The notes under the pieces are model-generated. The model worked only from the letters and a program-made list of their open reading frames with translations. It did no database searches and was not told the DNA's origin. A stretch of 35,084 nucleotides of DNA from an uncultured Pelagibacteraceae bacterium (GTDB taxonomy: Bacteria > Pseudomonadota > Alphaproteobacteria > Pelagibacterales > AG-422-B15): contig CACKXV010000008.1 of the NCBI GenBank assembly GCA_902604225.1, forward strand, positions 1 to 35,084, read 5' to 3'. Positions 1 through 35,084 of the stretch are shown here, one piece after another (positions within the stretch are counted from its first letter, which is position 1; each line of letters begins with the position of its first letter). The translations under genes and the position numbers were made by a program.

Positions 1-59
1 ATGAAAAAGTTGTTGATGCAGAATTTGAAGAAGTTAAAGAAGACAATAAAGAATCGTAA
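1..59 (+). CDS. dnaK: DnaK C-terminal tail (partial)
   Basis: Reading from base 3, the first 18 codons give an acidic tail (VVDAEFEEVKEDNKES is its end) before a TAA at 57-59. Chaperone DnaK (Hsp70) normally ends in VVDAxFEEV plus charged residues, and dnaJ follows 12 bases later, the usual dnaK-dnaJ order. Only the unstructured C-terminus is present; the ATPase and substrate-binding domains lie outside the window. The identification rests on this short tail and the neighbour, but both are characteristic. Confidence 0.85.
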   Translation, partial: EKVVDAEFEEVKEDNKES

Positions 60-71
60 GCAGGTAAGCTT

Positions 72-1211
72 ATGTCAAAAAGAGACTATTATGAAGTTCT
101 TGGTGTATCCAAGTCTGCTGACGATTCAGAGATAAAAAAATCCTATAGAAAACTTGCGATGAAATATCATCCTGATCGAAATCAGGGAGATGCGGAAGCT
201 GAAGTAAAATTCAAAGAAGCTAGTGAGGCATACGCGGTTCTTCAAGATAAAGAAAAAAGGTCTGCGTATGATCAGTTTGGTCATGCAGCTGTCGACGGAA
301 GCTCTGGACAAGGTGGTGGTGGATTTGATTTTTCTTCATCAGCTTTTCAGGACATTTTTGAGGATTTTTTTGGCGGTGACTCGTCTTTTTTTGGTGGGGG
401 TGGAAACAGGAGAAGAAAGTCAAACAATCGTGGATCCGATTTAAGGTATGATATTACAGTTTCACTTGAAGAAGCCTATAATGGAAAAAAATTTAAGGTA
501 AAAATACCTACACATGTTCAATGTGAGATATGTTCTGGTTCAGGAGCATCTAAAGGAAGTCAACCCATCACGTGTCAATCATGTGGAGGAAGAGGACAAA
601 TTAGATCACAACAAGGTTTCTTTTCGATTCAACAAACTTGTCCTACCTGTCAGGGAACGGGTTCAACGATATCTGATCCTTGTAATCCATGTCGTGGTTC
701 TGGCCGAACTCAAAAAACAAAAAATCTAATGGTTAAAATACCAAAAGGAGTTGATGATGGATCAAGAATAAGACTAAGTGGCGAGGGTGAAGCTGGCACA
801 AATGGTGGTCAACAAGGCGATTTGTATATTTTTGTTAACATCAACGAACATAGTATATTTGCCAGAGAAGATGAAAATCTTTTTGCCGAGGTACCTATTT
901 CAATGATTGATGCTGCCGTTGGCGGATCTATTGATGTGCCAATTATAGATGGTAGTAAAGCAAGATTAAAAATACCTCAGGGAACTCAAACAGGAGATCA
1001 ATTTAGACTTAAATCGAAAGGGATGCCTAACGTAAGAAGTGGATATCTTGGCGATTTATATATACAAACCAAAGTTGAAACACCTGTGAATTTAAACAAA
1101 AAACAAATTGAGATTCTAAAGTCCTTTCAAGAAGTCAGTAATAATGAAGAAAATCCTCTTAGCTCAGCTTTTTTTAAAAAAGCCAGAGATTTCTGGAAAA
1201 CAAAAAATTAA
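72..1211 (+). CDS. dnaJ: Chaperone DnaJ (Hsp40)
   Basis: This is the co-chaperone that delivers unfolded proteins to DnaK and stimulates its ATPase in the cytoplasm. The 379-residue protein has the full type I layout. The J domain spans about residues 1-70 with the HPD motif at 33-35. A Gly/Phe-rich linker runs from about 75 to 112. Four CxxCxGxG zinc repeats lie at 151-211 ([32 protein letters not shown]), followed by the C-terminal substrate-binding domains. Length is normal for the family. It sits 12 bases after dnaK and is probably co-transcribed with it. Nothing is missing. Confidence 0.98.
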
Positions 1212-1251
1212 ATACCATTACTTTTTTCTTTATTTGAATTATCTTTAAAAA

Positions 1252-2058
1252 ATGAAAAAAATTAAAGTAATTGTAACGGGTGCCTCAGGTCGCATGGGCA
1301 CACAAATAGCAAAAAGAATTATTCAAGATAAATCTCTTATATTGTTTGGAGCAACCGAGAACGTTGGTCATCCTTCAATAGGAAAAGATATAGGTCAAAT
1401 TTTAAAAACAAAAAAAACTGGTATTTTAATTACAGATAACATTATTGAACTATTTGCAAAAGCTGACGCAGTTATTGATTTTACAGTTCCAAAAGCAACA
1501 TTAGAGCATGCAAAATATTCTGCACAAGCAAGAATTGTTCACGTAATTGGAACAACTGGGTTTAGCAAAAGCCAGTTACGTAAAATAGATTTTGCTGCAC
1601 AGCACGCCACAATTATTAAATCTGGCAATATGAGTTTGGGAATAAATTTATTAGAGAGTATTGTAAAAATTGTTTCCTCAAAATTAGATAGCTCTTTTGA
1701 TATAAAAATAAATGAAACTCATCATAAACATAAAATTGATGCACCATCAGGAACAGCAATAATGCTTGGTAAAGCTGCTGCTAGTGGGAAAAATAAAAAA
1801 TTGGAAAATGTAGTGAAGATTAATCGCACTAATACAATTGGTAAAAATGTAAAAAATAAAATTGTAATGTCGTCCTTCAGAAAAGGTGAAACCATTGGAG
1901 ACCATGAGGTAAAATTCTCATCAAATGATGAAACGATTAGAATTCAGCACATAGCTGAAAATAGGGGCATTTTTGCTAATGGAGCACTTCAAGCTGTAAA
2001 ATGGGGAATGAATAAAGGACCAGGACTTTTTTCAATGACCGACGTTTTGAATATTTAG
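1252..2058 (+). CDS. dapB: 4-hydroxy-tetrahydrodipicolinate reductase
   Basis: It catalyses the NAD(P)H-dependent reduction of 4-hydroxy-tetrahydrodipicolinate in the diaminopimelate/lysine pathway, so it supplies peptidoglycan and lysine. The 268-residue protein has the N-terminal nucleotide-binding loop GASGRMG (residues 10-16) and the catalytic segment ETHHKHKIDAPSGTA at about 155-169, with the paired His and the Lys expected for DapB. The start ATG has no clear Shine-Dalgarno sequence, only A-rich DNA upstream. It lies 40 bases after dnaJ and 18 before nth on the same strand. dnaK-dnaJ-dapB linkage is common in alphaproteobacteria. Confidence 0.97.
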   Translation: MKKIKVIVTGASGRMGTQIAKRIIQDKSLILFGATENVGHPSIGKDIGQILKTKKTGILITDNIIELFAKADAVIDFTVPKATLEHAKYSAQARIVHVIGTTGFSKSQLRKIDFAAQHATIIKSGNMSLGINLLESIVKIVSSKLDSSFDIKINETHHKHKIDAPSGTAIMLGKAAASGKNKKLENVVKINRTNTIGKNVKNKIVMSSFRKGETIGDHEVKFSSNDETIRIQHIAENRGIFANGALQAVKWGMNKGPGLFSMTDVLNI

Positions 2059-2076
2059 AACAGTAATAAATAGCTT

Positions 2077-2730
2077 ATGAAAAGAGCTGAACGTGCAACA
2101 AAAATAATGGGTATACTAAATAAAATATATCCTAAAACTCCTATACCTCTAAATCACAAGAACAAATTTGAACTTTTAATTTCTGTTCTTTTAAGTGCAC
2201 AATGTACTGATAAAAGAGTGAATGAAATTACACCAGTACTTTTTAAAGAAGCAAATAATGCAAAAAAAATGCAAACGCTTTCTAAAAATAGAATATACAA
2301 GATTATAAGACCGTGTGGCCTTGCTCCCCAGAAGTCTGGCGCAATCCATAGATTATCTAAAATATTAGTTAATAAATTTAATGGCGAGGTACCAGAAAGT
2401 TTTGAAGAACTTGAAAAGCTTCCTGGTGTTGGCCATAAAACAGCCAGTGTAGTAATGTCACAAGGTTTTGGTCATCCAGCTTTTCCTGTTGATACACATA
2501 TTCATCGATTAGCACAAAGATGGGGGTTAACTAATGGAAAAAATGTAACGCAAACAGAAAATGATTTAAAAAAAATCTTTCCAATGGATAGTTGGAATAA
2601 ACTTCATTTACAAATTATTTTTTACGGGAGAGAGTATTGTGAAGCTAGAAAATGTTTTGGCTTAGATTGTAAAATTTGCAAAACCTGTTTTCCTAATAGG
2701 AAAAAGCCAATAAAAACAAAAAAACCTTAA
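2077..2730 (+). CDS. nth: Endonuclease III (DNA glycosylase/AP lyase)
   Basis: This is a base-excision repair enzyme that removes oxidised pyrimidines and cleaves at abasic sites. The 217-residue protein has the helix-hairpin-helix LPGVGHKTASVV with the catalytic Lys at 121 and the catalytic Asp at 139 (VDTHIHR), matching K120 and D138 of E. coli Nth. The C-terminus has five cysteines at 188, 193, 198, 201 and 204. The canonical 4Fe-4S pattern is C-x6-C-x2-C-x5-C, so the spacing here differs, although a cluster could still be bound by four of them. No frameshift is visible. It is probably in one transcript with dapB. Confidence 0.95.
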   Translation: MKRAERATKIMGILNKIYPKTPIPLNHKNKFELLISVLLSAQCTDKRVNEITPVLFKEANNAKKMQTLSKNRIYKIIRPCGLAPQKSGAIHRLSKILVNKFNGEVPESFEELEKLPGVGHKTASVVMSQGFGHPAFPVDTHIHRLAQRWGLTNGKNVTQTENDLKKIFPMDSWNKLHLQIIFYGREYCEARKCFGLDCKICKTCFPNRKKPIKTKKP

Positions 2731-2789
2731 TAGATATTTTTATAATAGAGAGTTGATAGTTTGACGGTAACTGCTAGAGTTCTTTCGAT

Positions 2790-3519
2790 ATGACAAATAA
2801 AGTAGCATTGATAATTGGCGCTGGTGATAGTTTAGGTTCGTCAATAGCAAGAGTTTTTGCAAATGATGGGTTTACTGTTGTAGTTGCAAGAAGAAATGGT
2901 GATAAGTTATCTAAGTTGGCTGAAGAAATTAAAAAAAAATGGTGGTGAATGTTTCTTTTATTCACTTGATGCAAGAAAAGAAGATGATGTCATAAGCTTA
3001 ATTAATAAAATTGAAAACGATATCGGAGAGATCTTAGTTGCCGTATACAACATAGGAGCAAATATTAGATACGGCATATTAGAAACAACATCTAGAAAGT
3101 ATTATAAAGTTTGGGAAATGGCTGCATTCGGTGCATTTCTTATGGGAAGAGAAGTTGCAAAAAAAATGGTCCCTAGAAAAAAAGGAACTGTAATTTTTAC
3201 TGGAGCATCGGCAAGCGTCAGAGGTAAAGAGGGTTTTGCCGCTTTTTCAGGAGCAAAGCATGCTAAGCGGGCTCTATCACAGAGTATGGCGAGAGAGTTA
3301 GGACCAAAAGGAATTCATGTTGCACATGTTGTTATTGATGGAGCAATTGATACCCCATGGGTCAATGAATTGTTTCCCGATTATGTGAAAGAAAAGAAGA
3401 AAATTGATGGGCTAATGAATCCAGATGATATTGCACAGAATTACTTAATGATACATAATCAACCGAAAAATGCGTGGACTTATGAATTAGATCTGCGTCC
3501 TTGGGTGGAGACATGGTAG
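2790..3519 (+). pseudogene. Short-chain dehydrogenase/reductase, frameshifted in an A9 run
   Basis: The reading frame opens at ATG 2790 (MTNKVALIIGAGDSLG, the SDR nucleotide-binding loop GxGxxxG) and stops at TGA 2946-2948 after 52 codons. The rest of the enzyme continues without a break in the +1 frame to TAG 3519. The switch falls in nine A at 2931-2939; eight A would give a continuous protein of about 242 residues through EEIKKNGGE. The body has NIGAN, a serine in TGASASVRG, and FSGAK where classical SDRs have YxxxK. The substrate is unknown. It could be a sequencing error, a fresh mutation, or a gene rescued by slippage; the second part looks otherwise intact. An in-frame TTG at 2884 would give only a 211-residue fragment. 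Confidence 0.8.
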
Positions 3520-4466
3520 ATAATAAATATGATATAGTAGGTATTGGTAATTCTATTGTTGACGTAATTACAGACGTAGAAGATCAATTCTTGAATGATC
3601 ACGAATTAAGAAAAGGCCTCATGTCTTTGGTGGACTTAGATGGTATTAAAAATATCTCTGGAAAAATTGATATTAAGAAAACGGTTTCTGGTGGATCAGT
3701 TGCAAACTCAATAGTTGCTCTAGCTCAAAATAACTTGAAAACAGCTTTTATTGGAAAAGTTGGAATAGATGAAGTCGGTAACGCATTTGTTGATGGCTTA
3801 AGTAAAGAAAATGTATTTTTTGCGAATACACCTCAATCTGATGAGAGTGAAACAGGGCGATGCTTAGTTATGGTAACCCCTGATGCCCAAAGGACAATGA
3901 GTACCTATTTAGGAATATCCCAAAAACTTAATTCTGATGATGTTAATGAAGATGTTATTTCTCAATCAAAGATCACTTATCTAGAAGGATACCTTTGGGA
4001 CCTAGACGACGCTCAAGTAGCAATCAAAAAAGCGACAAAGGTTGCTAAGGAGAATAATAAAATTGTAGCCTTTAGTGTATCAGATGTATTCTGCATTGAG
4101 CGTTTTAAAGAGAGCTTTTTAAGTTTAATTGATGAAGATGCTGATATTGTTTTTGCGAATGAAGAGGAAATGAAATCTCTATTAGGCACATCAGACTTAG
4201 ACGAGAGCATAAATATTATTAAAGATAAGAATAAAATTTTTGCGATTACACTCGGTGAAAAAGGTGCAATGATTGTAAATAATGAAGAGGTAATTAAAAT
4301 TGAACCCCAAAAAATAGATAATCTTGTCGATACGACGGGAGCTGGTGATCTATTTGCTGCAGGGTTTTTACTGAAATATATTCAGGGACAGCCCCTTAAA
4401 GAATGTGGCAAAGAAGGAGTTAGGTTTGCTTCAAAAGTAATACAAATCTATGGGGCTAGATTATAA
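3513..4466 (+). CDS. PfkB-family carbohydrate/nucleoside kinase (adenosine kinase-like)
   Basis: This is an ATP-dependent kinase of the ribokinase/PfkB fold that phosphorylates a sugar or nucleoside. The 317-residue protein opens with YDIVGIGNSIVDVI, has the early glycine motif GGSVANS, and ends with PfkB signature 2, DTTGAGDLFAAGF, which carries the catalytic Asp and anion hole. The ATG at 3513 is chosen over an upstream TTG (3501) because GGTGGAG lies a few bases before it. It overlaps the dehydrogenase stop by 7 bases, so translation is probably coupled. Alphaproteobacterial relatives are often labelled adenosine kinase; the sequence alone does not fix the substrate. Confidence 0.88.
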   Translation: MVDNKYDIVGIGNSIVDVITDVEDQFLNDHELRKGLMSLVDLDGIKNISGKIDIKKTVSGGSVANSIVALAQNNLKTAFIGKVGIDEVGNAFVDGLSKENVFFANTPQSDESETGRCLVMVTPDAQRTMSTYLGISQKLNSDDVNEDVISQSKITYLEGYLWDLDDAQVAIKKATKVAKENNKIVAFSVSDVFCIERFKESFLSLIDEDADIVFANEEEMKSLLGTSDLDESINIIKDKNKIFAITLGEKGAMIVNNEEVIKIEPQKIDNLVDTTGAGDLFAAGFLLKYIQGQPLKECGKEGVRFASKVIQIYGARL

Positions 4467-4487
4467 AATTTAGCTACCTAAAATTTT
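4465..4487. terminator. Possible bidirectional terminator between convergent genes
   Basis: An imperfect AT-rich dyad, AAAATTTAG (4465-4473) and CTAAAATTTT (4478-4487), has a 4-base loop and one bulged T. It spans the facing stop codons of the PfkB kinase and the glycosyltransferase, with A or T tracts on both sides. The stem contains almost no GC, so it would be weak. The position is suitable but the evidence is thin. Confidence 0.3.
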
Positions 4488-5450
4488 GTCAATTTCATTA
4501 ATGACTACATCTGTAGTTATTAAATTTATATCATTTCCACCAAAACTCTGCGAAGTGATAAAATTAATGTTTGTGAACTGATCATTTAAAAACTTGACTG
4601 CACTTGTTGGACCACAGATTTTTAATAATGGACACATATTAGTTGAGAGCATTTGACCTGTTCCGCCATCGTTAGTTATAGCAATATCTAAGTAATTTGT
4701 TGATGCCATAACCACTTCAATGCCCGGATAATTTTTGACTTCTTCTTCAGGAAAAAGAGGCTTATTTATTGCATCAACTATTTTTTTACGCAAATTTTGT
4801 TCTTCTGGACCAAGAAAAAAAACAATATTAAAATTTTTTTTTTCATAATGTTTCGCCACTTTTAAGTAATTATCAAATGACCATATTCTTTTTGGAGTAT
4901 TTGAACCAGGTGCAATACCAATATACTTTTTACTTGGGTCAAATAAATTTTTTAAGTTCTCTGTTATTGCTTGAGGAATATCTATTGCAAATTCTTTTTT
5001 AGCTTCATGATTTGAAACTAGGTCAAGCATTTCAATTATACTTTTTACGTAAAATTTTCTTTTTTTACTTAATTTTTTAGGTTTAAATTTAGAAAAAAAC
5101 CAATTAGCAGAAGATGAAATAAAAATTTTGGTTTTTAGTCTTTTTAAAGCAATAGTTCTAGGTACAGCTTTTTGCGTATCAATGATAATATCAAACTCTT
5201 CATTACTTAAGTCATAAACATTTGAAATTTTTTTCCAAAAAAATGGACTTAGTTTTGCTTTTTCCCATATTTTATCAATATGGTTTAAAGTAAATTTATT
5301 TAGCCTTTGATTATACTCCGTGTAGATTGTATCAGTCATCCAATGAATTTCATAATTTGGAAATCTATCTTTAAGTTGATAAACTATTGGCAATTTTAAA
5401 ATACCATCTCCAATTTGCTCTCCATTGCTGAAGATTAAAACTTTTTTCAT
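4470..5450 (-). CDS. Glycosyltransferase family 9 (heptosyltransferase-like)
   Basis: GT9 enzymes transfer heptose or related sugars from ADP-sugars to lipopolysaccharide core on the inner face of the cytoplasmic membrane. The 326-residue protein begins MKKVLIFSNGEQIGDG, corresponding to the GT9 N-terminal domain. The C-terminal domain has the nucleotide-sugar segment GIAPGSNTPKRIWSFDNY followed by ITNDGGTGQML, the family's TNDxGxxH-like site with Gly-Gln in place of the usual His-xx. It is the last gene of the leftward operon, 4 bases after the MDR oxidoreductase. The exact acceptor and donor are not determinable. It is unrelated in pathway to the his genes upstream. Confidence 0.82.
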   Translation of the reverse strand: MKKVLIFSNGEQIGDGILKLPIVYQLKDRFPNYEIHWMTDTIYTEYNQRLNKFTLNHIDKIWEKAKLSPFFWKKISNVYDLSNEEFDIIIDTQKAVPRTIALKRLKTKIFISSSANWFFSKFKPKKLSKKRKFYVKSIIEMLDLVSNHEAKKEFAIDIPQAITENLKNLFDPSKKYIGIAPGSNTPKRIWSFDNYLKVAKHYEKKNFNIVFFLGPEEQNLRKKIVDAINKPLFPEEEVKNYPGIEVVMASTNYLDIAITNDGGTGQMLSTNMCPLLKICGPTSAVKFLNDQFTNINFITSQSFGGNDINLITTDVVINEIDKILGS

Positions 5451-5454
5451 TGGT

Positions 5455-6471
5455 TTAATTTTGAGTCGTATCTTCTGATACTTTGATTATTAGTTTCCCC
5501 TCATTTTCTCCTGAAAATAGCTTTTTAATAGAATTTTCTGCATTCTCTAACCCAGGAACTATATGATTTTTGTATTTAATTTTTCCCTCCTTGATCCAAG
5601 TTGTAAGGTCTTGATAAGCCTCTATGTATCTTTTAAAATAGTCAAAAACAATGAAACCTTTGAGCATTATTCTTTTGATCAATAGGTTTCCCCATGCTGG
5701 TCCAGGTACTAATGATTCAGCGTTATAGCCAGATATTAAGCCACATAAACTTATTCTTCCATTTATATTCATTCTTGTAAGGACAGCATCGGTAATGGTT
5801 CCTCCAACATTTTCAAAATATATATCAACTCCATCAGAACAAAGATCTTTAAGTCTGTTTCTTATATTTTCTGTTTTGTAATTTATTGCTCCATCTATGC
5901 CAAGGTCATTTACTAACCACTGACACTTCTCGTCAGAACCAGCGATACCGATAACTTTGCATCCTTTTATTTTTCCAATTTGGCAAACTATAGAACCTAC
6001 TGCACCCGCTGCAGCTGAAACAACTAATGTTTCACCTGATTGAGGCTTTGTAATATCTAGTAAACCAAAATAAGCAGTCATCCCTGTCATTCCCAAAATA
6101 CTCATGTAACTATCTAATGGAAAACCGGTGCCTTGAGGTATTTGTCTAACACCTTTACCATTGGTGATAAAAAATTCTTGCCATCCACCCATACAATTAA
6201 CAATCTCACCTTCTTTAAATTTTTGGTTTTTTGATTTCTCAACTACGCCTATTGTTCCGCCTCTCATAACGTCTCCAGTTTTCATTGCATCAACATAAGA
6301 GGCACGCCCACTCATCCATCCTCTGTTTGCAGGATCAAGTGATAAATAAATATTCCTTATCAAAACGTCATTTTCATTTAATTCTGGAACAGAAGTTTCT
6401 TCCATAACTAAATCACCTTCTTTGATATCTCCTACAGGGAAATTTTTTAGTATCCATTGTTTATTAATCAT
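5455..6471 (-). CDS. NADP-dependent oxidoreductase, zinc-free MDR family
   Basis: This is a medium-chain dehydrogenase/reductase resembling leukotriene B4 dehydrogenase/2-alkenal reductase and CurA, which reduce activated double bonds with NADPH. The 338-residue protein has the N-terminal pattern LSLDPANRGWM, the Rossmann segment VVSAAAGAVGSIVCQIGKIKG, and YFENVGG, all typical of this subfamily, and no zinc ligands. The ATG at 6471 is chosen because GGGAG lies 8 bases upstream and it overlaps the thioesterase stop as ATGA; a longer reading frame upstream adds 19 residues unlike the family. The physiological substrate is unknown. Confidence 0.88.
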   Translation of the reverse strand: MINKQWILKNFPVGDIKEGDLVMEETSVPELNENDVLIRNIYLSLDPANRGWMSGRASYVDAMKTGDVMRGGTIGVVEKSKNQKFKEGEIVNCMGGWQEFFITNGKGVRQIPQGTGFPLDSYMSILGMTGMTAYFGLLDITKPQSGETLVVSAAAGAVGSIVCQIGKIKGCKVIGIAGSDEKCQWLVNDLGIDGAINYKTENIRNRLKDLCSDGVDIYFENVGGTITDAVLTRMNINGRISLCGLISGYNAESLVPGPAWGNLLIKRIMLKGFIVFDYFKRYIEAYQDLTTWIKEGKIKYKNHIVPGLENAENSIKKLFSGENEGKLIIKVSEDTTQN

Positions 6472-6923
6472 TTTTTTTCTCCCATCATTTTTTTTAAATT
6501 TACTTGAGGCATATCTACAATTACACAAGTAGATGTGGCTGTAACAACAGTTCTGTTGTTTTGTTCAAGTCTTCCTTCTAGGAAAGCAATATTTTTTCCT
6601 GATTTAACTACTTGGCCATATCCAATTACTTTTCCTGGTTTTGTAGGATATAAAAAATTAGTTTTTAGTTCTATAGTTGGTGGTCTTTTCTTAAAATGGT
6701 TTTGAAAGATAAAGGCAAGAGCAGTAGCATCATCAACCATCCCACTTACGATACCTCCTTGAACATCACCTGCAGGATTACAATATTTTTGCTCTACCTC
6801 AAATTCCATTTTAATACTTCCAGCATCAGTATTCACTTCAAGAACTGTCATGTTGAATAGGTTAAATAATTTATTTTTGTTAAATAAATTTACCAGTTCT
6901 TCGTCTGAAATCTTACTTGTCAT
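6468..6923 (-). CDS. PaaI-family hotdog thioesterase
   Basis: The 151-residue protein has a single hotdog fold of the PaaI/acyl-CoA thioesterase family, which hydrolyses acyl- or aryl-CoA esters. The marker region is NPAGDVQGGIVSGMVDDATA, matching the GxxxGGxxxxLxD helix of the family, followed by ELKTNFLYPTKPGKVIG and a final strand rich in small residues. It lies between the HIT protein (12-base gap) and the MDR oxidoreductase (4-base ATGA overlap), so the three are very probably co-translated. The substrate is not predictable from the sequence. Confidence 0.87.
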   Translation of the reverse strand: MTSKISDEELVNLFNKNKLFNLFNMTVLEVNTDAGSIKMEFEVEQKYCNPAGDVQGGIVSGMVDDATALAFIFQNHFKKRPPTIELKTNFLYPTKPGKVIGYGQVVKSGKNIAFLEGRLEQNNRTVVTATSTCVIVDMPQVNLKKMMGEKK

Positions 6924-6935
6924 TATAGATTACTC

Positions 6936-7319
6936 TTAATTTGGTTTTTCTGGGAAAACCATTGGACCTAAAGGTCTTCCAGCTAATAAATGAAAGTGAA
7001 GATGCGGTACTTCTTGATGTGCGTCATTTCCAGCATTCGCTATAACTCTATAACCATTTCCTCCTGAATTTTCACTAATACCCAACATATCAGCAACCTT
7101 AGCAATAGCCCTATTAAACCCGATAATTTCATTATCACTGGCGTTTAAACTAAAGTCATTAATGTCTAGGTAGTTTCCTTTAGGAATAATTAATGCGTGG
7201 GAAGGTGCTTGAGGCCTTATATCTTTAAAAGAAAGTACAAAGTCATCTTCATAAATTTTATCACAGGAAATCTCACCTCTTATTATTTTTGCAAATATAT
7301 TATCTTTGTCGTAACTCAT
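6936..7319 (-). CDS. HIT-family nucleotide hydrolase (HinT-like)
   Basis: This is a histidine-triad protein, in the group that hydrolyses AMP-lysine, aminoacyl-adenylates and similar phosphoramidates. The 127-residue protein has DNIFAKIIRGEI near the N-terminus, SHALIIPKG in the middle, and the triad HLHFHLLAG with its catalytic histidines near the C-terminus, followed by GRPLGPM. Length is normal. Its start codon overlaps the hisE stop by one base (TAATG). A HIT gene after hisE is a recurring arrangement in alphaproteobacteria, though no role in histidine synthesis is established for it. Confidence 0.93.
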   Translation of the reverse strand: MSYDKDNIFAKIIRGEISCDKIYEDDFVLSFKDIRPQAPSHALIIPKGNYLDINDFSLNASDNEIIGFNRAIAKVADMLGISENSGGNGYRVIANAGNDAHQEVPHLHFHLLAGRPLGPMVFPEKPN

Positions 7320-7627
7320 TATTTACGTAACCCTGTTTTACCTTCCCTGCTTTCTAGCTCTGCGTATATTTGATCAGCTGAAATATCAAATTTTTTCCAG
7401 AGTACAAGCAAATGGTATATGAGATCGGCAGACTCATATATTATTTGTTCTGCGTTTCCTTGCTCTGCAGCTTCAACTGTTTCAAGAGACTCTTCTTTTA
7501 ATTTTTCAATGCATTTAGCTTTACCTTCAGATAAGAGCTTGGCTGTGTATGATTTAGAGGGATCTTCTTTTGAACGTTTTTCAATAGTCTCAAATAATCG
7601 AACAAGAACATCAACATTATTAACCAT
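7319..7627 (-). CDS. hisE: Phosphoribosyl-ATP diphosphatase
   Basis: It carries out the second step of histidine synthesis, removing pyrophosphate from phosphoribosyl-ATP. The 102-residue protein shows the all-alpha MazG-like fold signature: KCIEKLKEESLETVEAAEQG, with metal-binding acidic residues, then YESADLIYHLLVLW. It is a stand-alone hisE rather than a hisIE fusion, which is usual in alphaproteobacteria. No hisI is seen in this window, so that step is encoded elsewhere. It starts one base inside the end of the DUF1330 gene and ends overlapping the HIT gene. Confidence 0.96.
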   Translation of the reverse strand: MVNNVDVLVRLFETIEKRSKEDPSKSYTAKLLSEGKAKCIEKLKEESLETVEAAEQGNAEQIIYESADLIYHLLVLWKKFDISADQIYAELESREGKTGLRK

Positions 7628-7914
7628 TATTCATAACCTTCAACAATAGCAAAAAGTCTATCCTTATCTTCACCGAGCAATTTTTTTGCCTCTTGGTATT
7701 CTTTACTGTTATAAGCTTTTTTCGCATTATCAAATGAGGAGTATTCTACTACGACATTTCGTTCGTACTCTTTTCCCTCAGCAATAACTTGACTTCCTCC
7801 GCGCACTAAGAACTTACCATTGTATTTTTGCACAGCCTTAGAAGCAAGTTCAGCATACATCTTTTGTTTATCGGGATGAAGTACATTTACCTTTGCAATC
7901 CAATAACCTTTCAT
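7627..7914 (-). CDS. DUF1330 domain protein
   Basis: The 95-residue protein begins MKGYWIAKVNV and has GGSQVIAEGKEYERNVVVEY then SFDNAKKAYNSKEYQEAKKL, the pattern of DUF1330, a small ferredoxin-like dimeric alpha/beta-barrel fold of unknown function. Related folds include monooxygenases and EthD-like proteins, but no catalytic role is shown for this family. It sits between hisF (2-base gap) and hisE (1-base overlap) inside the his operon. Whether it has anything to do with histidine synthesis cannot be told from the sequence. Confidence 0.9.
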   Translation of the reverse strand: MKGYWIAKVNVLHPDKQKMYAELASKAVQKYNGKFLVRGGSQVIAEGKEYERNVVVEYSSFDNAKKAYNSKEYQEAKKLLGEDKDRLFAIVEGYE

Positions 7915-7916
7915 GA

Positions 7917-8675
7917 TTAGATCCTAACCGGAATATTATTATCAGCAAGATATCTTTTAACTTCACCTATGCTGTATTCACCAAAGTGAAAAATAGAAGC
8001 AGCAAGTAATGCACTTGCCTCCCCTTCAAGAATGCCATCGAGAAGATGACTCAAGTTGCCAACCCCACCTGACGCAATAACTGGTACATTAACTTTTGAA
8101 GTAACAGCTTTTAATAGTTTATTGTCAAATCCACTTTTTGTTCCATCTCTATCCATTGATGTAAGTAATATTTCTCCTGCACCTAGTTTTGCCACTTCAT
8201 TGCAGTAAGTAACAACATCAATGTTGGTTTCTTTTCTCCCACCATGCGTGAATACTTTCCATTGATTTTCAGCGGTTTCTTTTGCGTCTACAGCTATCAC
8301 GATTGTTGATGAACCATACTTTTTTGCAGCCTCAGCTACTAAATCAATATTATCAACTGCTGCTGTGTTTATTGAAACTTTATCTGCTCCAAAATGAAGT
8401 AAACGTGAAATATCTTCCAAATTCCTGACACCTCCACCTACAGTAAGTGGTATGAAACAATTCTCAGCTGTTTTTTTTACCACCTCTAGCAATGTGTCTC
8501 TGTTATCACTTGACGCAGTAATATCTAAAAAACAAAGCTCATCAGCTCCTTCAGCATTATAGATTATAGCTTGTTCGACTGGATCTCCTGCATCAACTAG
8601 ATCGATAAAATTAACCCCTTTAACAACTCTGCCATTATCAACATCTAAACAGGGTATAATTCTTTTTTTTAACAT
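7917..8675 (-). CDS. hisF: Imidazole glycerol phosphate synthase, cyclase subunit
   Basis: HisF uses ammonia from HisH to convert PRFAR to imidazole glycerol phosphate and AICAR. The 252-residue TIM barrel begins [20 protein letters not shown] with the catalytic Asp at residue 11, and has the second catalytic Asp in IAVDAKE. Phosphate-binding loops GGGVRN and ASGGVGN are present. Length is typical. Its start overlaps the hisA stop by one base, and hisH is encoded just upstream of hisA, so both halves of the heterodimer are made from the same transcript. Confidence 0.98.
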
Positions 8676-9400
8676 TATTTACTTAATATTTTTAATGCGT
8701 CTTTAATATCAATGTTTTTGTCATAAATTGCTTTACCAACAATGACACCTTTCATTTGAGAGTAGTTTTTACCTTTGATATTTATTATATCGTCAATTGA
8801 CGACACGCCGCCTGAAGCAACGCACAAAAAGCTCGTCATTTTCATGACATTCTCCAGCATATCAAAGTTAATTCCTTTTTTCATTCCATCTCTCATCACG
8901 TCTGTACATATAATTGAATTTATTTTTAGACCTTCAATCGATAGTAAAAATTTCTCGAGATTAATTGACTTAATTTCACTCCAACCACGAAGAGCGACTT
9001 GCTCATTTTTAATATCTAGTGCAATAGACATTTTGTTTGGATATTTCTGAATAGCAGTTTGAAATAGTTCATAATCTTCAAATGCTGCTGTTCCAAGTAT
9101 TACATTTTGTATGCCAATATTGATTAAGTTTTCAACTGATTTTATATTTCGAATACCTCCACCAAATTGCAATTTCAAATTTGTTTTTGACGCAATCTCT
9201 TCAATTGACTTTACATTTTCTGATTGACCCGCCAAAGCTCCATCCAAATCTACACAATGAAGCCAACTTATCCCTAGATCTTCAAATAACTTAGCCTGAT
9301 CTAAGGGTGAATTATTATAAGTCGTAGATTTATTAAAATCGCCCTGGACAAGGCGTACACATTTACCATCTTTCAAATCAATAGCGGGAAATAAGATCAT
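8675..9400 (-). CDS. hisA: ProFAR isomerase (HisA)
   Basis: It isomerises the phosphoribosylformimino-AICAR ribotide in the fourth step of histidine synthesis. The 241-residue TIM barrel starts [20 protein letters not shown] with the catalytic Asp at 8; the second acidic residue is in [12 protein letters not shown]. Phosphate loops FGGGIRN and ASGGVSS are intact. The ATG at 9400 is chosen over a TTG 12 bases upstream because it forms a one-base overlap with the hisH stop and matches the family N-terminus. It belongs to the same operon as hisH and hisF. Confidence 0.97.
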
Positions 9401-10035
9401 TATGGCTTCCAATCTAAAAAGTTATGAATTATTTTTTTTCCATTTATGTGACTTTTTTCAGGATGGAATTGTGTACCACATATATTTTCCTTGCAAACTG
9501 CCGCCGTAATTTGATCAGGGTATTTAGTCGTAGCTATAGAATGTTCACTTTTTTGATTCTGAAAATAAAAACTATGAACAAAATAAAAATCTGACCCTTG
9601 CTCACAATTATCAAATAACTTGTGATCTGAAAACGTGATCTCATTCCATCCCATGTGTGGGATCTTATATTCTTTAGGAGATGTAATTCTTCTTACTTCA
9701 CCTGGTATCCAGCCAAAACCTGAGTGTGTACCAAACTCATATGATAGATCAGCCAGCAACTGCATACCCACACATATCCCCATAAAAGGGACTTTGTTTT
9801 TTATAACCGAAACTTCAAGTGATGCATGCAAACCTTCTATGTTTAAAATTGCATTTTTACAATCACCGAAAGCACCTACTCCGGGCAACACAATCTTATC
9901 GGCTGACTGAATCTCTTTAGGATCATTGGTCACAATAATATTGTAAGGATTGCTTAAATCTGAGCTTACGCTTTCAAAAGCTTTATGAACAGAATGTAAA
10001 TTTCCTGAACCGAAATTTATTATAGCTAGATTCAT
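9400..10035 (-). CDS. hisH: Imidazole glycerol phosphate synthase, glutamine amidotransferase subunit
   Basis: HisH hydrolyses glutamine and channels ammonia to HisF. The 211-residue class I glutaminase has the oxyanion region LPGVGAFGDC, the nucleophile Cys in MGICVGMQLL, and the catalytic His-Glu pair in QFHPEKSH near the C-terminus. It begins MNLAIINFGSGNLHSV as expected. The start overlaps the end of the peroxiredoxin gene as ATGA, so translation is likely coupled across a gene unrelated to histidine. Confidence 0.97.
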   Translation of the reverse strand: MNLAIINFGSGNLHSVHKAFESVSSDLSNPYNIIVTNDPKEIQSADKIVLPGVGAFGDCKNAILNIEGLHASLEVSVIKNKVPFMGICVGMQLLADLSYEFGTHSGFGWIPGEVRRITSPKEYKIPHMGWNEITFSDHKLFDNCEQGSDFYFVHSFYFQNQKSEHSIATTKYPDQITAAVCKENICGTQFHPEKSHINGKKIIHNFLDWKP

Positions 10036-10493
10036 TTACTGAATTCTTTAATGGTATCTAAAACTTCCTCGACATGATTATTAACTTTTACTTTTCGCCA
10101 TATTTTTAGGATCTTGCCATTTTTGCCCACAAGAAAAGTTGATCTTTCAATTCCCTTGTAGGTTCGTCCGTACATACTTTTATTAACCCAAACTCCAAAT
10201 TTTTCGCAAATTTTTTCACTTTCATCAGAAAGAAGATTAAATTTTAATTTATATTTTTCAGCGAATTTACTTTGACGTTGAACTGAGTCTTTTGAAATTC
10301 CAAAAACCGTGGTTTCAAACTTGTTGAATTTTTTTAAATTACTTTGGAATTCACAAGATTCCTTTGTGCAGCCTGGGGTATCCGCTTTTGGATAAAAATA
10401 AATGATGGTCATATCTTTAGCTGGTAATTTAACTGCATCGCCCTGTTGGTTATTAAGCTTAAAGGATGGAAGTTTTTGTCCTTCTTTTAGCAT
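10032..10493 (-). CDS. bcp: Thioredoxin-dependent peroxiredoxin, Bcp/PrxQ type
   Basis: It reduces hydrogen peroxide and organic peroxides using thioredoxin. The 153-residue protein has FYPKADTPGCTKESCEFQ, in which the peroxidatic Cys and the resolving Cys five residues later define the atypical two-cysteine PrxQ type. The thioredoxin fold continues through GISKDSVQRQSKFAEKY and STFLVGKNGKI. It lies between hisB (2-base gap) and hisH (4-base overlap), an unusual place for it. Expression would follow the his operon unless an internal promoter exists, and none is apparent. Confidence 0.95.
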   Translation of the reverse strand: MLKEGQKLPSFKLNNQQGDAVKLPAKDMTIIYFYPKADTPGCTKESCEFQSNLKKFNKFETTVFGISKDSVQRQSKFAEKYKLKFNLLSDESEKICEKFGVWVNKSMYGRTYKGIERSTFLVGKNGKILKIWRKVKVNNHVEEVLDTIKEFSK

Positions 10494-10495
10494 GA

Positions 10496-11095
10496 TTATA
10501 GTTGGCCTTTTGTAGATGGTACTATATTGCCCTCGCGTTCATTTACTTGAACTGCTAATCTTAAGCTTCGTGCAAGTGCTTTAAAGCATGACTCAATGAT
10601 GTGGTGATTATTTTCTCCGTAAATATTCTCAACATGTAGAGTTGTTCCACTTGCTTGCGCAAATGCCTGAAACCATTCTTTAAAAAGCTCTGTATCAAAT
10701 TCACCTTGTGAAGAAGTTATTTTGGGTGCACTAAATTTTACATTCCATATTAAGTAAGGACGATTGGATAGATCAAGAGCAACTCTTGAAAGTGTTTCAT
10801 CCATTGGTATGTAAGAGTGAGCGTAACGATTAATGCCTTGTCTATTACCTAATGCTTTTGACAAGCATTCCCCTATTGCAATACCAGTGTCTTCTGTTGT
10901 GTGGTGGTAATCAATATGTGTATCACCTGTAGCCTTAATGTTCATATCGATTAACGAATGCTTTGAAAATTGTTCCAACATGTGGTCAAGGAAACCTATT
11001 CCAGTTTTCACATTATACGAACCTGTGCCATCAATATTGATTTCAACGTTAATGGAAGTTTCTTTTGTCTCTCTTTTATAATTTGCAGTTCTCAT
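10496..11095 (-). CDS. hisB: Imidazoleglycerol-phosphate dehydratase
   Basis: It dehydrates imidazole glycerol phosphate in the sixth step of histidine synthesis, using manganese. The 199-residue protein has the duplicated metal-binding motifs of the family: [13 protein letters not shown] near residue 70 and [15 protein letters not shown] near 170, plus [16 protein letters not shown]. It is the monofunctional form without a histidinol phosphatase domain, as in most bacteria outside Enterobacterales. The ATG at 11095 ([10 protein letters not shown]) is chosen over an upstream GTG at 11107 by match to the family start; GTGGA lies before it. This is the promoter-proximal gene of the leftward operon. 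Confidence 0.96.
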
Positions 11096-11136
11096 ATCAA
11101 AATCCACTCGGTTTTTATCAATAAATTACTGATTTA

Positions 11137-11163
11137 TCTATAAAAAATATAATTTTTGAGCAA
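11137..11163 (-). promoter_or_regulatory. Weak candidate promoter for the his operon
   Basis: On the minus strand TTGCTC (11163-11158) and TATAGA (11142-11137) are 15 bases apart, about 42 bases before the hisB start. The -35 matches only half of the consensus and the spacing is short. It is listed because the 114-base spacer between hisB and hslV must drive the whole leftward operon; I see nothing better. Confidence 0.22.
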
Positions 11164-11171
11164 TAAATAGC

Positions 11172-11201
11172 CTTGAAGTTATCGAATAAATAGCCACATA
11201 T
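11172..11201 (+). promoter_or_regulatory. RpoH-like heat-shock promoter for hslV
   Basis: CTTGAAG (11172-11178) and CCACATAT (11194-11201) are 15 bases apart. The sigma-32 consensus is CTTGAAA, 13-15 bases, CCCCATnT, so each box has one mismatch. hslVU is a classical sigma-32 target. Transcription would begin about 7 bases beyond the second box, close to the hslV ATG at 11210, leaving almost no leader, and no Shine-Dalgarno sequence is visible. This is an inference from motif and gene identity. Confidence 0.6.
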
Positions 11202-11209
11202 CATGAATA

Positions 11210-11761
11210 ATGGAAAATCAACAAAGTACATCATGGCACGGGACTACAATCATCAGTGTTCGAAAGGGCAATCAAGTAGTCGTTGCTGGAGATGGGCAGG
11301 TAAGTTTAGGCAATACTGTAATTAAAGGTACAGCCCAAAAAGTGAGAAAAATTGGAGACGGAAGTGTAATTGCTGGCTTCGCAGGAGCAACCGCTGACGC
11401 ATTTACCTTATTTGAAAGACTAGAAGCAAAATTAGAAAAGCACCCAAGACAACTAACAAGAGCGTGTGTTGAGCTTGCTAAAGATTGGAGAACTGACAAA
11501 TATCTTAGAAGGCTGGAAGCACTACTGACTGTTGCTGATTCATCTACCTCATTGCTTATTACTGGAATGGGTGACGTATTAGACCCTGAGGGATCTGTCA
11601 TTGGCATCGGAAGTGGCGGTAACTATGCATTGTCTGCTGCAAAAGCACTTATCGATAGTGATTTAACCGCTGAGGAAATTGCTTTGAAGTCACTTAAGAT
11701 TGCAGGAGAAATTTGTGTTTTCACTAATAACAATATTACTCTAGAAAAAATAGAATATTAA
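11210..11761 (+). CDS. hslV: ATP-dependent protease HslV (ClpQ), proteasome-like subunit
   Basis: This is the peptidase of the HslUV complex, which degrades misfolded and regulatory proteins in the cytoplasm. The 183-residue protein has an 11-residue propeptide ending ...SWHG, then the N-terminal nucleophile Thr12 in [20 protein letters not shown], followed by the lysine of the active site (VRKIGD) and the [14 protein letters not shown] segment. hslU follows after 2 bases. A sigma-32-like promoter lies directly upstream. The ATG at 11210 has no ribosome-binding site and may be read from a near-leaderless mRNA. Confidence 0.97.
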
Positions 11762-11763
11762 TT

Positions 11764-13068
11764 ATGCAAGCATTTTCACCTCGAGAAATAGTCTCTGAAC
11801 TGGATAGATATATTATTGGTCAGGATGATGCCAAGAAGTCAGTTGCTATTGCACTAAGAAACCGGTGGAGAAGACAACAGCTTCCCGAAGATATGAGAGA
11901 AGAAGTTCTTCCAAAAAATATTTTAATGATTGGACCGACTGGTATTGGCAAAACAGAAATCTCTAGAAGACTTTCAAAACTAGCTCAAGCCCCTTTTATG
12001 AAAGTTGAAGCAACAAAGTTTACCGAAGTTGGTTATGTTGGAAGAGATGTTGAGTCAATTGTTCGTGATTTAGTTGAAATTGCCATCACTATGGTGCGTG
12101 AGATTAAAAGAAAAGAAGTTAAAGCTAAGGCACAACTAGCAGCTGAGGAACGAGTGTTGGACTCATTAGTTGGTCCTGGCGCTGGACCTACTACGCGTGA
12201 AAGTTTTAGAAAGAAATTAAGGAACGGAGAGCTTGAAGAAAAAGAAATCGAAGTATCAGTTCAAGATACTGGATCGTTTCCTACAATTGATTTGCAAGGA
12301 GGACAAGGAGCTGGTGTTGGCATGATTAATCTCAATGATATGCTGGGTAAAGCAATGGGTCCAAAGACAAAAAAAAAGAAAATGACTGTGGAAGACTCAT
12401 ACGAAACACTTGTAAATGAAGAGTCTGATAAACTTATTGATACAGACCAAATCGTAAATGAGGCAAAAAAAGCAGTCGAAGATAATGGTATCGTTTTCAT
12501 TGATGAAATAGATAAAGTCTGCGCACGCAGTGAAAGAGTAGGTGGTGATGTATCTCGAGAGGGTGTTCAGAGAGATCTTCTTCCACTAATTGAAGGCACA
12601 ACCGTGAATACAAAGCATGGCACTATAAAAACAGATCATATACTGTTTATCGCTTCAGGCGCTTTTCAACTATCAAAACCATCCGATTTACTGCCCGAAC
12701 TGCAAGGAAGGCTACCGATAAGAGTAAGCTTAAAAGCATTAACGCAAGAGGACTTTAAACGTATACTCACTGAACCGAAGTATAGTTTGATTAAACAATA
12801 TGAAGCTTTATTGGGAACTGAGAATGTCAAAATCAACTTCAGTAAGGACGGAATTGACGCCATTGCAACTCTTGCTGTTGATATAAATTCAACAATTGAA
12901 AATATTGGGGCACGAAGACTTCATACAATTCTTGAAAGAGTTTTGGAAGATATTAGTTTTTCTGCAGCTGACAAAGGTGGAGAAAATATCACAATAGATG
13001 CAGATTATGTGAAAAGTAATGTTAGCGAACTTTCTAGAGACACAGATTTATCTAAATTCATTCTTTGA
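11764..13068 (+). CDS. hslU: HslU (ClpY), ATPase subunit of HslUV protease
   Basis: This AAA+ unfoldase feeds substrates to HslV. The 434-residue protein has [17 protein letters not shown] at the N-terminus, Walker [10 protein letters not shown] at about residues 57-65, the intermediate (I) domain around 110-230, Walker [10 protein letters not shown] near 245, and the sensor region [13 protein letters not shown]. It ends LSKFIL, the hydrophobic tail that docks into HslV pockets. All motifs are intact and the length is normal. It begins 2 bases after hslV and is followed 3 bases later by the thioesterase. Confidence 0.98.
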
Positions 13069-13071
13069 GCG

Positions 13072-13500
13072 ATGTCTTTAAAAGAAAAAACAGCATATCT
13101 CAGTAAATTGAAAGTACGATATTCAGAAGTTGATAGACAGAATATTGTTTATAACTCTCACTACCTAACTTATTATGACATTTCCTTAAGTGAGATGCTT
13201 GATAGTTTATTTGATCAAGAAGAATATATTAAAGAAACTAATAATGAATTTCATACAGTCGCGGCTCAATTAAATTTTAAAAATCCAGCAAGATTAAACG
13301 ATGAAGTTAATATTTTTACTGCAATTAAGAAAATTGGAAATTCAAGTATTACGTTTACGCAAGAGATATATAGAGATGGATCTGATGAATTGATTAATGA
13401 AGCCGAAATTATATGGGTAAACACTAATCAAGATGAAATGAAGCCAACATCTATTCCAGAAGATTTAAAAAATAAGTTTAGTAAATTTTTATTAGGTTAG
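13072..13500 (+). CDS. YbgC-like hotdog acyl-CoA thioesterase
   Basis: The 142-residue single-hotdog protein belongs to the 4-hydroxybenzoyl-CoA thioesterase/YbgC group. The signature is KVRYSEVDRQNIVYNSHYLTYYD: an acidic residue in the YxxVDxxxxVYNSxY segment is the catalytic site in this family. It starts 3 bases after hslU and is probably in the same transcript. The last 4 bases overlap the end of the Tim44-like gene on the opposite strand. The substrate is not known. Confidence 0.88.
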   Translation: MSLKEKTAYLSKLKVRYSEVDRQNIVYNSHYLTYYDISLSEMLDSLFDQEEYIKETNNEFHTVAAQLNFKNPARLNDEVNIFTAIKKIGNSSITFTQEIYRDGSDELINEAEIIWVNTNQDEMKPTSIPEDLKNKFSKFLLG

Positions 13501-14111
13501 TCAGTAGTTGCTGTTAGTAGCCAATTAGAACCTTTTGATTTTTGATTTTTTTCGAAAGTCCAAACATCAGTGATTTTTTGAACTTGATTCAAACTTCCTG
13601 AAATAACTTCATCTTTACTATTCTTTATACACGTAATCATTTCAGAGATAAATCTCACACTAACTTCCATAGGATTCTTCTTTAAATCTTTATGAACAAT
13701 TTCAGACTTTTCAATTCCAATGAAATTAAATTCTACTGATTCATTTTTGTTATTACGATCATCGATGACAGAAGAAAAGCTGTCCATGACATCACTTGAT
13801 AAAAGAGGCTTTAAGGCTTCCTTGTTGCCGTTTTCAAAATTAGTAACAATAGTCTCATAAGCATTTGATGCACCTTTAAGAAAATCATCCTTATCAAACC
13901 AGCCATCTTCTCTGCCTGATACATCACCCTTAGGCTTGATTTCTATAACCTTCTCAGTTTGAGCTTGTTGAGGAGTTTCGTAATTGAAGGAAGATTTATC
14001 AGTTTTCTCATGGCCTGTTCGTCTTCCAAGGACACTTCTTAAACGTAATAAAACTATGCCAGCTATAATGGCTAGTATTAATATATCTAGGTATTGAAAT
14101 GCTTCACTCAT
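13497..14111 (-). CDS. Tim44-like domain membrane-anchored protein
   Basis: The 204-residue protein has one N-terminal transmembrane segment (about residues 7-25, LDILILAIIAGIVLLRL), then a polar linker, and a C-terminal Tim44/TimA domain of about 130 residues that ends in KITDVWTFEK...WLLTAT. Tim44 is the mitochondrial import-motor anchor; bacterial relatives are inner-membrane proteins of uncertain role, common in alphaproteobacteria next to fxsA and secB, as here. The ATG is used because it precedes the membrane helix directly. Confidence 0.88.
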   Translation of the reverse strand: MSEAFQYLDILILAIIAGIVLLRLRSVLGRRTGHEKTDKSSFNYETPQQAQTEKVIEIKPKGDVSGREDGWFDKDDFLKGASNAYETIVTNFENGNKEALKPLLSSDVMDSFSSVIDDRNNKNESVEFNFIGIEKSEIVHKDLKKNPMEVSVRFISEMITCIKNSKDEVISGSLNQVQKITDVWTFEKNQKSKGSNWLLTATTD

Positions 14112-14121
14112 CTGTACTAAT

Positions 14122-14150
14122 ATTATAAGATCCTTATTTAGGTATTTAAA
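14122..14150 (-). promoter_or_regulatory. Candidate promoter of the Tim44-like gene
   Basis: On the minus strand TTTAAA (14150-14145) and a perfect TATAAT (14127-14122) are 17 bases apart. Transcription would start near 14115, only about 4 bases before the ATG at 14111. The spacing and -10 box are ideal and the -35 matches 4 of 6. In AT-rich DNA such matches also arise by chance. Confidence 0.45.
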
Positions 14151-14176
14151 CTAAAGTTTCAACATTTATAGCTATT

Positions 14177-14620
14177 TTGTTCATATTATTACTCATTGTA
14201 TTTGTCGTTATCCCGGTCATTGAGATTAGTCTTTTTATTGAAATCGGCAGTTTTATTGGCTCATTTAACACAATCTTACTAATTTTTACGACAGCATTAA
14301 TAGGAGTTTATTTTGTAAGGCAACAAGGCATCAGTACCTATTATAAGTTATATAACCAACTTCAAAATCAAGAGACCCCAATTCAAACTATGTTTGAAGG
14401 GTTGGTGATATTAATATCTGGAATTTTACTAATCACTCCAGGCTTTTTCACAGACGCGTTAGGGTTCCTTGGACTCATTCCCCTTACAAGAGTTATTTTC
14501 ATAAAGATTGTGGCAAACTCTGTTCTTTCTAGATATGGTATGAAAAATCAAAATCCAGATGATGTATCAATTGAAGGGGACTTTGAAGAAATAAATGACG
14601 ATGAGGATAGAATAAAATAA
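14177..14620 (+). CDS. fxsA: FxsA-family membrane protein
   Basis: The 147-residue inner-membrane protein has three to four hydrophobic helices: residues 1-15, about 22-42, and a pair around 70-110. The family motif FVVIPVIEISLFIEIG lies at the N-terminus and EGLVILISGILLITPGFFTDALG in the middle. The C-terminal 25 residues are acidic and probably cytoplasmic. E. coli FxsA (YtfK-region suppressor of F exclusion of phage T7) is the only characterised relative; the native function is unknown. It starts with TTG at 14177 (no ATG is in place) and ends one base inside secB. Confidence 0.9.
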   Translation: MFILLLIVFVVIPVIEISLFIEIGSFIGSFNTILLIFTTALIGVYFVRQQGISTYYKLYNQLQNQETPIQTMFEGLVILISGILLITPGFFTDALGFLGLIPLTRVIFIKIVANSVLSRYGMKNQNPDDVSIEGDFEEINDDEDRIK

Positions 14621-15042
14621 TGGATGTATCTGCAAAAATAATAACACAATTTGTGAAGGACTTATCATTTGAAAACCCTATGGGACCTGGTGCATTTCAG
14701 AAAGGAAGTGAGAGACCTGCCATCAATGCGAATGTAGACGTAAAGGCTACTAATAGAAAAGATACTGATATTTATGAAGTTGAATTAAATATTAATATTA
14801 GTGCTAAGCGTGAGGATAAGAATGTTTATATTATTGATTTAAAATATGTTGGTTTATTTGAAATTAAAAATCTTACAGAAGATATAAAGGAAGCTTATTT
14901 GTTGGTTGAGTGTCCACGGCAATTGTTTCCTTTCGCAAGACGTATTGTATACGATATGCATGCAGATGGATCTTTGCCTACTCTAATGCTTGACCCTGTC
15001 AATTTTGCTGATCTTTATGAAAAAAGAAGAAAGACAAGTTAA
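14620..15042 (+). CDS. secB: Protein-export chaperone SecB
   Basis: SecB holds presecretory proteins unfolded and hands them to SecA. The 140-residue protein contains the family core: ITQFVKDLSFENPMGPGAF, YEVELNINISAK, LLVECPRQLFPFARRIVYD and LDPVNFADLYEKRR, the last two forming the SecA-binding and dimer-interface strands and helix. The ATG overlaps the fxsA stop (TAATG). fxsA-secB next to a Tim44-like gene and dnaQ is a standard alphaproteobacterial cluster. It ends 4 bases into the tail of the opposing NUDIX gene. Confidence 0.97.
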   Translation: MDVSAKIITQFVKDLSFENPMGPGAFQKGSERPAINANVDVKATNRKDTDIYEVELNINISAKREDKNVYIIDLKYVGLFEIKNLTEDIKEAYLLVECPRQLFPFARRIVYDMHADGSLPTLMLDPVNFADLYEKRRKTS

Positions 15043-15863
15043 TAACTAATAAGTTTTGGTTTGCCGTCCACAACATCAAACACAGGTTCAACTTTTGGGA
15101 TGTCGGTGATCAGTTTATCGTTCATTGAACGAAGTAACGTTTGGGTATCTTGAAAGTCTTTAATCAACTCAAGATTTTTTATTGTTGGCATAATCATGGG
15201 AAACTCTCCGGACTTATATAAATCAAGTGCAACTTTGGGCTCCAACCAACGACTTTCAACCCCCTCTAAACCATCGTGTGTAGCTAGTTGGTTAGGACAA
15301 CGGGCGATAAAAAATCTGGTACTGTATCTTCTTTTTTCAATCTTTGGCGTAATCCAATGAGAAATATAGGCTATTTCATCAGTAGATAGTGTTAGATCAA
15401 ATTTGTCGATTAATTCTAAAAAGACATCATTTCCTTGTAGCAATTGTTTTTTGTACTGATTAACGATTTCTTCGTCAGAACCTTTGAACCAACCTTTACT
15501 AATTTTTTTTTGTTCATTGTCAGCAAGAAGTATTCCACTCTCTTCGAAACACTCTCGTATGCAAGCAATCCAATAAACTAATCCACCAGATTTAATGCCA
15601 AGTCTTTTAGAGGCCTCTTCATCATTTAATAATGGACTGTACTTGCTTATATTTTTAATATCATCACTGCTGTCTACTTTTCCTCCAGGAAATACCCACG
15701 CTCCACCAAAGTTTGTTTTCATAGCACGCTTGATCATAAAAACTTCTACTGTAGAATTGTGATCTCTAACCAGTAAAACAGTTGCTGCTGGTATTAATGA
15801 TTGATTAGTTTCATTCACATTTGATAATGCATGATTGATTTTATAGTTTTGATAATCATTCAT
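15039..15863 (-). CDS. NUDIX hydrolase, NUDT19-like with split Nudix box
   Basis: The 274-residue NUDIX protein resembles the acyl-CoA diphosphatase NUDT19 group. AATVLLVRD opens the domain, FGGAWVFPGGKVD gives the first half of the Nudix box, and after an insertion of about 40 residues the second half is RECFEESGILL with the metal-binding glutamates. HWITPKIEKRRYSTRFFIA is also characteristic of that group. The ATG at 15863 (MNDYQNY) overlaps the dnaQ end by 8 bases; a longer reading frame runs inside dnaQ and is not credible as a start. Activity on CoA derivatives is an inference from family. Confidence 0.85.
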   Translation of the reverse strand: MNDYQNYKINHALSNVNETNQSLIPAATVLLVRDHNSTVEVFMIKRAMKTNFGGAWVFPGGKVDSSDDIKNISKYSPLLNDEEASKRLGIKSGGLVYWIACIRECFEESGILLADNEQKKISKGWFKGSDEEIVNQYKKQLLQGNDVFLELIDKFDLTLSTDEIAYISHWITPKIEKRRYSTRFFIARCPNQLATHDGLEGVESRWLEPKVALDLYKSGEFPMIMPTIKNLELIKDFQDTQTLLRSMNDKLITDIPKVEPVFDVVDGKPKLISY

Positions 15864-16554
15864 TATTATATTGCTCTTTTTTCTTCCAAATAGCGTTTTC
15901 ACCAAGTGTCTCAACAAAAGTTTTGTGCAACTCTTTATCATCATCTGTTAGTCTAGTTGCGAGCTCTCTATTTTGAATCTTTTGAATATCAAAATTTGAC
16001 TCAAAACTAGCATGTTGGGTTTTAACGTTTAGATCAAGACTCAGCTCACGGGCATCCATGAGTTCTATGTAAACTCTTGCGAGAAGTTCCGTGTCAATCG
16101 TCGCTGAGTGTATTTCTCGCTCCTTATTGTCGATGGAAAATCTCTTACATAAAGCGTCTAACGACACGCTTTGACCAGGAAACTTTTCTCTTGCAATAGA
16201 AACGGTGTCCACTTTTTTGTTTTTGATACTCTCTTTCCCACATGCGCTAAGTTCATGATTTAGAAAACCGATATCAAAATCAACATTGTGAGCTATGATC
16301 GTATCTTGTCCAACAAAGTCGAGGAAATCGTCAGCAATTTTTTCAAACAAAGGCTTATCTTTTAAAAAGTCATAGCTCAGTCCATGTACCTTAAAAGAAG
16401 CCTCTGGAACGTCCCTCATTGGGTTAATATATTGCTGATAAACCTTACCTGTCGGGAGAAAATCAACCAATTCAATAGCTGCAATTTCAATCACTCTATG
16501 ACCCTCGGAGGGTCTCAAACCTGTAGTTTCTGTGTCTAAAACGATTTCTCTCAT
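15856..16554 (-). CDS. dnaQ: DNA polymerase III epsilon subunit (proofreading 3'-5' exonuclease)
   Basis: This is the editing exonuclease of the replicative polymerase. The 232-residue protein has all three exonuclease motifs: Exo I LDTETTG (Asp7, Glu9), Exo II HNVDFDIGFL and Exo III HSATIDTELLARVY with the general-base His of the DEDDh class. A C-terminal tail binds the alpha subunit in the family. The ATG overlaps the coaE stop (ATGA). It lies in the leftward run maf-aroE-coaE-dnaQ next to the putative origin, a conserved alphaproteobacterial order. Confidence 0.97.
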   Translation of the reverse strand: MREIVLDTETTGLRPSEGHRVIEIAAIELVDFLPTGKVYQQYINPMRDVPEASFKVHGLSYDFLKDKPLFEKIADDFLDFVGQDTIIAHNVDFDIGFLNHELSACGKESIKNKKVDTVSIAREKFPGQSVSLDALCKRFSIDNKEREIHSATIDTELLARVYIELMDARELSLDLNVKTQHASFESNFDIQKIQNRELATRLTDDDKELHKTFVETLGENAIWKKKEQYNNE

Positions 16555-17174
16555 TTCTTATAGTAGGCATTCCATGCCTTAGGATTAATCAATTTTATTT
16601 TAGATACAACATCTTTTACTTCGAGTTTTGTCTCATCTAAGGTTTGATCTGTTGAGATTATGTAGTCTGCTTTCTTTAATTTTTCTCGATCTGGCATTTG
16701 TTGATTCTTTATCGAATTAAAAATTTCCAAAGGAACCTTTCTATCTGCAACCACTCTTTCTTTTTGTTTGCCTTCTGATGCTGTCACCACAACGGAAACA
16801 TCGATATACTTTTCTCCACCTGTTTCAAATAATAAAGGAATATCCAGAATGCATCCTGGGCTATCTTCGCTTATTAATTTCTCAATGTATACGATTTGAT
16901 ACCGTCTGGTAGCTGGATGAACAATTTTTTCAAGATCTCTAAATTTCTCGGGTTCTTTATTAAGCATGTCTCTAAGCGCAATTCGATTTACTTTTCCCTC
17001 TGATTTAGTTCCAGGAAAAGATTCTTCAATTTTATTAATTACTTCTTCATCATTTTCATAAATATAGTGAACAGTATCATCTGCATTGTATAGACCAAAA
17101 CCATATTCGGTAAACATCTTAGCGACTGTAGACTTTCCCATGCCAATGGATCCTGTTACGCCTATTAACAACAT
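16551..17174 (-). CDS. coaE: Dephospho-CoA kinase
   Basis: It performs the last step of coenzyme A synthesis, ATP-dependent phosphorylation of the 3' hydroxyl of dephospho-CoA. The 207-residue P-loop protein begins LLIGVTGSIGMGKSTVAKMF (Walker A), then has YNADDTVH with the catalytic Asp, the CoA-domain segment LEKIVHPATRRY, and LDIPLLFETGGEKYID. Length is normal. The start overlaps the aroE stop (TAATG) and the end overlaps dnaQ. Confidence 0.97.
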   Translation of the reverse strand: MLLIGVTGSIGMGKSTVAKMFTEYGFGLYNADDTVHYIYENDEEVINKIEESFPGTKSEGKVNRIALRDMLNKEPEKFRDLEKIVHPATRRYQIVYIEKLISEDSPGCILDIPLLFETGGEKYIDVSVVVTASEGKQKERVVADRKVPLEIFNSIKNQQMPDREKLKKADYIISTDQTLDETKLEVKDVVSKIKLINPKAWNAYYKK

Positions 17175-18001
17175 TACACACTCTCCAATAGTGACATTAA
17201 TTCGTCACTAGCACCCACTTTAATTTCATGCCATATCTGAAAAGAGCAAGCTGCTTGTTCAATTAACATGCGTAATCCATTTTGAACTTTTAAACCTTTT
17301 GCTTCCGCTTGTTCTAAAAAACTGGATCGCTTAGGGTTATAAATTAAATCATAAATAAATGTGTCCATTTCTATATTTTCAAAACTCAAAATATTATTAT
17401 GCTCTCCTTCCTTTTGCCCAAGGCTAGTTGTGTTAACAATGAACGATGAGGAGTTAGCGTAATTATCCAACTCTTCTGTGCTTACGGGACTTGAGTTTAT
17501 TGATAAATCATTAAGCAAAATCACTGCTTTTTCAGGTGTTCTGTTAAACAATCTCACCTGGCTTCCCAATTCGTTTAACGCATGAACGACGGACCTGGCG
17601 GAGCCCCCGGCGCCAAGAACGAGTGTCTTTTTGTTAGTAATATTTTCTTCTATTGTTTTCTTATCTAAAGAATTAATGAAACCAACGGCGTCAGTATTGT
17701 CAGCATTTATTTTGTCAGAGCTTAGGGTAAGAGTATTGGCTGACCTGAGTTTTTTTGAAACGTTAGATATTTCATCACTGATACTAAACGCGAGTTCTTT
17801 GAGGGGGACCGTAACATTTAAACCTCCGTAACCTTCTGCCTTAAGGTTGTTGATCTGTTCTTCAAACTTATTTGGATCTACATTTATTTTCTCGTATGGC
17901 TTTGTATTCAGTCCCAATTCCTTAATCCAATGATTATGAATAATCGGTGAAAGACTGTGGTCAACTGGAAAACCTATAACCGCCGTTCTGTCAGTGGCCA
18001 T
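17174..18001 (-). CDS. aroE: Shikimate dehydrogenase (NADP+)
   Basis: It reduces 3-dehydroshikimate to shikimate in aromatic amino-acid synthesis. The 275-residue protein has the shikimate-binding SLSPIIHN, the catalytic Lys in NVTVPLKE, the Asp in ADNTDAVGF, and the NADP loop GAGGSARSVVHAL followed by FNRTPEKA, whose Arg contacts the 2'-phosphate. The ATG at 18001 (MATDRTAVIG) is preferred to a TTG nine bases upstream; it overlaps the maf end by 11 bases. Confidence 0.96.
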   Translation of the reverse strand: MATDRTAVIGFPVDHSLSPIIHNHWIKELGLNTKPYEKINVDPNKFEEQINNLKAEGYGGLNVTVPLKELAFSISDEISNVSKKLRSANTLTLSSDKINADNTDAVGFINSLDKKTIEENITNKKTLVLGAGGSARSVVHALNELGSQVRLFNRTPEKAVILLNDLSINSSPVSTEELDNYANSSSFIVNTTSLGQKEGEHNNILSFENIEMDTFIYDLIYNPKRSSFLEQAEAKGLKVQNGLRMLIEQAACSFQIWHEIKVGASDELMSLLESV

Positions 18002-18593
18002 TGTTTTCAAACAACATGCCGTTGTCCCATAAAAATTGTGTCAGTGGTATCATTGATATTCCTTGTATTGAGAATAAATCACTGCCGACACGCTCAAACA
18101 ATTTTATACCTTCTTCTTCAATTGCATAAACCCCGACTAAGCCAAGTATCTTTTCATCAACACTCTCTAAGTATTCTTTGATGACTTCTTCATCAAGTAT
18201 TCTCATTTTCATTTTTCCTCTATCAACATATTTCCATATTATATTGTTTTCTCTAGCAACTACCGTGGTTGTTATAAGGGTGTGTTCCTTTCCACTCATG
18301 CTCTTTAGTTGTTCGTGAGCTTCGTCAAAGTTTTTTGCTTTATTAACCAGCTTACCATTTAGGTCCAATCCTTGATCGGATCCTATAACTAAACCATCAT
18401 TTGACATGGATGCTTTTAAAGCCTTCATCTCAGCCAGCTTTATAACAATCTCTTCTGGTGAACTATCAGACATGGATAGTTTAATTTCATCCTCATCAAC
18501 ACCATGATCAACTGTTTTAAATTTTATTTTGGCATTTGTTAAAAGTCTTGAGCGTGTTTGACTTTTAGACGCTAGTGTTATTTGTGTGTTCAT
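17991..18593 (-). CDS. maf: Maf-like nucleoside triphosphate pyrophosphatase
   Basis: Maf proteins hydrolyse non-canonical or modified nucleoside triphosphates and are linked to septum control. The 200-residue protein starts MNTQITLASKSQTRSRLLTN, the ASxSxxRxxLL nucleotide-binding motif, and has the catalytic acidic region IGSDQGLDLNGKLVNKA plus GLVGVYAIEEEG near the C-terminus. Which Maf subclass, and so which base it prefers, is not clear. It is the first leftward gene from the putative origin. Confidence 0.93.
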   Translation of the reverse strand: MNTQITLASKSQTRSRLLTNAKIKFKTVDHGVDEDEIKLSMSDSSPEEIVIKLAEMKALKASMSNDGLVIGSDQGLDLNGKLVNKAKNFDEAHEQLKSMSGKEHTLITTTVVARENNIIWKYVDRGKMKMRILDEEVIKEYLESVDEKILGLVGVYAIEEEGIKLFERVGSDLFSIQGISMIPLTQFLWDNGMLFENNGH

Positions 18594-18868
18594 AAGCTAT
18601 TAACAACCTGAGTAACCAGTGTGGATATATATTATATGTTTACTGTTTTTAAACATTTACAATATTTTGGCCTTTTTATCCTATATTTTCTTGCCTTTCA
18701 TCCACCTGTGGATAATGCCTCAACCATTATTCTACCTTGTGGGTAATATCACAAATGCTCTACATATCCTCGTTAAAGACATGTATTGATTTGTGGGCAA
18801 GTAAGAGCTTTTTATATATACACATCATCACAGGTACATAAACTAATACTACCTTATATATATATTAT
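18594..18868. other. Putative chromosomal replication origin (oriC)
   Basis: This 275-base stretch has no gene and is the longest gap in the window. It holds one perfect DnaA box and three near-matches (see the separate entry), with AT-rich tracts, notably 18807-18822 and 18853-18870 next to hemE, that could serve as the unwinding element. It lies between maf and hemE, close to the arrangement around oriC in Caulobacter and Rickettsia, where hemE is the landmark. Genes diverge from it on both sides. parS and parAB lie 9.7 kb to the right. No CtrA site of the form TTAA-N7-TTAA was found. Confidence 0.78.
18620..18800 (+). promoter_or_regulatory. Cluster of DnaA-box-like 9-mers
   Basis: All read in the same direction as TGTGGATAA, the reverse complement of the consensus TTATCCACA. 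TGTGGATAT at 18620-18628 has one mismatch, TGTGGATAA at 18707-18715 is perfect, TGTGGGTAA at 18738-18746 has one mismatch and TGTGGGCAA at 18792-18800 has two. A fifth, opposite copy TCATCCACC (18698-18706) abuts the perfect box. Four same-orientation boxes in 181 bases are far above what I notice elsewhere in the window. Confidence 0.75.
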
Positions 18869-19852
18869 ATGAGTATTCTTATAGAAACACTAAAAGGCAA
18901 AAAAACAAAAACTCCCATTTGGTTAATGAGACAGGCGGGAAGACATTTGCCTGAATATATTAAAATAAGACAAAAATATAAAGACCTTATGGAAATGTTT
19001 CTTGATCCTGAGGTGGTAACCAAAATCTCACTTCAACCTGTAAGGCGATATGGGCTGGACGCATGCATAGTGTTCTCTGATATATTAATGATCCCTTATG
19101 CATCTGGATGCGATGTTAGTTTTAAGGAGGGCGTGGGTCCTCAAGTTAAATTTAAAGAGAAATTTAATTTTGAATCACACAAGCTGAACCCAGTTATAAA
19201 AGGCATTGAAAACATCAAAGAGGCATCCGAAGTTCCCTTAATCGGATTTGTAGGCGGACCCTGGACAACGTTGTTGTATTGTTTGTTTGATAAAGAAGAA
19301 AGATCACAAATGAACAAAGGCCTCATTCATAAAAATGAAAAAAGAATAAACAATCATATCGAAGACCTAACCGACATAATTTCTAATTACGCAGTGCAAC
19401 AAGTAAATGCGGGCATTGACGCATTTCAAATATTTGAGTCTGCAGCTCAAGATCTTGAAGACGAATATTTCGATCGATGGTGCCTAAAGCCTACACAAAA
19501 AATTATTCATTCGATAAAAAGTAAAACAGATATACCTATTATTGGATTCCCAAGAAAAACAAGTAAAGAAGGATATGTGAAATATTCAAATATAGATAAA
19601 CTTGATTGTATAAGCTTAGATTACGATTTTGATTTGGACCATATCAATAAACTAAACCCAAATGTTGCCTTTCAAGGAAATCTAAACCCAACAGCCTTAT
19701 TGGCAGAGAATAATATCCTGCAAGAAGAGTTGGATAAAATATTAATTGCTTTTAAAGATAGAGCACATATTTTTAATCTTGGGCATGGGGTGTTACCAAA
19801 CACCTCCATTAAGAAAGTAGAAGAACTCGTAAACACAATAAGAGCAAAATGA
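18869..19852 (+). CDS. hemE: Uroporphyrinogen decarboxylase
   Basis: It decarboxylates the four acetate side chains of uroporphyrinogen III to give coproporphyrinogen III. The 327-residue protein has the N-terminal signature TPIWLMRQAGRHLPEY (substrate-binding Arg residues), CIVFSDILMIPYASG with the active-site Asp, and GFVGGPWTTLLY. HGVLPNTS near the C-terminus is also standard. It is the first rightward gene beyond the putative origin and heads hemE-hemH-hemJ. Its stop overlaps the hemH start as ATGA. Confidence 0.98.
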   Translation: MSILIETLKGKKTKTPIWLMRQAGRHLPEYIKIRQKYKDLMEMFLDPEVVTKISLQPVRRYGLDACIVFSDILMIPYASGCDVSFKEGVGPQVKFKEKFNFESHKLNPVIKGIENIKEASEVPLIGFVGGPWTTLLYCLFDKEERSQMNKGLIHKNEKRINNHIEDLTDIISNYAVQQVNAGIDAFQIFESAAQDLEDEYFDRWCLKPTQKIIHSIKSKTDIPIIGFPRKTSKEGYVKYSNIDKLDCISLDYDFDLDHINKLNPNVAFQGNLNPTALLAENNILQEELDKILIAFKDRAHIFNLGHGVLPNTSIKKVEELVNTIRAK

Positions 19853-20865
19853 AAACAGCAGTAGTATTATTTAATTTGGGTGGACCCGACAAACAAGAAA
19901 GTGTGAGACCTTTTCTATTCAATCTTTTTAATGATCCAAACATATTTAAGTTACCCAATCCGTTTCGCTTCTTATTAGCAAAACTGATCTCAACTTTGAG
20001 GACAAAAGAGGCAACTGAAATATACTCTGAAATTGGCGGTAAATCACCAATTTTGGACATCACAAACGATCAGGCCACTGCACTTGAAGGGGCCTTAGCA
20101 ATACAGGGCATGCCCTCCAAGGTGTTTGTGTGTATGCGATACTGGCATCCTATGACAACCGAAATCGTTAAAAAGGTAAAAGATTACAATCCAGATAATA
20201 TTTTCTTGCTTCCCCTTTATCCACAATACTCAACTACAACCACCAAATCTTCTTTAGACCTTTGGTTTAAAGAGGCAAAGAAACAAAACTTATCAGCCCC
20301 AACAAAATATACTTGCTGTTATCCAATGGATAAGAAATTCATAGAGTCTCATCAGCGTTTAATACAAAAGAAAATAGATCACATTAAAGATAAAAAGATC
20401 AGGATTTTATTCTCTGCTCACAGCTTGCCTGTATCAATTATTAAAGGCGGTGATCCGTATCAATGGCAGGTTGAACAAACTGTAAGTGCTGTGATTGCCG
20501 GACTTAAAGGATATGATAATCATGTATTAGCTTATCAGAGCAAGGTGACACCTGTTAAGTGGCTTGAACCATCTACACCAAGTGAGATTGAAAAAGCGAT
20601 TAAAGAAGATGCAGCTATTATTATCGTCCCGATTGCTTTTGTTTCAGACCACTCTGAAACTTTAGTAGAGCTTGATATTGAATATAAAGAAATGGCAGAT
20701 GAAATGGGTTACAAACATTATTTTCGTTCAGAGTCTTTAAACATTGATTCTGTATTTATAGATAGTTTAGCTGAAATAGTTACCAAATCAGATAAGACTA
20801 ACAAAGAAAATATTGCTGAAAAAATTTGTCCAACGACATTTAAACGGTGCTATCAGCAAATATAA
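19849..20865 (+). CDS. hemH: Ferrochelatase
   Basis: It inserts ferrous iron into protoporphyrin IX, the last step of haem b synthesis, at the inner membrane. The 338-residue protein begins AVVLFNLGGPDKQESVRPF, has the catalytic His in LFSAHSLPVSIIKGGDPY and the acidic partner in FVSDHSETLVELDIEY. Length is normal. It overlaps hemE by 4 bases and hemJ by 1, so these three haem genes are surely one transcript. Confidence 0.98.
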   Translation: MKTAVVLFNLGGPDKQESVRPFLFNLFNDPNIFKLPNPFRFLLAKLISTLRTKEATEIYSEIGGKSPILDITNDQATALEGALAIQGMPSKVFVCMRYWHPMTTEIVKKVKDYNPDNIFLLPLYPQYSTTTTKSSLDLWFKEAKKQNLSAPTKYTCCYPMDKKFIESHQRLIQKKIDHIKDKKIRILFSAHSLPVSIIKGGDPYQWQVEQTVSAVIAGLKGYDNHVLAYQSKVTPVKWLEPSTPSEIEKAIKEDAAIIIVPIAFVSDHSETLVELDIEYKEMADEMGYKHYFRSESLNIDSVFIDSLAEIVTKSDKTNKENIAEKICPTTFKRCYQQI

Positions 20866-21308
20866 TGAATAGTATATTTTTATATAATTTATTTTTGAGT
20901 TTGCACATCATCAGTGTGATTGCATGGATGGCTGGACTTCTATATCTACCAAGACTTTTTGTTTACCACTTCACAAAAGAAATTGGATCTGAAACATCTG
21001 AAACTTTCAAATTAATGGAAATACGTTTGCTCAGAGTAATTATGAATCCTGCTATGATATTTTCTTGGTTATTTGGCATAGCCCTTATTTCCACATTAGG
21101 TGTGGAGTCATTAAGTGCACTTTGGCTACAATTAAAAGTTCTCTTTGTACTGCTTTTATCAGGAGTGCATGGTTATTTAGCAAAAATTACAAAGGATTTT
21201 CAGCAAGACAGGCGAGCAAGATCAGAGCGTTTTTATAGAATAATTAACGAATTTCCTACAGTTTTGATGATAATTATTGTATTTTTAGTAATATTTAAGC
21301 CAATTTAA
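20865..21308 (+). CDS. hemJ: Protoporphyrinogen IX oxidase HemJ
   Basis: HemJ is the haem-binding membrane oxidase that converts protoporphyrinogen IX to protoporphyrin IX in most alphaproteobacteria lacking HemG and HemY. The 147-residue protein has about four membrane helices; the first holds LHIISVIAWMAGLLYLPRL with the conserved His. ELRLLR-like and PAMIFSWLFG segments follow. The ATG at 20865 overlaps the hemH stop (TAATG) and is preferred to an upstream start inside hemH. Its position after hemH supports the role. Confidence 0.94.
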   Translation: MNSIFLYNLFLSLHIISVIAWMAGLLYLPRLFVYHFTKEIGSETSETFKLMEIRLLRVIMNPAMIFSWLFGIALISTLGVESLSALWLQLKVLFVLLLSGVHGYLAKITKDFQQDRRARSERFYRIINEFPTVLMIIIVFLVIFKPI

Positions 21309-21391
21309 AACTTGCCAGATTCAAAAATTAAAGTTAGAAGTCACTCTCTTTTATACTTTCCAAAAAAAACTAATCTAAAATTTAAAACAGT

Positions 21392-22651
21392 ATGAGCTTA
21401 AAATTAAGAGAACTTAAGAAAAAAACTCCACAAGAACTCCTTAAATACGCTGAAGAAACGGGTGTTGAAAACGCAAGTTCTATGCGTACACAGGATATGC
21501 TGTTTGAGATATTAAGATCTCTTGCATCAAACAAGAAGGACATAGACGGAGAAGGTGTGCTTGAAGTTTTACAAGACGGCTTTGGTTTCCTAAGATCAAT
21601 GGAGGCAAATTATTTGCCTGGCCCAGATGATATTTATGTTAGTCCCAGCCAGATTAAAAGGTTCGGATTAAGATCGGGAGATACAGTTGAAGGGCCTATC
21701 AGAGCCCCTAAGGAAGGTGAACGATATTTTGCGTTATTAAAAATTGACACAATCAATTATGAAGCAACTGAAAAAAGTAGAAATAAAATCAACTTTGACA
21801 ACTTAACACCTCTATATCCCGATGAACAAATTAAACTTGAAACAGAAAAGCCCGACAAAGATCAAAGTGCACGAGTTATTGATTTGGTTTCACCAATCGG
21901 TAAAGGCCAAAGAGCTCTTATAGTTTCACCTCCAAGAACAGGTAAAACAGTACTACTACAAAACATTGCACACTCTATTACAGACAATCATCCTGAGTGT
22001 TACTTGATGGTATTGTTAATTGATGAACGACCTGAGGAAGTGACAGATATGCAACGTTCCGTGAAGGGTGAGGTAGTTAGCTCAACATTTGATGAGCCAG
22101 CATCACGTCACGTACAAGTTGCTGAAATGGTTATTAACAAAGCGAAAAGATTAGTAGAGCATAAAAAAGATGTTGTGATCTTGCTCGATTCTATCACAAG
22201 ACTAGGCCGCGCATACAACACGGTTGTTCCAAGTTCAGGAAAAGTTTTAACTGGTGGTGTTGATGCTAATGCACTGCAAAGACCAAAGAGATTCTTCGGA
22301 GCCGCTAGAAACATTGAAGATGGAGGTTCTTTAACCATTATATCTACCGCTCTTATTGATACAGGAAGTAGAATGGATGAAGTTATTTTTGAGGAGTTTA
22401 AAGGTACAGGTAACTCAGAAATCATACTGGACAGAAAAGTCGCTGATAAGAGAATTTATCCTGCTATTGATATAACCAAGTCTGGTACTCGAAAAGAGGA
22501 GATCCTTCTTGATAAAGACGAACTACAAAAAATGTATGTTCTGAGACGTATTCTTAATCCAATGGGAACCATGGACTCCATTGAATTCTTGCTTGGTAAA
22601 TTAAAAGAAACTAAAGATAACGCTGATTTCTTTCAATCAATGAATAAGTAA
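21392..22651 (+). CDS. rho: Transcription termination factor Rho
   Basis: This is an RNA-dependent ATPase helicase that terminates transcription. The 419-residue protein has the N-terminal helical domain ([15 protein letters not shown]), the RNA-binding cold-shock-like domain ([31 protein letters not shown]), Walker [15 protein letters not shown] near residue 180, Walker [17 protein letters not shown], and the Q/R-loop region TGGVDANAL. It is complete. The gap of 83 bases after hemJ contains TATACT (21352-21357) but no good -35. Rho matters here because nearly all gene ends in this window lack intrinsic terminators. Confidence 0.98.
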
Positions 22652-22660
22652 TCGTTCCAA

Positions 22661-22688
22661 CAATTACCCTTCAGCCTCTAAAATTGAA
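22661..22688 (+). repeat. 28-bp direct repeat, copy A (end of the deiminase gene)
   Basis: It begins CAATTACCCTTCAGCCTC and ends TAAAATTGAA. It is identical over 28 bases to 23789-23816 and differs in the base on either side. This copy lies between the rho stop and the deiminase stop and contains the last codons and TAG of the deiminase gene (22678-22688). Its outer bases CAATT and AATTG are inverted relative to each other. Confidence 0.95.
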
Positions 22689-23781
22689 AAGCTGGTTGAT
22701 CATTTGTATGACAATGTATTCCACCTCCAGCTGCCCAAGAGCTTAACATTTCAACCAGATGCACATCACGATTTGGAAAATATTTTTCTATACGAGATTT
22801 CGCTGGGATGTCTGTATCTGGATTTCCAAAACCAGGCACAATTACAAATCCATTTCCTACTAACCAATTCATGTAATTGGTGTCAAATGTTTGCCCGCTG
22901 TACTGAACATAGCCTTCGATAGGTTCTCTTATTACATTAAACCCGGATTTCTCAATTATTTCAGCTGCCTTGTCATAAATCTCAGCGTCCTTACTATCTG
23001 GCTGACACAATGACCGGGTTGTACACTGAACAACAACTGCAGTTGTTTGATCAATAAATCGAGCTATACCATCAATGTGCCCTTTGGTGAGATCTCCATT
23101 TGGAATACCCTCAATAAAAATGACTTTAGATACGCCGAAGTATTTTTTTAGATCAAGTTGCGCCTGCTGTTTACTGTAGTTTAAGTTTCTGCTGGGGTCA
23201 CCAATGGTGCTCCAATTTAATATAACTGTATCTAATCCATTAAATTCTAAATTACCTCGTTCGTGTACTATGTCTATATGATCAACAGGTAAATTTAAAA
23301 TCTCACCAATCTTATTTGGGACTTCATTATCTAAATTAAAAGAGACATCTGAACCAAAAGCACCACCCCATGCATCAAAATTCCAATTTTGAATTCTTAG
23401 TTCATTATCATTAAAAACATAAACAGGTCCATTGTCTCTCATCCAAGCATTATCATTGGGCACTTTGTGCCAATGAATATTGTTTTGCAGTGGGTCGGAA
23501 TCTATATCTAAAATTGATTTTTGTGCTTCTGCATAAATCTGATCTGAATGATAGAGAATATGTAATTTTTCGTATCGTGAAATGATATCAGCCATCTTCG
23601 CAAAAGTTGGCTCATAACTTTTTTCCCAAAAACCAGGCCATTGCATCCATATTGCCTCTTGTGGCTCCCATTCCGCTGGAACACGCTTAGCCCCATGTGT
23701 TGCTTCTTCAGCGGCTTGAATACTAATGCTCATCATAAAAAATATCAATGTGAGGAAGAGAATCCAAATTTTATTTTTCAA
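22678..23781 (-). CDS. Secreted agmatine deiminase-family enzyme
   Basis: This is an enzyme of the agmatine deiminase/bacterial peptidylarginine deiminase fold, which hydrolyses guanidines such as agmatine to N-carbamoylputrescine and ammonia. The 367-residue protein has an N-terminal signal peptide (KNK, hydrophobic core, SIQA cleavage site), so it should act in the periplasm or outside. The fold motifs EWEPQEAIWMQWP, NDNAWMRDNGPVYV, HERGNLEFNG and KGHIDGIARF are present, with the nucleophile Cys357 in GGGIHCHTND. The start is TTG at 23781; later ATGs would destroy the signal. It is bracketed by direct and inverted repeats and sits at the apt 3' end, suggesting insertion. The substrate could be agmatine or another guanidine. 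Confidence 0.87.
   Translation of the reverse strand: MKNKIWILFLTLIFFMMSISIQAAEEATHGAKRVPAEWEPQEAIWMQWPGFWEKSYEPTFAKMADIISRYEKLHILYHSDQIYAEAQKSILDIDSDPLQNNIHWHKVPNDNAWMRDNGPVYVFNDNELRIQNWNFDAWGGAFGSDVSFNLDNEVPNKIGEILNLPVDHIDIVHERGNLEFNGLDTVILNWSTIGDPSRNLNYSKQQAQLDLKKYFGVSKVIFIEGIPNGDLTKGHIDGIARFIDQTTAVVVQCTTRSLCQPDSKDAEIYDKAAEIIEKSGFNVIREPIEGYVQYSGQTFDTNYMNWLVGNGFVIVPGFGNPDTDIPAKSRIEKYFPNRDVHLVEMLSSWAAGGGIHCHTNDQPAFQF
22679..22690 (+). repeat. 12-bp inverted repeat, arm 1
   Basis: TAAAATTGAAAA here is the exact reverse complement of TTTTCAATTTTA at 23775-23786. The two arms enclose the deiminase gene (1108 bases from end to end). This arm overlaps the end of direct-repeat copy A and the gene's stop codon. 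Confidence 0.85.
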
Positions 23782-23786
23782 TTTTA
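23775..23786 (-). repeat. 12-bp inverted repeat, arm 2
   Basis: TTTTCAATTTTA is the exact reverse complement of 22679-22690. Its last 10 bases also pair with TAAAATTGAA at 23807-23816 inside the apt end, which makes a possible 10-bp stem with a 20-base loop. The TTG start of the deiminase (23781-23779) lies in this arm, so folding of the mRNA could mask it. Confidence 0.85.
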
Positions 23787-23788
23787 CC

Positions 23789-23816
23789 CAATTACCCTTC
23801 AGCCTCTAAAATTGAA
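23789..23816 (+). repeat. 28-bp direct repeat, copy B (3' end of apt)
   Basis: It is identical to 22661-22688. This copy encodes the last codons and stop of apt (ILEAEG then TAA on the minus strand), so it is probably the original. The distance between copies is 1128 bases and contains only the deiminase gene. Confidence 0.95.
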
Positions 23817-24331
23817 GACAGTTTAAATTTCTTTCCTAATTTCTGCGAACCTCCAACATTTTTGAGATCGATAATAAAATAAAATTCGATATTTTTTACT
23901 TTGCACTTGGAGATAAGCTTTGCTGAAGCTACAGCGGTACCACCGGTTGCAATTAAGTCATCAATTATTAAAACTCTATCTCTTGAAGTAATCGCATTAC
24001 TATGAATTTGGATTTCGTCGTTGCCGTACTCAAGAGAATATTTTTGCCGCAGAACCTTTCCAGGAAGCTTTCCTTTTTTTCTAATCGGAACAAAAGGAAG
24101 GCCCATCTTAAAAGCAACAGCAGCACCAAAGATGAAACCCCTCGCCTCAACGCCTGCAATTTTGGTAAATTTCTTTTTTCTGGCATACTTTGATATTTCG
24201 TTAACAACTTCAGTAAACAATTTTTTGTTATCAGTAATTGAAGTAATGTCTTGAAAAAGTATCCCCTTCTTTGGAAAGTCAGGAATTACTCGAATATTTT
24301 TTTTTAATTTATTTACGAGTTTTTTGTTCAA
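23792..24331 (-). CDS. apt: Adenine phosphoribosyltransferase
   Basis: It salvages adenine to AMP using PRPP. The 179-residue protein has IPDFPKKGILFQDITSI near the N-terminus, GVEARGFIFGAAVAF in the middle, and the PRPP loop VLIIDDLIATGGTAVAS. The only start that gives the family N-terminus is TTG at 24331, which overlaps ogt by 23 bases; no ATG is available. Its last bases form one copy of the 28-bp repeat. The deiminase gene follows 10 bases after the stop on the same strand. Confidence 0.94.
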   Translation of the reverse strand: MNKKLVNKLKKNIRVIPDFPKKGILFQDITSITDNKKLFTEVVNEISKYARKKKFTKIAGVEARGFIFGAAVAFKMGLPFVPIRKKGKLPGKVLRQKYSLEYGNDEIQIHSNAITSRDRVLIIDDLIATGGTAVASAKLISKCKVKNIEFYFIIDLKNVGGSQKLGKKFKLSSILEAEG

Positions 24332-24764
24332 CGTTTAACAATTTCTTTTTTGTTTTAATCCCTCCGACCGACGTGAATCCTGTAAGCTTGCCGTCTTTGG
24401 ATACAACGCGGTGGCATGGGACTGACATCATTAAATTATTCCGTCCTAGTGCTCTACCAACTGCCCGTGGAGATGTCCTTAACTTTTTGGCTATCTGACC
24501 GTAGCTTGTAGTGCGGCCATAAGGAACACGTCTCAAGTGGTTCCAAACCCGATTTTGGAAACGAGTTCCCATCTGTCTTGTTGGAAAAGATAGTGACCTT
24601 CGTTTGCGTGCTAGATAGGCGTTAATTTGAAAAGCTGCTCGGAGTAATAGTTTATCTTTAGTGTTGGTAATAGCTTTTCGAGTTCGGCTAATGCCGGTGA
24701 TTTTATTATTACCTGAGATAACCTCTATATTGCCAATCAATGATTTGAAAACATAAGAACTCAT
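24309..24764 (-). CDS. ogt: Methylated-DNA--protein-cysteine methyltransferase
   Basis: This is a suicide repair protein that transfers methyl groups from O6-methylguanine to its own cysteine. The 151-residue protein contains the DNA-binding wing RRVPYGRTTSYGQIAKKL, the arginine-finger segment SPRAVGRALGRN, and the active-site SVPCHRVVSKDGKLTGF. The N-terminal domain is short, about 65 residues. It begins 31 bases from the divergent ferredoxin gene, with overlapping -10 boxes between, and runs into apt. Confidence 0.94.
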   Translation of the reverse strand: MSSYVFKSLIGNIEVISGNNKITGISRTRKAITNTKDKLLLRAAFQINAYLARKRRSLSFPTRQMGTRFQNRVWNHLRRVPYGRTTSYGQIAKKLRTSPRAVGRALGRNNLMMSVPCHRVVSKDGKLTGFTSVGGIKTKKKLLNVEQKTRK

Positions 24765-24776
24765 ATATATTTAAAT

Positions 24777-24784
24777 ATTATAAT
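24777..24784. promoter_or_regulatory. Divergent overlapping -10 boxes (ogt / ferredoxin)
   Basis: ATTATAAT is an 8-base palindrome and carries a perfect TATAAT on each strand (24779-24784 on +, 24782-24777 on -). It lies in the middle of the 31-base spacer. Both transcripts would start about 5-6 bases before their ATG codons. No good -35 is seen for the rightward one (AGAACT at the expected place). Confidence 0.4.
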
Positions 24785-24795
24785 TTTTATTCAAT

Positions 24796-25116
24796 ATGAC
24801 TAACAAATTTTTCGAAAGACATGTTTTTTTCTGTACCAATCAGAGACCAGATGGTCATGAAAAAGGCTGTTGTGCTTCAAAAAAATCTGTCTTACTCAGG
24901 GCCTACATGAAGAAAAAGACAAAAGAAATAGTAACAGATAAAAAAATTAGAATTAATGCATCGGGCTGCCTTGATCACTGTGAGTTTGGTCCGACAATGG
25001 TTATCTATCCTGACAATATCTGGTACACATGTAAATCTGAAAGCGATGTTGATCTTGTCATTGATGAACATTTGATCAATGATCGAGTTGTAGAAAATCT
25101 ATTAATAAAAAAATGA
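24796..25116 (+). CDS. Thioredoxin-like [2Fe-2S] ferredoxin
   Basis: The 106-residue protein has the thioredoxin-like 2Fe-2S ferredoxin pattern. The first ligands are in HVFFCTNQRPDGHEKGCC and the second pair in NASGCLDHCEFGPTMVIYP; the WY residues and acidic C-terminal region also fit. Similar domains occur in NuoE and stand-alone electron carriers, so this is probably a soluble electron carrier; the partner is unknown. Its end overlaps the mnmE start as ATGA, so the two are co-transcribed. Confidence 0.9.
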   Translation: MTNKFFERHVFFCTNQRPDGHEKGCCASKKSVLLRAYMKKKTKEIVTDKKIRINASGCLDHCEFGPTMVIYPDNIWYTCKSESDVDLVIDEHLINDRVVENLLIKK

Positions 25117-26414
25117 CAATTTTTGCTTTATCAACTGCAAATGGGATTGCAGGTCTGGCTGTAGTTCGTGTATCTGGTCACTTAGCGCTGACTGCACTTA
25201 AAACAATCTCTCGCAAGAGTCACTTTGATCCCAATGTATTAACAAGGACAAGTTTTTATGATTCCGAAAATGGAAACCTAATCGATCGTGGATTAGCTGT
25301 TTACTTCGCTAAGCCAAAAAGTTTCACGGGAGAGGACATAGTTGAGTTTCATATACATGGTGGAAGAGCAACAGTTGATCTTCTCATAAAAACTTTGTCA
25401 GGAATTAACCAGTTGCGACTTGCGGAACCTGGAGAGTTTTCAAAAAGAGCATTTATAAATAATAAGATGGACCTTACAGCTATCGAAGCCATGGGAGATT
25501 TAATCAATGCTCAGACTGAACTGCAACACAATCAGGCTCTGAGTCAGATGGATGGCTCATTGAATAAGCTATACCTGTCTTGGAGAAAATCTCTGATTGA
25601 ACTGGTTGCTTATCTTGAAGCCGATATTGATTTTGCAGAAGAAGATATTCCCGATGATGTTTTAAAAAATACAAATGAAAAAATTGAAAAACTTTTAGCT
25701 GAGATGAATGAGCATATTAATCAACGCAATCAAGGAGAGATTTTGAGAGACGGATACCGTGTAGCAATTGTGGGAACGCCGAATGTAGGAAAATCAAGTC
25801 TCATAAATTTATTAGCCAACCGCGATGTTGCGATTGTATCTGATAGAGAAGGGACTACGCGAGATGCACTTGAAGTAAGGCTAAATATTGCCGGCTTTCC
25901 TGTAGTTTTTACAGACACAGCAGGACTGAGGCATACAAGTGATGAGATTGAAAAAAAAGGAATAGAAATCACACAAAAAAAAATCGACGAAGCAAATCTG
26001 GTCATTGAATTATTTGATGATCCAAAAAAATTAAACTTTCATGATGAACGCTTAACTATTTTAAACAAATGTGATCTTCATAATAAGGAAAACAAAACAT
26101 ATGATAGGGCCATTAATATCTCAGTTACAACAGGGGGCGGTATTGATCATTTAATCAAACAAATTTCTGATAAAGTATCAAATAATTTTGGAAGCTATTC
26201 AGACACTATTCCGACCAAAACAAGGTACATCTCAGGTGTTCAAAATTCTATCCAGAGCTTGTTGAATGCAAAAAGAATTGATTTAAAAAATAATTCAGAA
26301 CTCATGGTTGAAGAGTTGAGATTAGCAATTCAGGAAATTGGAAAAATAACAGGTCACGTTGACGTAGAAGAGTATCTTGAAGTCATTTTCAAAGATTTTT
26401 GCATCGGCAAATAA
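25113..26414 (+). CDS. mnmE: tRNA modification GTPase MnmE
   Basis: With MnmG it forms 5-carboxymethylaminomethyl or aminomethyl groups on wobble U34 of tRNAs. The 433-residue protein has the folate-binding N-terminal domain (TIFALSTANGIAGLAVVRVSG, FTGEDIVEFHIHGG), the G domain with G1 GTPNVGKSS at about 219-227, G3 DTAG and G4 NKCD, and the C-terminal FCIGK (Cys430) needed for the modification. It is complete. mnmG follows after 49 bases. Confidence 0.98.
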   Translation: MTIFALSTANGIAGLAVVRVSGHLALTALKTISRKSHFDPNVLTRTSFYDSENGNLIDRGLAVYFAKPKSFTGEDIVEFHIHGGRATVDLLIKTLSGINQLRLAEPGEFSKRAFINNKMDLTAIEAMGDLINAQTELQHNQALSQMDGSLNKLYLSWRKSLIELVAYLEADIDFAEEDIPDDVLKNTNEKIEKLLAEMNEHINQRNQGEILRDGYRVAIVGTPNVGKSSLINLLANRDVAIVSDREGTTRDALEVRLNIAGFPVVFTDTAGLRHTSDEIEKKGIEITQKKIDEANLVIELFDDPKKLNFHDERLTILNKCDLHNKENKTYDRAINISVTTGGGIDHLIKQISDKVSNNFGSYSDTIPTKTRYISGVQNSIQSLLNAKRIDLKNNSELMVEELRLAIQEIGKITGHVDVEEYLEVIFKDFCIGK

Positions 26415-26463
26415 CAAAAATTATTGATTGCAATTAAGCTGAGTTAATTTATTTAATTTAGTC

Positions 26464-28332
26464 ATGTCTAACTTTGATGTCGTTGTCATTGGTGGTGGTC
26501 ACGCGGGTTGTGAAGCAGCAACAACAGCCGCACGAGTAGGTGCTAAAACCCTTTTAATCAGCCATAAATTTGAGACCATTGGTGAAATGTCTTGCAATCC
26601 AGCCATTGGTGGACTGGGTAAAGGCCACTTAGTTAGAGAAATTGATGCGCTAGATGGCATCATGGGAAGAATTGCAGATCTCTCAAGTATTCAATATCGG
26701 CTCTTAAACCGAACAAAAGGCCCAGCTGTTCGTGGCCCCCGCGCTCAATCGGATCGAAAATTGTATAAAAAATATATGCAAGAGGAGATACTTCAAACTA
26801 AAAATCTAGAATGTTTATTTGATCCCGTCGAAGATTTAATTTTTGATCAGGATAATCAAATAGCTGGTGTCTTATGCGAAAGTGGAAAGAAGGTTTCAAC
26901 AAAAAAAGTAATCATTACAACTGGCACATTTTTAAATGGCCTTATCCATTTGGGCGAAAAAACAATACCTGCAGGAAGGCATGGTGATGCTCCATCAATC
27001 GGCTTAGCAAAATCCTTATATAAAACAGGCTTTAATATTGGAAGATTAAAGACAGGAACACCTGCAAGAATTGATAAAAATACTATTGAGTTTGATCGGC
27101 TTGAAAAACAGGATGCAGATGAAAAGCATTCATATTTTTCATTCTTAACGAACAAAACTTATAATGAGCAACTGCCTTGTCACATCACTCACACGAATGA
27201 ATCAGTTCATGACATTATCCAAAAAAATATAGCAAAATCAGCTATTTACTCGGGTCAAATCAGTGGGACAGGACCTCGATATTGTCCCTCTGTTGAAGAT
27301 AAAGTTGTAAAGTTTGCTGATAAATTAAGACATCAGATTTTCCTTGAGCCAGAAGGTTTAGATAGTGATTTGATATATCCAAATGGAATATCAACCTCGT
27401 TACCTGCAGACGTTCAAGACGAATTTATATGTAAAATCAATGGTTTAGAGAAGGCAAAGATTATAAGACATGGTTATGCTATCGAATATGATTTTATTGA
27501 TCCTCAAGAACTTTATCAAACTTTAGAGACTAAAAGAATAAAAGGCCTCTATCTTGCAGGACAAATTAATGGCACAACTGGATATGAAGAGGCTGCAGCT
27601 CAAGGATTGGTTGCAGGCTTAAATGCTGCAATTTCTCTTAAAAATAAAGAACACATTTTTTCTAGAAATGATTCTTATATTGGAGTGATGATTGATGATT
27701 TGACTCTTAAAGGAGTGACAGAGCCTTATAGAATGTTTACATCAAGGGCAGAATACCGTTTATTATTAAGAGCTGACAATGCTGATTTGAGACTTACAGA
27801 AACCGCTAATACATTAGGACTTGTTTCAAAGAACAGATATGAGCATTTTATCAATAAACAAACCAAAATGAATGCGTTGCTAAATATTGTTAAAAATCAG
27901 TATGTTACACCAAATAAAGCTGAAAAAATGGGTGTCAAAATTAATAAAGATGGTAAAAAAAGGTCTGCATTTGATTTATTGGCCTACCCCGATATTGATA
28001 TCAACACTGTAGGAGATATGTTTGAGATAAATTTAAATGATTTTTCAGAAGAGGTATTAGAGCAAGTCTCAATTGAAGCTCACTATAAAGGTTATCTTAA
28101 AAAGCAAGAAAGTGAGATCATTTCAATAAATAAAGAAGAAAAAATAAAGATACCTGAAACAATGAACTATGATGATTTGTCAAGTTTATCTAACGAAATT
28201 AAGGAAAAATTATCAAAAGTTAAGCCAAAAAACATTGCCCAGGCGTCAAGAATTGACGGTGTCACTCCTGCAGCTTTAGGGGTAATATTGGCCCATATAA
28301 AAACTCAAGCAAAATTAAAAAAACTGGCTTAA
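26464..28332 (+). CDS. mnmG: tRNA U34 modification enzyme MnmG (GidA)
   Basis: This is the FAD-dependent partner of MnmE. The 622-residue protein starts with the FAD loop [14 protein letters not shown], then [22 protein letters not shown], the cysteine-bearing [10 protein letters not shown], and the second signature [17 protein letters not shown]. The C-terminal helical domain that binds MnmE is present ([19 protein letters not shown]). No ribosome-binding site is seen. The order mnmE-mnmG-rsmG-parA-parB is widely conserved near bacterial origins. Confidence 0.98.
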
Positions 28333-28342
28333 TATCTTCATT

Positions 28343-28966
28343 ATGGAGGATTCGCCAGAAGCTCTTATGGAGCTAAAAAGTAATGTTTCACGTGAAACAA
28401 TCAATAAACTCGATGTTTACAGATCATTGATACTGGCCGAAAAGCAAAGCCTTATATCAAAAAAGGATAAAAACCTTCTTTGGATTAGGCATTTTTATGA
28501 TTCGCTCCGAATAAGTGATTTGATTCGTGAAAATAAACAAAACATAATCGATATTGGCAGCGGATCAGGTCTTCCAGGAATTCCGTTATCATTGTTTTAT
28601 AATGGCGAAAATTCAATATTTTTGTGTGAAAATCGAAGGAAAAGAGCAGATTTTCTAGAGCACTGCATAGATGCTCTCAAACTTAAGAATACCTATGTGA
28701 TTCCTCACAAAGTTGAAAAAGCAACAAATCAAAAATTTGATGTTGTTCTAGCTAGAGCAGTTGGACGATTAAATGATCTATTATCAATAAGTTATAACAT
28801 ATCGAAAAAAAGTACTACATTCCTTTTTCATAAAGGTATACATATAGATGATGAGATTGCTGAAGCCACTAAATATTGGAAATTTGATCATAAACTGCAT
28901 GAAAACAGTGTTGAAAAGGGATCTTATATTTTAGAACTAAATAATGTAATTAAATCAAATACTTAG
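28343..28966 (+). CDS. rsmG: 16S rRNA (guanine-527 N7)-methyltransferase RsmG
   Basis: It methylates G527 in the 530 loop of 16S rRNA; loss gives low-level streptomycin resistance in known bacteria. The 207-residue protein has the N-terminal helix NVSRETINKLDVYRSLI, then LWIRHFYDSLR, the SAM-binding IDIGSGSGLPGIPL and CENRRKRADFLEHC. The codons for NVSRET include a perfect parS site. The ATG at 28343 lies 10 bases after the mnmG stop. parA follows 1 base later. Confidence 0.96.
   Translation: MEDSPEALMELKSNVSRETINKLDVYRSLILAEKQSLISKKDKNLLWIRHFYDSLRISDLIRENKQNIIDIGSGSGLPGIPLSLFYNGENSIFLCENRRKRADFLEHCIDALKLKNTYVIPHKVEKATNQKFDVVLARAVGRLNDLLSISYNISKKSTTFLFHKGIHIDDEIAEATKYWKFDHKLHENSVEKGSYILELNNVIKSNT
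28384..28399. other. parS partition site inside rsmG
   Basis: TGTTTCACGTGAAACA is a perfect 16-base palindrome and an exact match to the ParB-binding consensus TGTTNCACGTGAAACA. It encodes VSRET in RsmG, and parA and parB start about 0.6 and 1.4 kb downstream. I saw no second full copy in this window; half-sites (GTTTCACG) occur near 25321 and 34911. Confidence 0.95.
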
Positions 28967-28967
28967 T

Positions 28968-29756
28968 ATGAAAAGGAAAATAATTGCTATTTCTAATCAA
29001 AAAGGAGGGGTCGGAAAGACGACCACAGCTATAAACTTATCCACAGCCCTCGCGGCGACAGGCCAAAAAGTATTAATCATTGATCTAGATCCTCAGGGTA
29101 ATGCAAGTACAGGTTTAGGGGTCGATTATGGTCAGAGGGAAAATTCTATTTACGAAGTATTAGCGGGACAAGCAAACATTTCAGATTCCATTCGAAAAAC
29201 CGAAATTGATAATCTTTATTTAATTCCTTCAACAGTTGATTTGTCTGGAATTGAACCTGAACTTGCTGACGTTAATGATCGAGCTTTCACATTAAAAAAT
29301 ATTTTTAACGCAAATGAAAAATTAAATGAGTTTGATTTTATTTTTATTGATTGCCCACCCGCGTTAAGTTTATTGACTGTCATGGCAATGACGACAGCCA
29401 ATGCAATTATTGTTCCATTGCAATGTGAATTCTTCGCGCTCGAAGGCCTCAGTCAGCTAATTAAAACAATTGAACGTGTAAGACAGAATCTAAATCCTGG
29501 TTTATCTATTGATGGGATTGTTTTGACGATGTACGACAGCAGAAACAAATTGTCTTCCCAAGTTGCAACAGACGTTAGAAATCATTTACGGGAACAAGTT
29601 TATGAAACCATTATACCTCGTAATGTAAGAGTTTCAGAAGCACCATCATTTGGGATGCCTGCTTTAATTTATGATCAAAGAGCATCAGGCAGTCAGGCGT
29701 ATTTAAGTCTTGCAAATGAAGTCATTAAACAAAATAAAGAACAAGAGGCAGCATAG
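28968..29756 (+). CDS. parA: Chromosome partitioning ATPase ParA
   Basis: The DNA-binding ATPase drives ParB-parS complexes apart after replication. The 262-residue protein has the deviant Walker A KGGVGKTT (residues 12-19) with signature Lys, LIIDLDPQGNASTGLG, Walker B FIFIDCPPAL, and VLTMYDSRNKLSSQV. It is the short chromosomal type without an extra N-terminal DNA-binding domain. It ends one base inside parB (TAGTG) and so is co-translated with it. Confidence 0.97.
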   Translation: MKRKIIAISNQKGGVGKTTTAINLSTALAATGQKVLIIDLDPQGNASTGLGVDYGQRENSIYEVLAGQANISDSIRKTEIDNLYLIPSTVDLSGIEPELADVNDRAFTLKNIFNANEKLNEFDFIFIDCPPALSLLTVMAMTTANAIIVPLQCEFFALEGLSQLIKTIERVRQNLNPGLSIDGIVLTMYDSRNKLSSQVATDVRNHLREQVYETIIPRNVRVSEAPSFGMPALIYDQRASGSQAYLSLANEVIKQNKEQEAA

Positions 29757-30616
29757 TGGTTACAAACACAACAAAAAAAGGTTTAGGACGTGGTCTTTCA
29801 TCTTTAATGGGAGATACGGAAACTGTACAAACAAAAAATACCAACGTTGGTCAAGAAACAAAAATACCAATCGCTAATTTAAAACCAAGTCCTTCTCAAC
29901 CAAGAAGATTATTTAATAAAAATAGTATTAATGAATTGGCTGACTCCATAAAAGCAAAAGGGTTAGTACAACCATTAGTGGTTAGACCATCGCCTTCTGA
30001 TGTCAATAGTTATGAAATTATTGCAGGTGAGAGAAGATGGCGCGCAGCACAAATTGCACAACTGCACGAGGTACCTGTTGTAATAAGAAACTTTAATGAC
30101 ACCGAAGCACTTGAAATCGCCATTATTGAAAATGTCCAACGATCAGATCTTTCACCAATTGAAGAAGCTGCAGGTTATAAAAGATTGATAGAAAATCATG
30201 GTCATACCCAAGAAGATTTGTCAGGAATTGTGGGTAAAAGCAGGAGCCACATAGCGAATATCATTCGACTGCTATCTTTGCCACAATCAATCCAAGACAT
30301 GATAACCGAAGGAAAAATATCATCAGGTCATGCGCGCGCAATTATGAACAGTGCATTTCCAGAGCAACTTGCAGAAAAAATTATTAACGAAAATTTAAGC
30401 GTAAGGGACGCAGAAAATTTAGCAAAAGATAAAAAAGGTATTATAAAAAAAATAAAACTTAAAGACCCCGATACGATTGATCTTGAAAACAAAATTTCAG
30501 AAAAACTCGGCTTGGCCACCAGCATTAACCATAAAGGTAAAAAAGGTGGCAGTATAAAAATTGATTACAAAACCCTTGATCAATTAGAGATGATTACGCA
30601 AAAGCTTAAAAACTAA
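29756..30616 (+). CDS. parB: Chromosome partitioning protein ParB (CTPase)
   Basis: ParB binds parS, clamps DNA using CTP and spreads. The 286-residue protein starts with GTG, has the ParA-contact tail GLGRGLSSLMGD, the CTP-binding boxes (PSPSQPRRLFN, then IAGERRWRAAQIA near 89-101, and ENVQRSDLSPIEEA), the helix-turn-helix TQEDLSGIVGKSRSHIANIIRLL, and a C-terminal dimer domain. It is complete. The stop overlaps the end of holA on the other strand by 4 bases. Its target parS lies about 1.4 kb upstream. Confidence 0.97.
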   Translation: MVTNTTKKGLGRGLSSLMGDTETVQTKNTNVGQETKIPIANLKPSPSQPRRLFNKNSINELADSIKAKGLVQPLVVRPSPSDVNSYEIIAGERRWRAAQIAQLHEVPVVIRNFNDTEALEIAIIENVQRSDLSPIEEAAGYKRLIENHGHTQEDLSGIVGKSRSHIANIIRLLSLPQSIQDMITEGKISSGHARAIMNSAFPEQLAEKIINENLSVRDAENLAKDKKGIIKKIKLKDPDTIDLENKISEKLGLATSINHKGKKGGSIKIDYKTLDQLEMITQKLKN

Positions 30617-31638
30617 TTTTGAAAGTGCTGTTTGCCCTCGTGACAAATCGTCAGTACCGAACGCTCGCAAAGAATGCTGGATAATTTACTATTGGTTTTA
30701 CAATCAATTTCAGCATCAAGAAGCCTTGATAGATTTTTTTCAATTTTACTTAATGGCCAACGAACGCAGTGCTGCTGAAAATTGTCTTTATCTTTCCAAA
30801 ATAAGGGAGGTCTTAAAAACTTTATTGCGGTATCAAAACTGCTACCTTTTTTCATTTCTACTTTTACTTTTTGTACTCTTTTAAGGTAATTGATGAGGCT
30901 GCGTAAGATAGAAATTGGATTATTTCCCTCAGATAAAAGTTTGCTAATAATATTTGAGCTCTTTGTGGTATTTCCATACATCACTGATTCATTCATTTTT
31001 TGAAGATTATTCGAGCTTGTATCGTTGAGTAGATTTTTTATTTCTTCAAGATTTGGAGGCGCATCAGCATTAGTGTAAAATAAGCTTATCTTTTGGAGTT
31101 CGTTAAAGCTGATCATTCGATCGTTGCTCAACGTCTGCAAAAGATAGTTTTTAATGTCTCGATCAATTGAAATATTATTTTCTTTTACAAAATTATCAAT
31201 TAGCCTCATCATTGATTTAGCATCATCCTCATAACACGCTAAAGCATAACATTGTGCATTGCTTTCAAACAATTTCCTAAGTTTAGAAGTTTTTTTGAGA
31301 TTATCAGCTTTGACTATCAGCATAGTTTGAGTGGGAGCTGAATTGATGACATTCTCAAGCTCTGTCATATTCTTATCTTTGAGTGACTCCAGAATAATGA
31401 GTTTATAGCTATTAAACATTGAAATTGAATTTGCTGAGTTCTGAAGGATGTCAGGATCTTGATCTAGGCTTTTTCCTGTTATAGAAACCTCTTCAAAATC
31501 AATATCGCTTAAATAGTCACTTTTGATTTTTTTGATGTTGTCTCTTATCAATCCCTCGTTTGGCCCATAAATTAAAAAAGGTAAAAAACCTTTATTGCCA
31601 TTTACTATCTTTTCAATTTGAAAATCTTTAATTATCAT
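30613..31638 (-). CDS. holA: DNA polymerase III delta subunit
   Basis: HolA opens the sliding clamp as part of the clamp loader. The 341-residue protein resembles the divergent alphaproteobacterial delta. It has FLIYGPNEGLIRDNI near the N-terminus (a degenerate P-loop region), KLIILESLK, TMLIVKADNLKKTSKLRKLFE, and in the C-terminal collar LRSLINYLKRVQ. The ATG at 31638 (MIIKDFQ) is chosen over an upstream GTG. It overlaps the lptE end by 11 bases, a common lptE-holA pairing downstream of leuS. Confidence 0.88.
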   Translation of the reverse strand: MIIKDFQIEKIVNGNKGFLPFLIYGPNEGLIRDNIKKIKSDYLSDIDFEEVSITGKSLDQDPDILQNSANSISMFNSYKLIILESLKDKNMTELENVINSAPTQTMLIVKADNLKKTSKLRKLFESNAQCYALACYEDDAKSMMRLIDNFVKENNISIDRDIKNYLLQTLSNDRMISFNELQKISLFYTNADAPPNLEEIKNLLNDTSSNNLQKMNESVMYGNTTKSSNIISKLLSEGNNPISILRSLINYLKRVQKVKVEMKKGSSFDTAIKFLRPPLFWKDKDNFQQHCVRWPLSKIEKNLSRLLDAEIDCKTNSKLSSILCERSVLTICHEGKQHFQN

Positions 31639-32116
31639 TCTTAATTGATGTATCACTTTGTATTTTAGAAATCATCGTTTGAATAGCACTACTTGTTGCA
31701 TTTCGGATCATTCTTTTTTTCTTGTCATTACTTTCAATTTCAGATGTTTCAACTGTATACTGAGCAAAGCCTCTGACCATATCTTCAACTAAATAAAATT
31801 CTCTATTCTTATCTTTTACTTTATAATTAATTATGATTTCAATCCTATATTTTGCAATGGTGCCATCAGTATTTGTGATGAGAGGCTCTAAATTTTCTGT
31901 AGTTTTAATCTCTATAAGGTAACTTTGTTTTGCATCTAAATCTGATGGAAAAGATTTATTTATCTCATCTTTAACTTCCCTTGAGGTGTTATTGGCATTA
32001 ATTAATGATACCGAATAACTTTTAAAATCAATATTGCTTTCAGAAAGTTTATACATTGGTTTGAAACCACAAGAAGTTAAAAATAGGGATAAGAATATTA
32101 TACAAATATATTTCAT
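31628..32116 (-). CDS. lptE: LPS-assembly lipoprotein LptE
   Basis: LptE is the outer-membrane lipoprotein plug of LptD, which inserts lipopolysaccharide in the outer leaflet. The 162-residue protein has a lipoprotein signal peptide, KYICIIFLSLFLTSCGFKPMY, with Cys in the lipobox LTSC and the CGFxPxY start typical of LptE. The rest is a small alpha/beta domain. An upstream in-frame ATG at 32137 would add 7 polar residues; the one at 32116 is preferred because it avoids overlap with the upstream gene. Position between leuS and holA supports the call. Confidence 0.85.
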   Translation of the reverse strand: MKYICIIFLSLFLTSCGFKPMYKLSESNIDFKSYSVSLINANNTSREVKDEINKSFPSDLDAKQSYLIEIKTTENLEPLITNTDGTIAKYRIEIIINYKVKDKNREFYLVEDMVRGFAQYTVETSEIESNDKKKRMIRNATSSAIQTMISKIQSDTSIKNDN

Positions 32117-32123
32117 ATTTTTA

Positions 32124-33827
32124 TTATTTGAGAGCATTAACTAAATCTACTAAATCCGACTCATACTTTTTCCAAGCACCAATCGAGTTTTTATTCATTG
32201 GTTGTCTTACTTGTTCAATACTTGCAGTTCTCACCTGTCGTTTGGTTTTATAAAAATCTAAACATTGACTTTCCCACTCTAAGTCACAAAAATCAATAAG
32301 CTGTTTGGATATTTCTTCCTGATCGTTAACTAATTCCTCATTATCAAGTACAAAAATACTGTCTTTGTAGTTTTTAATCCACTCATTCATAAGAGAAGTG
32401 TGTAATTTATAATATTGAGCCAGTGTTTTCTGATCATATGAGTATTGATGAGATAGTTCTGTGAACTTATGTGAGTATAGAGAAAAACAGTTATCTATTG
32501 GATCACGTTTGCAATATATAATTTTAGCCTCAGGCAGAATAGTCCTTATTAATCCAATTAAGACAAAATTATGAGGCATTTTATCACAAATGTAATTTGC
32601 ATTTCTGGTATTTAGCATCGATAGAGATTTTAAGTATTCTCTTCTTGCTTTCAGAGCAGCTTTCTCATTTTTTAATAAATTTATAAACTTTCTTATGCCT
32701 TCTTCATTGGGAGAAATAATATTTTCAAGCTCTGACACTTCTGTTAAAAAATTTAGTTCACCAGCACCATCAACTTTTGAATGTGATGATAGAATTTGCT
32801 CACATAAAGTTGTGCCTGATCTTGGCATTCCACAGACAAATATTGGTATAATCCCTCGTTCATCTTTTATCTTAATCGGTTTTATTTCTTGGGGTAATGA
32901 CTTAATTTTTTCAAAAAAAATAGACTCATTTGAGATATCAAATGGTTTGATGCTGTATTGAAGACGGTTACCATCAATAAGATATTTTCCAGCTTCATCG
33001 TACTTACCCTGATTTTTGTAATTGTTAAACAAAGCATGATAAACTAGCACTTTCTCATCAACTAATAATTTGTCTTTTTGAAGAAGATCTTGGTAATACT
33101 CGATCTGTGAAGACTGCAATTTATTTTCTTTATTCCCTGTAAACGCAACCAGATTTGTAATAGTTTTAAAGTCATTATTAAACAATTTATCAACAATTAT
33201 GTTGGCTTTTTTAAAGTCGCCTTGTTCTTTATAAGCAGTAGATAAATTAAGTGCCGTATCATTATCGCTCGGGTTATCTTTACTGCACTGCTCCAATATT
33301 CCAATTGCCTCATCGAGCTGACTGTTTAGTATTAGTGCTTTAGCATATTGATTTTTTGTTATGGTGTTATCAGGTTGAAGTTTCAATGCTTTACTAGAAA
33401 ATTCCAATGCACTCTCTTTATTTTGTATTTTATGAAATAAGCTAGCTAAATTATTTATGACTGGAACATAATCTTTATTAATAGAATTTGCTTTTTCAAA
33501 GCATTTTTGAGCTAAAGGATAATTTTTATTTCTAACATGAATTGCTCCTAAATTGTTTAATGCTTCAAAACCATTTGGTCTTATCTTTATACATCGAATG
33601 TAATAATTATATGCATCTTCATAATTTCCTAGATCTTGTTTAAGAATACCTATGTGTCTTAAAGCATCGTAATTATTTGGTTCTCTGGCTATTATTGATT
33701 GGTATAAAGTCTCTGCACTATTAAAGTCTTTATTCATGTGAAACTGAATTGCTTTTAGCAGTTCTCCCTGCAACGCAGAGGCATTTCCACTTTCTTTTTT
33801 TTGTTTACGTCTTTCGTGCCGGTTCAT
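32124..33827 (-). CDS. TPR-repeat sulfotransferase
   Basis: The 567-residue protein has two parts. Residues about 15-250 are tetratricopeptide repeats with typical 34-residue spacing (for example [20 protein letters not shown]). Residues about 325-560 are a sulfotransferase domain with the PAPS phosphate loop [19 protein letters not shown] near 330-348 and a second PAPS contact in [14 protein letters not shown]. It starts [11 protein letters not shown]. It should transfer sulfate from PAPS to an unknown acceptor; no signal peptide is seen. It lies between leuS and lptE, overlapping leuS as ATGA. Such fusions are frequent in marine alphaproteobacteria. Confidence 0.88.
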
Positions 33828-35084
33828 GAACTTAATACTATATTGAGTACTTTATTAGGGACATAAATAGATTTCACAACATTGTTTTTGCCGAGAGCAT
33901 CATTGATATTCTTAATACTTTTTATTCTTTCATATATCTGTTTTTCACTGGTATCCTTTTCTACATTAACTTCAGCTCTTCTTTTGCCATTAATTTGTAT
34001 AACAACTGTAACTTCGCTTTTTTCTAAAAAAGATTGATTCACTTTAGGCCAAGGTTCAAAAATAATTGACTGCTTTGCATTTGTTAAAGTCCAGCACTCT
34101 TCTGCTAAATGAGGAACCATGGGTTCAATAATTCTTATCAGTATTCTAAGTACAGTACATAGCACCACTTCATCATTCTTTTCCTGAATTTTATATTTTG
34201 ATAAACCATTTACTAGTTCATATATTTTTGCAATTGCAACGTTCATTTGAAATTTCTCAATACCTCTCGTTATTGCATCAAGGTTTTGGTTACAAAGATA
34301 CATTAATTCCTTTGCCTCATTTGAAAGACTCATATCGTTGCTATAACTCTCTGAAGATAAATATTCTTTATTTTCGTTGATCAATGTCCAAATTTTTTGA
34401 CAAATTTTCCATGAACCGTGAATGCCTGACTCTGACCAATTAATATCTTTCTCTGGAGGACTGTCTGATAAGACAAACCATCGAGCTGCATCTGCACCAA
34501 ATGATTGAATTATAGTTTCAGGATCAATTACGTTCTTTTTAGATTTTGACATTGATTCAATCTGTCCCTCTGAGACCTCTTCTCCTGTTGAGACTTGTAT
34601 TAATTTTTTTCCATTTTTATTTACATCATCTGGAAAAACCCAATCTCCTGATTCATTTTTATAAGTATGATGACAAACCATACCTTGAGTGAAAAGACTT
34701 TGAAAAGGTTCATCAAAACTTTTCTGGTCTAAAGCTTTAGTAAAAAATCGTGAATACAATAAATGTAGTATTGCGTGTTCAACTCCTCCAACATACTGAT
34801 CAACAGGCATCCAATAATTGCTTTCATTATCATCAAATGGATTGTTTGAGTCAGGAGAGCAGAATCTTAAAAAATACCATGCAGAGTCTACAAAGGTGTC
34901 AAGCGTATCAGTTTCACGAATTGCATTCATCCCAGTCTTTGGACATTTGGTATATTTCCAGGTTGGGTGGTTATCAAGGGGGTTACCAGGAACACTTAAG
35001 TCTATGTCTTCTGGGAGTTTTATAGGTAGTTCATTTTCTGGTACTTCAATAATTTCGCCATCTTCCCTGTATAGTATTGGTATA
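33824..35084 (-). CDS. leuS: Leucyl-tRNA synthetase (C-terminal part, cut by window edge)
   Basis: It charges tRNA-Leu. The visible 419 codons cover the end of the editing domain/catalytic core onwards: [38 protein letters not shown], the catalytic MSKSKKN (near 34550), and the anticodon-binding and C-terminal domains through to TGA at 33824. The N-terminal half including HIGH lies beyond 35084. The ATG near 34930 is internal. The gene is intact within the window and overlaps the sulfotransferase start by 4 bases. Confidence 0.96.

Follow-up and report, generated by a model that had tools for sequence, protein, structure and literature searches.

The chromosomal origin of Caulobacter crescentus, Cori, is a hemE/COG1806 origin with a closely linked parS site (PMC1914354, PMC6399470), and DnaA boxes have been described at this parS (PMC6399470). 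Origins predicted for Rickettsiales such as Rickettsia, Wolbachia, Ehrlichia and Anaplasma equally have hemE as a boundary gene, an AT-rich spacer and DnaA boxes (PMC1914354). On the mechanistic side, the basal unwinding system has been defined as a DnaA box plus DnaA-trios (PMC8287927). For the SAR11 order, no paper describing the sequence of an oriC was among the results listed for the open literature, and origin databases such as DoriC may contain predictions.

The DNA analysed here, the window, comprises 35,084 nucleotides and represents contig C8 of a Pelagibacterales (SAR11) genome, which is available as an 801-kb draft of 41 contigs with 56% completeness. Genomes from single cells and metagenomes, labelled Pelagibacteraceae or Pelagibacterales, are its closest named relatives. 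Judged from its sequence and that of its relatives, the spacer between maf and hemE (18594-18868) is, with high confidence, predicted to be the chromosomal origin of this SAR11-order bacterium. With 275 bp it is the longest gene-free stretch of the window, as claimed in an earlier note on this DNA, the runner-up having 153 bp. The flanking genes point outward, with maf (17991-18593, minus strand) on the left and the landmark gene hemE (18869-19852, plus strand; Pfam URO-D, 1.7e-79) directly on the right, both assignments being in agreement with Pfam. The AT-rich tract noted next to hemE is equally real, as the final 30 bp of the spacer are 87% AT; the spacer as a whole shows only a slight excess (69% AT vs 66% for the window). 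Neither tRNA genes nor Rfam RNA genes were found in the window. At 22678-23781, the window also encodes an agmatine-deiminase-like protein, which scores well under the family cut-off with a match split into two stretches.

Four DnaA-box-like 9-mers reported for the same strand are exactly present on the plus strand, namely box 1 TGTGGATAT (18620-18628), the perfect box 2 TGTGGATAA (18707-18715), box 3 TGTGGGTAA (18738-18746) and box 4 TGTGGGCAA (18792-18800), the last with two mismatches to the consensus. What had been overlooked is a fifth box on the opposite strand, ATATACACA (18816-18824, minus strand, letters as on the plus strand), which ranks with the best-conserved sites, being invariant, like box 4, in 31 of 31 genus members. 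It is followed by a weak overlapping box ATCATCACA and then GG (18824-18834, minus strand), the aligned counterpart of which is TTATNCACA(GG) in both the sister family and other alphaproteobacteria. Box 2 is part of an inverted pair TCATCCACC-TGTGGATAA (18698-18715), the centre of which, CCACCTGT, is found again in further genera of this family with drifting outer bases. Defining near-consensus boxes as those with at most one mismatch to TTATCCACA and CACA kept, three are found in the spacer, whereas the genome averages 0.028 per 275 bp and no other 275-bp stretch has more than two in the 713 kb scanned out of the 801-kb draft; three TGTGGRTAW sites compare with at most one elsewhere in the same 713 kb. 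DnaA boxes are thus packed more densely in the spacer than anywhere else in these 713 kb, forming a unique cluster as expected for a hemE-type oriC. As matches to TGTGGATAA with any one mismatch are not enriched over the whole window (11 seen vs 12 expected), the signal lies in the clustering of the boxes.

A lack of conservation of the 9-mers in close relatives, named beforehand as a refutation of the origin, was not observed. Among the close relatives (n = 14), neither box 1 nor box 4 varies and box 2 hardly does (for box 1, this amounts to 15 sequences including the window), but box 3 is variable. Genus-wide, box 4 stays invariant, whereas boxes 1-3 drift yet remain above background; at the position of box 3, a box-like 9-mer is kept in most other genera. 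In the genus alignment, 62 of 98 columns within the elements are invariant vs 44 of 177 in the remaining spacer (p = 4e-10, a value which treats columns as independent, with elements partly picked from the same alignment). Spacer length is 265-287 bp in every examined member of the window's family and 238-286 bp, mostly 264-286 bp, in the sister family, which amounts to mostly 264-287 bp order-wide. The gene order of the window, hslVU ... tim44-fxsA-secB-(nudix)-(dnaQ-like exonuclease)-coaE-aroE-maf on one side of the spacer and hemE-hemH-hemJ-rho ... mnmE-mnmG-rsmG-parA-parB on the other, is part of a synteny (hslU-tim44-fxsA-secB-dnaQ-coaE-aroE-maf and hemE-hemH-rho) that is for the most part retained throughout the order. 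Between maf and the spacer, the sister family carries a gene for PPPase, a kinase/pyrophosphorylase (PF03618, COG1806). This gene was absent from all five genomes of the window's family searched (the window's genome, G035, G038, G040 and G014), one of which is rated 100% complete; PPPase has probably been lost from the family, and maf would adjoin the spacer for this reason.

Boxes 1-3, the perfect box at 18707 among them, are present but not the best-conserved part of the spacer, which is the hemE-proximal stretch 18792-18868 with TGTGGGCAA, ATATACACA, CACAGG (to 18834), CTA repeats and an AT tract. A DnaA-trio-like run CTA-ATA-CTA-CC (18843-18853, plus strand) is placed by alignment where other genera show (CTA)3-4, and the AT tract (18854-18868), the proposed unwinding element, abuts the ATG of hemE. 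This stretch is probably the functional centre of the predicted origin, and its arrangement resembles a DnaA-box/DnaA-trio unwinding module. The CTA-repeat score is above that of shuffled spacers in nearly all lineages, which are not independent of each other. The published trio rule asks for three or more trios and, no further than 16 bp from them, a box with at most two mismatches; such a combination was found in 13 of 52 SAR11 spacers, all 13 outside the window's genus, and in the window the best box is 18 bp away from the trios.

A core-like arrangement is also observed upstream of hemE in other alphaproteobacteria, as exemplified by ATCCCCGTTATTCACAGGGATAAACAACTACTACC. In 25 of 30 loci from other alphaproteobacteria, a core model built from SAR11 selected the hemE-upstream region over all other sites, compared with a mean of 14.6 and a maximum of 22 of 30 for 100 column-permuted models, so that base composition accounts for much, but not all, of these picks. 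A model from other genera and alphaproteobacteria, with the window's genus left out, gave the window site the top rank among 1.42 million positions, and leaving out the sister family placed the homologous site of the closed genome G049 1st of 2.4 million; with only the sister family or only other alphaproteobacteria as input, the model ranked the window site 39th and 3309th, respectively. An initial motif model from GC-rich alphaproteobacteria had been dropped, as it was contaminated, composition-biased and chose other sites. It is conceivable, with chances that we put slightly below even, that one homologous unwinding core, AATCCCC-GTTATNCACAGG-N5-8-CTACTACC-AT tract, occupies an equivalent position in origins throughout the Alphaproteobacteria and is tied to the locus rather than to hemE. 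In this SAR11 genus, drift would then have left it with weak boxes and degenerate trios, which would imply a DnaA that tolerates or prefers altered sites.

The partition genes are found on the hemE side of the spacer. The parS site GTTTCACGTGAAAC (28385-28398), located within rsmG at a distance of 9.5 kb from the spacer, is the sole perfect match found in the genome and is followed by parA-parB (28968-30616, plus strand), an origin-proximal parABS system with parS near the proposed oriC. The window parS is conserved in nine relatives, and exactly one perfect match to GTTNCACGTGNAAC is present in each of eight genomes (the window's and seven relatives). In seven of the eight, the match and the spacer are 8-10 kb apart; in G048, the distance is about 20 kb. 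Further DnaA boxes are located in parA (29037-29045, perfect), hemH (20217-20225, perfect) and parB (30229-30237), and 7 of the 25 TGTGGRTAW sites of the 713 kb fall on the window's 35-kb contig. Lying 0.65 kb from parS, the parA box shows no change in nine relatives even where flanking codons differ, although it also encodes the conserved residues L-S-T; the hemH box is mostly not conserved.

GC skew was assessed in the relatives G049 and G040, the window's own genome being an incomplete draft. A skew minimum elsewhere had been named as a refutation of the origin; the closed SAR11 relative G049 instead has its cumulative minimum (97.9 kb) near the homologous spacer (66.8-67.1 kb), at a distance of 31 kb, and its maximum (675 kb) opposite, within about 8 kb of the spacer's antipode (~667 kb). 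Block bootstrapping gives the interval 20-240 kb for the origin of G049, and the skew consequently backs the origin to within tens of kb without pinpointing it. In the partial profile of G040, a shallow cumulative low extends over ~370-460 kb, and the spacer, at 423.7 kb, falls inside it. A dif site sought in G049 gave no convincing match.

With maf and hemE diverging from the spacer and the conserved core touching the hemE start codon, the region might be merely a divergent promoter region, its DnaA-like 9-mers being chance occurrences or sites of a DnaA-controlled promoter. Just two weak promoter-like sites were found in the region, under the shuffle mean and none on the hemE strand, and the box density of the spacer is unique in 713 kb. 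A natural relocation speaks against this explanation as well. In G048 and G051, members of one SAR11 genus (loci L225 and L224), hemE, hemH and hemJ are gone from the origin locus, with hemE hundreds of kb off, and PPPase faces rho over a gap of ~353 bp in which the core is retained and scores highest at the locus (26.0 and 23.2 bits for G048 and G051; next-best sites 10.2, overlapping the core, and 5.5 bits, respectively). The moved hemE locus of G048, the only such locus examined, contains no core element (best score 6.1). As the core was retained after hemE had left, it belongs to the locus and is not merely a hemE promoter; we therefore regard a promoter-only function as very unlikely, although a promoter may exist there besides the origin. 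The relocated hemE of this genus is only 30-32% identical to the window's hemE.

Alternatively, the origin could be nearby but elsewhere, for example beside dnaA, which is ~62-66 kb off in relatives. The G049 skew minimum indeed falls halfway from hemE (67 kb) to dnaA (129.5 kb), but the maximum lies opposite the hemE spacer, to within about 8 kb of its antipode, and parS sits by the maf-hemE spacer. A dnaA-adjacent origin was also judged unlikely because seven relatives have no near-consensus DnaA box in the 1.5 kb preceding dnaA, nor has the sequence available at the window genome's own partial dnaA. We regard an origin nearby but outside the spacer as very unlikely. The reading of the maf-hemE gap as origin, put forward in the earlier note, is supported by synteny, spacer length, the skew of a relative, the nearby parS and the core retained without hemE.

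For an origin at the maf-hemE spacer, we infer DnaA binding, melting and actual initiation as follows. ATP-DnaA would bind the spread boxes (18620, 18707, 18738 and 18792) together with one or more boxes at 18816-18834, from where it would polymerise onto the CTA/ATA repeats (18843-18853). The DnaA filament would then melt the AT tract before hemE, where the helicase would be loaded, and two forks would depart, one past maf and the other past hemE-rho-mnmG-parAB. ParB at parS (28385) would subsequently segregate the new origins.

SAR11 is among the most abundant groups of marine bacteria, and for an uncultured family within it the prediction narrows the origin to 275 bp. This position permits origin-to-terminus coverage (growth-rate) estimates for these genomes. 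The core element provides an in vitro target for the question of how SAR11 DnaA opens DNA, and the origin landmark should be the maf/PPPase side of the gap, not hemE alone.

As to the requirement of additional regulatory sites, we know of no demonstration that CtrA and IHF sites, as in Cori, are needed in all alphaproteobacteria. By simple consensus, the window spacer contains no CtrA TTAA-N7-TTAA, IHF or GANTC site, unlike Cori, from which it also differs by its size of about 275 bp and by the neighbour maf in place of COG1806/PPPase. On the other hand, the sister SAR11 family does have the COG1806 neighbour, and parS is closely linked as in Caulobacter. With the predicted Rickettsiales origins, the window's spacer shares the hemE boundary, the AT-rich spacer and the DnaA boxes, whereas those origins have COG1806 or COG1253 as neighbour, reported CtrA and IHF sites and longer spacers (385-620 bp among those listed vs 275 bp here; PMC1914354). 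Compared with the basal unwinding system (PMC8287927), the window has three trios only, its best box is 18 bp off and the nearer box has four mismatches, so that the window's genus falls just short of the arrangement asked for by the published rule, which is present in other SAR11 genera; tandem boxes, a short GG-containing linker, CTA-type trios and an AT tract nevertheless occur in the same order and orientation. The spacer is very probably an ordinary, well-supported alphaproteobacterial hemE-type origin, built like the known ones and, as such, no surprise.
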